A stretch of DNA of 44,719 nt from a virus, in the IMG/VR virus record IMGVR_UViG_3300009419_000029, positions 1-44,719 of that record, one strand, 5' to 3'. The position numbers were made by a program, and so were the translations under genes. A model generated the notes under the pieces. That model was not told the DNA's origin. It saw only the letters and a list, made by a program, of their open reading frames with translations, and ran no database searches. Below are positions 1 to 44,719 of the stretch, one piece after another. Position 1 is the first letter of the stretch. Every line of letters starts with the position of its first letter.

Positions 1-69
1 CCCTAGCATTAGATAAATCTAACTGCAACACAAAGCGCGTATTTATATTTATGGCGGTATCCTGCCCTC

Positions 70-549
70 ATGCTTATTACGTTAGAACCCTGGGAATATG
101 TACACGCCTGCAATGTCGGGATAGCGAGATTCGCCGCTAACTGGGATAAAAACGACGCTCCGCACTACAAAAAAGAACTGATGGAAGACGACCGAACCGC
201 ACAGGTCGCTTCAGCGATTTGCGAATTGGCGGTCGCAAAAGCAACAAATCGTTACTGGTCCGGCCATGTATGGCATAAGTCGGAACACGCCAGATACAGG
301 GATGTTCCAGATGTAGGGAGCAACATAGAGGTGAGGCGCGTCCGCAAAGGGGAAACAGCAGCCGTACGCCAGCATCAACTCGGCAAAGGCTTAGTCCTCT
401 TCGTAGCACGCCCTGAGCCTCCTGAGTTCCGACAAGTAGATGTATGGGGCTGGCTTGACTACGACAGCGCTTGGGACCTCGCAGAACCTGCGCACTACGA
501 CCCGACTCGCACGAGGCTGTTGCACAAGAACCATCTGACCTCTCTGTAG
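70..549 (+). CDS. Putative PD-(D/E)XK-like nuclease family protein
   Basis: A 159-residue protein. The stretch DVGSNIEVRRV near residue 80, followed by a hydrophobic strand (LVLFVA) and VDVWGWL, resembles the small phage family with a D...ExR core and a terminal GWI strand that is thought to adopt a restriction-endonuclease-like fold. The catalytic lysine of a classic motif is replaced by arginine, so activity is uncertain. There is no Shine-Dalgarno; TATCCT lies six bases before the ATG, matching the leaderless pattern seen elsewhere in the window. The family assignment is inferred from motif memory only. Confidence 0.6.
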   Translation: MLITLEPWEYVHACNVGIARFAANWDKNDAPHYKKELMEDDRTAQVASAICELAVAKATNRYWSGHVWHKSEHARYRDVPDVGSNIEVRRVRKGETAAVRQHQLGKGLVLFVARPEPPEFRQVDVWGWLDYDSAWDLAEPAHYDPTRTRLLHKNHLTSL

Positions 550-1094
550 GGGAGTATTGGATAAATCTTTCCAGAGAGTGGGGAAAGTCATATATTGTCA
601 GCCTGCTCCCCCCACGCCTGCGACGCCTGCGAAAAAGTTTCGGGGCTCAGGAGGCTGGACACAAACCGATAGGCATGCCTACCCCCCCCTACCCCCAGAG
701 GTACCCCCTCCTCATGAACCGTTAGGCACACCTAATGAGGCATACCCCATAGGGCATACCCCCCCCTACGGAATACCCCTCTGGGTATCCACTCTGGGTA
801 CGCACTCTGGGTATGGCACACAGACATGCCCTTGACATACCCCTCGTGACATACCCTCTGAACACCCCTTGAGACCACACACGACCATGCCTCATGAACA
901 CACCCCATCAGACCATGTCTCATGTCGTCATGAACACCCTCATCAAGCACTCCGTATAGCACCGTCATAGTGCATGCAAAGTGCATGTACATACATGATG
1001 ATGCCCTTTACCTACTCTGGGTGTGGGTGTGGGTGTGGGGATGAAATCATCAGTCTCTCCACACCGCCACTGTGTCGTGTTCTACAATGATTCA
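550..1094. repeat. Repetitive GC-skewed intergenic region
   Basis: No convincing gene. The strip is built from short imperfect direct repeats (CATACCCC, CTCTGGGTA, CATGAACACCC) and ends in a GGTGTG microsatellite just before 1041. It also holds the palindrome TAGGCATGCCTA (670-681) and a relative, TTAGGCACACCTAA (722-735). It precedes the giant gene, so a regulatory or recombination role is possible. The repeat character is seen directly; the function is unknown. Confidence 0.5.
670..735. promoter_or_regulatory. Two TAGGC-GCCTA palindromes
   Basis: A perfect 12-bp palindrome TAGGCATGCCTA at 670-681 and the related TTAGGCACACCTAA at 722-735. A third member, TTAGGCGTGCCTAA, lies at 26861-26874. 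Their shape suits a dimeric repressor operator, but the cognate protein is not identified. Confidence 0.3.
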
Positions 1095-4000
1095 ATGCCC
1101 TTCTCTTATGACATCAACCCTGAAGAATCAGCGCGCGCAAAGCGTCGCATGAAGTCGCAACCATCAGGTGATGTAGAGGTCAAAGCACTCGGCTCTAACC
1201 TCGGTCAGATAGCACGAGGACGAGCAGTGTATGACCCCAATGCATTGGATGGTGACGGCGATGGCATAGTGCAGGACAGCACACCCTTTGAGAGACCAGC
1301 CGCATTGTCCAACATTGCCGCATTGTCTAGGGGATTCGCAAGCGCCACGGGTAGATGGGGCGACTCCTTTGAGAACTGGACAGTTGGTAAGACCAACGAG
1401 GAGATAGCAGAGGTAGCAGTACCTGACAACCCAACAGACCTCATCGCATATGTGACTGCACACGTAGGTGTACATGGGTTACCCACAGGCTTTGACAACA
1501 TCACTGACCTACTGCATGCAATGGAACTAACCGATGCACGCTTTGACCCTGAGGAAGTCGCTAAGACACGCGCCATGTTGGTGCGCATGCTTGAGCAGAA
1601 CCCTGAGATGAGAGAGTTCATTGACCGCTTTGGTATCCCTGCCACTGTAGTAAAAGCATTAGAGGGAGGCGTAGGTGCTACTGCATACAAGCATGTACTG
1701 ATATCCCTGTCACTCAACGAAGTCAACCTAGATGGCAAACTCAAGCCAAAGTGGCGTACAACATTTGGTGCAGTGAAAGACTCACTCATCAAGAAGTTTG
1801 GTGACGATGTCATGCAAGCCATCACCCCTGAAGGCGTAGACACTCTCCCAGATACCTACCTGCAGGAGGACTCAAAAGAAGCCCTTGCTAACACATTCAT
1901 ACATGAATATGGTCATTACCTCAACTATCAGGCTCTCCTCAATCACCCCAACCCTGACTTCCGCAAAGAGATGTTCTTCATGTACAACGCCTCGTGGAGT
2001 CAACTAGAGAACAACATGGAGGCACAGGACGGCATCCGTTCGTCACTGCGCAAACTCGCCATGTTGATGGCTAACCCAAGAGAGAGACAGTACGGACCTT
2101 GGGACCCACAGAAGCGCACTGGTGTACGCAGAGCAGACCCAATGTCTGACATCATGCCTCCATCTGCATACGCAGCCACTAAGCCAACAGAGTTGATGGC
2201 AGAACTGTTTGTTCAGTATGTAAAGACAGCAGACAAGAAGTCACTAAACCCTGAAACACGCATCTTGATGGAGACCCTCACGGGTAGAAAAACTCCTGCT
2301 AAAGGATTCTTCTCTGCATCACGAACACTCCCTGGTGCTAGAGGTTTTGACGATATGTCAATAGAGGAAATCGTTGACTCTGTTGTACCCTCCACACCAG
2401 AGCAAGCACGCAAAGAACTTGAGTCATGGTCACAGTGGATGTTTGACTCAGCAGGTCCTGGCTACTTTGATGTTGACACAGAGGGCATGACCGCAGCAGA
2501 AAAGGTCAACCTTGAGATGAAGCGCATGAAGTTTCATATCGAGAAGAAGATGGAAGGCAGTTGGAACAGAGTCCTAAGAAAAGCCCGTCGTTCTAAGGAA
2601 GATGTCAAACCAGAGGATGTATTTGACTTCTCTCAAGAATCCCTCATGGGTTTACGGGATATGGTTTCAGAAGCATTAGCAAATAGCCCTGAATTCCTTC
2701 AGCATGTAAAAGACTTTGGCATGCCACCACTCTTCGTGCTCAAGGGTGACGACATCAAACTTGGTGGGATATTTAACGGCAGCACTGGCGCAATGTTCAT
2801 CGCAATGAATAAGTTGTCCCTAGACCCAACCCCTCTAGAGAACCCTGACGATGCACTCGCAGGCAGAGGTAAGAAACTTGCTGGCACAGAGTGGTTCTTA
2901 GAGTCAAACGGAAACTGGAAAACACGAAGCATCCTGTATCACGAATACGGTCACTTCATTAACTACCTTGCTGCTTCTATCCACCCTGATAGAGAAACTC
3001 GTTACCTTGCGTCATGGTATTGGCGTATGGACTGGAACGAAGGCTACGGGTGGCGTGCAAAGAGGAAGTGGCAGAAGTTCCGCAAGGAAAACCCTGGATT
3101 TAAATACGATGCTGCGGATAGACGCTGGCAGCAGATTGAAGAAATCACGGATGCACTCAACAGAGGTGAAGCACTTGACTGGGAGAACGGTCCTCCTCAT
3201 GTGATGAGCCAGTACGGTCAGATGACCCCAGCAGAAACATTTGCAGAAGGATACGGCGCATGGATGAGCGGAGAGCCTGAGCAGATTGCTCGCATTAGCC
3301 CTGCGCTCATGAACGACCTAAAGATGCATGTTGCCAATCCAAGCCGTGAAGAAACCACCGTAGAAGTGGATATGACACAGGCAATGCAGAGACCTACGGG
3401 TTTCGCATCACTTAGCATCAAGAGAGACGAATACGGTACGCGCGACCTAGCAGCAGCACTTGATGGCAGTAGCCCATCACCACTTGACGGGTCCAACTGG
3501 CTTAAGGATGCAACGCCTAGAGAGATAGCACAAGCGATTGTCCCACGCACAAGAGAAGATGCCGTGAACTTGATGCTCATGAATCTCCTTGTTGGCAACA
3601 GAAACCCAGACGCAATGACTATGGCCGCTATGCGCTCAATCCTCGACAAGATGCTTGATACGGACATCTTTGACTTCTCGCCTGAGGGTGTGTCTCAAAT
3701 GGAGAAGTGGATTGAGAAAGCACTAGAAGAGTCTCCTCAATTCCTGTGGCAGGTGCGCAGATTCGGTTCCCTGCCTATGATTCCCACGGACAGAAAAGCA
3801 GTCGCTAAGTACAGGAACGCTTTGGAGAATGATACGCCAATCCCCATCCTTTCCATGAATGCCGCAAGAACTGAAACAATGACATATCCGTTCACGGGAA
3901 CAAACTTGTCAGCAGAGCAAGAAGCCATGAAGGTGCTGTTTGATTGTTCAGTTGCCAGTCCTGGAACTATGGGTTACTGCGTAGGAAGCCTATTCATGGT

Positions 4001-7000
4001 CATGAACATGCATCACCGTGAATGGCGTGGAGTTTGGGACCCCAAGAGGTCTAAGCCACCAGCGTTCGGGAGAACACGCCGTGTGAATATTGGTGTAGGA
4101 AAAGACAAATACGACATACGCCCGTGGCCTGAAAAAGACAAATACGGAAGGACTCTCATCTCCAACTTCGGCACAAGCCTTGAGGGAACAATCATTCACG
4201 AATGGGGTCATGGGTGGTTCTCTGGTCTCTTTGGTCCAAAGCAAGGTCTCGGTATTGTTCCAGAAATCACCGCTGAAGTTGCTCGCAAGGGTGGTGTCTT
4301 GGACCCCAATGCCCGTGTTACAAAGCAAGACCTCTATTCTCTTGGTGGTAGTAGATACAATAGATACGCATACTTCTACCCAGACCTTTCACTGCCCGAA
4401 GCAGAAGCACGTGTTGAGTTTGCAAAAGAGTTTATGTCTCCTGGCTCAATGACAATTATCCCAGTACCTGAATCGCCTCGTGATATTGGTCTTCTAGTTC
4501 ACTTTATGCAAAGAGCGGTAACTAAGGCTCAGTCTATTTATGGTCCAGGCTCACCAGAAGTTATGGAAATAACCCAGAGAATGAATGACTACGGTCAGGA
4601 ACTCGGAGATAGAGGACTTAGAAGACTTCTTGCTTTTACAAACAAGGTGAACATGCCAATGGAAAGGTTGATGTACCAAATTGGCATTGACCCTAATGAC
4701 CCAGACCAAGTACAGAGCATGGCAATGTTCTACGGGTACGAGCCAGGAATCAACCAAGACATTTGGCAGGGTCTTGCGCAGGACTTCCCAGACATCTTCG
4801 GTGACCCAGCACTTCCTTTTGCAACACTCGCTGGTCAGTATGCACAGAAGAACCCACAAGAGACATGGGCAGAACTCACCATTCAGATGGCTCAGCCAGA
4901 TGCTGACTACAGAGATGAATACATCACTCCAGAGTTGAAAGCAGCACTACTGTATGTCTTTGGCGAACACGATGACCCGTTTGATACAAACATCACCGAT
5001 ATTCCCTGGGAAACACGTGGTGGCTTTGCATCAAGAACACAAAAGGTTGAGCATGCTCGTGCCACTGTACTGAAGCGCTCCTCCAACACTCTTGGCAATG
5101 TTGTTTCTTCACGCTCAACCATTGACGACAGAGCCTCACGGGTAGTCAAATCGACGAGAGACGAGCGTGGTCATACCCGCTTTGAGATTGGTGACTACAC
5201 CTTTACAATCCCTGGCGACAAGTTCATGCCAGACCTCTCAAGCGCATACACAGAGTGGGCATCAGAATCACACTACGGTATTCAGCAGATGTCACGCATG
5301 ATGATGGGTGTACAGCCAAGCAGAAAGAACCCTCTTTCTATGCCTGGAAACATAGAGATTAACGCTATTCGTTCAGGTAGAGGCGTATCAGAACTTGACG
5401 AGAGAATGCTCTCATCCATCAGGTCAACAGCAGCAAAGACTAATCGCATTCTTGACGAGGTTAGAGATAGCGACTCCTACTCATCAATGCCTCTGTATCA
5501 CGCCCTTAACACAATAGAGCAAGACTCAGACATCTTTACTGCATCTGTTGGTGACACAATCTCTATGCCTCTCTCCTCGTTCTCACCTAACTTCATTAAC
5601 CCAGACATGGTAACTAATAGAGGGGCCGGCGATGGTTCTGCTGTAATCAAACTCTCTATCGGTGCAAAGGTTATGGAGAGCAATCTTCTTGAGAACACAA
5701 GCCGCAATGGTGAGTGGAGAGACGTGCCTATTGAGAGCATCACGGGTGGCAAGTTCAGAGTTATCTCCAAGGGTGAACGAGACGGTATCCCAGTAATAGA
5801 GATTGAGCACACTGATGTGTTTGACACAACATCTGGTGAGTGGATGAATGTTGACCCTAACGATGCCATGTCTTCTGTTCGCTACGAAGTGCTTACCGAT
5901 AGGGGCATGAAAGAACTAGAGAAACTCAACAGACGTCGAATCGTTCTCAAAGACGGTGACCCAGAGTACGGGACCATCACTGAGCAGATGGATACAGTTG
6001 CAAACGGCGTTGTTCGTAGCATGTTCGGTGATAATACAGACCCAATACTCCCAATTCTTAAGATGTCCAGTGAAGACAGAATTAAGTTTGAAGAGCAGAT
6101 GGAAACACTCGCAAAAATCCCTGTTTCATCAATGGATAAGCGTGGATTGCCTGGATTTGCTTCTGTTACCGACGCCAACACAGTGTTTGGTCGCAGAATA
6201 ACTCCAGAGCGTCGTGTCAATACAGCCGCAGTGCGCATGCTTCAAGAGAATCGTGAATACATCGCAGACAGAATGCTTTCTGGCACAAATCGTGAAGTTC
6301 TTGACGATGTATGGGTAGATAAGACGCTTGAGAAACTCAATAACGGCGAGATAACCCATGCTGATGGAATGAACATCATGAATGTAATCATGGATGTAAT
6401 CAGTGACAGGATAAAGAAAGACCCTTCGGTACGTGATGCCATTGACGGCGATATCTACAACTATCAAAAACTAGGCAAGAGATTGCGTAGAGCGATGACC
6501 GCAGAGGTGACAGCAGAAGAAATCAATAGTCCTCGTAAAGCGGCTGGATTTGCTTCTAATACATCTAATACAGATAAAAGAATTACCGAACGATTTAACC
6601 CAACAGTTATCTCAACTCAGGCGAGCGATGCCGAATGGGGTCAGTTTGAAACATCTAGAGAAATTGTTCAGGCTGTTGTCTACGACATCAACGGTGAGAA
6701 AGTTGCTTTTGGTATTGAGGAGAGGCACGGTCTTGACACTACGGGTATCAAAGTAATTGAACTAAACCCATACGAAATAACGGGACTAGAGCGTGGGACA
6801 CCAGAGGGCGAAGAGATGGCTCTTAACTGGGTGTACGCAGACTCTTATCTTCTTGAAACTGGCGACTATTCCAACCACAACGGCACAGAGATAAGTGCGC
6901 TTCTTTATGCAGCAACCAAGGGCGACAAAGAAGCAGAAAAACAGTTTAAAGAGTACGCAGAAAAAGGTCGTGCCATAGTAAAACAAAAGTATCAAGAAGC

Positions 7001-10000
7001 ACTTGACGAAGAAAGAAAACTTCTTGATATCAGACTTAGTGACGGAGGCGTTCAGCAGGCTATTAGAACACTGCAAACACGGCTTGCTGCTCTAAGGCGT
7101 AAAAAGGCAGATGGTTATTACGGCGCTGAACTCACTGAAGAAGACATTGCTAACGCTAAATGGGGACCAAAAGACCTTGTTCTTGTGCGTTGGAGCCAGT
7201 TTCCTCCAGAGTATGACGATGAGGGTAATATCATCGTCCATCCCGCCAGTAAATATCTTCCTGTTGACAGAGAGACAATTCACTTCACATTGAACCATGC
7301 AGTTGAAGAGCATATGTTCTGGAGCGAAGGTGATGAAGGTGGCTATTTAATCACTGTTCCGCTTCAAGATGTCATCGATTCTAACGGTCTTGAGTCTTTA
7401 GACAATCTGTATGGCATTGACACATACTTTACTCCCAAGCAAGGAAAAGGATTAAAACTTCCTAAGGCAAAGGTTAGAAAAGTAGAAAAAGGCGAGGACA
7501 GAAAAGCAATCACTAGAGAAATAATGGAAACCGAATACGATACACTCGGTGTCGCTGGTGGTTCTCACTACACTGACACTGCTGGGTTTGAGGACACAGT
7601 ACGCCTTGTTGCAAGAGACCTTGGTATACCACCAGGAGCGCTTCATGCTTCGCAGCCACATAAACAATTTGAACAATTCAACAACTATGCGAATAGTGAG
7701 GGTGACCGTAACCTTGCAGCAAATATGAATAACGATGCACCTTTTACATTTGCCCCAACCATATCTACAATGGAGAGAAACGCACTTCTTGCAATAGCCG
7801 ATAGACAGCATGCTAAGTGGAGTGGAGTAAACGAAAGTTCTGTCAAGAACCCTGCGGGTAGTTTTGTTTCAGAATCACGTTCAATGCGCAGAATCGTTGA
7901 CATGAACATTCCTGTGCGTAACGAAGAGAGCGCTGAGTTCGTTGCCAGAGAGATGGGTCTTAGCGAGAGAGCGTTCAACTCTCTTAGAGACAGCATGGAC
8001 CGTTCTCTTGAAGCAATCTCGTCAGGAAGACTCTTTAACTACGTAATGGCTACGGGTTCAGAACCACACAAGTCTCGTTTGCTTAACGCAATCAGAGTGG
8101 CTTTGAGCAAGAATGACATACCGATGATGATTGGCGACCCACATCCAGTCATCTTTACCATTGTTCCAGACAAGAGAGACTGGTCGCTGGTTGAGATACC
8201 AAGTCCCGAAACAGTACAGCGTGCTCTCCAGATGATTAGAGACAATCAAAGCACACTAGACAGCATTGCAAACAGGAATCTTGATGTCTCGGGTAGCAGG
8301 AAGTTCTACTCAATCATCGGCGAAAAATTAAACAACCTCAGACTTCAAAGCGGAAGACAGCAACAGCCTAGCCAGCAGATGGAAGACGAATTGGCTGACG
8401 AAATGAAGATACTCGGTAGAGAAAGTTGGGTAAGCCTTTATCTTGGCGGTCTTTTTAGCAACGATGATTGGGCTCCAGCGGCTACTGCTCCCGATGAAGA
8501 AATACACGATGCTATTGGCCACATAGGTATTGGTCGTGGCTTTGATAGACATGGCGAGTTTGCTAATGCGCTTGCCGTTCTATCGCTTCTTAAAGACCCA
8601 GATGTTCAAAAGCAGTTAACAAAGCGAGAAATTGATTCAGCGGCTAGAAGAGTTATCGGTGATTACCTACTACCTACGCTTGTAACCAATGGTGATGGCG
8701 ATGCAGTTGAAATACTTAAGTTGGGTAGGTCATTCATGGGTGACCCTTTTGCACTGCTTGACATCTTTGAGAGCGAGATTGATAAGACTCCAGCCCTCAA
8801 CAACGACGGCTCACCGATAAAGCCCCGTTCTACTGGGTTCGCATCAAGTAGCAGGCTCTCCCTTGAGGGTGTGAAGCCAGAAGTTCGTGACAGGATAGTT
8901 CTTGCAGATACTGCTCACTTGTCTCGCAACAAAACGGCTCCCCGTATTCCTGGAAAGACCCCTGAAGAGATAACCACATCAATCAGGAGATTCGTTGGTG
9001 GTTTTGCATCTCGCACTACCCCAACAAACCCAGCGGGTAAGAGCATAGAAGAAGTAGCAAAAGATATTGAACTCACCCCTGATGAAGTAAAAATCCTTGA
9101 AAAGGTTCTTCCAGATATCTCCTCACTAAGAAAGATGGAAGTAAACCCATCTCTCAAGGACAAGAAAGAAGACCTTATTAACTCTGTCCGTGTTGCGGTT
9201 GTGGACGGCATCCCATTTGTTTATGCCTCGCCAAACCCGATGCTTTCTGAGCAGATACCAGACAAACGGGACTGGTCGGCTGTTGTCCGTCCCAAGGCAG
9301 AAACAGCAGAAAAAGTAAGGTCTCTTGTTGAGGAGATGGTTAAAACAACTCTTGATGGCAAGACTGCCGAAGCCTTCTATGACATCCTGTACTCAGGTCA
9401 AGATAGCCCAGAGCGTAAAAAACTAGTAAAAAGAATGCAAGATGCTCAACTGCTTCGCTTTACATTCGCTGACTGGTCAAATAACTTGCTGAAAGACATT
9501 GCATCAAAGAATCCATTTGATAGCGGTTCAAACGAGTACATCACTGGCATGGGTTCCGAGTATGGTGAACCAGTCTTCCTTCAAATGTGGGCACAAGGTC
9601 TTCAGGATTTGCGTTCTCCAGCGTTAAGCATTTTTTCTCCAGAGAATGAAACCGATGGTATGCACGACATGTGGGGACATGTTGGAATAGGCAGAGGCTT
9701 TGACCGTCACGGAGAGTGGGCAAACATGTTTGCGATGTTCTCCCTCATGGACAGATGGGCTGACGAGAACAACATCTCTAAAGATGAATTAACACTCACC
9801 AAAGCATCTTGGTTTAACTGGCTTGAATACCGCAAGATAGGTGGAGAGTTCACTCCTAGAAGAAGTGAAATCAACAAGAGAGACAATGCAGATGCTCACG
9901 AGATGACCTACACCAACGCTATTTTGGGTGCTGACATAGAGCAACTAGAAAAATTAATAGCGCTTATTGATGACGGCAATACTCACGATACTGGTAAAGC

Positions 10001-11309
10001 CAAGGGTTTTGCAAGTGCAAGTAGTTCTCAAAAGGCAGAAATTGCGAAGAACGACATCGTCAGACAGACGATGATGCGCAACAACTCAACAGGGTTTGCT
10101 TCAAAGGCAGACTCATGGAGAAACAACACTCACGGCGTAGAAGTCACAATCAACGCCCCAGAATCTGATGTGTTCACAGCAGACGAAAACGGTCGCACTA
10201 TTCAGGTCTTTGTACCAGAGGGTGTTGAAGTAATAAACCCAAGAACAAAAGAAAAAATGATTCTTGACTCGCTAGAGGCTTCAAGAGAGTTCGTTGCCTA
10301 CGGTGGCAATCTGTCAGAAGTCCCGGATGCACATGTCGTTGATGCAATTCTTAAAAATACAGAAGATGTACCAGGAGAACGTGCTACAGGGTGGAGATTT
10401 TCAAAACCAGACGGAAGATTTGAATGGATAGGTGGAGGCGGTGGCGCTACTGGAATAATGCGCCTTAAGGACAAGAAAACAAATGCAATATTCGGAATAA
10501 AGTTTGAGGCTTCATTTAGAGCACCAGAAGGAGGTGACCCATATGCGGAATGGACACAACCATATCCAATCGCAGATAGAGACCTTGCTGATGCTCCAGA
10601 TGGGATAGTCAATGAGGTTGTTGCACAAGCAATTCTCACAGCGCTTGGCTTTGAACCCGGGGCAACAAGAATAGCAAGAAGAAGCCCACTAGGCGCTGGC
10701 AAAAAAAATGGTGGAGCAGTCATGATAATAGATTTTGCTCAAAACAGATACGGTAATGTACGTGGTGCGGAAGACTATGCACCTATGAAGGTAAGAAAAG
10801 AATCAGCAATTAGAACTCTTCTTCTTGACGCCATATTGTCAAACACCGACAGAAACAAAAATAACTTTTTGACATCCATACAAAGTGATGGAACAAGAGT
10901 TATCATCCCTATAGACCACGGGCAAATTATGCGTGGAAGAGTAAATAGGTTTGACTTAAAGGGAGGCATATCTTCACAGTTGACAAACAACGATGTTGAA
11001 TATGAAAAAATTCTTGACGATATGACAAGAGCAGAGTTGATAGCAATGATTCCTGGTATTTTGGCTGATTACAGAGGCGACATAGAACAAAAGAAGGCAG
11101 ATATTACAAAAGCAATGAACGAAGCAATTGAAAAACTAGCCTCTGTCCATCAAGATGGTGATTGGGTTGATTTAGATATGATTAATGATATGGCTGCTGA
11201 TTATCAAGAAAGACTTAAAGGTGTATTTTCAAGACTCGACGAAGTTGCAGCAATGTCAGATGAGGATTTTTTAGAATTGTTTAAATACTTAAGATACGGG
11301 TACAAGTAA
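1095..11309 (+). CDS. Giant modular polyprotein with zincin, ART-like and kinase-like modules
   Basis: About 3,404 residues. A DxDxDG calcium-binding-like motif (residues 52-61) is followed by three modules each carrying a zinc-protease signature: HEYGH at 270, HEYGH at 616 and HEWGH at 1035. Around 1467-1550 (PLYHAL, PLSSFSPN) the pattern resembles ADP-ribosyltransferase toxins. A TIHFTLNH motif lies near 2061. HDxxGH followed by IGRGFDRHGE occurs twice (2471 and 2857). The C-terminus (3113-3275) has a glycine-rich loop, NTDRNKNN and IDHG, like HipA or PI-kinase catalytic loops. Ten G-F-[AF]-S linkers (80, 404, 769, 1310, 1687, 1818, 2581, 2636, 2971, 3000) separate the modules. The start was set at MPFSYD because TACAAT sits six bases upstream; 1041 and 1023 are alternatives. 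It is probably a virion-associated or injected effector protein; function is inferred. Confidence 0.85.
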   Translation: MPFSYDINPEESARAKRRMKSQPSGDVEVKALGSNLGQIARGRAVYDPNALDGDGDGIVQDSTPFERPAALSNIAALSRGFASATGRWGDSFENWTVGKTNEEIAEVAVPDNPTDLIAYVTAHVGVHGLPTGFDNITDLLHAMELTDARFDPEEVAKTRAMLVRMLEQNPEMREFIDRFGIPATVVKALEGGVGATAYKHVLISLSLNEVNLDGKLKPKWRTTFGAVKDSLIKKFGDDVMQAITPEGVDTLPDTYLQEDSKEALANTFIHEYGHYLNYQALLNHPNPDFRKEMFFMYNASWSQLENNMEAQDGIRSSLRKLAMLMANPRERQYGPWDPQKRTGVRRADPMSDIMPPSAYAATKPTELMAELFVQYVKTADKKSLNPETRILMETLTGRKTPAKGFFSASRTLPGARGFDDMSIEEIVDSVVPSTPEQARKELESWSQWMFDSAGPGYFDVDTEGMTAAEKVNLEMKRMKFHIEKKMEGSWNRVLRKARRSKEDVKPEDVFDFSQESLMGLRDMVSEALANSPEFLQHVKDFGMPPLFVLKGDDIKLGGIFNGSTGAMFIAMNKLSLDPTPLENPDDALAGRGKKLAGTEWFLESNGNWKTRSILYHEYGHFINYLAASIHPDRETRYLASWYWRMDWNEGYGWRAKRKWQKFRKENPGFKYDAADRRWQQIEEITDALNRGEALDWENGPPHVMSQYGQMTPAETFAEGYGAWMSGEPEQIARISPALMNDLKMHVANPSREETTVEVDMTQAMQRPTGFASLSIKRDEYGTRDLAAALDGSSPSPLDGSNWLKDATPREIAQAIVPRTREDAVNLMLMNLLVGNRNPDAMTMAAMRSILDKMLDTDIFDFSPEGVSQMEKWIEKALEESPQFLWQVRRFGSLPMIPTDRKAVAKYRNALENDTPIPILSMNAARTETMTYPFTGTNLSAEQEAMKVLFDCSVASPGTMGYCVGSLFMVMNMHHREWRGVWDPKRSKPPAFGRTRRVNIGVGKDKYDIRPWPEKDKYGRTLISNFGTSLEGTIIHEWGHGWFSGLFGPKQGLGIVPEITAEVARKGGVLDPNARVTKQDLYSLGGSRYNRYAYFYPDLSLPEAEARVEFAKEFMSPGSMTIIPVPESPRDIGLLVHFMQRAVTKAQSIYGPGSPEVMEITQRMNDYGQELGDRGLRRLLAFTNKVNMPMERLMYQIGIDPNDPDQVQSMAMFYGYEPGINQDIWQGLAQDFPDIFGDPALPFATLAGQYAQKNPQETWAELTIQMAQPDADYRDEYITPELKAALLYVFGEHDDPFDTNITDIPWETRGGFASRTQKVEHARATVLKRSSNTLGNVVSSRSTIDDRASRVVKSTRDERGHTRFEIGDYTFTIPGDKFMPDLSSAYTEWASESHYGIQQMSRMMMGVQPSRKNPLSMPGNIEINAIRSGRGVSELDERMLSSIRSTAAKTNRILDEVRDSDSYSSMPLYHALNTIEQDSDIFTASVGDTISMPLSSFSPNFINPDMVTNRGAGDGSAVIKLSIGAKVMESNLLENTSRNGEWRDVPIESITGGKFRVISKGERDGIPVIEIEHTDVFDTTSGEWMNVDPNDAMSSVRYEVLTDRGMKELEKLNRRRIVLKDGDPEYGTITEQMDTVANGVVRSMFGDNTDPILPILKMSSEDRIKFEEQMETLAKIPVSSMDKRGLPGFASVTDANTVFGRRITPERRVNTAAVRMLQENREYIADRMLSGTNREVLDDVWVDKTLEKLNNGEITHADGMNIMNVIMDVISDRIKKDPSVRDAIDGDIYNYQKLGKRLRRAMTAEVTAEEINSPRKAAGFASNTSNTDKRITERFNPTVISTQASDAEWGQFETSREIVQAVVYDINGEKVAFGIEERHGLDTTGIKVIELNPYEITGLERGTPEGEEMALNWVYADSYLLETGDYSNHNGTEISALLYAATKGDKEAEKQFKEYAEKGRAIVKQKYQEALDEERKLLDIRLSDGGVQQAIRTLQTRLAALRRKKADGYYGAELTEEDIANAKWGPKDLVLVRWSQFPPEYDDEGNIIVHPASKYLPVDRETIHFTLNHAVEEHMFWSEGDEGGYLITVPLQDVIDSNGLESLDNLYGIDTYFTPKQGKGLKLPKAKVRKVEKGEDRKAITREIMETEYDTLGVAGGSHYTDTAGFEDTVRLVARDLGIPPGALHASQPHKQFEQFNNYANSEGDRNLAANMNNDAPFTFAPTISTMERNALLAIADRQHAKWSGVNESSVKNPAGSFVSESRSMRRIVDMNIPVRNEESAEFVAREMGLSERAFNSLRDSMDRSLEAISSGRLFNYVMATGSEPHKSRLLNAIRVALSKNDIPMMIGDPHPVIFTIVPDKRDWSLVEIPSPETVQRALQMIRDNQSTLDSIANRNLDVSGSRKFYSIIGEKLNNLRLQSGRQQQPSQQMEDELADEMKILGRESWVSLYLGGLFSNDDWAPAATAPDEEIHDAIGHIGIGRGFDRHGEFANALAVLSLLKDPDVQKQLTKREIDSAARRVIGDYLLPTLVTNGDGDAVEILKLGRSFMGDPFALLDIFESEIDKTPALNNDGSPIKPRSTGFASSSRLSLEGVKPEVRDRIVLADTAHLSRNKTAPRIPGKTPEEITTSIRRFVGGFASRTTPTNPAGKSIEEVAKDIELTPDEVKILEKVLPDISSLRKMEVNPSLKDKKEDLINSVRVAVVDGIPFVYASPNPMLSEQIPDKRDWSAVVRPKAETAEKVRSLVEEMVKTTLDGKTAEAFYDILYSGQDSPERKKLVKRMQDAQLLRFTFADWSNNLLKDIASKNPFDSGSNEYITGMGSEYGEPVFLQMWAQGLQDLRSPALSIFSPENETDGMHDMWGHVGIGRGFDRHGEWANMFAMFSLMDRWADENNISKDELTLTKASWFNWLEYRKIGGEFTPRRSEINKRDNADAHEMTYTNAILGADIEQLEKLIALIDDGNTHDTGKAKGFASASSSQKAEIAKNDIVRQTMMRNNSTGFASKADSWRNNTHGVEVTINAPESDVFTADENGRTIQVFVPEGVEVINPRTKEKMILDSLEASREFVAYGGNLSEVPDAHVVDAILKNTEDVPGERATGWRFSKPDGRFEWIGGGGGATGIMRLKDKKTNAIFGIKFEASFRAPEGGDPYAEWTQPYPIADRDLADAPDGIVNEVVAQAILTALGFEPGATRIARRSPLGAGKKNGGAVMIIDFAQNRYGNVRGAEDYAPMKVRKESAIRTLLLDAILSNTDRNKNNFLTSIQSDGTRVIIPIDHGQIMRGRVNRFDLKGGISSQLTNNDVEYEKILDDMTRAELIAMIPGILADYRGDIEQKKADITKAMNEAIEKLASVHQDGDWVDLDMINDMAADYQERLKGVFSRLDEVAAMSDEDFLELFKYLRYGYK

Positions 11310-12079
11310 TGTCGCATAAGTATTATTTTCTCGTTGGTCCGAACTCAACCACAAACCTTGAAGCCCCGTCAACGTTGTTTATCTACGAAACAGAAAACAA
11401 CGATACAGAGGGCAAGTACACCGCATACAGCGGAGATAAGGAAAACGAAGAGTATTGGAACAGATGGCTAGAACGCCAATACTTCCGTCCTCACGCTTTT
11501 GCAAACCGATTTGGGTACAGCGCTGTTGAGGCTGGTCCTCTTAAGGGTGAAGACCACTTCCAAGAACTGCTGAGAGAAGTAGGCATTGTCAATAGAGATA
11601 CAGTCAAGGGCAAGGTTCTCGCATGGGTGGAAACAACCACCAAGGACTTCCTGTCCAACGCACCCACGATTGAGTTTAAAGAGGGTGGCTACACAAAACC
11701 TGAACTGCGTGAGCGCATCAAGAACAGAATTATGGCTGGTAGCAAAGGCGGAAACCCGGGGCAGTGGTCCGCCAGAAAAGCACAGTTGCTGGCTCTTGAG
11801 TACCGCAAGGCAGGTGGGGGCTACACGGGTAAACCCAGAAAGACACAGCGTTCGCTGAAGAAGTGGACCAGAGAGAAATGGACCACATCAGATGGCAAAC
11901 CAGCGATTCGTAAAGGTGGCACTCGTAGGTATCTCCCTGCTAGTGCTTGGTCTCGTCTTACGCCTGCTCAGAGGACAGCAACGAATAGAAAGAAAATCCA
12001 AGGAAGTAATAGAGGTAATCAATTCGTTGGAAATACAGAGAAGGCTAAGAATGCGGGAAGAAACGCTAGAAAGACTTAG
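11309..12079 (+). CDS. DUF5872-like basic protein
   Basis: 256 residues; its ATG overlaps the TAA of the giant gene, so the two are translationally coupled. The N-terminal half is specific to this protein. From about residue 125 it matches the pattern KPELRERIK, GSKGGNPGQWSARKAQLL, YRKAGGGYTG, SLKKWTREKW, RKGGTRRYLP, LTPAQRTATNRKK, which I recognise as the DUF5872 family seen in phages and algal viruses. The C-terminus is strongly basic, suggesting nucleic-acid contact. Molecular function is unknown. The 3' end overlaps the convergent minus-strand gene by 14 bases. Confidence 0.85.
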   Translation: MSHKYYFLVGPNSTTNLEAPSTLFIYETENNDTEGKYTAYSGDKENEEYWNRWLERQYFRPHAFANRFGYSAVEAGPLKGEDHFQELLREVGIVNRDTVKGKVLAWVETTTKDFLSNAPTIEFKEGGYTKPELRERIKNRIMAGSKGGNPGQWSARKAQLLALEYRKAGGGYTGKPRKTQRSLKKWTREKWTTSDGKPAIRKGGTRRYLPASAWSRLTPAQRTATNRKKIQGSNRGNQFVGNTEKAKNAGRNARKT

Positions 12080-12245
12080 AGGGTGATTTCCTCTTTGCCT
12101 TGCCAAGAACCCTAGCGATAAGGGTGAGAGTCCCAATCTGTTCGGAGTGTTTCTCTATCAACACTTCGTGTCGCTTTACTGTCTTTACTAAGTACAGGTT
12201 TAATACTATCGACAATGTTAGTAAAAAGCAAATAATAATGGTCAT
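12066..12245 (-). CDS. Small single-pass membrane protein
   Basis: 59 residues with an N-terminal hydrophobic helix (TIIICFLLTLSIVLNLYLV) followed by a basic, coiled-coil-like tail. The ATG at 12245 is chosen because AGGAGG lies five bases upstream; an in-frame GTG six bases earlier overlaps that ribosome site. Position at the end of the replication operon and its topology (short N-terminus, cytoplasmic tail) would fit a phage membrane anchor or holin-like protein, but nothing specific identifies it. Confidence 0.7.
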   Translation of the reverse strand: MTIIICFLLTLSIVLNLYLVKTVKRHEVLIEKHSEQIGTLTLIARVLGKAKRKSPSKSF

Positions 12246-12270
12246 GTTCACCTCCTAGGGGTGATGAATT

Positions 12271-12459
12271 CTACCATTTACCAATCGGGCAGGACTCCAT
12301 CTCATACTCCACCTTGGTGAGCAGGAAGCAACCGCACAACTTGCAGGTCTTCTTCCACTTCTTCATGTGTGGGCATTTTTTACAAGCCGCATACCGATAT
12401 GAAGCAACCTTTAGCGAGACCTTCTTGGGTCCCGTCTCTAACGAAGTCTCGTCCCGCAT
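12271..12459 (-). CDS. Small zinc-finger protein
   Basis: 62 residues with CKKCPHM, CKLCGCFLLTK and CPIGKW, a cysteine array common in small phage proteins that bind a structural zinc. The start at 12459 (MRDETS) is preferred over the longer frame because the upstream codons lie inside the preceding gene. It overlaps the 3' end of the ribbon-helix-helix gene by 22 bases, consistent with one operon. Confidence 0.7.
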   Translation of the reverse strand: MRDETSLETGPKKVSLKVASYRYAACKKCPHMKKWKKTCKLCGCFLLTKVEYEMESCPIGKW

Positions 12460-12749
12460 TGTAAACAGAACTCCGACCACGGGTAGTAGCGACGCATATT
12501 GGTTGGGTGAGGGCAATCCAGTGTGTCCTCAACGAACTTGTTGACAGAATCACGAATCATTTGAGACATCGTCTTACCAACAGTCTCTGAAGCCTGCTTC
12601 CAGCGCTCCCTGTCAGCCTCAGTAAGGCGTATCAGGACTGTCTTGTCAGCAGGACCAGACTCTGGTGACAACTCTGCGGAGATAGATGTCCCATTAGCAA
12701 CTTCTCTTGCGAGAGCCGCCTCCATGTTGTTTTGGTCATCATTACTCAT
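12438..12749 (-). CDS. Ribbon-helix-helix protein with C-terminal zinc ribbon
   Basis: 103 residues. The segment KTVLIRLTEADRERWKQAS followed by MSQMIRDSVNKFVED reads as a beta strand plus two helices of the Arc/MetJ DNA-binding fold. It is followed by CPHP...CLQCG, a probable zinc ribbon. Likely a small transcriptional regulator. Its start overlaps the upstream HTH gene by eight bases. Confidence 0.7.
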   Translation of the reverse strand: MSNDDQNNMEAALAREVANGTSISAELSPESGPADKTVLIRLTEADRERWKQASETVGKTMSQMIRDSVNKFVEDTLDCPHPTNMRRYYPWSEFCLQCGTRLR

Positions 12750-13353
12750 CGATTACTTCCGCATCCATAATGTCGTCATTTTTTGCTTGCTGCAGTATCC
12801 CTATGACAGTAGCAGATGGGAGTACACCAGAAGCGCCCATGATTTCCAACAGTTTTCTTGCTTCTGTTTCGGGGTCAAAGGCATTGACAGCGGCGGGACT
12901 CTGCGCTGCACCGGCAAGAGTTGCGTTGATTGTCGTCTCAGTATTCCTGATATCCATGTTCACGTTGATGTTGGCGCTGGCTTCCATGCCCATCAGTTTG
13001 GCTCTTCTATCAATGATTGACAAAACCTGCTGTACTGCTTTCATGTCGGGCTCTACTGCAACTTCGGTTCCGTCATCCATCTTCACCTTACGATGCTGAG
13101 TCATAGGCCAGATTGCCGCCTGAAGGTTGTCCAGACGCTCCAGTTCCATCCGTAAGACCTCTGGATAGGCGAGGAGGGCTTCTTTGTTCATCTTCTCTAA
13201 TTGGCGTCTTACAGCCTGATTGACGCCGCTCGTAGACATGTCAAATCTTCTGGCTATTTCGTGCGTAGAAACGCCAGCCTGTCTCATCTTGAACACACGA
13301 AGGTCTCGCTCTGCGAGGAACTCTCTCGTCATGACCTTGTTTTGTTTGCTCAT
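12742..13353 (-). CDS. HTH protein, terminase small subunit-like
   Basis: 203 residues. An N-terminal helix-turn-helix (MRQAGVSTHEIARRFDMSTSG) is followed by a helical region, VLRMELERLDNLQAAIWP, and VLSIIDRRAKLMG, a pattern found in actinophage proteins annotated as small terminase or HTH DNA-binding proteins. Four-base overlap with the primase gene upstream. A small-terminase role is plausible, but no large terminase is in the window; a transcription factor is the alternative. Confidence 0.6.
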   Translation of the reverse strand: MSKQNKVMTREFLAERDLRVFKMRQAGVSTHEIARRFDMSTSGVNQAVRRQLEKMNKEALLAYPEVLRMELERLDNLQAAIWPMTQHRKVKMDDGTEVAVEPDMKAVQQVLSIIDRRAKLMGMEASANINVNMDIRNTETTINATLAGAAQSPAAVNAFDPETEARKLLEIMGASGVLPSATVIGILQQAKNDDIMDAEVIDE

Positions 13354-15077
13354 CTATTCACCTTAGCAAATTCCATGACCTCAAACGGGAACAATTTGCC
13401 TCTCCTCATTTTAGTTGGGAAAGGTCGTTCATCACGAGCACCTCTGAAATGTCGTACATCGTAGATGTGAGGTCCGCCACTTGTGAGGTCTGGAGTCAGT
13501 GCGATACCGAACTCTGGCCAACGGGACCACACAGCAGAGCCAAATGGACGCATCTGTCGGTTGTTCATACTCTCACCCAATGGAGCGTGATGCTCTAACC
13601 ACAATGCACACTTGTAAACGTCACGAACATGGTCTAAGTAACGGGCGACTTCCACTGCTACTGACTCAGACGTACGACCACCTGGGTCAATGAATGCTTT
13701 GTACAAAGGTCCCATGACGAGGAGTTCAGGCTTTGCTTCTTCAATCGCCTTCTCCAACACCATTCTGTCCTCTGCTTTCATCAGGTCCAGTCCCGACGGT
13801 TTGACCAGCAGTTGAGCGGTGGGCTTGTTTGTGTACCCCCTGTCCAGTGCTGTCCTCAGGATGGATGATGCCGTGCGACGAATGATGCGCTCTGGGTTTT
13901 CCAAGTCAACAGTCAGGGTTCTGATTTGTTTCATCTTTTGGTATGTAAATGGATTTATACCACAGCCAGAGAGGATTGCCACTTGTCGTGCAAGCATTGT
14001 CTTACCAACACCTTCGGCTGCAACAACGATTACTCGTTCGCCACGCTCAAGGATGTCCTCAATAACCCAATCGTATGAGTCATCGGTACTTTCTTCAATG
14101 AATGAGTCCCAGTGTACTAAGCGACCAAAGTCAACAGGCTTGTCTCTCGCAGCAAGAAGTGCAATGTCCTGCGCCTTTATCAGAATCTGCTGTGGTGTGA
14201 GGTCTGTTCTAACAAGCAGAGCCTCCAACTTTGTTCTCGCTTGAGAGAAGGCATCGTCCGTTGGCGGGACCGCCACGGGTTCTGTCGGCGATGGAGTTGG
14301 CTTGTCTGCTTCTAGCGCAATGAATTCATCAAGTGAGCCACCGATTGACAGGTACTCAGTTACATCTTTACCTTTTGGTGCGACCCAGATGTTCGCTGTG
14401 CAACCAGCCTTTGTCAACTCTGCGAATACGAGTTTTGCGTGAGCAATTCCTGGTTCGTCATTGTCGGCGATGATTTCTACTTCGGCACCTGCGAGTGCTT
14501 CTGTGTGAATGTCAAGCCACTTACCTGCACCACCTGGCATTGTTGTTGCGATGATGTCCATCTCAATGAGAGTGTCAGCATCTTTCTCTCCCTCAACAAC
14601 CCAGATTGGGTAGCCACCTGCTACTCCTGCTTTTACTGCTGGAAGGTTGTAAAGAATCTTTGGTGTATCACCAAGTGAGTAGACCCATCCACCATTACCA
14701 TCAGGCTTGCGTTGACGGAATGTTTTCTTACCATCACCGTCTATGTAGCGAAGTTTCTGGAACAGCACTTCACCGTTCTCATCAATATAGTCGTATGTCT
14801 TGACCAAGTCAAGTTTTGTTTTAGTGTTATTTGTACGTTTTTGTGGAGGGAACAAAGCAGCGAGCGTTACGCCAGCAGACTCACAGATTTCTTTCGTGTT
14901 GCACGGGGAGCCCCGATGACAAGTAACGAGAATGTTTCCTGTCTTGTCGTCTTCTGAAATAGAAAGAGATGGGTTGTCATCATCGTTTCTGCACGGACAG
15001 CGTGCTTCCCAACCGTTTGGTGTATCTCTAACTCCATTGAGCCGAGATAGAAACTCATCAGTGTGGGGATATGTCAT
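13350..15077 (-). CDS. DNA primase-helicase (zinc, TOPRIM, RecA-like)
   Basis: 575 residues. An N-terminal zinc-binding region (CPCR, CHRGSPC) is followed by a TOPRIM core with WVVEGEKDADTL and ADNDEPG near residues 165-205, then a RecA-like ATPase with Walker A AAEGVGKTML near 350 and a Walker B-like LLVMGPL near 445. This resembles the bifunctional primase-helicases of phages and should prime and unwind at the replication fork. It sits in one operon with WhiB upstream and the HTH protein downstream, each joined by four-base overlaps. Confidence 0.85.
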   Translation of the reverse strand: MTYPHTDEFLSRLNGVRDTPNGWEARCPCRNDDDNPSLSISEDDKTGNILVTCHRGSPCNTKEICESAGVTLAALFPPQKRTNNTKTKLDLVKTYDYIDENGEVLFQKLRYIDGDGKKTFRQRKPDGNGGWVYSLGDTPKILYNLPAVKAGVAGGYPIWVVEGEKDADTLIEMDIIATTMPGGAGKWLDIHTEALAGAEVEIIADNDEPGIAHAKLVFAELTKAGCTANIWVAPKGKDVTEYLSIGGSLDEFIALEADKPTPSPTEPVAVPPTDDAFSQARTKLEALLVRTDLTPQQILIKAQDIALLAARDKPVDFGRLVHWDSFIEESTDDSYDWVIEDILERGERVIVVAAEGVGKTMLARQVAILSGCGINPFTYQKMKQIRTLTVDLENPERIIRRTASSILRTALDRGYTNKPTAQLLVKPSGLDLMKAEDRMVLEKAIEEAKPELLVMGPLYKAFIDPGGRTSESVAVEVARYLDHVRDVYKCALWLEHHAPLGESMNNRQMRPFGSAVWSRWPEFGIALTPDLTSGGPHIYDVRHFRGARDERPFPTKMRRGKLFPFEVMEFAKVNR

Positions 15078-15427
15078 CGCTTAGCCGCTTGCTCCAAAAG
15101 AAAGTCTCCGCCGTTTGCGTCACGCAATCCGACTCCTTTGAAAACAATACGCCCCTCACGACCCAGATTCAATTTTCGGGACCAGCGAAGTTGCGCACGT
15201 TCTTGCTCATCCAAGCCTCCCCAGATTCCCCAAGGTTCCCACTCAAGTGAGTATTCAAGACATTCCTGCTGACAAACACATGTATTGCAAATCTGCTTTG
15301 CAAGCAAGGTGTTTTTTCTAAGTTCTACAATTTCTTCACGCTTGCCAGTTTTTTGTAAGGGAAACCACCATTCGGTATCTTCACCCTTGCAAGCCCCGTT
15401 CTCTGGAGAAAAAATACCTTGTTCCAT
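15074..15427 (-). CDS. WhiB-family iron-sulfur transcription factor
   Basis: 117 residues. Carries the WhiB hallmarks: ACKGEDTEWWFP, then CNTCVCQQEC with three further cysteines able to hold a [4Fe-4S] cluster, then the turn GIWGGLDEQER. Known WhiB proteins bind region 4 of the primary sigma factor and redirect transcription. This is the main evidence for an actinobacterial host, and it is a candidate regulator of the repeated promoters to the right. Its stop overlaps the primase-helicase start by four bases. Confidence 0.92.
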   Translation of the reverse strand: MEQGIFSPENGACKGEDTEWWFPLQKTGKREEIVELRKNTLLAKQICNTCVCQQECLEYSLEWEPWGIWGGLDEQERAQLRWSRKLNLGREGRIVFKGVGLRDANGGDFLLEQAAKR

Positions 15428-15846
15428 TAGCGCTCCTTATTGCTTGCAATTCTTCTCACATCTTTTTCAGTGAGAAATACTGTTGCGTATCGCACACGAA
15501 GATTACCGCCATCATCGATGGTTACAACATCTACTGAATCAATTGATACACCAAATTTTGATGCGATGTTTGCTTGCGCCAAATAAATTTCTGTTTCTGC
15601 TGTTGCCATCTCGTCATCTGTTACATCGGAGATTCTTGTCGGCGAAGCGACTGAATTCATTTCAATAACTCGTGAGTCAATTCTTAAACACTCAACACAT
15701 GCAAGTTTGGGTGAGTTAGATGCTCTTGGTCGCACTTCCATGTGACCGCACGAAAGTATGTGCATGTATTTGACATTCCCCCAATTGCCAATTCGCCTGA
15801 TTTCAAGTACGTCTCGGCGCGGGGCTTTGCGGTGTTCGGTCGTCAT
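15427..15846 (-). CDS. Zinc-motif hypothetical protein
   Basis: 139 residues, unknown function. A short zinc-knuckle-like stretch (SCGHMEVR ... ACVECLR) occupies residues 32-54, followed by a predicted alpha/beta region ending in a basic helix. First gene of the minus operon running through WhiB; TATTAT lies six bases before the ATG, so its transcript may be leaderless, with the SSB terminator immediately upstream. Confidence 0.65.
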   Translation of the reverse strand: MTTEHRKAPRRDVLEIRRIGNWGNVKYMHILSCGHMEVRPRASNSPKLACVECLRIDSRVIEMNSVASPTRISDVTDDEMATAETEIYLAQANIASKFGVSIDSVDVVTIDDGGNLRVRYATVFLTEKDVRRIASNKER

Positions 15847-15861
15847 TGTCCCATAATAGCG

Positions 15862-15890
15862 AAAACCCCACCTGGTAATCCAAGTGGGGC
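15862..15890 (-). terminator. Factor-independent terminator after ssb
   Basis: On the minus strand CCCCACTTGG, loop ATTA, CCAGGTGGGG makes a ten-pair stem with one wobble, followed by TTTT. It separates ssb from the WhiB operon and partly overlaps the promoter region of the next gene. Confidence 0.85.
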
Positions 15891-15922
15891 TTCACTAGTT
15901 AGCACTCGCAGGTGCTTGTTAA

Positions 15923-16351
15923 CTAAAACGGTTCGTCTGCTGGAACTGTTTCTTTCGTACGCTTTGGTGCTGACTTCGCTGAGTCTCCACCCTGCTGTGC
16001 CTTACGGCGTTCTACTGATTCAAGAGCGCCAGTGCGGATACCGATGTCCATCGCCTTCACTTCAACAGTTGAGCGCTTTGCGCCTTCTTTGTCTTCCCAT
16101 GAACGCTGGTCAAGAGTCCCGACCACAATCACTCCCATGCCCTTTTCAAGGACATTCGCTGAGTTCTCTGCTACATAACCCCAAGCGACGATGTTGAAGT
16201 ACGCAGTCTTCTCAATCTTCTCGCCTGCTTGATTGGTGTAGTTGTCGTTCACTGCGATTGAGAAAGTAAGTTGTGCCTTACCACCCGTTGTGAACTTCAA
16301 TTCAGGGTCACTGGTTAAGTTCCCCACTAATGTTGTCGGCGTAATTGCCAT
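15923..16351 (-). CDS. ssb: Single-stranded DNA-binding protein
   Basis: 142 residues. OB-fold pattern of SSB: LVGNLTSDPELKFT, FSIAVND, TAYFNIVAWGYVAE, VIVVGTLDQRSWED. It is followed by a disordered linker and the acidic tip DEPF, the partner-binding tail of bacterial SSBs. Coats single-stranded DNA at the replication fork. GGAG seven bases upstream supports the start. It has its own terminator downstream and diverges from the plus-strand gene at 16423. Confidence 0.93.
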   Translation of the reverse strand: MAITPTTLVGNLTSDPELKFTTGGKAQLTFSIAVNDNYTNQAGEKIEKTAYFNIVAWGYVAENSANVLEKGMGVIVVGTLDQRSWEDKEGAKRSTVEVKAMDIGIRTGALESVERRKAQQGGDSAKSAPKRTKETVPADEPF

Positions 16352-16385
16352 GTTTGTCTCCGTGTTCTAGTTTTTGAATCCGACA

Positions 16386-16416
16386 GGTTGCAGACTACAG
16401 GCTTATGTGGCATAAT
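16386..16416 (+). promoter_or_regulatory. 31-bp repeated promoter, copy 1
   Basis: GGTTGC, spacer with CTTATGTGG, CATAAT; six bases then ATG of 16423. Lies between the divergent ssb and 16423 genes. Confidence 0.7.
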
Positions 16417-16422
16417 TCAAAC

Positions 16423-16698
16423 ATGAAAGATGAATTTGAAGTCCGCCTTATGGCTATTGGACACATGGCACGGATGCTTCTAGAGATGGCTCAGATTGAC
16501 TTCGGGTCGCTCACAGAGGCACAAGAGGCTGAACTCCTTGAAGACTACGAGGATGTTGCCACCCATATCGTTGATTCAATGGGCTTTGAGGCGGGACCGT
16601 CAGAAGACGGGGTCAGTTTCAATGCGAAATTCACCCTTGAAGACCCTGAAAAATACATCAGAAAAAAATTGGACGAAGAGACCTCCGCAAACCCTTGA
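16423..16698 (+). CDS. Small acidic protein
   Basis: 91 residues, rich in Glu and Asp, largely helical; no recognised family. The start at 16423 is set by the repeated promoter whose -10 box ends six bases upstream, so translation is probably leaderless; an earlier in-frame ATG lies inside the promoter. Divergent from ssb. Confidence 0.75.
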   Translation: MKDEFEVRLMAIGHMARMLLEMAQIDFGSLTEAQEAELLEDYEDVATHIVDSMGFEAGPSEDGVSFNAKFTLEDPEKYIRKKLDEETSANP

Positions 16699-16816
16699 TA
16701 CATAAGGGCTACAGAATGCGACCCCCGCAAAGCCTTGCTGTGTAAGGGTTTCGTTGAGGTAGACATCTGAACCCTTAGAGGGTAAAATAGTATTAGTTCA
16801 GTTATCCGCTGACGAA

Positions 16817-16851
16817 ATAGGCAAGCGTCTGTTATCTGCTTGTTGACCTAT
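16817..16851 (+). promoter_or_regulatory. Hairpin in the endolysin leader
   Basis: ATAGGCAAGC pairs with GCTTG and CCTAT across a four-base bulge (TTGA), giving about ten base pairs 23 bases before the endolysin start codon. It could time endolysin translation. It is not recognisable as a known riboswitch; the ydaO-type motif that precedes some Rpf genes is absent. Confidence 0.4.
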
Positions 16852-16873
16852 CCCTCGGACATTGGAGAAACCC

Positions 16874-18010
16874 TTGAGTAAAAAATGCCTACTGGCTATT
16901 GCCATTCCTTTATTGACTTTTGTGCCCACCGTGGCACTGGCTGAGACGAGTCCCGACTCGGGAACCTTGGTCACCACAGTAGAGGAGGTAAACCCTGGCA
17001 TTGCTCTCAAGCACTCCCTCACATTCACAAAGAAGCCGAAAGCAACTGAGAAGTTCTGGGACAAACTCGCTTGGTGTGAAACGCATGGCGATTGGAAGAA
17101 CGGTGGCAATTGGGCTGGCGGACTAGGTATCGCTCAATCAACATGGTATGGATACGGCGGACACGAGTTCGCTAAGTCCCCTCACCTTGCTACCAAAGCA
17201 GAGCAGATTGTGGTCGCTAACCGCATCTCCACTCAGGGATACTTGCAAATTACTGTTCGTGACGCAGACTGGGCACGTCGCCAAGGAGTCCCGTCTCGCT
17301 TTGAGTTCTACCGTTATCCAGTTGGGTTCAACGGCTGGGGAGCACTTCACTGTGTTGGTTCCCGTAAGCCAAAGTTGTTTCACTACGACGACTTCAAACA
17401 GGTAGCAAAGGTTCCATACAGGCTCAATGAAAACAACATCATGGTGCGTGACCTACAGACATTGCTCAATGTAAAAGTTGATGGCGACTACGGACTCAAG
17501 ACCCGTGCTGCTCACATCAAGTTCCTGAAAAAACGGGGCATCACGACGAAGGGAATTATTCCTGAACTTCCGATTCCTGACAATCAAGTTTCCAAAACAT
17601 CTGGTCGTGTTTCATCGCAGTCAGCAAAGATTGATAAGTCGTGTCCGAAGTACGAGAAGTTGTTGAAACAATACGGTCTTCCTGTCAAAGATTTTTCATA
17701 CATTATGTGGCGTGAAAGCAGATGCCAGACGATGGCTGTCGGTTGGAATTACAAGAGTGGTTTCGGCCCCGGAAATTGCAAACTCGCACCAGCAAAAATC
17801 TACAAAAACTGCCGTGCTGTGCGTTCTTATGACACTGGCTTGTTGCAAGTCAACTCAACTTGGCGAACTGTTACTGCTCAGGTATGCAATAGACCACAAA
17901 ATCAAGTAATTCGTTCCTTGACAGACCCTGTGTGTAACATAAAAGTTGCTAAGTACCTCTACGAAAACGGTGGTATGCATCACTGGCGTGGGACTAGCGG
18001 AAAGAAATAA
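16874..18010 (+). CDS. Exported endolysin: Rpf-like, PG-binding and SLT-like domains
   Basis: 378 residues from TTG at 16874, chosen because GGAG lies six bases upstream and the resulting N-terminus (MSKKCLLAIAIPLLTF...ALA-E) is a classic Sec signal peptide. Residues ~45-115 (WDKLAWCETHGDW, GGLGIAQSTW, ATKAEQIVVANR) match the resuscitation-promoting-factor transglycosylase domain. Residues ~190-220 (MVRDLQTLLNVKVDGDYG) look like a peptidoglycan-binding repeat. The C-terminus (FSYIMWRESRCQ, DTGLLQVNSTW) resembles a second lytic transglycosylase fold. It should cleave host peptidoglycan at lysis, with export by the host Sec system. Confidence 0.85.
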   Translation: MSKKCLLAIAIPLLTFVPTVALAETSPDSGTLVTTVEEVNPGIALKHSLTFTKKPKATEKFWDKLAWCETHGDWKNGGNWAGGLGIAQSTWYGYGGHEFAKSPHLATKAEQIVVANRISTQGYLQITVRDADWARRQGVPSRFEFYRYPVGFNGWGALHCVGSRKPKLFHYDDFKQVAKVPYRLNENNIMVRDLQTLLNVKVDGDYGLKTRAAHIKFLKKRGITTKGIIPELPIPDNQVSKTSGRVSSQSAKIDKSCPKYEKLLKQYGLPVKDFSYIMWRESRCQTMAVGWNYKSGFGPGNCKLAPAKIYKNCRAVRSYDTGLLQVNSTWRTVTAQVCNRPQNQVIRSLTDPVCNIKVAKYLYENGGMHHWRGTSGKK

Positions 18011-18207
18011 TGTCTCGCAAGGAACTCATCAGCCTCTACGGAATTGAGATATTCCTCAAGTGCTCTTGTGGTGAAGTTCCTTCGCACTTTATGGAAGGTC
18101 GCTCTCCTCGCTGTCCTTCGTGCATGGAGATTACTAAAATCGTCGTCAGAAATCATGACGAACGCTACGGGGTCACTAACTCAACGGTTAGAGTAACGGA
18201 CTTTTAA
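18010..18207 (+). CDS. Small zinc-ribbon protein
   Basis: 65 residues; the ATG overlaps the endolysin stop (TAATG). CSCG...CPSC forms a probable zinc ribbon. Its last dozen codons run into the tRNA-Lys gene and its TAA stop falls inside the anticodon loop. Function unknown. Confidence 0.7.
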   Translation: MSRKELISLYGIEIFLKCSCGEVPSHFMEGRSPRCPSCMEITKIVVRNHDERYGVTNSTVRVTDF

Positions 18208-18242
18208 TCCGCAGGTTCTGGGTTCGAATCCCAGGTGACCCA
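18170..18242 (+). tRNA. tRNA-Lys (anticodon TTT)
   Basis: A 73-base cloverleaf: acceptor GGGTCAC/GTGACCC with discriminator A, D stem ACTC/GAGT, anticodon loop CTTTTAA (TTT, Lys), T arm CTGGG-TTCGAAT-CCCAG. The first anticodon-stem pair is A-C, a mismatch. CCA is not encoded. It overlaps the 3' end of the zinc-ribbon gene by 38 bases and abuts a convergent gene, so it must be cut from an mRNA or read from an internal promoter. Confidence 0.9.
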
Positions 18243-18506
18243 CTACCAAATGTAGGTTTCGGCGAGTCGGGGCTCCCCGCACGGCCATTCAGCACGATTT
18301 GTTATCTCTTTTACTGCGTTGCACTTTGAGCATCTAGACAATGTCTCGGGTCGTGGTGTCTTGTACCCTTTACGCCATACGTTTTTATCCAACGGGTTTG
18401 GCTCTTGTTCCCAAGCATGACTCAAGATGTTTGTTGCACGCTCTCCTGGAGTCCCGTCAAACTCAAGAACATCACCAGGGGAGTATTTAGGAAGGCGGAT
18501 TGTCAT
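18243..18506 (-). CDS. Hypothetical protein with CxxC motif
   Basis: 87 residues from the ATG at 18506. SRCSKCNAVKEI and WPCGEP give three cysteines near the C-terminus that may hold a zinc ion. The start lies 20 bases inside the upstream gene, implying coupling. The gene ends one base beyond the tRNA on the opposite strand. No family recognised. Confidence 0.7.
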   Translation of the reverse strand: MTIRLPKYSPGDVLEFDGTPGERATNILSHAWEQEPNPLDKNVWRKGYKTPRPETLSRCSKCNAVKEITNRAEWPCGEPRLAETYIW

Positions 18507-18894
18507 CTTCGCTGTTGTCCAACTCAATTATTTCTGCGACTATTGCTTTTGTGTACTTCTTGCGTAGACGCCACAACTTCTCGTTGAACTGCTTGAACGC
18601 ATCTGTCTGTCTCGCCTTTTGTGCGATTTTTTCGTCAAAGACTCCGTACTCCTTGAAAGCAACATTTTCCAAGTCCGGGGCTTCAAAGAGGATGTCGGAA
18701 ATCCAGTCTGCTTTCTTGTCCATCGCCAACATCAACTCAGCAATTCCGTCATAGCCGAACTCGTTGTAAACCTTCTGCGTGACAATGTCGCAGTAGTTCT
18801 TGCGATAAAGAATGTCAGCCGTCCCCGATGCCATGAACTGAGTCAAAAACTCAGCCATTATCTCAGATGGTTCTTGGTCTTCGTTGTCTTCCAT
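18487..18894 (-). CDS. Hypothetical helical protein
   Basis: 135 residues starting at MEDNEDQ; GGGGGTC five to ten bases upstream may act as ribosome site. Mostly helical with a lysine-rich segment (LWRLRKKYTKAIV) and an acidic C-terminus. No family recognised. Confidence 0.65.
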   Translation of the reverse strand: MEDNEDQEPSEIMAEFLTQFMASGTADILYRKNYCDIVTQKVYNEFGYDGIAELMLAMDKKADWISDILFEAPDLENVAFKEYGVFDEKIAQKARQTDAFKQFNEKLWRLRKKYTKAIVAEIIELDNSEDDNPPS

Positions 18895-18940
18895 TGTGAC
18901 CCCCAATGTACCACTAATACAATTGTGACATCAGGGTGTG

Positions 18941-19966
18941 TCAAGCCAGTGAAAGAACAAGTGATTGTGCCTCAGCCTTTTTGCGAGTTACCCACGAGTT
19001 GTAGTCCATTGATGCGATTGCTCGCTCCTCGGGCTTGGCGTCCCGATAATGGTCTAAGTATTCACCGATTGCGTTGTAAACAGACCAGCCATTAAATCCG
19101 TATCCACCAGCGTTCTTGTCGTTTACATAAAGTCCTCGTACAAGCAAGTGGATGTCGTCAACATTTTTCTTCTGACGCTCTGTCTCATCTTTTCTGTGAG
19201 GGAACACCTGTGTGATTACTTTGTCCAACTGAGTTGAGCCAGCCGGGACTGGGATGCGAAGCATTGTTTCAGCCATTGAGAGGAAACTGGTAGCCCAAGT
19301 TCCTGACATTGCGATGACTTGTGCTGCGTCTTCAATTGCGCTATCCGCATTACGGGTGTGGCGTGCTGTGAACACAGAGTTCGCACTCTTGAGTCCTGCC
19401 ATCACAGTGTTCTTGCAGACCGCTCGCACCGATGTGTTTGCGTAGGTAATGGCTGTCTTGCCGTCATGTCCGTTACGAACAAGCAGGTAACGCTGAATCT
19501 TGTCGTTCACACCAGTTGGGTCAATGAAGAGAGGTCCGAGGTCAAGGCAGGCGAAGAACTCACGACCATCGTTGAGGACACCACATGTATCCACGATTGC
19601 GTCGCCCTTGGAGGCCCCGACAATGTCCAAAGCCCTGTCCAAGCAGTCCTTGTTTTGCTGAATAACGAATCGTGTTCCAACAGTTGACAAACCGTCAATG
19701 GTTCCATCGGGATTTAAACGAACTGTTGCTCTGCTATCAGAAATAAAAACGGGGCTTCCGTCGGGATTGCGAAGGGGGTTGAGGTTGTCATCTACCGCAA
19801 TGACCTTTGTGAGTGCCACATCAAAGTCAGCCTGAGCCGCAGAGAGCATCGCTTCTGCAGTCTGTAGCCCAGCCATTGGCTTTCCCAGCCTGTGCCAAGG
19901 GATTTCCCTGTCGGCGTAAGCCATCTTTGCTCTGCCCATTGCGTCAATCTCTAATGCGTGTGCCAT
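18941..19966 (-). CDS. DUF932 phage/plasmid-like protein
   Basis: 341 residues from MAHALEID. The opening (PWHRLGKPM), GTRFVIQQNKD, YLLVRNGHDG, AVCKNTVMAGL and FNGWSVYNAIGEYLDHYR match the DUF932 (TIGR03299) family common in phages and conjugative plasmids. Family function is unsettled. An upstream in-frame ATG at 20026 is less likely because the 20 extra codons do not look like the family start. Confidence 0.88.
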   Translation of the reverse strand: MAHALEIDAMGRAKMAYADREIPWHRLGKPMAGLQTAEAMLSAAQADFDVALTKVIAVDDNLNPLRNPDGSPVFISDSRATVRLNPDGTIDGLSTVGTRFVIQQNKDCLDRALDIVGASKGDAIVDTCGVLNDGREFFACLDLGPLFIDPTGVNDKIQRYLLVRNGHDGKTAITYANTSVRAVCKNTVMAGLKSANSVFTARHTRNADSAIEDAAQVIAMSGTWATSFLSMAETMLRIPVPAGSTQLDKVITQVFPHRKDETERQKKNVDDIHLLVRGLYVNDKNAGGYGFNGWSVYNAIGEYLDHYRDAKPEERAIASMDYNSWVTRKKAEAQSLVLSLA

Positions 19967-20056
19967 GTGAGTAAACTTTCTAATTAGATTTACACAGAAA
20001 GCGTAGCACCTGAATCTCGGGGCCACAACTCCGCTGGGGCGTGGGTTGGGGCTGGC

Positions 20057-20266
20057 TCAACGAACGAACCAGTCCTCGTCCTCGTCCTTGTCCAACTCGT
20101 TGCCCTGATACACGCCACTTATGCGCTTTTCAGCCAGTTGGAAGAGAGGCTTGGCGTGGTGCCCGTACTTGTCCCATACGACCTTTGCGCCGATTACGGT
20201 CAAAGAGAAGAAGGCTATCTTCATGATTAGCCATGAGGCTATTGCTATTTCTTGGAATATGTTCAT
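20057..20266 (-). CDS. Small membrane protein
   Basis: 69 residues with one transmembrane helix (IASWLIMKIAFFSLTVIGAKVVW) and an acidic cytoplasmic tail (DKDEDEDW). Starts six bases after a repeated promoter, so probably leaderless. Function unknown. Confidence 0.75.
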   Translation of the reverse strand: MNIFQEIAIASWLIMKIAFFSLTVIGAKVVWDKYGHHAKPLFQLAEKRISGVYQGNELDKDEDEDWFVR

Positions 20267-20272
20267 ACAACA

Positions 20273-20303
20273 ATTATGCCTTGTAGTGGATAAAACAACA
20301 ACC
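20273..20303 (-). promoter_or_regulatory. 31-bp repeated promoter, copy 2
   Basis: GGTTGT, CTACAAGG, CATAAT on the minus strand; ATG of the 20266 gene follows after six bases. Confidence 0.75.
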
Positions 20304-20411
20304 TGATGTGACCGAAGTCACAAACAGGGAAATGGTGAGAAAAGTTCACTAACCTGCCCGCCCAAAAACTCACAAATGAATGTTGCGGGGCCACCCAACC
20401 CACCGAGTGTT

Positions 20412-20439
20412 GCAGGAAACTATCACGGTGGCGGAAAGG
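20412..20439 (+). repeat. GGTGGCGGAAAG repeat, copy 1
   Basis: AAACTATCACGGTGGCGGAA core, preceded about 25 bp earlier by GGGGCC. Lies directly beyond the stop codon of a minus-strand gene. Confidence 0.6.
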
Positions 20440-20444
20440 AAAAT

Positions 20445-20570
20445 TTACAGATTCGTTTTCTTCTTACGACGCCCCGCATACTGAGTGATGGGATGCCACA
20501 CACGCAAAGCAACGAACGAGGCAAGCAGGACGATTACCAACCACGGGTCAATAGCAATACTTACGTCCAT
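20445..20570 (-). CDS. 41-residue membrane protein
   Basis: Begins MDVSIAIDPW, then one hydrophobic helix (LVIVLLASFVALRVW) and a basic tail (RRKKKTNL). Its ATG lies within the last codons of the upstream gene (ten-base overlap). Short, but the topology and coupling support a real gene. Confidence 0.65.
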   Translation of the reverse strand: MDVSIAIDPWLVIVLLASFVALRVWHPITQYAGRRKKKTNL

Positions 20571-20707
20571 TTCTTGACCTTCTTCCGTACCTTGATTTTG
20601 TAACCGTTGAAACGCAGGAGTTCAATGATGTGTTCAGGTATTCCGTCAGTAATCACTATCCCCTTTTGGTTCAGCGCTATGCGGATGATGTCTTTCTTCT
20701 TGCTCAT
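20561..20707 (-). CDS. 48-residue basic protein
   Basis: MSKKKDIIRIALNQKG start, beta-alpha-beta-like with a KVRKKVKKW tail. The start is fixed by the repeated promoter six bases upstream. The short hydrophilic fold resembles toxin-type HicA proteins (I-R-x-L...G) only superficially; no HicB neighbour is seen. Confidence 0.65.
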   Translation of the reverse strand: MSKKKDIIRIALNQKGIVITDGIPEHIIELLRFNGYKIKVRKKVKKWT

Positions 20708-20713
20708 ACCTTC

Positions 20714-20744
20714 AGTATGCCGTGTAAGGCGCAAGACAACAACT
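20714..20744 (-). promoter_or_regulatory. 31-bp repeated promoter, copy 3
   Basis: AGTTGT, CTTACACGG, CATACT; six bases to the ATG at 20707. Sits just past the SNF2 helicase stop codon. Confidence 0.75.
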
Positions 20745-20756
20745 TCAGTCGGATGT

Positions 20757-22664
20757 TTATTGTCCAGCACCCAGCAGACGGAGTATCAACTGGCTCGCTC
20801 CCTCGGCTTCTTCGGCGGGACTTCCGTCGACAGCCTGATTCACGACATTTCTCTTTCTCTCAATGAGCGAGTAAATGTCCTCATCTATCGTTCCATCACA
20901 CAGTAGATAAGTCGCCGTGACGGAAGACTTCTGTCCCAACCTATGACAGCGTGAATAAGTTTGGTCTACATCAGCAGGTGTCCAAGGAAGTTCCACAAAC
21001 AATACATCCTGTGCGATTTGCAGGTTATGCCCCGTCTTTGCCGCCTGGATTGACAGAACAATAACTGGGGCTTCTTCACAAGACATGGTCATGAACTTGC
21101 GCTTCTGTTCTTCCACATCATTGATGTCCATGCCACCTTGGATGCGAAGGTTTCCAAACGCAAGGGCGAGTTCATCCACAACATCTCTGTGGTGAGCAGC
21201 GATAACGACTTTGCGTCCCTCTGCGACGCGGGACTCCACCCATTCTTTGATTGCTGGCATTTTTGCTTTTGCTGACAGACGGCGCAGAACAGAGAGGCGA
21301 ACCAAGTGCTGATTTGATTCTGCTTTGATTTTTGCTACCACCGCTGCTGAGTTGGGGTTTAATCCAAGTTCTTTAGCAATCTCCTTGGCACGCTGTACTA
21401 GGTACTCAACGATGTCTGTTTCTGCTTTTTTATATTCCTTCATACCGGCAGCAGTCCCGTCAACCAGAACTGGGTCGTGAACAACGGGTGGGAGGTCGGA
21501 TAGAACCTGCTCTTTTGTGCGCCGAATGTAACAAGTTGAGCGAAGTGTTTCATTTAGTTCATCAAGATTGCTATGTCCATCAAGATGCCACTGCCCCCAC
21601 TTGTCTTTGAAAGCCCCGCAATAACGTCGGTAGAAGCCCCACTCTCCTCCGAACTTATCTAACTTCCCAAGAATGTTTAGTTGGCTTGCGTACTCGGCTG
21701 GTCTGTTTGTAACTGGAGTTCCCGTCAGACACAGGACAATTCCGGATTTCGGGGCCGACCGAGCGATTTTCACCGCACTCTTGGTTCGTTGTGCTTGAGG
21801 CGACTTGCAATAATGGCTTTCGTCAAAAACAAAAGATTTATGATTGAGAAGTTGCTTTTCCCAATGATTGATGTTAGAATAACCAATAACAACTACGTCA
21901 TAGTCAGACGGAAACTCTTTCCTGTCGGTGACTACTTTGACTGTTCTGTGAGGAAGCCATCTACGGTATTCGGCTTGCCAGTTCAGAACCAGAGTTGCGG
22001 GACACACAACGACGGCTGGGTAGGAGTCAGAAACATACTCCAATGTTGCAATCGCCTGCAATGTTTTTCCCAAGCCCATCTCGTCAGCGATGAAAGTTCT
22101 CCGTGCGTTACTTGCGTAAGCAACTCCTGCCCTCTGATACGGCAGCAGCGGGAGTCCCGCCACCTCAATGTCAGCATCAGTTTGTCGTGAAGCATCCTTG
22201 AGTTCCGACAAAGCCGTGTTGATTTCGGTGAGCATTTGTCTGACTTCGTCTGGAACTTCTTGTTTGAATGTGTCTGCCCACTTGACTGCCTCGGCGATGC
22301 TGGTTTTCGGGGCTCGCCAGGCCATCGTCTTCTTGTCCCATGTAATTCCAGGAATTTGTTTGACTGACTGAATCATTACTCTGTCGTATGCAAAGTGCAA
22401 AAAGAGCCATTTCTCGTCGCACCTGATGCCCCGAGTTTCGTTCTTGCGAGAGGGGAGTGTGAACAGCAGGACTTCAGGTTCAATCTCAAACCCATTGGCT
22501 TCTGCGAACTCTCTCACTTCGTTTATTGATGACATCGGGGCTCGCCACACACGGGCGACCTTGTCCCACTTCGCACCCTTTATTGCCTTGACTTCTGCGA
22601 CCTCCTTGGGGTCATAGGGGGACTGCAGGACTAGGTGGTCATCATCAAGGCTGAGTGTCTTCAC
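20757..22664 (-). CDS. SNF2-family DNA helicase/translocase
   Basis: About 635 residues. Two N-terminal HARP-like repeats (GAKWDKVARVWRAP and GITWDKKTMAWRAP) precede the SNF2 motor: Walker A DEMGLGKTLQ, DESH box, CLTGTPVTNRP, and motif VI-like YSRCHRLGQKSSV. Related phage proteins, together with SMARCAL1, remodel DNA at stalled or recombining forks. The start is set at GTG 22664 because TACAAT lies seven bases upstream and the longer frame would run through a terminator hairpin. Confidence 0.88.
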   Translation of the reverse strand: MKTLSLDDDHLVLQSPYDPKEVAEVKAIKGAKWDKVARVWRAPMSSINEVREFAEANGFEIEPEVLLFTLPSRKNETRGIRCDEKWLFLHFAYDRVMIQSVKQIPGITWDKKTMAWRAPKTSIAEAVKWADTFKQEVPDEVRQMLTEINTALSELKDASRQTDADIEVAGLPLLPYQRAGVAYASNARRTFIADEMGLGKTLQAIATLEYVSDSYPAVVVCPATLVLNWQAEYRRWLPHRTVKVVTDRKEFPSDYDVVVIGYSNINHWEKQLLNHKSFVFDESHYCKSPQAQRTKSAVKIARSAPKSGIVLCLTGTPVTNRPAEYASQLNILGKLDKFGGEWGFYRRYCGAFKDKWGQWHLDGHSNLDELNETLRSTCYIRRTKEQVLSDLPPVVHDPVLVDGTAAGMKEYKKAETDIVEYLVQRAKEIAKELGLNPNSAAVVAKIKAESNQHLVRLSVLRRLSAKAKMPAIKEWVESRVAEGRKVVIAAHHRDVVDELALAFGNLRIQGGMDINDVEEQKRKFMTMSCEEAPVIVLSIQAAKTGHNLQIAQDVLFVELPWTPADVDQTYSRCHRLGQKSSVTATYLLCDGTIDEDIYSLIERKRNVVNQAVDGSPAEEAEGASQLILRLLGAGQ

Positions 22665-22670
22665 GCTCCG

Positions 22671-22690
22671 TATTGTAGCCCAGCGTTTTG
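22671..22690. repeat. AGCCCAGCGTTTT repeat, copy 1
   Basis: GTAGCCCAGCGTTTTGGATT, one of three copies (also 22979 and 24969), each next to a terminator hairpin. This copy overlaps the likely SNF2 promoter. Confidence 0.45.
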
Positions 22691-22702
22691 GATTGGCAAA
22701 AA

Positions 22703-22742
22703 AAGGAACCCGCCTGCGGAGGGGCACAGGCGGGTTCCTTTT
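22703..22742. terminator. Bidirectional terminator
   Basis: AAGGAACCCGCCTG and CAGGCGGGTTCCTT form a 14-bp stem, with runs of A before and T after, so it can work on both strands. It ends the 22893 transcript before the SNF2 gene. Confidence 0.85.
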
Positions 22743-22743
22743 A

Positions 22744-22893
22744 TCAGCAAGAGTAGTGCGCTTGTCCTAGCGCAACCATCACCATCGCCTCACGCTCGGT
22801 AACAGAGAAACTGCCTGCCGTCTTGTCGGCGTAAGCCCGATACTGCTGGGTTTCTTCTTCCCACACGAGAGAATAAACTTCTTCTTGTTCCAT
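22744..22893 (-). CDS. 49-residue hypothetical protein
   Basis: Begins MEQEEVYSLVWEEETQQYRAY; helical C-terminal half (TEREAMVMVALGQAHYSC). Unlike most neighbours it has a leader with AGGAGG seven bases before the ATG, although it uses the same promoter type. A terminator follows the stop. Function unknown. Confidence 0.65.
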   Translation of the reverse strand: MEQEEVYSLVWEEETQQYRAYADKTAGSFSVTEREAMVMVALGQAHYSC

Positions 22894-22915
22894 ATTTTCA
22901 CCTCCTTATGAATCA

Positions 22916-22946
22916 AGTATGCCTTGTAGTGGTTGGAATGACAACA
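22916..22946 (-). promoter_or_regulatory. 31-bp repeated promoter, copy 4
   Basis: TGTTGT, CTACAAGG, CATACT. No ATG at the usual distance; a short leader with AGGAGG serves the gene at 22893. Confidence 0.7.
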
Positions 22947-22978
22947 TTAGTTTTCGGAAAGTTTTCGGCGGTCTGCCG

Positions 22979-23079
22979 CAGCCCAGCGTTTTAAATTCAC
23001 GAGCGGAACGAAACGGGGCTCCGCCCACGAGAACGCAGACAGCAAAGAACCCGCCAGCGGAGGGCACTGGCGGGTTCTT
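22979..23079. repeat. AGCCCAGCGTTTT repeat with terminator, copy 2
   Basis: AGCCCAGCGTTTTAAATT, then CGGGGCTCCGCCC, then CAGACAGCAAAGAACCC leading into the hairpin. The same order is repeated at 24969-25060. Confidence 0.5.
23045..23079. terminator. Terminator hairpin
   Basis: AAGAACCCGCCAG pairs with CTGGCGGGTTCTT (13 bp). On the minus strand TTTG follows; it lies just beyond the stop of the 23222 gene. Confidence 0.8.
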
Positions 23080-23090
23080 CTAGGGGGATA

Positions 23091-23222
23091 TTATCTGCCC
23101 GTAATCAACTGGTAGACATGTACCGCCCAATGCGCTGGACACAGTGTCTCGCCGTTTGCACGCTCGTGGCTGGTTCCCTCGCAATCAAGGTACGTATCGC
23201 CGTGCGCTTGACATTCTTTCAT
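23091..23222 (-). CDS. 43-residue Cys/His protein
   Basis: Begins MKECQAHGDTYLDCEG, with LCPAHWAVHV later; four Cys/His sites suggest a zinc finger. GGAGGTGAG upstream supports this ATG, but a second in-frame ATG at 23234, six bases after the promoter, would give four more residues by leaderless initiation. Related in layout to the 25230 gene (CDAHWEE). Confidence 0.65.
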   Translation of the reverse strand: MKECQAHGDTYLDCEGTSHERANGETLCPAHWAVHVYQLITGR

Positions 23223-23240
23223 TCTCACCTCCATATCTCA

Positions 23241-23271
23241 AGTATGCCGTGTAAGGGTAGAAAACACAACA
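23241..23271 (-). promoter_or_regulatory. 31-bp repeated promoter, copy 5
   Basis: TGTTGT, CTTACACGG, CATACT; an ATG follows after six bases and an SD-led ATG 12 bases later in the same frame. Confidence 0.75.
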
Positions 23272-23286
23272 TTTATTTTTAGAAAC

Positions 23287-23295
23287 TTATCCACA
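23287..23295 (+). promoter_or_regulatory. DnaA box
   Basis: TTATCCACA, a perfect consensus DnaA box, about 16 bp beyond the -35 end of a repeated promoter. Confidence 0.55.
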
Positions 23296-23355
23296 GGCTC
23301 GCACCCATGAAATGCGTTTTTCTGCGGCGGAACGGTGGCCCCGCGTCCGGATTTC

Positions 23356-23383
23356 TTCCTGAACCTATTACGGTGGCGGAAAG
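23356..23383 (+). repeat. GGTGGCGGAAAG repeat, copy 2
   Basis: TTCCTGAACCTATTACGGTG core followed by GCGGAAAGG, with GGCCCCG upstream; the outer TTCC/GGAA can pair. Confidence 0.6.
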
Positions 23384-23441
23384 GAAATGGGAATAAAAAT
23401 CTAGACGGCTAAAAACGGGGCTACCAGTTTCCGGGAAAAAA

Positions 23442-23475
23442 AGAAAAAGAAAAAACCCCAACCCGAAGGCTGAGG
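23442..23475 (-). terminator. Strong UUCG-loop terminator
   Basis: On the minus strand CCTCAGCC, loop TTCG, GGTTGGGG (eight pairs with wobbles), followed by TTTTTTCTTTTTC. A near-ideal factor-independent terminator ending the noncoding transcript from promoter copy 6. Confidence 0.85.
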
Positions 23476-23613
23476 CTCTTTCCCATTTCCCGTTAGCGGA
23501 AATTAATTATTCTGTGGTCTACTCGTAGTTGTGTTTTGACCGCACGCACTCCCGACCTAACAGTCGGTGTCCTGTATGTACCACCGCTATTCGCTTTCGC
23601 TCCTAGTTGATTA
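23445..23613 (-). ncRNA. Candidate structured noncoding RNA
   Basis: About 165 bases between repeated promoter copy 6 and the UUCG terminator, with no start codon at the leaderless position and no ORF with a sensible ribosome site. Local helices include CCGAC/GTCGG with a six-base loop, CTAC/GTAG, and GTGGT/ACCAC closing a ~75-base domain. It does not fold as a tRNA. Promoter plus terminator without a gene is the main argument. Confidence 0.45.
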
Positions 23614-23614
23614 C

Positions 23615-23645
23615 ATCTTACCGTCTAAGAGCACGATTCACAACC
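23615..23645 (-). promoter_or_regulatory. 31-bp repeated promoter, copy 6 (variant)
   Basis: GGTTGT, CTTAGACGG, TAAGAT; overlaps the stop codon of the 23916 gene and leads into the candidate noncoding RNA. Confidence 0.55.
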
Positions 23646-23916
23646 CGATGTCACCAGATGTTTTCGTTGCCCCGCGTTCATCGCCGAGAGGGAACTCCGT
23701 GTTGTTGTCCCATTTCTCCATAACAAACTTCTCGGTTGTTTCAGGCACGTCTTTTGTAAGACGAAGGTAATACGGGTCAAGTTCTGTACCACGCAGTTCA
23801 TCGGCAAGGTCAGGTCGCAGGTCGTTCAGTAAGTTGAAGTACACCTGTCCGAACCTGAGATTCGGGGCCTCTGCCCATTCTTGCTGGACGCAGAGTTTGA
23901 ATGAGTAGTAGTTCAT
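23638..23916 (-). CDS. Conserved actinophage hypothetical protein
   Basis: 92 residues. FGQVYFNLLNDLRPDLADELRGTELDPYY followed by a helical region with WDNN resembles a small family widespread in actinophages, function unknown. ATGA overlap with a 27-residue gene upstream. Last gene of a four-gene unit from promoter copy 7. Confidence 0.75.
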   Translation of the reverse strand: MNYYSFKLCVQQEWAEAPNLRFGQVYFNLLNDLRPDLADELRGTELDPYYLRLTKDVPETTEKFVMEKWDNNTEFPLGDERGATKTSGDIGL

Positions 23917-23996
23917 TCTCCGCCCCAGTGTGCGTACTCATTTTTCTGCGTTGTCAGCAGTCCCGTGCTGAAAAGCGAAAGGAAGAAAGTAATCAT
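23913..23996 (-). CDS. 27-residue hydrophobic peptide
   Basis: MITFFLSLFSTGLLTTQ then a polar tail. It starts in TAATG with the upstream gene and ends in ATGA with the downstream gene, so it is tightly fitted into the operon; this fit is the main evidence. Possible membrane peptide. Confidence 0.5.
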   Translation of the reverse strand: MITFFLSLFSTGLLTTQKNEYAHWGGE

Positions 23997-24103
23997 TATT
24001 GTTCACCCTCTTTCTCTGCGTCTTGTTCACACAAGAACGAGTTAGCCCAAGAGTCCATGAAGTCGTCATACGCTTCAATTTCCTCGTGTGTCCAGCCACT
24101 CAT
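23996..24103 (-). CDS. 35-residue acidic protein
   Basis: MSGWTHEEIEAYDDFMDSW... acidic and amphipathic; ATGA overlap upstream and TAATG downstream. Function unknown. Confidence 0.6.
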   Translation of the reverse strand: MSGWTHEEIEAYDDFMDSWANSFLCEQDAEKEGEQ

Positions 24104-24276
24104 TTGATTTCCTTCTTGCACCAGTCGCACCTGCGACCTTTCCACGCAAGGGTGTCGCCCTTGTAGATGGTTTGGCTGTCGTAAACCTGATGACTGCTGT
24201 GGCTGAGGCAGTAGATGTATCTGCCGTTGCGCCATGCTTTTGGCTGGCGTTCATCACATGTAACTTCTTCTGTCAT
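24100..24276 (-). CDS. Small Cys-rich protein
   Basis: 58 residues with C..., CLSH and RRCDWCKKEIK, a possible split zinc finger. Leaderless start six bases after the repeated promoter. First gene of the 24276-23638 unit. Confidence 0.7.
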   Translation of the reverse strand: MTEEVTCDERQPKAWRNGRYIYCLSHSSHQVYDSQTIYKGDTLAWKGRRCDWCKKEIK

Positions 24277-24282
24277 ATTTCC

Positions 24283-24313
24283 ATTATGCCTTGTAAGCAA
24301 GTGGATAACAACC
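24283..24313 (-). promoter_or_regulatory. 31-bp repeated promoter, copy 7
   Basis: GGTTGT, CTTACAAGG, CATAAT; six bases to the ATG at 24276. Confidence 0.75.
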
Positions 24314-24315
24314 TG

Positions 24316-24582
24316 TCACAAGCCTCTATTGCTGGCTCGCCATGTTGATGGGGAGTGGTTTGCTTCGACGTCCCGCTTTTCATTCTCGTCAAAGTAGAGA
24401 CGGAGAATGTGAATACATGGGTCGCCTTCAGCGAACTCTTCATCTTCTTGCTCAGTTGTTGGCAAGCCGTCGTGTGTGTAGCAAATCGGGGCTCCGACCC
24501 AGCCCTTTACATAACCGTACTTGACCCAGTCATCAAAAGTCTCAATGGGGAAGTCGTGCAGTTCTTCGTTGTTTCCTGTCAT
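24316..24582 (-). CDS. Conserved actinophage protein (KYGYVKGWVG family)
   Basis: 88 residues. DDWVKYGYVKGWVG, CYTHDGLPT, GDPCIHILRLY and NHSPSTWRAS are hallmarks of a small protein found across many actinophages, function unknown. Leaderless start: TACAAT six bases before the ATG. Confidence 0.82.
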   Translation of the reverse strand: MTGNNEELHDFPIETFDDWVKYGYVKGWVGAPICYTHDGLPTTEQEDEEFAEGDPCIHILRLYFDENEKRDVEANHSPSTWRASNRGL

Positions 24583-24588
24583 CAGGTT

Positions 24589-24619
24589 ATTGTAACGCCT
24601 ATAACGGCTTACCACAACA
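24589..24619 (-). promoter_or_regulatory. 31-bp repeated promoter, copy 8 (variant)
   Basis: TGTTGT and TACAAT at the standard spacing but without CTTACA; overlaps the 3' end of the 24706 gene. Confidence 0.5.
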
Positions 24620-24706
24620 TCTGCGAGGCTTTCTTTGCAAGAACCTTGGCTTTGCTTTTTTCTTTTTTTCTTCGTCGGGCTTAGCCCCGTCTTCGTTTTC
24701 GCTCAT
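24599..24706 (-). CDS. 35-residue lysine-rich protein
   Basis: MSENEDGAKPDEEKKKKAKPRFLQRKPRR ending in CCGKPL. Very basic and disordered. TATTAT lies five bases before the ATG. Might bind nucleic acid. Confidence 0.5.
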   Translation of the reverse strand: MSENEDGAKPDEEKKKKAKPRFLQRKPRRCCGKPL

Positions 24707-24717
24707 ACCCAATAATA

Positions 24718-24753
24718 CAAGAACCCCCACCGCAAATGCGAATGGGGGTCTTG
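24718..24753. terminator. Terminator hairpin
   Basis: CAAGAACCCCCA faces TGGGGGTCTTG, with an inner CGCA/TGCG; ends the short 24884 transcript. Confidence 0.7.
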
Positions 24754-24815
24754 CGCCTCTGAGTGGGGGTTGCTGAGGTACTTGTTACATTAGCCCGATA
24801 GTTGGGTTGTTGCAA

Positions 24816-24884
24816 CTACCTGCGCCAGAGAATCATTACTGCCGAGGCAAGTCCGTAGAGTGAGGTAAATATGTAGTAGGTCAT
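24816..24884 (-). CDS. 22-residue membrane peptide
   Basis: MTYYIFTSLYGLASAVMILW plus RR. A whole small transmembrane helix with its own promoter (five bases to the ATG) and terminator, which argues for a real microprotein. Confidence 0.55.
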   Translation of the reverse strand: MTYYIFTSLYGLASAVMILWRR

Positions 24885-24889
24885 ACTCC

Positions 24890-24920
24890 ATTATGCCCTG
24901 TAAGCCACAAGACACCAACC
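24890..24920 (-). promoter_or_regulatory. 31-bp repeated promoter, copy 9
   Basis: GGTTGG, CTTACAGGG, CATAAT; five bases to the ATG at 24884. Confidence 0.7.
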
Positions 24921-24968
24921 TTGTTGGGCAACTTTGTTGTGGGTTTAACTTTGTTTCCCCGTGCGTTC

Positions 24969-25060
24969 CGTAGCCCAGCGTTTTTGATTCGCACTGGCAC
25001 CGAGTCGGGGCTTCTGCCCGTAGACAGCAAAGAACCCCCCTGCGCAAACAAGGGGGTTCA
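24969..25060. repeat. AGCCCAGCGTTTT repeat with terminator, copy 3
   Basis: GTAGCCCAGCGTTTTTGATT, then TCGGGGCTTCTGCCCG, TAGACAGCAAAGAACCCC and a hairpin; the same order as the 22979 copy. Confidence 0.5.
25031..25060. terminator. Terminator hairpin
   Basis: GAACCCCC pairs with GGGGGTTC, just beyond the stop of the 25230 gene. Confidence 0.7.
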
Positions 25061-25071
25061 AGGCGTTGGAA

Positions 25072-25230
25072 TCAACCGAGCATAAACTCAATTTCTTCCC
25101 AATGCGCATCGCAGTACGAATTGCCGTTCCAGTGCGTTTTCCCACGAGTTGGGAAATACCGCACCTGTGGCTCGCCTGCACACGGGCGAGCGTACACGCC
25201 ATCGCTTTCGCAGCACTCTAAAGTTTCCAA
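25072..25230 (-). CDS. 52-residue Cys/His protein
   Basis: TTG start with GGAGG seven bases upstream: METLECCESDGVYARP..., later SYCDAHWEEIEF. Probable zinc-binding protein related in layout to the 23222 gene. The leaderless ATG six bases after the promoter instead opens a seven-residue upstream ORF that overlaps this start. Confidence 0.55.
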   Translation of the reverse strand: METLECCESDGVYARPCAGEPQVRYFPTRGKTHWNGNSYCDAHWEEIEFMLG

Positions 25231-25250
25231 ATTTTCACCTCCATATATCA

Positions 25251-25281
25251 AGTATGCCGTGTAAAAGTAGAAACAACAACA
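25251..25281 (-). promoter_or_regulatory. 31-bp repeated promoter, copy 10
   Basis: TGTTGT, TTTACACGG, CATACT; an ATG after six bases opens only a short upstream ORF before the SD-led 25230 gene. Confidence 0.7.
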
Positions 25282-25296
25282 TTAGATAAAAGAAAG

Positions 25297-25329
25297 TTAT
25301 CCACAGATTTGTTCACAGGTTGTGGATAC
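25297..25329. promoter_or_regulatory. DnaA box pair
   Basis: TTATCCACA at 25297-25305 (perfect) and TGTGGATAC at 25321-25329 (one mismatch, inverted), beyond the -35 end of copy 10. Confidence 0.5.
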
Positions 25330-25377
25330 AGAAACTCGGAAACTACGCGCGGGCGTGCGGCCCCGCCGCCGAAGTTC

Positions 25378-25403
25378 TTCCTGAACTAATCACGGTGGCG
25401 GAA
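25378..25403 (+). repeat. GGTGGCGGAAAG repeat, copy 3
   Basis: CTTCCTGAACTAATCACGGT core then GGCGGAAG; it overlaps the last codons (FRHRD) of the minus-strand gene ending at 25386. Confidence 0.6.
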
Positions 25404-25658
25404 GACCGTCCACAGCAAAGACTTTGACTTCACATAAGACTCAATGAGTGCGTCGCTCAGTGAATCTCGGGGCTCCGTTCGCACGAGTTCCACATCTTGA
25501 AGGGGGTCAGTAACTACGACTACCCATTTGCCTGCTTCTCGCTTCATAGAAAAGTCGTAGCCAAGACTGTCAAAGTACTTTACATACTGTCTGTCAAAGT
25601 AGTTCTTGTCATGTTCGCTTGCGGAGTTTCCGGGACTCCCGCCCCACGACGACGGCAT
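25386..25658 (-). CDS. Hypothetical protein
   Basis: 90 residues. A central beta-rich part (KWVVVVTDPLQDVELV) is followed by a helix; no family recognised. Starts in TAATG with the upstream 32-residue gene. Its C-terminus is encoded by the dispersed repeat. Confidence 0.65.
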   Translation of the reverse strand: MPSSWGGSPGNSASEHDKNYFDRQYVKYFDSLGYDFSMKREAGKWVVVVTDPLQDVELVRTEPRDSLSDALIESYVKSKSLLWTVFRHRD

Positions 25659-25756
25659 TACTTCTTGCGCTTCCGCTTCTTGGGTGCGTTGGTTCTGCTA
25701 CTCGGCTTTACACGCCAGTCATACAGCCCCGACAACTTCTTGAACTTGTTACTCAT
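25658..25756 (-). CDS. 32-residue basic peptide
   Basis: MSNKFKKLSGLYDW...PKKRKRKK; strongly basic C-terminus suggests nucleic-acid binding. GAGGTG upstream of the ATG; coupled to the next gene by TAATG. Confidence 0.55.
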   Translation of the reverse strand: MSNKFKKLSGLYDWRVKPSSRTNAPKKRKRKK

Positions 25757-25794
25757 AACTCACCTCGCTTGGGGAACAGGCTAACACATGGTAA

Positions 25795-25953
25795 CTAACA
25801 GTCACAAATGTCGCTCACATCGCACTGGCAGATATGCGCCTCGCAGTAAAAGCAAAAGCCTTCGGGTTTGTTCTTGGGAACTTTGTGACAGGTCTTGCAG
25901 ACAGGTCGGAACATTCCCTCAAGTATTTCGTCAATTCTTTTCATAGCACTCAT
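25795..25953 (-). CDS. 52-residue zinc-finger-like protein
   Basis: MSAMKRIDEILEGMFRPVCK, then CKTCHK, FCFYCEAH and CQCD...CDC; eight cysteines. Leaderless start five bases after the repeated promoter. Function unknown. Confidence 0.65.
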   Translation of the reverse strand: MSAMKRIDEILEGMFRPVCKTCHKVPKNKPEGFCFYCEAHICQCDVSDICDC

Positions 25954-25958
25954 ACTTC

Positions 25959-25989
25959 AGTATGCCCTGTAAGAGTAGGTTTCACAACA
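25959..25989 (-). promoter_or_regulatory. 31-bp repeated promoter, copy 11
   Basis: TGTTGT, CTTACAGGG, CATACT; five bases to the ATG at 25953. Confidence 0.75.
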
Positions 25990-25994
25990 TTCAG

Positions 25995-26267
25995 TCATGA
26001 ATTGTTCCAGTTGTCGTTTGTCTTCCACCAAATGTTCTCGCCTGGGTATGGGTCTGTCCCGACAGCCCCGCTGTCTTGACACTGGGGGTAATCACACTTT
26101 GGGTCGTGACACCTGTTGGGTGCGTGGTAGTTCGGGCTGTCTATGTCCATGTCAGAGTCGGCACTCATGTCCAGTGGGTCGCAGTCATCGCAGGTGCATT
26201 TCGGGTTGTGTTCGGTCGCCGGGACTTCGTCCTCGTCGATATCCCAGTTTCCGTGAAGGTCACTCAC
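25995..26267 (-). CDS. Acidic Cys-rich protein
   Basis: About 90 residues from GTG 26267 (then SDLHGNWDID). CTCDDCDP and RCHDPKCDYPQC look zinc-binding within a very acidic chain. Longer frames run through the upstream gene and are unlikely. Eight-base overlap with the 26463 gene. Confidence 0.6.
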   Translation of the reverse strand: MSDLHGNWDIDEDEVPATEHNPKCTCDDCDPLDMSADSDMDIDSPNYHAPNRCHDPKCDYPQCQDSGAVGTDPYPGENIWWKTNDNWNNS

Positions 26268-26463
26268 CACTAGCCCACCGCCTTGCGCAGTTGTAGTAGT
26301 GGTCGGTCTCTCGGAAGTCGTCCTCGGTCTTGCCTTCGTTCTCCGACAACCACTCGTCTCGGTTCTCCTCGTATCGGGTCGTTGCCTCGTAGCACTCGCA
26401 CATCCATTCGTCATCGGCTTGGTCGTCGTAGGGCTTGGTCAGCCACGCATCGTAATTCCTCAT
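26260..26463 (-). CDS. Small acidic protein
   Basis: 67 residues, MRNYDAWLTKPYDDQADDEW..., with DETDHYYNCARRW near the end. Tyr/Glu rich, no family recognised. Leaderless start six bases after promoter copy 12. Confidence 0.65.
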   Translation of the reverse strand: MRNYDAWLTKPYDDQADDEWMCECYEATTRYEENRDEWLSENEGKTEDDFRETDHYYNCARRWASGE

Positions 26464-26469
26464 ACCTAA

Positions 26470-26500
26470 ATTATGCCTTGTAAGGGGTGAGGTCACAACC
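26470..26500 (-). promoter_or_regulatory. 31-bp repeated promoter, copy 12
   Basis: GGTTGT, CTTACAAGG, CATAAT; six bases to the ATG at 26463. Confidence 0.75.
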
Positions 26501-26502
26501 TC

Positions 26503-26775
26503 TCACCCCACCCTTTCTATGAGGTTGTCCACCATGTCGTCCGTGATTCCCCACTCCTCTTGCTCCATCTCATCGTCCATGATGGTCGTGACCGAGTAGA
26601 GAGCGTGGGTCAGGTTCGCCAGCGTTGTGTTTGACCAAGGAAGGTCGGGCAGGTCGGCAGGGCTTTGGTTGTCGTAAGAAGGCATCGTGCCCAGTTGCTT
26701 CAGCAACTCCTCTAGTTCAGCCGCCTTGTAGGCGATGAGGAGGAGTTGTTCTGGATTTGCTTTGTTGTTGTTCAT
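26503..26775 (-). CDS. Hypothetical helical protein
   Basis: 90 residues, MNNNKANPEQLLLIAYKAAELEELLKQLG..., two amphipathic helices and an acidic C-terminus. Leaderless. No family recognised. Confidence 0.65.
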   Translation of the reverse strand: MNNNKANPEQLLLIAYKAAELEELLKQLGTMPSYDNQSPADLPDLPWSNTTLANLTHALYSVTTIMDDEMEQEEWGITDDMVDNLIERVG

Positions 26776-26781
26776 ACCTAA

Positions 26782-26812
26782 ATTATGCCGCCTAAGGGAT
26801 GGGCACACAACC
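26782..26812 (-). promoter_or_regulatory. 31-bp repeated promoter, copy 13
   Basis: GGTTGT, CTTAGGCGG (variant), CATAAT; six bases to the ATG at 26775. Confidence 0.7.
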
Positions 26813-26844
26813 TGCCCACCAACATTTCTTTAAGAAACTCACTA

Positions 26845-26860
26845 TGTTTCACGGGAAACA
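26845..26860. promoter_or_regulatory. parS-like site
   Basis: TGTTTCACGGGAAACA differs by one base from the bacterial ParB-binding consensus TGTTTCACGTGAAACA. It lies in a gene-free gap beside another palindrome. No ParA or ParB gene is visible in the window. Confidence 0.55.
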
Positions 26861-26874
26861 TTAGGCGTGCCTAA
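26861..26874. promoter_or_regulatory. TTAGGCGTGCCTAA inverted repeat
   Basis: Six-base arms around GT, abutting the parS-like site; matches the palindromes at 670 and 722. Confidence 0.35.
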
Positions 26875-26916
26875 CAAACAAATACGCATGAAGCCGGGGC
26901 CCCACCACCGCCAAGT

Positions 26917-26945
26917 GTTTCTAAAACTATGACGGTGGCGGAAAG
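26917..26945 (+). repeat. GGTGGCGGAAAG repeat, copy 4
   Basis: AAAACTATGACGGTGGCGGA core with GGGGCCCC upstream; ends two bases from the stop of the 27262 gene. Confidence 0.6.
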
Positions 26946-26947
26946 GA

Positions 26948-27262
26948 CTAGTCCTTGACAGCCCAGACCCGTGATGGGCGACCTGGTCCCGCCTTCTTGT
27001 TTGCCTTCTCCACAACCTTGAGCCTGCCGTCATCTGCAAGTGCTTCCAGTCGCTTCGTGGTGTTCGCCTTGTCCATGTCCAACATGTCGGAGATGTCAGA
27101 GGTTCGTGCTTCACCGAGAAGTGCGACTGCTAGGTACACGGCTTCATGGCGAGTGAGGTTGGCAAAGAGTGCGTCACGGAGAGCCGAGAAGTTAGACACA
27201 GTTGCTACCTTACGACCACCGACACGCAACTCGTTTCTGTTGAGTGTGATGTTGTTATTCAT
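26948..27262 (-). CDS. Winged-helix DNA-binding protein
   Basis: 104 residues. LTRHEAVYLAVALLGEA, TSDISDMLDMDKANTTKRLEAL and DDGRLKVVEK...GRPSRVWAV read as helix, recognition helix and wing of a MarR/ArsR-type winged helix. Likely transcription regulator; candidate controller of local promoters. Leaderless start. Confidence 0.78.
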   Translation of the reverse strand: MNNNITLNRNELRVGGRKVATVSNFSALRDALFANLTRHEAVYLAVALLGEARTSDISDMLDMDKANTTKRLEALADDGRLKVVEKANKKAGPGRPSRVWAVKD

Positions 27263-27268
27263 ACACCA

Positions 27269-27299
27269 AGTATGCCGTCTAAGAGTAGAAACAACAACC
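27269..27299 (-). promoter_or_regulatory. 31-bp repeated promoter, copy 14
   Basis: GGTTGT, CTTAGACGG, CATACT; six bases to the ATG at 27262. Confidence 0.75.
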
Positions 27300-27326
27300 T
27301 TCTTTTACATTATTTATTCACGCCCG

Positions 27327-27515
27327 TCAGAACAGGGGGAGTTGCTGGTCTTCCTCGCGGGGCTGGCAAATCTCGTGGACGTAGCGATAGTGGTTGGTTT
27401 CCGTCTTCTTGATGTTGTTCGTAACACCCTTCACCCAACCAGTCACAAGATGCAGAACGCTGTTCTGTTTCGGGTCTACTTCGTGCATACAAATCTCGCA
27501 AATGAACCGTGCCAT
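27327..27515 (-). CDS. Small CxxC zinc protein
   Basis: 62 residues, MARFICEICMHEVDPKQNSV..., then VTGWVKG and HYRYVHEICQ. The CEIC...H...C arrangement suggests one zinc site, and similar small proteins occur in mycobacteriophages. GGGGCC directly precedes the ATG. Confidence 0.72.
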   Translation of the reverse strand: MARFICEICMHEVDPKQNSVLHLVTGWVKGVTNNIKKTETNHYRYVHEICQPREEDQQLPLF

Positions 27516-27546
27516 AGGCCCCGAGTTTATCGGCTACAAGGGCAAA

Positions 27547-27593
27547 CAAAAACCCCACCTGCCTGTCGTGTCCGAGGGCGGGTGGGGTTTTGT
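27547..27593. terminator. Bidirectional terminator
   Basis: AAAACCCCACC faces GGTGGGGTTTT around an inner imperfect stem. Ends the 27727 transcript and has T runs on both strands. Confidence 0.8.
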
Positions 27594-27604
27594 GTGAAGG
27601 GTTT

Positions 27605-27727
27605 TTACGCCTCAAGGATGCGGGTTTTACCGCCTCTCTCATCAGAGAGACGCTGCATCTCCTTGAGTGTGCCTCTACCGACTTCCATCCAGTCGTCGTA
27701 GCACACATGTACTTCAAGAATAAACAA
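27605..27727 (-). CDS. 40-residue protein
   Basis: TTG start with AGGAGG eight bases upstream: MFILEVHVCYDDWMEVGRGT, then LKEMQRLSDERGGKTRILEA. Short beta-alpha pattern. The promoter is of the repeated type but a leader with ribosome site follows. Confidence 0.55.
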   Translation of the reverse strand: MFILEVHVCYDDWMEVGRGTLKEMQRLSDERGGKTRILEA

Positions 27728-27750
27728 GGTTGTAACCTCCTTTCACTTCA

Positions 27751-27781
27751 ATTATGCCTTGTAGTGGTTTAGACAACAACC
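27751..27781 (-). promoter_or_regulatory. 31-bp repeated promoter, copy 15
   Basis: GGTTGT, CTACAAGG, CATAAT; leads into an SD-bearing leader for the 27727 gene. Confidence 0.7.
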
Positions 27782-27845
27782 TCATGACACAATAAGTTTT
27801 GGCGGTCAGCCGTTCATTTCAGCGATGCAGATGCGAGCCCCGGAC

Positions 27846-27920
27846 TCAGAGGTTCTTGATTGTAAAAGCGAAAACTAAAAAAAGAAACGATGCTCCTGCA
27901 TAAAACATTATTTGCTCCAT
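27846..27920 (-). CDS. 24-residue membrane peptide
   Basis: MEQIMFYAGASFLFLVFAFT then IKNL: a single hydrophobic helix. GGAGG lies six bases before the ATG, which with the topology supports a real microprotein. Confidence 0.55.
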   Translation of the reverse strand: MEQIMFYAGASFLFLVFAFTIKNL

Positions 27921-27957
27921 CGTTTACCTCCGTAAGTGTTGCAAGCAATAGTACACA

Positions 27958-27989
27958 ATGCGTGCGGGGCTCCAGCCCCCAACGCACGG
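27958..27989. terminator. Hairpin after the 28265 gene
   Basis: GTGCG + GGGCT facing AGCCCCC + CGCAC; no clear T run, so termination is tentative. Confidence 0.4.
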
Positions 27990-28001
27990 GAGGGTAGAGG
28001 G

Positions 28002-28265
28002 CTAGTCACCGTGATACCTCCCCTTGGGGTACACCGCCTCAGGGTTTGGCTGAGTCTGAGTGAAAGGCAGTTGCTCTGCGAGTTCACCGAACACATAAGC
28101 CTTGGTGGTCTTGAATGAGCAAGTCTCTGTGCAGGGTTCGTCTCTGTGGTTCTTGCACTTGGAGAACAGGTGCAGGGTGCAGAAGGCGTAGTAGAGGCTC
28201 TTCTGCATTGCCTCCATTTCCTTTACTTGGTCTCGGAGGGATTGGATTGTTTCTTGTTCTGTCAT
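28002..28265 (-). CDS. Coiled-coil/Cys-rich hypothetical protein
   Basis: 87 residues. An N-terminal coiled coil (QSLRDQVKEMEAMQKSL) precedes CKNH...CTETC and a basic tail. Leaderless start six bases after promoter copy 16. No family recognised. Confidence 0.68.
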   Translation of the reverse strand: MTEQETIQSLRDQVKEMEAMQKSLYYAFCTLHLFSKCKNHRDEPCTETCSFKTTKAYVFGELAEQLPFTQTQPNPEAVYPKGRYHGD

Positions 28266-28271
28266 ATTTCT

Positions 28272-28302
28272 ATTGTGCCTTGTAAGAGTAGAAAACACAA
28301 CT
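28272..28302 (-). promoter_or_regulatory. 31-bp repeated promoter, copy 16
   Basis: AGTTGT, CTTACAAGG, CACAAT; overlaps the stop of the 28468 gene; six bases to the ATG at 28265. Confidence 0.75.
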
Positions 28303-28468
28303 ATTCCTCAAACATTTCTTGGAACTCGCAGGCTCTGCTGGCGCAGCCCCGTTCTGCCACACAGTCGTAGTAGTGGATACATTCGGGGTCGTGGGCGTAC
28401 TCGGGGCTCCGCCCCTCACCGACTCGCTTGCCCACCTTGTAGGCGATGAAGTTGGAGATAAGCCCCAT
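28301..28468 (-). CDS. 55-residue Cys protein
   Basis: MGLISNFIAYKVGKRVGEGR..., then DPECIHYYDCVAERGC and RACEFQEMFEE. TGATG overlap with the KTSC gene upstream indicates coupling. Possible zinc or disulfide protein. Confidence 0.62.
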   Translation of the reverse strand: MGLISNFIAYKVGKRVGEGRSPEYAHDPECIHYYDCVAERGCASRACEFQEMFEE

Positions 28469-28782
28469 CAGTCAAGCACCCTCTCCACCGAGTAGTTCGG
28501 CTTGACTTCCTTGGCGATGAACACGCCGAGACTGTCGGCGGTCATCATGGAGAAGATAACGCTCATGGGCACTCCCTCGTAGATGTACTGGGTCGGGTTG
28601 TTCTTGTAGACCACCTCAAGCGTCTGATTGACAGGTCTGTAAGTCCACTCGTCAATGGCACTGCTGTGGTCTGGCTGTGACCAAATGTTGCGACTGGTGA
28701 CATAGGCGCACTCGCCGTTGGCGTAGTCAATGTAGGTGAATTTGCCCTTGAGGGACTTTCTGAAAGTTGCTGTATTGCTCAT
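28468..28782 (-). CDS. KTSC-domain-like protein, paralogue 1
   Basis: 104 residues. IDYANGECAY near the N-terminus; TLEVVYKN, YIYEGVPMSVIFSMMTADSLG and FIAKEVKPNYSV match the KTSC-type small fold. It shares most of its C-terminal half with the gene at 35617-35910, so the two are paralogues. Leaderless start. Confidence 0.75.
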   Translation of the reverse strand: MSNTATFRKSLKGKFTYIDYANGECAYVTSRNIWSQPDHSSAIDEWTYRPVNQTLEVVYKNNPTQYIYEGVPMSVIFSMMTADSLGVFIAKEVKPNYSVERVLD

Positions 28783-28788
28783 GTCTCA

Positions 28789-28819
28789 AGTATGCCTTGT
28801 AAGGCGTAGGCACACAACT
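28789..28819 (-). promoter_or_regulatory. 31-bp repeated promoter, copy 17
   Basis: AGTTGT, CTTACAAGG, CATACT; six bases to the ATG at 28782. Confidence 0.75.
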
Positions 28820-28835
28820 TTTCTACAACAATTAT

Positions 28836-28860
28836 TTATCCACAGGAAGGTTGTGGATAA
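28836..28860. promoter_or_regulatory. Inverted pair of perfect DnaA boxes
   Basis: TTATCCACA and TGTGGATAA seven bases apart, both exact consensus, 17 bp beyond the -35 end of copy 17. Confidence 0.6.
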
Positions 28861-28942
28861 GTGGGTGGGCAGAAGCCCCGACTTGTGAGAAGGAAAAATG
28901 AACAAAAAACTCACACGCCGGGGCCCCCGCACCGAACTTGTG

Positions 28943-28971
28943 TTACCTGAAACGATAACGGTGGCGGAAAG
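28943..28971 (+). repeat. GGTGGCGGAAAG repeat, copy 5
   Basis: ACCTGAAACGATAACGGTGG core then CGGAAAG, with GGGGCCCCCG upstream; immediately downstream of the 29442 gene. Confidence 0.6.
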
Positions 28972-28974
28972 CCC

Positions 28975-29442
28975 TTACCAAGAAGATTGGTAAGTAAATT
29001 CCCAGTTCTCGTACTGAGGCGAAAGACAGATGTCCATGATTTCCACCGTGTCCTTCACTCCTTGGAAGTACCAGTCGTCGTAGTCGGTAGTCCCGAAGAA
29101 GAACCCGTCTACTGTCGGCAGTAACTCATTGGCGAGACTGTGGTCGGCAAGAACTTTCTCGCAGATTTCTTTCAGTTCCCCGATGCGCTCACGGCTGACA
29201 AAGTATTCAGCGCAGTTATCCTCGCCGTTCTGAACATTGTCTACGAACCACTTGTGGATTGCGTTCTCTTTGCGCCAGTAGCCAACCGATACTGAAACGG
29301 TTGCTGTTGGCAGAACCTTCTCTAATACGGTTGGTGAACCGACTGCCGTAAGGATTGTCTCGTAGGTGTTACGGCTACCTTCGGGTGAGTGTTCTCCCCC
29401 GACTACGAGTGTTTTTGCTGTTAGATATTGGTCAAGTCCCAT
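28975..29442 (-). CDS. Conserved phage protein (MGLDxYL family)
   Basis: 155 residues. Opens MGLDQYLTAKT, and has VGYWRKENAIHKWFVDN, a DNCAEYFVSRE stretch and GFFFGTTDYDDWYF. This is a widespread small phage family of unknown role. Leaderless start six bases after promoter copy 18. Confidence 0.82.
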   Translation of the reverse strand: MGLDQYLTAKTLVVGGEHSPEGSRNTYETILTAVGSPTVLEKVLPTATVSVSVGYWRKENAIHKWFVDNVQNGEDNCAEYFVSRERIGELKEICEKVLADHSLANELLPTVDGFFFGTTDYDDWYFQGVKDTVEIMDICLSPQYENWEFTYQSSW

Positions 29443-29448
29443 GTGTTC

Positions 29449-29479
29449 ATTATGCCCTGTAAGAAACTAGGCAACAACC
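29449..29479 (-). promoter_or_regulatory. 31-bp repeated promoter, copy 18
   Basis: GGTTGT, CTTACAGGG, CATAAT; six bases to the ATG at 29442. Confidence 0.75.
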
Positions 29480-29691
29480 TCTTCCCAATAATCTTCTCGG
29501 TAAATTAATCCGAGAGAAGAACCGCAGTCCCACTTGACATGAACAGTACCCATGTCGTCTACGAACGAGACAGTTCCTTCTGCCCCGGGATTCAGTTTCG
29601 TGTAAGGGTCGCTTGAACTAACAAGACGAATACGCTTACCTTTCAACTCTTTTAAGTGAGCAAGTACGCTCGGTAAAATGTCATACATCAT
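29467..29691 (-). CDS. DUF4314-like protein
   Basis: 74 residues. GKRIRLV, DPYTKLNPGAEGTVSFVDDMGTVHVKWDCGSSLGLI and YREDYW match the DUF4314 pattern, a small SH3-like beta-barrel of unknown function. Its last codons overlap the promoter of the next gene. Confidence 0.82.
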   Translation of the reverse strand: MMYDILPSVLAHLKELKGKRIRLVSSSDPYTKLNPGAEGTVSFVDDMGTVHVKWDCGSSLGLIYREDYWEEVVA

Positions 29692-29697
29692 GTTTTA

Positions 29698-29728
29698 ATT
29701 GTGCCTTGTAAGAACCAAAGCAACAACC
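29698..29728 (-). promoter_or_regulatory. 31-bp repeated promoter, copy 19
   Basis: GGTTGT, CTTACAAGG, CACAAT; six bases to the ATG at 29691. Confidence 0.75.
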
Positions 29729-29741
29729 TGAGAAATGGATT

Positions 29742-30128
29742 TTATTTCGGGCAGGGGCAGGGTCGCACTTCCCATGTGAGGTCGTGGGTTCCAAGCAAAA
29801 CAGTTGCAGCCCCACAGTCAGAACACGGGACTTCTTCATCCCACTTCCACGCCCACGCACAGCAAGGTGCATCGCTCTCAAAGTTTTCGTTTGGGTGTCC
29901 GCCCCTCATCGGGAGAAGTTTGCTGGCGAGCCCCGACATTGTCTTCATGAAGGTGACAGCGCAGTCGTGACAAATAGAAAGCCAATTTTCTTCAGGTGGA
30001 TAACAGTCAAAAAAACCTGCGTAATAACCAAGCGAGTCCTTGTTGAAGGTCATGCCTGCTATCGGCAATGAAACATCATTCCAAACCCTCGGGGCTTCGC
30101 CCCCGCAGTTGTCGCAGATTACGGTCAC
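29742..30128 (-). CDS. Multi-zinc-finger protein
   Basis: About 128 residues from GTG 30128, which overlaps the TGA of the 30310 gene. CDNCGG, CHDC, CCAWAW and CSDCG pairs suggest two or three zinc sites, with CPCPK at the C-terminus. Function unknown. Confidence 0.68.
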   Translation of the reverse strand: MTVICDNCGGEAPRVWNDVSLPIAGMTFNKDSLGYYAGFFDCYPPEENWLSICHDCAVTFMKTMSGLASKLLPMRGGHPNENFESDAPCCAWAWKWDEEVPCSDCGAATVLLGTHDLTWEVRPCPCPK

Positions 30129-30310
30129 TGTCGCACCTCGCCCATCTCTCCGCATTGGAGACACATGACAGTAACACCACTCCACCCGTCTGCTGGGTCT
30201 ACTGGAGTCCCGTACGGGTCGCAAGGGGCGAACCCCTCACCTTCCGTTGTGTTACGGCAGGTGCAGACTAGAAAGCCTGTGCGAGAGCGTGCGTAATCAA
30301 GCACGCGCAC
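30125..30310 (-). CDS. Small zinc-finger protein
   Basis: 61 residues from a GTG (30310; 30304 is an alternative). CTCRN...C and VMCLQCGEMG. It overlaps both the upstream and downstream genes, consistent with an operon from promoter copy 20. Confidence 0.62.
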   Translation of the reverse strand: MRVLDYARSRTGFLVCTCRNTTEGEGFAPCDPYGTPVDPADGWSGVTVMCLQCGEMGEVRQ

Positions 30311-30536
30311 CTGCTTGCTGTGCTGGCGTGTCCCAGTAGGGCAACATCATCTCTGTGAACTCGGCGAGAATGTCTGCCATGCGCTCTGCTGGAACGCTGT
30401 GCTGTTCCCACAAGCCGTTGTGCATTTCGTCCGTGAGGGCGAGTACAGCCTCTCTGCCTGTGTTGCCGAGAGTGAAGTAGTTCTCGTCAATGAGGTCAAG
30501 GATTTCTTTGTTGGTGAATGTTGAAAAGTTTGTCAT
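30297..30536 (-). CDS. Hypothetical helical protein
   Basis: 79 residues, MTNFSTFTNKEILDLIDENYF..., mostly helical, ending QQAGARA. First gene of a three-gene unit; leaderless start. No family recognised. Confidence 0.7.
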   Translation of the reverse strand: MTNFSTFTNKEILDLIDENYFTLGNTGREAVLALTDEMHNGLWEQHSVPAERMADILAEFTEMMLPYWDTPAQQAGARA

Positions 30537-30542
30537 AAGTAC

Positions 30543-30573
30543 ATTATGCCCTGTAAGGGTATAAGGCACAACC
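30543..30573 (-). promoter_or_regulatory. 31-bp repeated promoter, copy 20
   Basis: GGTTGT, CTTACAGGG, CATAAT; six bases to the ATG at 30536. Confidence 0.75.
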
Positions 30574-30659
30574 TTGGGATTCGGCAATTTTGGTTCGCCA
30601 ATAATCCGAGGTTGCGAGACAACTCGGTAGTAGCCGTCGGTGGCCCCGCCCCCCTTGCG

Positions 30660-30687
30660 CTTCCTGAAACCGTTACGGTGGCGGAAG
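30660..30687 (+). repeat. GGTGGCGGAAAG repeat, copy 6
   Basis: Best dyad of the set: CTTCC ... ACCGT T ACGGT ... GGAAG can fold into a two-part hairpin. GGCCCCGCCCC upstream; next to the stop of the 31072 gene. Confidence 0.62.
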
Positions 30688-30691
30688 AGTC

Positions 30692-31072
30692 TCACAACTT
30701 TTCCATTCTCATCGCTTCATCAGCGTTTTGCTTCCACAGGAAGTATTGCTGATTGACAGAGAAACGCACCCACTCAGGAATGTCGTGTTCTGCTCCGTCA
30801 TACTCATCTGTTGGAGAGAAAGAGCCAAAGAGGATTACATCACCACAGATAACTTGCCCAAAGATGATTGAGCAAACAGGGTTGAATGGAAGTCCGTCAA
30901 TTAGACCCGTGTCATTGACATAGCCGTGAAACTTATCGCCACGCACACAGTCAAACCAGTCACCTTGAGGTGAGGCGACAACTTCTTTGATTACTCCGTA
31001 AGTTTCGCCTTGTGGGATTTCACGGATAATTGGTTGGCTTCCGTCTGCCTTGATAATAAGTGCTTTAGTCAT
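30692..31072 (-). CDS. DUF3846-like protein
   Basis: 126 residues. VNDTGLIDGLPFNPVCSIIFG and ICGDVILFG follow the DUF3846 pattern (Asn, GLP, N, then GD-V). Function unknown; common in phages and their hosts. Leaderless start five bases after promoter copy 21. Confidence 0.8.
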   Translation of the reverse strand: MTKALIIKADGSQPIIREIPQGETYGVIKEVVASPQGDWFDCVRGDKFHGYVNDTGLIDGLPFNPVCSIIFGQVICGDVILFGSFSPTDEYDGAEHDIPEWVRFSVNQQYFLWKQNADEAMRMEKL

Positions 31073-31077
31073 ACTTC

Positions 31078-31108
31078 ATTATGCCCTGTAAGGCTTGAGA
31101 CAACAACC
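31078..31108 (-). promoter_or_regulatory. 31-bp repeated promoter, copy 21
   Basis: GGTTGT, CTTACAGGG, CATAAT; five bases to the ATG at 31072. Confidence 0.75.
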
Positions 31109-31168
31109 TGCGAGTTGAGAAATAATCTCGTTTTTTTGATAATCGCTACCAGAGGATGTCGGGCAATT

Positions 31169-31199
31169 ATTTTGCCGTGTAAGCACCGGCGTCACAACC
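31169..31199 (-). promoter_or_regulatory. 31-bp repeated promoter, copy 22 (orphan)
   Basis: GGTTGT, CTTACACGG, CAAAAT. No start codon at 5-7 bases; lies 60 bp upstream of copy 21, so either a tandem promoter or a remnant of a lost gene. Confidence 0.6.
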
Positions 31200-31278
31200 T
31201 CGCCAACAAAGAAAGTTTTTGAGCCGAAACACGGGGCTCCGCCCACACTCTTGCGAGGGGGCGAAGTTGAGGTGAGGG

Positions 31279-31695
31279 CTAAGCCCCCAACCTCACAAGG
31301 CAGTCACCAATGGCTTCCCACAAAGAACCCTTTGGTGATTCTTGGTCGTACTCCACTTCTTCTCTGCTCTCCAACCTGATAGCCGAACAGAAGTCTTGTG
31401 CTGTACGACAAACGACAAGCGCACAACGCTGGCGTTCAGCGTGTTCAGAAGGCTTACCATCTACTTCGCCGTTTTCATTGAGTGGGGCAGCCCAACCAGT
31501 TGTGTGTACAGCGAGACCAACAAAGTTGTTGTCTTTGGGTAACTCGCAAGTTTCCAGTAGTTCGTAAATGTCTCGGTGTCGCCCGATAACAGTCGTTTCA
31601 CCGTCTGTGTTCACTCCGTACAGGACAGCCTGCGGAAGTTCCATTGGGGTATCGGTGATGATTTTTTCTGTGATGGATTTTGTTATGTTGCTCAT
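31279..31695 (-). CDS. Conserved actinophage hypothetical protein
   Basis: 138 residues. AVHTTGWAAPLNENGEVDGKPSEHAERQRCALVVC is a recurrent pattern in small actinophage proteins. It is followed by an acidic stretch and GSLWEAIGDCLVRLG. Function unknown. Leaderless start. A hairpin (TGAGGT...ACCTCA) covers its stop. Confidence 0.75.
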   Translation of the reverse strand: MSNITKSITEKIITDTPMELPQAVLYGVNTDGETTVIGRHRDIYELLETCELPKDNNFVGLAVHTTGWAAPLNENGEVDGKPSEHAERQRCALVVCRTAQDFCSAIRLESREEVEYDQESPKGSLWEAIGDCLVRLGA

Positions 31696-31701
31696 GTCTC
31701 C

Positions 31702-31732
31702 ATTATGCCGTGTAAGGCATAGGACTGCAACC
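31702..31732 (-). promoter_or_regulatory. 31-bp repeated promoter, copy 23
   Basis: GGTTGC, CTTACACGG, CATAAT; six bases to the ATG at 31695. Overlaps the stop of the 31947 gene. Confidence 0.75.
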
Positions 31733-31947
31733 TATTGAGGAATAAAAAGATGACCACGCCCGTTGCCTTCGGGGTCTGATGCAGGGATGGCGACAGTCCC
31801 GTCGGTGAACTCAATGAGCCATCCGATGTTGTTGTCGTAATCCCAAACAGATTCCTCGGGACTCATCGGGCGGACGGACTTGACAGTCTTGCCAACGATT
31901 CCACCGTATGCGTTGTTCACGTACTCGGTTCTCATTTCGTGGTTCAT
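31732..31947 (-). CDS. Hypothetical beta-rich protein
   Basis: 71 residues, KTVKSVRPMSPEE, IGWLIEFTDGTVAIPASDPEGNG: a small strand-rich domain with IEF-DGT typical of minor SH3-like phage proteins. ATGA overlap with the upstream gene. Confidence 0.68.
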   Translation of the reverse strand: MNHEMRTEYVNNAYGGIVGKTVKSVRPMSPEESVWDYDNNIGWLIEFTDGTVAIPASDPEGNGRGHLFIPQ

Positions 31948-32330
31948 AGTTCCTCCGCCTCTTCCTCTGTCATCGTGGTGACTACCGTTGAACTTCCAGT
32001 CGGAGCGTCATGGTGCGAGAGTGAATACTCAAGTTTGTCGGCGTAGACGGAGTAGCGCATTGTCCACTCGCTATCTACTGTCATGGCACGGAGTAGTTCT
32101 TGTGGAGTCTTGCAGTGTGCGACTCCGCTTACTTCGCCTGCCCATAACTTGAGATTCTTTATGCGCCAGTAATCAGTTGGGTTGCTGTTGAAGAAGTCGG
32201 AAGTGTCGGTAACAAAGTTGTCTACCGCCCACTCCCAACAGTCTCCATGACAGTCAATTGGATTTTCGTTGTCGTCTACGCAAGTGCAGGTGTTGGTGAT
32301 TTCGCCCTCGGCGAGAATTGTGTTGTTCAT
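31944..32330 (-). CDS. Conserved actinophage CTCVD protein
   Basis: 128 residues. TCTCVDDNENPIDCHGDCWEWAVDNF is a pattern I associate with actinophage proteins of unknown role; four cysteines may bind zinc. A second half contains YWRIKNLKLWAGEVSG. Leaderless start; first of two coupled genes. Confidence 0.75.
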   Translation of the reverse strand: MNNTILAEGEITNTCTCVDDNENPIDCHGDCWEWAVDNFVTDTSDFFNSNPTDYWRIKNLKLWAGEVSGVAHCKTPQELLRAMTVDSEWTMRYSVYADKLEYSLSHHDAPTGSSTVVTTMTEEEAEEL

Positions 32331-32336
32331 ACCTTC

Positions 32337-32367
32337 ATTATGCCCTGTAAGAGACAGACAGACAACC
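32337..32367 (-). promoter_or_regulatory. 31-bp repeated promoter, copy 24
   Basis: GGTTGT, CTTACAGGG, CATAAT; six bases to the ATG at 32330. Confidence 0.75.
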
Positions 32368-32374
32368 TCTCCGA

Positions 32375-32905
32375 CTACTTTCGCCAGTCGGTAAGCAAGC
32401 CTTGGTATTGGAGCAAGGCTTCCTCAACGCCACAGTCTGAACAGATTTCGGTCTCGTTGTCCAAGCGCGAGATAGCCCCGGGGTACGCACCTGGGGTGTC
32501 GTCATTCGGAATGAAGTGTGTGCATCGTGGGCACTCTCTGAACTTTGAGTTCACCTTTTTGTCTCCAGCGAGTGAGCCATCAAGATTTGTGATTCTCAGG
32601 TCATCGCCCTTGGAACAAGAGTTGCCACGAATGACGTACGAGTTGGCCCCGCCTTTACCTGCAAACTCTTTATCAAGTGCGTCTGCTTTCCAAATACAAC
32701 CAGGATTGTCTGTGTCCCAGTTTCGTATTGACTCGTTCACAAAGTCCACCATGTCTTGGAGTCGTGTGAACTGGATAGCGATTGTGAACGGTCTGTCTAC
32801 CTTCGCTCCAAGTTCTTTTTCTTTGAGTAGGTCTTCTACTGTCACGCCGTACTCATCGGCAATTTCTAACAGTTCGTTCAGTTTTTTCTGCAATTTCTTA
32901 TCCAT
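32375..32905 (-). CDS. Zinc-ribbon protein with coiled-coil N-terminus
   Basis: 176 residues. KKLNELLEIADEYG forms a helix; the C-terminus has ECPRCTHFIPNDDTPGAYPG and TEICSDCGVEEAL, a zinc-finger signature repeated in many actinophage proteins. Probably nucleic-acid binding or a regulator. Start set by promoter copy 25. Confidence 0.78.
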   Translation of the reverse strand: MDKKLQKKLNELLEIADEYGVTVEDLLKEKELGAKVDRPFTIAIQFTRLQDMVDFVNESIRNWDTDNPGCIWKADALDKEFAGKGGANSYVIRGNSCSKGDDLRITNLDGSLAGDKKVNSKFRECPRCTHFIPNDDTPGAYPGAISRLDNETEICSDCGVEEALLQYQGLLTDWRK

Positions 32906-32911
32906 AGTCAA

Positions 32912-32942
32912 AGTATGCCCTGTAAGGGGCAACCTCACAACC
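32912..32942 (-). promoter_or_regulatory. 31-bp repeated promoter, copy 25
   Basis: GGTTGT, CTTACAGGG, CATACT; six bases to the ATG at 32905; overlaps the end of the 33264 gene. Confidence 0.75.
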
Positions 32943-33264
32943 TCGCCTTGTAACTTTTGAGAGCATCCTCAAATGTTGAAAAATACTCACCACTTGCAAA
33001 AGACCAACCTTCAGGTCGGGCGACAAGTGTCCACACGATGAACGGGTGAACCACAAGTTCATCCTTGCCGTATCCGTCTCGTTCACACAGAACAGTCCAA
33101 GTGGCGTAGGTGTCGCCCTTTACTCGTTCACGGATTTTGCTGAAGTCACGGACTCGCACAAACTCGTCTTCGGCGTACTCCATTGGGAGTTGCTCACAGA
33201 TAACCCAATACTCGGGTTCTGTCTTTTCGTTGCTCAATAGCACTGCTTCTACTTGTGTCATCAT
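32935..33264 (-). CDS. Hypothetical protein
   Basis: 109 residues, mixed alpha/beta; PEYWVICEQLPMEYAEDE, YATWTVLCERDGYG and a closing helix FEDALKSYKARL. No family recognised. ATGA overlap with the 33443 gene. Confidence 0.7.
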   Translation of the reverse strand: MMTQVEAVLLSNEKTEPEYWVICEQLPMEYAEDEFVRVRDFSKIRERVKGDTYATWTVLCERDGYGKDELVVHPFIVWTLVARPEGWSFASGEYFSTFEDALKSYKARL

Positions 33265-33443
33265 GAGTTCACCTCAATGTATTCCTGAATAAACATTTCT
33301 TCTTGTTCTTGTACTGTGTGAGCGTTCTCGCTGATGTCGTTTCCTGATTCAGCGTATTCATAAAGCCATAATTTGTAATCATGGTAGGACATTTCGTCCC
33401 ACTCTTTTTCTGCTTCTTTTCTTAGAACTTCTTCTTTTGTCAT
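33261..33443 (-). CDS. 60-residue acidic protein
   Basis: MTKEEVLRKEAEKEWDEMSY..., Glu-rich and helical. Leaderless start six bases after promoter copy 26, coupled to the 33264 gene. Function unknown. Confidence 0.68.
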   Translation of the reverse strand: MTKEEVLRKEAEKEWDEMSYHDYKLWLYEYAESGNDISENAHTVQEQEEMFIQEYIEVNS

Positions 33444-33449
33444 ATTCCA

Positions 33450-33480
33450 ATTGTGCCTTGTAGTAACTAAGACAACAACC
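33450..33480 (-). promoter_or_regulatory. 31-bp repeated promoter, copy 26
   Basis: GGTTGT, CTACAAGG, CACAAT; six bases to the ATG at 33443; overlaps the end of the 33715 gene. Confidence 0.72.
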
Positions 33481-33715
33481 CCTCATTCAAGATTTCTTGG
33501 ACGGAGTAGAAGTAGTCCCGAGTTTCTTCCCAAGTTGCTTCAGACCAGTCAAGTCCACCGTATTCAGCGTCAATGAGTTTCTTCGCTTCAGTTGAGTCGC
33601 ACTGCATCACAACCATCACGGAGACAAGTTGTGAAGGCGAGTAACCAGCGTGGCGGGGCTCCGCCTCCAGCACCTCGTAGAACTTCTTGCGACAGTCGTT
33701 GTCATACTTCGTCAT
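33467..33715 (-). CDS. Hypothetical protein
   Basis: 82 residues from MTKYDNDCRKKF; helical, acidic C-terminal half (WEETRDYFYSVQEILNEG). The longer frame reads into the upstream gene; the ATGA overlap fixes the start. No family recognised. Confidence 0.68.
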   Translation of the reverse strand: MTKYDNDCRKKFYEVLEAEPRHAGYSPSQLVSVMVVMQCDSTEAKKLIDAEYGGLDWSEATWEETRDYFYSVQEILNEGLLS

Positions 33716-33915
33716 ACGAACCCGTACCTCATCATCATGTGACCTACTGCCCAGTCGTAACACAGGCTCAACATTCCCCATTCGCATGAGTTCTCTTCGG
33801 CCCCGACTTTGACAGTCACCGTGTAGCGACCATCGTCTTTTTTGATAATCGTCATAACAGCCTGTTCTTGCAGGTCTTCAATGAACTTTGTTTGTATGTC
33901 AATTACTTCGCTCAT
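33712..33915 (-). CDS. Hypothetical protein
   Basis: 67 residues, MSEVIDIQTKFIEDLQEQAVM..., then a beta hairpin (RYTVTVKVG) and a helix. Middle gene of a three-gene unit with ATGA overlaps on both sides. Confidence 0.68.
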   Translation of the reverse strand: MSEVIDIQTKFIEDLQEQAVMTIIKKDDGRYTVTVKVGAEENSCEWGMLSLCYDWAVGHMMMRYGFV

Positions 33916-34103
33916 TGTGCAACCTCCAGTGCAAGACGGGCGAGTTCTTTGCCTTCTTTCAGTAGTGCTTCCACTACCGCAAGTGCTTTCTCAAACTCGT
34001 CATCGTTGTCTGTGTTGTACCACTCCTCGTTCAGTGAGTCCACTGCTGGAGAAAGGTCTAAAAGGATTTTTGCCATTTTGGCGGTCAGTTCATTTTCTTT
34101 CAT
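33912..34103 (-). CDS. 63-residue helical protein
   Basis: MKENELTAKMAKILLDLSPA..., coiled-coil-like, acidic. First gene of the 34103-33467 unit; leaderless start five bases after promoter copy 27. Function unknown. Confidence 0.68.
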   Translation of the reverse strand: MKENELTAKMAKILLDLSPAVDSLNEEWYNTDNDDEFEKALAVVEALLKEGKELARLALEVAQ

Positions 34104-34108
34104 AATTC

Positions 34109-34139
34109 ATTATGCCGTGTAAGCCACAAGGACACAACC
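34109..34139 (-). promoter_or_regulatory. 31-bp repeated promoter, copy 27
   Basis: GGTTGT, CTTACACGG, CATAAT; five bases to the ATG at 34103. Its -35 end is also the 3' arm of the ncRNA terminal helix. Confidence 0.72.
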
Positions 34140-34374
34140 TCTTGCGAAACACATAACTGAGATAGCAAGTCTCACCACCCTTTCCCGTCGGACGGCGTGC
34201 AGACGCTGTGAAGAGGACGGCTGAATGGAAGAGGTCGGATACACCAGAGGGAGTAGGGAGTCTAGAACAAACGACTATCGTGGGTAGAGCCTTATCGCCA
34301 ACAGAGCCTTATCTGTCAGGGTAAGCACAACCGAGGTGGTTGCTATGTATTTCGCAAGAGGTTGCCCTCTCACA
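34134..34374 (-). ncRNA. Candidate structured ncRNA with 24-bp terminal helix
   Basis: A 24-base segment (34342-34365) pairs on the minus-strand RNA with 34134-34157, including three G-U wobbles; on the plus-strand RNA those wobbles would be mismatches, so the minus strand is favoured. Promoter copy 28 sits just upstream on the same strand. Inner helices: TGAGA/TCTCA, ACAGA/TCTGT, CAACC/GGTTG, CCGT/ACGG, GCGT/ACGC, plus a direct repeat GATAAGGCTCT. Only a 32-codon GTG ORF is present. No match to 6S, tmRNA, RNase P or group I introns was recognised. Confidence 0.5.
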
Positions 34375-34379
34375 CTTCA

Positions 34380-34410
34380 AGTATGCCCTGTAAGGGACAG
34401 GGACACAACT
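34380..34410 (-). promoter_or_regulatory. 31-bp repeated promoter, copy 28
   Basis: AGTTGT, CTTACAGGG, CATACT; a GTG but no ATG follows after six bases; drives the candidate ncRNA. Confidence 0.7.
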
Positions 34411-34560
34411 TGGTGAAAAAGATTTACCGTAGGTTTTTGTATGCAACTAAGTAGCACCGCACAGACAGCAGGGTGCAGAGGACTTGCAGCCCCGTCGGCA
34501 ACGGCAGCAAAACTGGGTAGGAAAGTGTCAATCCCAGCAAAATGTGCTTGCCTGCCGTCT

Positions 34561-34589
34561 TGTCTGAAACCATCACGGTGACGGAAAGC
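34561..34589 (+). repeat. GGTGGCGGAAAG repeat, copy 7
   Basis: TGTCTGAAACCATCACGGTG then ACGGAAAG (one change); overlaps the stop of the 35148 gene, encoding its GFPSP end. Confidence 0.58.
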
Positions 34590-35148
34590 CCTCTATGAGT
34601 TTGGCTAAGTCACCTTCATTGGCACAGAAAGTTCGGAAAGTGTTAAAGATAAAAGGCACAAGACCATCGGGTGCTTCGTCAGCATCAACTGGTTCTTCCC
34701 ACACAGGCAGACCATCATCTCCATAGTGGTACAGCATTGTGCGACAGGCAGATTCGCCTTCCCATGTGTACGCAGTAATGATGATGCCTTCTTTTACTTG
34801 CGATGAAGCGTTGTTCTTGAAGTCCCGCTCAAGGGAACCACGTTCCCAATCTTCGGGTAAGTAATCCTCACCACCGTTTGCGTAACCCTCAACTACATAG
34901 GCGAGCCAGTCCCAGCGCATTGTGCCGTTCTTTTCCTCAAGTCCTTGGAGTATGGCGTTGAGGATAATCGGCAGGTTGTCAGTCGGGTGCCCATCAAGCG
35001 TGTCGGGAATCAGGAACGGTGTGCCCTTGTAGTCGGCTCCCAAGATGAATGGGGCACCATCGGCGGGGCCCCCGCCCTCCACGCAGAGTTCGGTCTTGTA
35101 GTCCTTGCACTCTTTCCCGATACCCTCAAGAATCTCTGTCAGGCTCAT
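34573..35148 (-). CDS. Hypothetical acidic protein
   Basis: 191 residues, alpha/beta, with VEGGGPADGAPFILG, MRWDWLAYVVEGYANGGEDY and a helical C-terminus. No family recognised. ATGA overlap with the 35579 gene, which likely acts with it. Confidence 0.7.
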   Translation of the reverse strand: MSLTEILEGIGKECKDYKTELCVEGGGPADGAPFILGADYKGTPFLIPDTLDGHPTDNLPIILNAILQGLEEKNGTMRWDWLAYVVEGYANGGEDYLPEDWERGSLERDFKNNASSQVKEGIIITAYTWEGESACRTMLYHYGDDGLPVWEEPVDADEAPDGLVPFIFNTFRTFCANEGDLAKLIEGFPSP

Positions 35149-35579
35149 GAGAACACCCCTTTCATGAGGTCTTGTGCCGAGCCACTAGCGGTGTCGCCTG
35201 TCTCGTCAATCTCTACATGGTCGTTGTCAAGGAAGCGCATGAGAGCCGTGTTCATGCCCTTGTAGGTCATGCCCATAATGCAACGAGCGATATGCGCCTC
35301 ATTCTCGCCTGTCTCAATGTCTTGTGCGATTACGCCACCGTAGGTGACAAGGAAGAACGAGCCGAAGCCCTGTGCGAACACTCGCACCTCATCACTTGTC
35401 AGCAATTCCCAAGGGTCATCACCTGTGGCGATAAGCATTGGTGAGTTGTCCGACATGACCACAACACCGCAGGTGCCGAAGTCAAGAGGGGTTGTGTAAT
35501 CCTCAGGGTGCTGAGGAATTGCGAGTTGAGCGTCTATTTCTCGTGCCCAACCTACGAGTTGTTCTTGTGTTATTTCCAT
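35145..35579 (-). CDS. Hypothetical protein
   Basis: 144 residues; strand-rich middle (GTCGVVVMSDNSPMLIATGDD, FGSFFLVTYGG) and acidic helices. No family recognised. Leaderless start six bases after promoter copy 29; coupled to the 35148 gene. Confidence 0.7.
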   Translation of the reverse strand: MEITQEQLVGWAREIDAQLAIPQHPEDYTTPLDFGTCGVVVMSDNSPMLIATGDDPWELLTSDEVRVFAQGFGSFFLVTYGGVIAQDIETGENEAHIARCIMGMTYKGMNTALMRFLDNDHVEIDETGDTASGSAQDLMKGVFS

Positions 35580-35585
35580 AAATCC

Positions 35586-35616
35586 ATTATGCCCTGTAAG
35601 GGGTGAGGAGCCAACC
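35586..35616 (-). promoter_or_regulatory. 31-bp repeated promoter, copy 29
   Basis: GGTTGG, CTTACAGGG, CATAAT; six bases to the ATG at 35579. Confidence 0.75.
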
Positions 35617-35910
35617 TCACGCCACAGAATAGTTGGGCTTCACCTCTTTCGCAATAAATGAGCCGAGGCTGTCGGCAAGCATGAGGTCAAAGACCACATT
35701 GAACGGAACGCCCTCGTACTTGTAGTAAGTCGGAGTGGACTTGTACTGAACCGTCAGTTCGTTAGTGGTGAGTTCGTAGTACCAAAACTCAATGGCACTG
35801 CTGTTGCTAGGGAGAGAAGCAAGGATTTTTCCGCCTTGCTGGAAGTATGCCGACTCACCGTTTGCGTAGGTAATTGTGTCGTTCTGTTTGGTAATAGTTG
35901 TTGCTGTCAT
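35617..35910 (-). CDS. KTSC-domain-like protein, paralogue 2
   Basis: 97 residues: ITYANGESAYFQQGGK, LTVQYKS, YKYEGVPFNVVFDLMLADSLG, FIAKEVKPNYSV. Clearly related to the 28468-28782 product, with the same C-terminal motif. Rightmost gene of the minus block. Confidence 0.77.
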   Translation of the reverse strand: MTATTITKQNDTITYANGESAYFQQGGKILASLPSNSSAIEFWYYELTTNELTVQYKSTPTYYKYEGVPFNVVFDLMLADSLGSFIAKEVKPNYSVA

Positions 35911-35916
35911 GTCTCA

Positions 35917-35947
35917 ATTATGCCGTGTAAGAGATAGGGACACAACC
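35917..35947 (-). promoter_or_regulatory. 31-bp repeated promoter, copy 30
   Basis: GGTTGT, CTTACACGG, CATAAT; six bases to the ATG at 35910. Back to back with copy 31, marking the strand switch. Confidence 0.75.
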
Positions 35948-35967
35948 TCTAAATAAATCTATCTAAG

Positions 35968-35998
35968 GGTTGTGGTGGTAGTCCTTACAGGGCACAAT
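35968..35998 (+). promoter_or_regulatory. 31-bp repeated promoter, copy 31
   Basis: GGTTGT, CTTACAGGG, CACAAT; six bases to the ATG at 36005. Confidence 0.75.
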
Positions 35999-36004
35999 AG
36001 ACAT

Positions 36005-36424
36005 ATGAGCAACAACAAGCCAATCAGCGTCAAGGTCAAGACGGATAAACTACTGACCGCACTCAAAGAGTCACTCGCTTCTCGCCATGAGGAGATGAAG
36101 GCTCACGACAAAGCAGATGCCGACTACAAGAAGGCAATCAAAGACTGGGAAACCAAAGTCGTTGATTACATCAAGTCAGGCAAAGGGAAAGTGACAGATG
36201 TGTCGCAGACCCACGACTGGCGCAGAAACGCAGATGACGCAAGAGTGACAATCGCTCTGCCAGCCAATCTGTCCTATCCAACAAAGGAAAATGCGCTTCG
36301 TGCCACTTGGGAAATCAAGGGAGAGGTAGAGGAGTTGGAGAACGCAATCGCAATCCTCAACATGAGTGACGAGGAGTTCGTCAGCACCAGCACCTACAAG
36401 GGTGTGGCTCGCCTCATCAAGTAA
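36005..36424 (+). CDS. Hypothetical protein
   Basis: 139 residues, MSNNKPISVKVKTDKLLTAL..., coiled-coil region (ASRHEEMKAHDKADADYKKA) and NLSYPTKENALRATWEIKGE, a layout resembling small actinophage proteins that may bind as oligomers. Function unknown. Start set by promoter copy 31. Confidence 0.72.
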   Translation: MSNNKPISVKVKTDKLLTALKESLASRHEEMKAHDKADADYKKAIKDWETKVVDYIKSGKGKVTDVSQTHDWRRNADDARVTIALPANLSYPTKENALRATWEIKGEVEELENAIAILNMSDEEFVSTSTYKGVARLIK

Positions 36425-36583
36425 ATCGCCTCCCAGCGAAGGGGAGAGTGGGACACGCACCGACAGGTAGCGACCCTGCTCTCCCTCAGGGCGTAGCCCC
36501 GGCGTTCAGGGGTGACGACAGTCTCGTAAAGAAATCTGTGAAACGAGGTTGTCATTATCCCTAATAGACTGCACACTTGATTT
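36425..36583 (+). other. Gap with hairpins before promoter copy 32
   Basis: No ORF. CTCCC/GGGAG around AGCGAAG, then a GC-rich stretch, then CTCGT/ACGAG. Could terminate the 36005 transcript; no clear T run. Confidence 0.3.
36547..36577 (+). promoter_or_regulatory. 31-bp repeated promoter, copy 32 (variant)
   Basis: GGTTGT and CACACT at standard spacing, but the CTTACA block is lost; six bases to the ATG at 36584. Confidence 0.5.
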
Positions 36584-36829
36584 ATGAATACAGCACAAAA
36601 CTACCAAGTAGCACGAGACAACTCAGGAAAGGTGAACTACGAAGCGTACAAAAACTGCCGAGGGTTCATCACGGAAAACGGCTTGGACTTCCCAGTCGTC
36701 ATTTCCTCTGCTCGTTATCGCTACGGACATCTTGACCTCTTGGTCACACCAGAAAACGGGGCTGGCACCCGTTGGGTTCAGCGAACCAATATTCGTTTGG
36801 AAAATGACCCTGCAGAGGTTGCGGTCTAG
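36584..36829 (+). CDS. Hypothetical protein
   Basis: 81 residues; beta-rich core (RGFITENGLDFPVVISSARYRYGHLDLLVTP) with a GAGTRWVQRTNI segment that resembles small phage proteins of unknown role. Leaderless. The next promoter overlaps its 3' end. Confidence 0.7.
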   Translation: MNTAQNYQVARDNSGKVNYEAYKNCRGFITENGLDFPVVISSARYRYGHLDLLVTPENGAGTRWVQRTNIRLENDPAEVAV

Positions 36830-36847
36830 TTCCTTACAAGGCACAAT
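36817..36847 (+). promoter_or_regulatory. 31-bp repeated promoter, copy 33
   Basis: GGTTGC, CTTACAAGG, CACAAT; six bases to the ATG at 36854; -35 lies inside the end of the previous gene. Confidence 0.75.
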
Positions 36848-36853
36848 TGAGAT

Positions 36854-37036
36854 ATGAAGAAATACCTAGTTCGGGTAACCGAATCCATCAATCATGATTA
36901 TGAGATAGAGGCAGAGAGCAAAGATGCTGCTTTGGCTATCTATTACTCATACACCGACGCCCAACTCAAAACACGAGACCTTGACGGTCAATCGGAATGG
37001 GACTCACATCCTTGGGAAGTGGAGGAAGTCAAATGA
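36854..37036 (+). CDS. 60-residue protein
   Basis: MKKYLVRVTESINHDYEIEA followed by a helix (SKDAALAIYYS): a small beta-alpha domain seen in several phages. ATGA overlap with the next gene; leaderless start. Confidence 0.7.
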   Translation: MKKYLVRVTESINHDYEIEAESKDAALAIYYSYTDAQLKTRDLDGQSEWDSHPWEVEEVK

Positions 37037-37191
37037 CAACTCCAGTCCCCACTCAGTTGAACGAGTACGAGAAGGTCATTGCTGGAATCGTCGAGATTCT
37101 GCGCCTTGACGGCGAAGAGTTCACCGATGGTCAGTGCCTTGACCAAATCATCAAACTGCTCGGAGACCACGGTTGGCAGGTCTTCAAGTGA
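37033..37191 (+). CDS. 52-residue helical protein
   Basis: MTTPVPTQLNEYEKVIAGIV..., acidic helices; coupled on both sides (ATGA before, GTGA after). Function unknown. Confidence 0.65.
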   Translation: MTTPVPTQLNEYEKVIAGIVEILRLDGEEFTDGQCLDQIIKLLGDHGWQVFK

Positions 37192-37628
37192 CTCTCTTGA
37201 TTGACCTCATCAGCGGGGCTGTCTTTGACAGCAAGAACTGCTACATCGTTGACGAGAAGTCGTTGACTCAGGAGCAGAAGGACACTTTAAACACGGGTCC
37301 ACTTCTACAAATCGGCGAAGTAGCGACGACTGCAGGTCTACCTATCGGAGACGACGCAATTGAGTGGATTAAATACGGTTGGTGTACTTCGGTCTCTTAC
37401 GGACCATCGGCACTCAAGGACCAAGCAGAACTTCTTCTTGAGACACTGAACCCTGACGACATTGCCGACATCACAACTCGGGGCTTGGTTGAGAGATTCC
37501 TATCATCCAACGAAGCAGAGATGGCATTTGTCGGAGAATCAATCATGGATTCTGACACCACGTGGAAGGGCTACGAGAAGAACTTCGTAGATGCACTCTA
37601 CAATTTCTACAACAAAGAGCCTTTTTAA
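37188..37628 (+). CDS. Hypothetical protein
   Basis: 146 residues from GTG 37188 (TLLIDLISGAVFDSKNCYIV). Contains IEWIKYGWCTSVSYGPSALKDQAELLLE and WKGYEKNFVDALYNFYN. No family recognised. Last gene of the 36854 unit. Confidence 0.68.
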   Translation: MTLLIDLISGAVFDSKNCYIVDEKSLTQEQKDTLNTGPLLQIGEVATTAGLPIGDDAIEWIKYGWCTSVSYGPSALKDQAELLLETLNPDDIADITTRGLVERFLSSNEAEMAFVGESIMDSDTTWKGYEKNFVDALYNFYNKEPF

Positions 37629-37646
37629 CCATTACGGTGGCGGAAA
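37626..37646 (+). repeat. GGTGGCGGAAAG repeat, copy 8
   Basis: AACCATTACGGTGGCGGAAA; directly after the stop of the 37628 gene, between convergent genes. Confidence 0.58.
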
Positions 37647-37693
37647 CCTTGACACACCCCAGGGGGGTCTCAAAAAAAAGTGATTTTTTTGAA

Positions 37694-37930
37694 CTACTCT
37701 GCGGCTGCGTCGGAATCAGAAGTGACGATTTCTTCGGCAACTTCTTCTGCAGCCACTTCGGCAACTTCTTCTACTTTTTCAGCAGGAGCAATTACGAAGG
37801 AATCTGAACTGATTCCCTGTGGCTCAGCCTTTGCCTTCTTCGCCTTCTTCTTTGACTCAACAGCAACCTCGGCGACCTGAGGAAGTCCCGCCTTCTTTGC
37901 TGCTCTTTCTTCTGCGGTAAGTTTTCTCAT
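37694..37930 (-). CDS. Low-complexity Ala/Glu/Lys protein
   Basis: 78 residues: a basic N-terminal half (EERAAKKAG, ESKKKAKKAKAE) and an acidic alanine-rich tail (EEVAEVAAEEVAEEIV). Probably disordered. GAAGGA five bases before the ATG. The only minus-strand gene inside the plus block. Function unknown. Confidence 0.62.
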   Translation of the reverse strand: MRKLTAEERAAKKAGLPQVAEVAVESKKKAKKAKAEPQGISSDSFVIAPAEKVEEVAEVAAEEVAEEIVTSDSDAAAE

Positions 37931-38022
37931 GATATTTCCTTCTCGAAAATCTAATAGGATTATGATACAACACGCGGGGCTGCCGCTGGCACTGACCGAG
38001 TTTCAGATAAATCCCAATAATA

Positions 38023-38053
38023 GGTTGTCGCCTCACCTCTTACACGGCACAAT
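38023..38053 (+). promoter_or_regulatory. 31-bp repeated promoter, copy 34
   Basis: GGTTGT, CTTACACGG, CACAAT; six bases to the ATG at 38060. Confidence 0.75.
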
Positions 38054-38059
38054 GTAGAT

Positions 38060-38242
38060 ATGACCACCGAATACAAAGACCTAGACACACTTGAAATCAC
38101 AGAAGAGAACATTGACGACATGCCTGAATTGGAATGTGAATGTGGATACTTCGGAGAGGGCTCATGGACATTCCTCAAGCCCTACGACTTTGAGAGTGGT
38201 GAATGGGTCTGCATGTCTTGCAAGGAGGACATAATCCGATGA
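38060..38242 (+). CDS. Small zinc-ribbon protein
   Basis: 60 residues; ECECG ... CMSCKED gives a four-cysteine zinc ribbon after an acidic N-terminus. Leaderless start; ATGA overlap with the next gene. Confidence 0.7.
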   Translation: MTTEYKDLDTLEITEENIDDMPELECECGYFGEGSWTFLKPYDFESGEWVCMSCKEDIIR

Positions 38243-38721
38243 TTACAACAGAACACATAAATGCTGTACACAAATCACTATGGGAAGAAGCCGTTGAAAG
38301 ACATGGCGACAAGTACCGCGTTCCCTTTGAGGAAATCGCAGAAATGTCGTACCGCACTCGTGCGATGTATGTCCTTATGGGCTGGAACGGTTCGGGCAAC
38401 CCTGCTCGCTATCTCGCTTCGTACTCCATACCAACAGAGGTAATCACCGATGTTGTCGCCGAATACTGCGATGAAATCGTTGACACCGATGAACTGGGTG
38501 CGCCACGGCCCCGTCGTGCTGACAAGTATGACGCTCTTGTGGAATGGTCTAAGGAACATGTCTTTGAGCAGTTCACTACAGAACAACTAGTGGAGCAATC
38601 GGGCTTCTCCTATCCCACCACTCTCAAGTTTCTTCAAGATTCTCCTACCTTTAGAAAGGTAAAGAAAGGTCTGTGGGAAGTGCGTGACGCTGAGGCAGAC
38701 AGAAAATCTGAGAAATCTTGA
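38239..38721 (+). CDS. Hypothetical protein with HTH-like C-terminus
   Basis: 160 residues from MITTEHINAVHKSL. The C-terminal part (HVFEQFTTEQLVEQSGFSYPTTLKFLQD...FRKVKKGLWEV) reads as a winged helix, so DNA binding is plausible. Coupled to the zinc-ribbon gene upstream. Confidence 0.68.
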   Translation: MITTEHINAVHKSLWEEAVERHGDKYRVPFEEIAEMSYRTRAMYVLMGWNGSGNPARYLASYSIPTEVITDVVAEYCDEIVDTDELGAPRPRRADKYDALVEWSKEHVFEQFTTEQLVEQSGFSYPTTLKFLQDSPTFRKVKKGLWEVRDAEADRKSEKS

Positions 38722-38727
38722 CAATGA

Positions 38728-38758
38728 GGTTGTTGCGTTGTGGCTTACACGGCACAAT
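38728..38758 (+). promoter_or_regulatory. 31-bp repeated promoter, copy 35
   Basis: GGTTGT, CTTACACGG, CACAAT; six bases to the ATG of the MoxR-like gene. Confidence 0.75.
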
Positions 38759-38764
38759 TGATTC

Positions 38765-39508
38765 ATGAGCAACAACATTGAAACCAAAACAACAAATACA
38801 ACCCCACTCCCACAGTGCTGGCAGGATGTGCAGGACTGCATGGACGCTGGCATTGACCGAATTATCTTGTTCGGTCCTGCTGGTACTGGCAAGACCTACG
38901 CAGGTCTCCACTTCGGAGATGTGACTGCTGGAGCGCACCGCTTGGTGTGTACCGAGGACATGACTTCTATGGATGTGACTGGAGCCTTTATGCCTGATGG
39001 GAACGGTAAGTTCTCTTGGGTCGCTGGCGCTGGTCTCAAGGCATGGGAAGGCAACGGTGTAACTGGTGGTCGTCTTATCGTGGACGAGGTGGACAAGGCT
39101 TCGGGAGATGTGTTCGCACTTCTTCTCGCCATGCTTGATTCACCCGAATCGGCTTCTTGGGAGCACCCTGAGACTGGTCGTATCCACCGTCCTAAGCAGG
39201 GCTTCTCAGCACTGATGACCACGAACATTGAGAACATGGAAGAATTGCCGACAGCATTGGCTGACCGATTCCCTGTTCGTATCCGAATCAACCAACCTCA
39301 CCCGACTGCACTCGAGAAGTTGTCGGCAGACCTTCGCCAGTATGCAGTGCGTATGTGTGACGCAGGCAAGCGCCGAATCTCGCTTCGTACCTTTATGGCT
39401 TACGACAAGTTGCGTAAGCAATTAGGTGACGAGAGTGCAAGCCGTATTATCTTCGGCGCACGAGCACAAGATGTTCTTGACGCAATCGCAGTGGACGGTG
39501 TTCGCTAA
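38765..39508 (+). CDS. MoxR-like AAA+ ATPase
   Basis: 247 residues. Walker A GPAGTGKTYAG near residue 38, Walker B LIVDEVDKASGD near 102, sensor 1 ALMTTNIENMEE near 150 and an arginine-finger region ADRFPVRI. MoxR-type ATPases act as chaperones on a partner VWA protein, and such a gene follows directly (TAATG). Leaderless start. The pair probably remodels or activates a phage or host metalloprotein complex; the target is unknown. Confidence 0.88.
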   Translation: MSNNIETKTTNTTPLPQCWQDVQDCMDAGIDRIILFGPAGTGKTYAGLHFGDVTAGAHRLVCTEDMTSMDVTGAFMPDGNGKFSWVAGAGLKAWEGNGVTGGRLIVDEVDKASGDVFALLLAMLDSPESASWEHPETGRIHRPKQGFSALMTTNIENMEELPTALADRFPVRIRINQPHPTALEKLSADLRQYAVRMCDAGKRRISLRTFMAYDKLRKQLGDESASRIIFGARAQDVLDAIAVDGVR

Positions 39509-41001
39509 TGAACCTGCACACTGAAAACGAGACTGGTCATATTGCGGAACCCGAGTGGATTCACCGCAAAGACACAGAACACGGTGCGTGGCAAGTTGAT
39601 GACTGCGAGGCGAGGCGAGGAATCCCTGCGACTTCAATCGTTGACCGACAGATGTTGGCACCAAGAGCAGACACTCCACAAGCGAGAGCAATCCGAGCGC
39701 ATGAACTAATGCATGCAAAGGTGTCTCCTGCTGGAGAGTGGGAGCAGTGGCAGAATCGCAAGATAGCGACTGTCAAGGCGATGGTCGTCTGCGAGGAATT
39801 GCGAGTGAACTACTTGTGTGGCAAGGCTGGCTTTGATGTGATGACACACCTCACTGACGGAACTGAAACTGCAGACGGTGAACGCTACGCATGCACCAAC
39901 GACTGGATAGGTGCAGTACACATGGCAATCGCAACTGCTGGTACTGCTTCTAGCAAGCCCTATCTCAATGGAGTGCGCCGACATAATCGACTATGGGGCA
40001 AGGCACTTCTCAGCATTTCCAAGCGAGCAATCAAAGAGATGGACAAGGCTCACAAGACTGGCTACTTGGCTTCTACGAGTGTTGACCGAAAGACTGGTCT
40101 CGCTCCACAAGGCTTTATCTTTACCGAGAAAATGGCTGAGTGGGTTGACCGTCTCGCTGGCATGCCACCCGAGAATGTTCAGGAAGAAGAAGAAGGCAGT
40201 AGCAAGAAGTCTGCTTCCACTGGTAGCGAGCAGACAGACAGTGACACAATCACAGTCGCTCACTCCAACATTGGAGAGAACAAGCCCAAGCCTCTCAGCG
40301 AGAAGGAGTACATAAACAAAATTACTTCTGTCTCTCCTGACAACATGGGTCGTGCCACTGCTCCGTATTGGGGTGAACTCAACATTGAGCGACTTCCACT
40401 CACGGTTGTCACTCAAGGCAATCTCGGAAAGAAGCGCAGTGCTTCTAACATTGGTCGCTCACCACGGCGAATCCACCGATACATGAGCGACCCACAAAAA
40501 CGAATCTTTGACAACAAGAAGCGTGGCATGGGTGGAGTGGTCGTCATTGACTGCTCAGGCTCCATGACACTCACCCGTCATGATGTTCGCAAAATGCTGG
40601 AAGCAAGTCCGGGCTGTACCGTTCTCGGTTATTCCGATATCGGAGAAGGTCGTCCTAACGCTTGGCTACTCGCTGACAAGGGTCGCATGGTCTCAGAGCA
40701 TGACTTCCCCGAGATGGGTGCAGGCAACGGCGTTGACTTCCCTGCGCTTGAGTGGGGCGTGAAGCACCGTCAACATTCATCGGCTCCAGTTATTTGGGTG
40801 ACTGATGGTGGAGTGTGCGGACCGAATCAAGGATTCTCCACGCTTCTCGCTAACCAATGCACTTCATACGCCAAGGAGAAGAAGGTCATTGTCGTTGAGG
40901 ACGCCACCAAGGCTGTTGAGACGCTTGAGAAGTTGAAGGCTGGAGCGCACATTGAGCAGTCTCTCCCTCACATGCTCAAGGACGCTTGGGGGGACAGGTA
41001 G
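39508..41001 (+). CDS. VWA-domain putative metallopeptidase
   Basis: 497 residues. HELMHAK (residues 65-71) is a HExxH zinc signature. A charged low-complexity linker (~EEEEGSSKKSASTGSEQTDSD, in parts) precedes a VWA domain with the MIDAS motif DCSGSMT at 348 and WVTDGG further on. This layout matches the DUF2201-type VWA metallopeptidases paired with MoxR ATPases. The start codon overlaps the ATPase stop, which supports a physical complex. Confidence 0.85.
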   Translation: MNLHTENETGHIAEPEWIHRKDTEHGAWQVDDCEARRGIPATSIVDRQMLAPRADTPQARAIRAHELMHAKVSPAGEWEQWQNRKIATVKAMVVCEELRVNYLCGKAGFDVMTHLTDGTETADGERYACTNDWIGAVHMAIATAGTASSKPYLNGVRRHNRLWGKALLSISKRAIKEMDKAHKTGYLASTSVDRKTGLAPQGFIFTEKMAEWVDRLAGMPPENVQEEEEGSSKKSASTGSEQTDSDTITVAHSNIGENKPKPLSEKEYINKITSVSPDNMGRATAPYWGELNIERLPLTVVTQGNLGKKRSASNIGRSPRRIHRYMSDPQKRIFDNKKRGMGGVVVIDCSGSMTLTRHDVRKMLEASPGCTVLGYSDIGEGRPNAWLLADKGRMVSEHDFPEMGAGNGVDFPALEWGVKHRQHSSAPVIWVTDGGVCGPNQGFSTLLANQCTSYAKEKKVIVVEDATKAVETLEKLKAGAHIEQSLPHMLKDAWGDR

Positions 41002-41019
41002 CCAACTAGGTCTCCATAA

Positions 41020-41062
41020 CCCTCTTGTCGGTACAACTGTTGTTGCTCTTCCGACAAGGGGG
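41020..41062 (+). terminator. Terminator-like hairpin after the VWA gene
   Basis: CCCTCTTGTCGG faces CCGACAAGGGGG (12 pairs, one wobble) with a 19-base loop; no T run. It abuts promoter copy 36. Confidence 0.55.
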
Positions 41063-41091
41063 TTGTGGTCTAACCGCTTACACGGCACAAT
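41061..41091 (+). promoter_or_regulatory. 31-bp repeated promoter, copy 36
   Basis: GGTTGT, CTTACACGG, CACAAT; five bases to the ATG at 41097. Rightmost copy found. Confidence 0.75.
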
Positions 41092-41096
41092 GAATT

Positions 41097-41306
41097 ATGA
41101 ACACTTATCGCATTACAGCAAAATGGGGACCGATGGAACTTTCCGAGGAAATGGATATCACCTCAGACTTCGGTACTGACACAGAAACCGAATACTGCAG
41201 AAACCATGTCGTCTCAAAATGGACTCGGTTGTTTGGAAACGCCTTTATTGAAGGTGCTGACGAAATCACCACAACAAAGAAGGAACAGCATGCCGAACTG
41301 GTCTAG
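41097..41306 (+). CDS. 69-residue hypothetical protein
   Basis: MNTYRITAKWGPMELSEEMD..., strand-rich N-terminus, then a helical tail. Leaderless start; its last codons overlap the next gene by 17 bases. No family recognised. Confidence 0.68.
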   Translation: MNTYRITAKWGPMELSEEMDITSDFGTDTETEYCRNHVVSKWTRLFGNAFIEGADEITTTKKEQHAELV

Positions 41307-42090
41307 CACTTCCTTTATTGTCCGTGGACCCGAGCACGAGGTCAAGGCTTTCTACAACGGCGTAAAGGTCGTAAAGAGCGAGTCTGGGATGACTTCAGAA
41401 ATCAAGATTCTTGAGGGTCACCTACCATGTCCACAGAAACTCAGTGAGACCACTTCGCAATTTGCGTTGAAAGAAATCCCCGAAGAGTGGGCAAAGATGG
41501 TCGCTAACGGAGAATGGACTCAAGAGCAGTACGACACAAGAGTCGCAAGCAACGCCGAACTGTTGAAGAAGCAGGAGGCGAACATCGCCGAGTTCGGGGC
41601 TAGAGACTGGTACGACTGGCAGATTCAGAATTGGGGAGTCAAGTGGGGAGACTGCGAAACAAACTTTGACGCAGAGCCTGAACCATACGACTACGAAGAA
41701 ATGTGGTTCGTGGCAGGCTTCTTCCAAACTCCTTGGGGAACTGCGAGCGAAGGCTTTAGACAAATCTCTGAGAAGTTTCCGAACTGCGCCTTCATGTTCT
41801 CTTCAGACGAAGAAGCAGGATTCTTTGAGGGTGTTGAGATTATGCACAACGGAACTGTCGCTTACGAAAACTTTTACGCTCCATGCGAGTATGCAGAAGA
41901 CATTGACTGGGACGACGACGAACAAGTTGCAGAGTACGAAGAATGGAAAGAAAGTAAATCAGACCCAATCTTCAACGAAGCAATTGACTGGATGAGAGAC
42001 AACGGATTCTTGACACCAGTAACTGCGCCGATGAAAGTCGCAGTAAAAACTGAAAAAACTGAAACAAAGAAAGCACACTTCTGGAAGTAG
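41290..42090 (+). CDS. YubB/DUF1281-like ferredoxin-fold protein
   Basis: 266 residues from MPNWSSTSFIVRGPEHEVKA, with AAGGA six bases upstream. YDWQIQNWGVKWGDCETNFD, FFQTPWGTASEGFRQISEKFP and AGFFEGVEI follow the plasmid YubB/DUF1281 pattern (W-G-x-K-W and FxTxW). Function unsettled. Acidic C-terminal extension (DIDWDDDEQVAEYEEW). Confidence 0.82.
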   Translation: MPNWSSTSFIVRGPEHEVKAFYNGVKVVKSESGMTSEIKILEGHLPCPQKLSETTSQFALKEIPEEWAKMVANGEWTQEQYDTRVASNAELLKKQEANIAEFGARDWYDWQIQNWGVKWGDCETNFDAEPEPYDYEEMWFVAGFFQTPWGTASEGFRQISEKFPNCAFMFSSDEEAGFFEGVEIMHNGTVAYENFYAPCEYAEDIDWDDDEQVAEYEEWKESKSDPIFNEAIDWMRDNGFLTPVTAPMKVAVKTEKTETKKAHFWK

Positions 42091-42094
42091 CAAA

Positions 42095-42295
42095 ATGAGT
42101 ATCCACAGAATCACACTTCAAGTCACACTTGATGTCATTGCTGATGATGACAAGACCGCAGTAACTAAAGCGGTAGACGCTGTCAAAGAACGCATCGGTG
42201 ATGACGGGACTGACCACAGAGACATGTGGGTCACTGGAATCGCACGCTCACTGGATGGCGAGTACTTAATCTTCTCTCGTGAAGAAAATCAATAG
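42095..42295 (+). CDS. 66-residue hypothetical protein
   Basis: MSIHRITLQVTLDVIADDDKT..., beta-alpha-beta pattern resembling the 41097 product in its opening. Four bases after the previous stop, so probably the same transcript. Function unknown. Confidence 0.65.
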   Translation: MSIHRITLQVTLDVIADDDKTAVTKAVDAVKERIGDDGTDHRDMWVTGIARSLDGEYLIFSREENQ

Positions 42296-42321
42296 TCTGA
42301 AACTTATGCGGTGGCGGAAAG
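42296..42321 (+). repeat. GGTGGCGGAAAG repeat, copy 9
   Basis: TCTGAAACTTATGCGGTGGC then GGAAAG; directly after the 42295 stop, at the end of the plus block. Confidence 0.58.
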
Positions 42322-42365
42322 CCCCAGACATCGAGAAGACTTTTTTATTTTTTTAAATTTTTTAC

Positions 42366-42384
42366 AGGCACGCAGCGGCTGCCT
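42366..42384. terminator. Terminator hairpin between convergent genes
   Basis: AGGCA...TGCCT with T-rich flanks on one side and A-rich on the other; can serve both the plus and minus transcripts. Confidence 0.6.
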
Positions 42385-42640
42385 AGTTTTTAAAAAAACT
42401 TTTATCCCAAAGCCGCAGCAAAATAATTCCAAGAGAAATAATTCCTGCGTAGTGCCAACTGATGCTGCCAGATAAAATTCCGCTCTTAACTAAAAGATTA
42501 GAAATACCCCAGATGGCTAACGTATACAAAAGACATGTAAAGATTAGGAAACGAATTCCAGTCTTAATGACGTCCCATGCATATGCTCGTTCATCAGCGG
42601 AAGAATATTCTGGAGAATCCCAGTCAGGAAAATCAGGCAT
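42383..42640 (-). CDS. Two-helix membrane protein
   Basis: 85 residues; two hydrophobic helices (FLIFTCLLYTLAIWGISNLL and HYAGIISLGIILLRLW) after an acidic N-terminus. Could be a holin, but there is no lysis gene nearby. Eight-base overlap with the upstream regulator. Confidence 0.72.
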   Translation of the reverse strand: MPDFPDWDSPEYSSADERAYAWDVIKTGIRFLIFTCLLYTLAIWGISNLLVKSGILSGSISWHYAGIISLGIILLRLWDKSFFKN

Positions 42641-43013
42641 TAGATTTTTTTACAATTTGGTGAACGCGCTGGCGGCTAAGGTCGTACGAATCTGCAATTT
42701 GACGAAGCGTCATTCCCTGGCTGCGCATGTTAAGAATTTCGGAATTTCTACCCGAATCCGACGCGGGCCCTGGCTTCAATGGACCCCACTCCCAGCCTGG
42801 AAGGCCAGCGAGAATTTCCATCTTTTCTGCAGAAAGCATCGACTTCTTCTGGCGTTGGCGGATGTACCCAACCCACGCTCCGACGGCAATCTCTTTTCCG
42901 TCAAGAATTTCAATATGTACGGCCGGGACTCTGGTATGACCGGAGCGTTCGGCAAACTGTCGCAGCGCTGCTACGTAAGTGTTGAATCTAGTTCTGTTGT
43001 CCATAGAGGTCAT
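42633..43013 (-). CDS. HA-domain/HTH regulator
   Basis: 126 residues. The first 80 residues follow the helicase-associated (HA) domain: GHTRVPAVHI, VGAWVGYIRQRQKKSMLSAEK, LAGLPGWEW. The last 30 (MTLRQIADSYDLSRQRVHQIVKK) are a sigma-70 region-4-like HTH. A DNA-binding regulator, possibly of its own block. TATTAT lies seven bases before an alternative start at 43004. Confidence 0.8.
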   Translation of the reverse strand: MTSMDNRTRFNTYVAALRQFAERSGHTRVPAVHIEILDGKEIAVGAWVGYIRQRQKKSMLSAEKMEILAGLPGWEWGPLKPGPASDSGRNSEILNMRSQGMTLRQIADSYDLSRQRVHQIVKKSNA

Positions 43014-43074
43014 AATAGAACATGAGTGTGTCGCATGCGCGATTGCTTTAAATAAATCTTTACGATAAACTGTT

Positions 43075-43100
43075 TACAAACCATTACGGTGGTGGAAAGG
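43075..43100 (+). repeat. GGTGGCGGAAAG repeat, copy 10
   Basis: ACAAACCATTACGGTGGTGG then AAAGG; here it supplies the ribosome site of the 43107 gene. Confidence 0.5.
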
Positions 43101-43106
43101 AACCCA

Positions 43107-43502
43107 ATGGGTAAAAAGAAAAAGTGGGAAGACTTCGTATCTTTTGTGCGCAGCACTTCTGGGCCTGATATTAAGAAATTTATGAAAGAGGCCCTCGAAG
43201 AAGACATGCAAAATTTCTTGTTTATTGCGAACTCCGAAGAACCGGGCGGAATAATTATCCGAGGAATGCATTTCCCTGATTCCGATTTATTGGACGAAGT
43301 CGGCTGCACGGTTTTTGAAACTTCCGAAGAGAAGGTTTACATCGCGGCTTATAGAAAAAGTTCCCTGGAAGAAATTATGCAAATAATTCAAGAAACGCTG
43401 CCAGAAAAATATCACGATGCTGTCTGGGAAAAAGCGATGGAAAAGTTGCTGCAAGCCGCTGAGCAAAAGATTGATGCTGGGGAAGTCCGTGCTTTTATGT
43501 AG
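43107..43502 (+). CDS. Hypothetical protein
   Basis: 131 residues from MGKKKKWEDFVSFV; GGAAAGG seven bases upstream fixes the start. Alpha/beta with a helical, acidic second half (KSSLEEIMQIIQETLPEKY). No family recognised. Confidence 0.7.
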   Translation: MGKKKKWEDFVSFVRSTSGPDIKKFMKEALEEDMQNFLFIANSEEPGGIIIRGMHFPDSDLLDEVGCTVFETSEEKVYIAAYRKSSLEEIMQIIQETLPEKYHDAVWEKAMEKLLQAAEQKIDAGEVRAFM

Positions 43503-43641
43503 CCTCCCCCAACCCCCCGGGGTTGCGCTATCCCTAGGCCGGGCATCAAAGCGCAAAAGCCCCGGAGGGGGACTACCAGGTGAAAGGAGGAAAACCTGGC
43601 GGCGGATTCAGAATATCACAGAAAGAAATCCTTTGGTTGAC

Positions 43642-43670
43642 TTGCAAGTTGGCAGCGGGGCTGGTATCTT
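43642..43670 (+). promoter_or_regulatory. Extended -10 promoter
   Basis: TTGCAA, 17-base spacer ending in TGG, then TATCTT; not a member of the 31-bp family. Confidence 0.45.
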
Positions 43671-43852
43671 GAGTGACACAACAAGACCCGCGGGCCGGAC
43701 ATCAGTTGAAACTTTTCCTGAAAAATGGAATCCTTTTTGTGCTGCCCGAAAACTGAATACGAATTTGAAAAAGGTTCCCCGAACCCCTCCAAAATGGGGG
43801 TTAGTTGGTAGGATTAGGAGTTATGTTCTTCTCTTTACATTGCTCCCTTTGC

Positions 43853-43870
43853 TTAACGGTGGTGTAAAGG
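43853..43870 (+). repeat. GGTGGCGGAAAG-like repeat, copy 11 (weak)
   Basis: TTAACGGTGGTGTAAAGGAG; forms the ribosome site of the 43885 gene. Similarity to the family may be coincidental. Confidence 0.3.
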
Positions 43871-43884
43871 AGATGTTTAATACC

Positions 43885-44259
43885 ATGTCTGAAGAACGTA
43901 AACCAGGTAGACCAGTATCTGCGAGAACACTGAGCCGTGCAAAGAAAGCGGCCATGATTCCAGATGCTGCAGTACTAGAGGTATGGACTCACTGGATACA
44001 GGTAATGCGTAATGAGTCCAAGAGGAAGCCAGTCTTAGACGCAACCCGCAAACAAATACTCGGGGCTGCGATTCACGACTACGAAGTCCAGGGATGCAAG
44101 GACGCCATAGATGGGTGTGCTCTCTCGGAGTTCCATATGGGTCGCAACAAAATGAACAAACGATACGATTCGGTAGAATTGATTTTTAGAGATTCTGAAC
44201 ACGTTGAGAAGTTCCACGAAATTCTGGATAAATCTACAGAAGGCAAGGGAGACTGGTGA
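43885..44259 (+). CDS. Hypothetical protein, probable replication partner
   Basis: 124 residues from MSEERKPGRPVSARTLSRAK; AAAGGAG 12 bases upstream. Basic N-terminus, then VLEVWTHWIQVMRNESKRKPVLDATRKQILGAA and a DAIDGCALSEFHMGRN segment, a helical layout seen in phage replication or helicase-recruiting proteins. GTGA overlap with the loader-like gene supports a shared role. Confidence 0.65.
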   Translation: MSEERKPGRPVSARTLSRAKKAAMIPDAAVLEVWTHWIQVMRNESKRKPVLDATRKQILGAAIHDYEVQGCKDAIDGCALSEFHMGRNKMNKRYDSVELIFRDSEHVEKFHEILDKSTEGKGDW

Positions 44260-44717
44260 ACAAGCAAGAACTAGAAGACCTAGTGGTAAGTGCCTACTCT
44301 ATGTATAACCAGATTCTTCTGGATGTGGATAGGAAGAACATCCTGAGGGCCTGGTGGGAGATTCTTCAAGATTTGCCCTACGGTGGCGTAAAGCAATCTC
44401 TCACGGACCACGCATGCATCTCCCCGTTCATGCCCAAGCCAGGGGACTTGCGTCGCCGGCATTTGGACTCGGTATCCGAATCAGGGGAGCCGCCATCACC
44501 GCTGGTTGCATGGAGCGTCGTGACCAACACCGTGGCGGATAGCAACTCAGGCGTGGCACCCGATACCTCCAAACTACATCCTTGTATACTACAAGTAATT
44601 TCCGAGTTAGGTTCAGCGGTCTACGGGTTGCGTAACACAACTGACCAGGTTGCATTCATGAAGGCGTACGAGCAGGTAGTGTCTTCGTATCAACAACAAA
44701 AGTACAAAATTTCCTAA
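44256..44717 (+). CDS. Helicase-loader-like protein (G39P-type N-terminus)
   Basis: 153 residues from GTG. The segment ILRAWWEILQDLPYGGVKQS...PFMPKPGDLRRR resembles the N-terminal domain of SPP1 G39P-type loaders/inhibitors of replicative helicase, followed by a probably disordered linker and a C-terminal helix. It would deliver a DnaB-type helicase to the origin. The gene ends two bases before the window edge. Confidence 0.7.
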   Translation: MNKQELEDLVVSAYSMYNQILLDVDRKNILRAWWEILQDLPYGGVKQSLTDHACISPFMPKPGDLRRRHLDSVSESGEPPSPLVAWSVVTNTVADSNSGVAPDTSKLHPCILQVISELGSAVYGLRNTTDQVAFMKAYEQVVSSYQQQKYKIS

Positions 44718-44719
44718 AG

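Follow-up and report, generated by a model that had tools for sequence, protein, structure and literature searches.

A conserved class of ~240-nt structured RNA in phages, with palindromic apical loops suggestive of homodimers

The minus strand of a phage genome known from environmental sequence records carries, at positions 34134-34375, the predicted gene for a structured RNA of about 240 nucleotides that belongs to a conserved and apparently unreported class. The window, that is, the whole stretch of DNA analysed, comprises 44,719 nucleotides (IMG/VR record IMGVR_UViG_3300009419_000029). The 5' end of the RNA is predicted at about 34373-34375 and its 3' end at about 34134; this block is common to three close relatives (L004, L011 and L026), while the flanks differ. 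That a conserved class of structured RNA exists here is, in our judgement, practically beyond doubt. The fuller interpretation, a trans-acting phage-encoded RNA with its own promoter that probably forms a homodimer and serves as a scaffold or decoy for a host factor, we hold to be somewhat better than an even proposition, no transcript, dimer or partner having been observed.

The RNA is closed by a helix of 24 bp without a bulge, P1, whose 5' and 3' arms occupy positions 34342-34365 and 34134-34157 of the minus strand, respectively. A preliminary description, made from the letters of the window alone, had proposed this helix with arms 185 bases apart; the helix stands, and the spacing is 184 nucleotides. 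It had also held that three of the pairs are G-U wobbles valid only on the minus strand, and on the opposite strand these indeed become A-C mismatches. The minimum free energy of the minus strand (241 nt) is -85.9 kcal/mol (z = -3.35), and none of 200 shuffled sequences folds as low. Because the plus strand folds similarly well (z = -3.98), folding energy alone cannot pick the strand; it is the excess of G-U over A-C cells in P1 of nine homologues, 20 to 3, that fixes it as minus. P1 is continued by P2 (ACCACCU at 34334-34340 with GGGUGGU at 34174-34180). Two side hairpins lie nearby: P5 (GAGACUUGCUAUCUC, 34159-34173) and the P4 region (34184-34193), a short stem with an invariant CGACGG, which is flipped to GGG-GACG-CCC in one of the families described below (family C). 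The anatomy is that of a long closing helix followed by P2, the side hairpins and a motif-bearing apical domain. Upstream on the same strand, 179 nucleotides without a clear gene (34394-34572) separate a 191-aa ORF from the promoter of the RNA; considered as a possible second RNA, this intergenic region has no excess structure (z = -0.12).

Close relatives were found by blastn over loci fetched with neighbouring proteins, at 86% (L004), 85% (L011) and 74% (L026) identity, and these form family A with the window copy. IMG/VR was probed with the repeat TAAGGCTCT...TAAGGCTCT, then with two motif combinations and then with a fourth probe. Such probes select their own motifs, so that part of the conservation of GATAAGGCTCT comes from the search itself; the helices played no role in the selection. 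The remaining RNAs fall into family B (L079, L089, L099, L102, L123), family C (L086, L100, L105, L125, L130, L132, L136, L139, L140, L143, L145) and three outliers (L138, L141, L142). A covariance model matches 24 of 50 whole phage records, once or twice in each; 25 of the 26 records without a match had been included only for a shared AAA ATPase, and the remaining one is that of L138. Exact-motif counts give three RNA-like loci in one record, for a range of one to three loci per record. Two RNAs lie 2.9 kb apart at L104 and 1.6 kb apart at L145, and L105, L100 and L132 belong to a single record. Pattern matches without the rest of the anatomy (L080-L085, L092, L095, L098, L119 and others) were rejected, as was the sole match in a scan of genome contigs, an archaeal MAG locus (L128) lacking the remaining anatomy. 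No match was obtained by blastn of five different class members against 50,697 phage genomes, nor by a covariance search of ten isolated actinobacteriophages carrying relatives of window proteins. The hosts are probably Actinomycetota, an inference made because the window proteins, among them the helicase and the DUF932 protein, are nearest to those of Arthrobacter, Gordonia and other actinobacteriophages. The window also contains, on the plus strand (1023-11309), a single ORF of 3428 aa with repeated GFAS-type segments, whose product is possibly a giant fused virion-associated protein.

The class is supported by covariation. When nine RNAs of families A and B are aligned without gaps from the anchor CAUAGC, 206 of the 216 P1 cells are standard pairs, and in 21 of the 24 pairs both partners have changed. 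When arms are swapped from one RNA to another the mean count is 138 (maximum 173), and sliding them leaves 68-100. In the same nine RNAs, 59 of 63 cells are paired in P2 (five of seven pairs two-sided) and 44 of 45 in P5 (four of five). RNAalifold, applied to an unfitted alignment, returns the same helices, 24 of the 47 pairs showing two-sided changes. In an alignment of 21 RNAs to the model the proportion of paired cells is 93%; shuffling lowers it to 63.7% and sliding to 49.6% or less. This alignment is fitted to the model and so leans towards the structure. In one of the alignments the window RNA was given slightly incorrect ends (34142-34373), without consequence for the conclusions. A model built solely from five family B sequences (R1), with the window and its close relatives left out, detects the window RNA at 34357-34142 of the minus strand with E = 4e-29, the other family A members at E ~1e-27 to 1e-30 and family C at 1e-16 to 1e-4; across 770 kb it finds nothing else under E = 1. 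The preliminary description had asked for a covariance search of this kind in related phages, and had named as its refutation homologues in which the arms change without compensation; the opposite is seen. Covariation shows P1, P2 and P5 to be real helices, and the two-sided compensatory changes in them support the structured minus-strand RNA first proposed, still with no transcript observed.

The apical domain carries the conserved motifs UAAGGCUCU and CCGUCCUC, with short variable helices between them. A direct repeat already noted at the locus is GATAAGGCTCT, which the window contains in two copies of GAUAAGGCUCU (34303-34313 and 34286-34296, minus strand) and which is the most conserved signature of the class. 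Its exact copies are essentially confined to class RNAs, which disposes of GATAAGGCTCT as a genome-wide element. The pyrimidine motif is likewise present twice on the minus strand, as AUCCGACCUCUUCC (34227-34240) and GCCGUCCUCUUCAC (34208-34221). Between P2/P3 and the tip, UAAGGCUCU is found in 21 of 21 RNAs (by selection) and CCGUCCU in 16 of them. If the new class is defined by covarying P1, P2 and P5 together with the UAAGGCUCU and CCGUCCUC motifs, the window copy qualifies. The invariant CGACGG can pair with CCGUC, a pairing for which there is no variation to provide a test, and in several family C members two motifs seem, by eye, to lie opposite one another on the two sides of a symmetric internal loop. 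Prediction gives the conserved motifs no clear excess of unpaired bases over the remaining apical domain (0.48 and 0.47 versus 0.43).

A palindrome of 6 nt is present in the apical region of all 21 RNAs, a feature that chance often produces (a mean of 17.6 of 21 after shuffling). Its placement is far less easily obtained. In 12 of 15 distinct RNAs a hexamer palindrome sits in a loop of 6-9 nt closed by at least 4 bp; shuffled sets give a mean of 2.7 and a maximum of 9, and none of 1000 reaches 12. The pattern tested had first been spotted on visual inspection of these very sequences, the shuffle check coming afterwards. Eight different loop palindromes occur (CCCGGG, CCGCGG, ACUAGU, CCUAGG, GCUAGC, CCAUGG, CGUACG and UCCGGA), plus UCUAGA in L132. 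They thus vary in sequence yet remain self-complementary in most homologues. Clear loops of one base plus the palindrome are seen in L026, L123, L142 and L130. In OLE and GOLLD, switching from palindrome to palindrome has been used as support for intermolecular contacts (PMC12286853). For the class as a whole, the varying self-complementary loops strongly suggest a kissing-loop homodimer, although no dimer has been observed; that the class dimerises through its loops we consider reasonably likely. The window copy carries UCUAGA at 34261-34266 (minus strand); there and in the close relatives the palindrome lies outside any well-supported hairpin, and the case for a dimer of the window RNA therefore rests on its relatives. 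The palindromes differ within one record for L099 and L123 and for the two L145 RNAs, and those of the L079 and L089 types are both CCCGGG, so that heterodimers are possible in some phages only.

The family promoter expected directly upstream on the minus strand is in place, with a -35 element GTTGTG at 34404-34409 and a -10 element CATACT at 34380-34385. It is one of about 30 copies (GGTTGT ... TTACAGGGCATAATG) found between 20275 and 41089, in nearly all of which the ATG of a small gene stands at the expected transcription start; the mRNAs throughout this region are probably leaderless. At the RNA locus the ATG is missing, as the preliminary description had pointed out, and is replaced by GTG. 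A 32-aa ORF initiated by this GTG is present, and its frame is not kept, L011 having a one-base gap near the start. Members of family A resemble one another from the predicted start (GTGTGAGAG) as far as the end of the 3' arm of P1, the flanks being unrelated in L011. A second promoter copy devoid of ATG (31182, TTACACGGCAAA; region 31079-31182, minus strand) precedes the copy at 31091 by only 91 nt, and is either a degenerate promoter or the source of another short non-coding transcript. At the opposite end of the RNA, the 3' arm of P1 overlaps the -35 element (34133-34138) of the next promoter on the same strand, again as anticipated; with its -10 element at 34109-34114, this promoter drives a 63-aa ORF (33912-34103). 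Across families A and B (L079, L099, L102, L123 and the window) the 3' arm as a rule touches or runs into the next gene's promoter, L026 being an exception. In family B a -10 box (TATAAT, TAAAAT or TAGAAT) lies just ahead of P1 and another just after it. With no intrinsic terminator in families A and B, the 3' end of the RNA remains uncertain; in most of family C, P1 is followed by a U-rich tract resembling one.

No protein family adjoins all the loci, and there is no conserved neighbour. Since, in addition, the 85% identical RNA of L011 is set between different flanks, the RNA behaves as a mobile, trans-acting unit. Ten neighbours, small unknown proteins, gave no match in PADLOC. At the gathering threshold of Rfam 15 (cmscan), the window and 12 homologous loci match no family, GOLLD and ROOL included, and permissive Rfam searches gave chance matches only. 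The literature searched, outside of which lay most subscription papers and all preprints, mentions neither such a class nor the motif in this setting. It is the absence of a match in Rfam 15 and of a flanking gene common to all loci that makes this look like an unreported class of trans-acting RNA.

Several other interpretations have to be weighed. The one that survives best is a regulatory RNA of the Ms1/6S type, whose long hairpin would dock onto the host RNA polymerase and redirect transcription to phage genes. Ms1, from actinobacteria, is a long hairpin of ~300 nt that has a bubble at its centre and a pair of short hairpins close to the ends, and it binds core polymerase (PMC4191392). The likely actinobacterial hosts speak for such a role, and so does the architecture, since the phage RNA, like the long-hairpin RNAs Ms1/MTS2823 and 6S, has a long helix closing its ends and, like Ms1, short side hairpins. 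However, no Rfam family matches, those of 6S included, and conservation here falls on a large apical domain in which motifs are repeated, and not on a bubble at the centre. Moreover, Ms1 and 6S are encoded by bacterial chromosomal genes with conserved synteny, whereas the phage RNA is present in one to three copies and polymerase binding has not been demonstrated. We regard this as a fair competitor, albeit an unlikely one. Slightly less likely again is an antisense regulator, the pyrimidine-rich motifs (CCGUCCUC, CCUCC) pairing with purine-rich ribosome-binding sites to block host translation, from which the apparently leaderless mRNAs of the window phage would escape. Pyrimidine motifs do occur in nearly all members, and the ATG of the window genes does lie at the expected start site of the promoter. 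Yet the motifs lack strong predicted exposure, exact CCUCC is found in only 10 of 21 RNAs, UAAGGCUCU is no anti-Shine-Dalgarno sequence, and Shine-Dalgarno-like sites precede the ATGs in family B phages.

The missing terminator in families A and B and the contact of the 3' arm with the next promoter could also be taken to mean that the RNA is a leader or processing element acting in cis on the downstream gene. This is improbable: the downstream genes differ between families, the next gene is usually served by a promoter of its own, and U tracts like those of terminators stand at the end of many family C copies. Phage-encoded structured RNAs are known to act as antitoxins or guides of an adjacent protein, as in type III toxin-antitoxin or AbiF-like systems (AbiF: PMC12373285), but with no conserved neighbour and no PADLOC match among the ten examined, such a role here is very improbable. 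Finally, the long inverted repeat might function as DNA, as an origin or protein site, an explanation we find scarcely tenable given the predominance of G-U over A-C (20 to 3), the covarying side hairpins, the promoter ahead, and the many loops made of exactly one extra 5' base plus the palindrome, which would keep a DNA hairpin from being a perfect palindrome.

Among known systems, GOLLD, ROOL and OLE form homo-oligomers with kissing loops, and the palindromic loops of OLE and GOLLD covary (PMC12286853). Like the present RNA they are structured, non-coding and recognised through covariation, and GOLLD and ROOL are phage-encoded as well; they differ in length (~600-800 nt, against ~240) and in sequence and fold. 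GOLLD and ROOL are often neighbours of tRNA islands, whereas the only tRNA of the window is 16 kb from the RNA. By analogy, the class perhaps forms RNA-RNA oligomers as these do, without being a member of their families. The pRNA of phi29, part of the packaging motor, is a phage RNA whose 5' and 3' ends form a closing helix and which multimerises through loops, likenesses that stop short of any link to a packaging motor in our case; we know of no evidence that its loops are covarying self-palindromes. The retroviral DIS, too, is a 6-nt palindrome in a hairpin loop that causes homodimerisation, but it sits in the RNA genome of eukaryotic viruses and not in a non-coding RNA of DNA phages.

The reading that we prefer, of a trans-acting RNA that dimerises, can be put as follows. 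Transcription would begin from the RNA's own promoter, at or beside the GTG found in place of the customary start codon. A rigid base would be formed by P1, its continuation P2 and the flanking hairpins P4 and P5; beyond P2 the apical domain would present UAAGGCUCU and CCGUCCUC, motifs whose conservation is documented and whose exposure is not. Two copies would most likely kiss via their 6-nt palindromic apical loops, and during infection the resulting homodimer would probably engage a host factor as a multivalent scaffold or decoy. This last step is an inference; there is no evidence as to the identity of the partner, and we place a decoy or scaffold role a little below even. More tentative still is the broadest form of the proposal, a widespread new class in which self-selecting kissing loops form homodimers, palindromes diverge between phages and between copies within a phage to give orthogonal dimer codes, and motif arrays capture an essential host factor.

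Known classes of phage non-coding RNA are few, and what the best of them, GOLLD and ROOL, do remains open. The RNA described here is small and well defined by covariation, many uncultured phages have one to three copies of it, and it predicts loop-dependent homodimers whose specificity follows the palindrome. A dimer of a 240-nt RNA would be far easier to study than giant cages, and the identity of its partner would reveal a host process that phages target by RNA rather than by protein.
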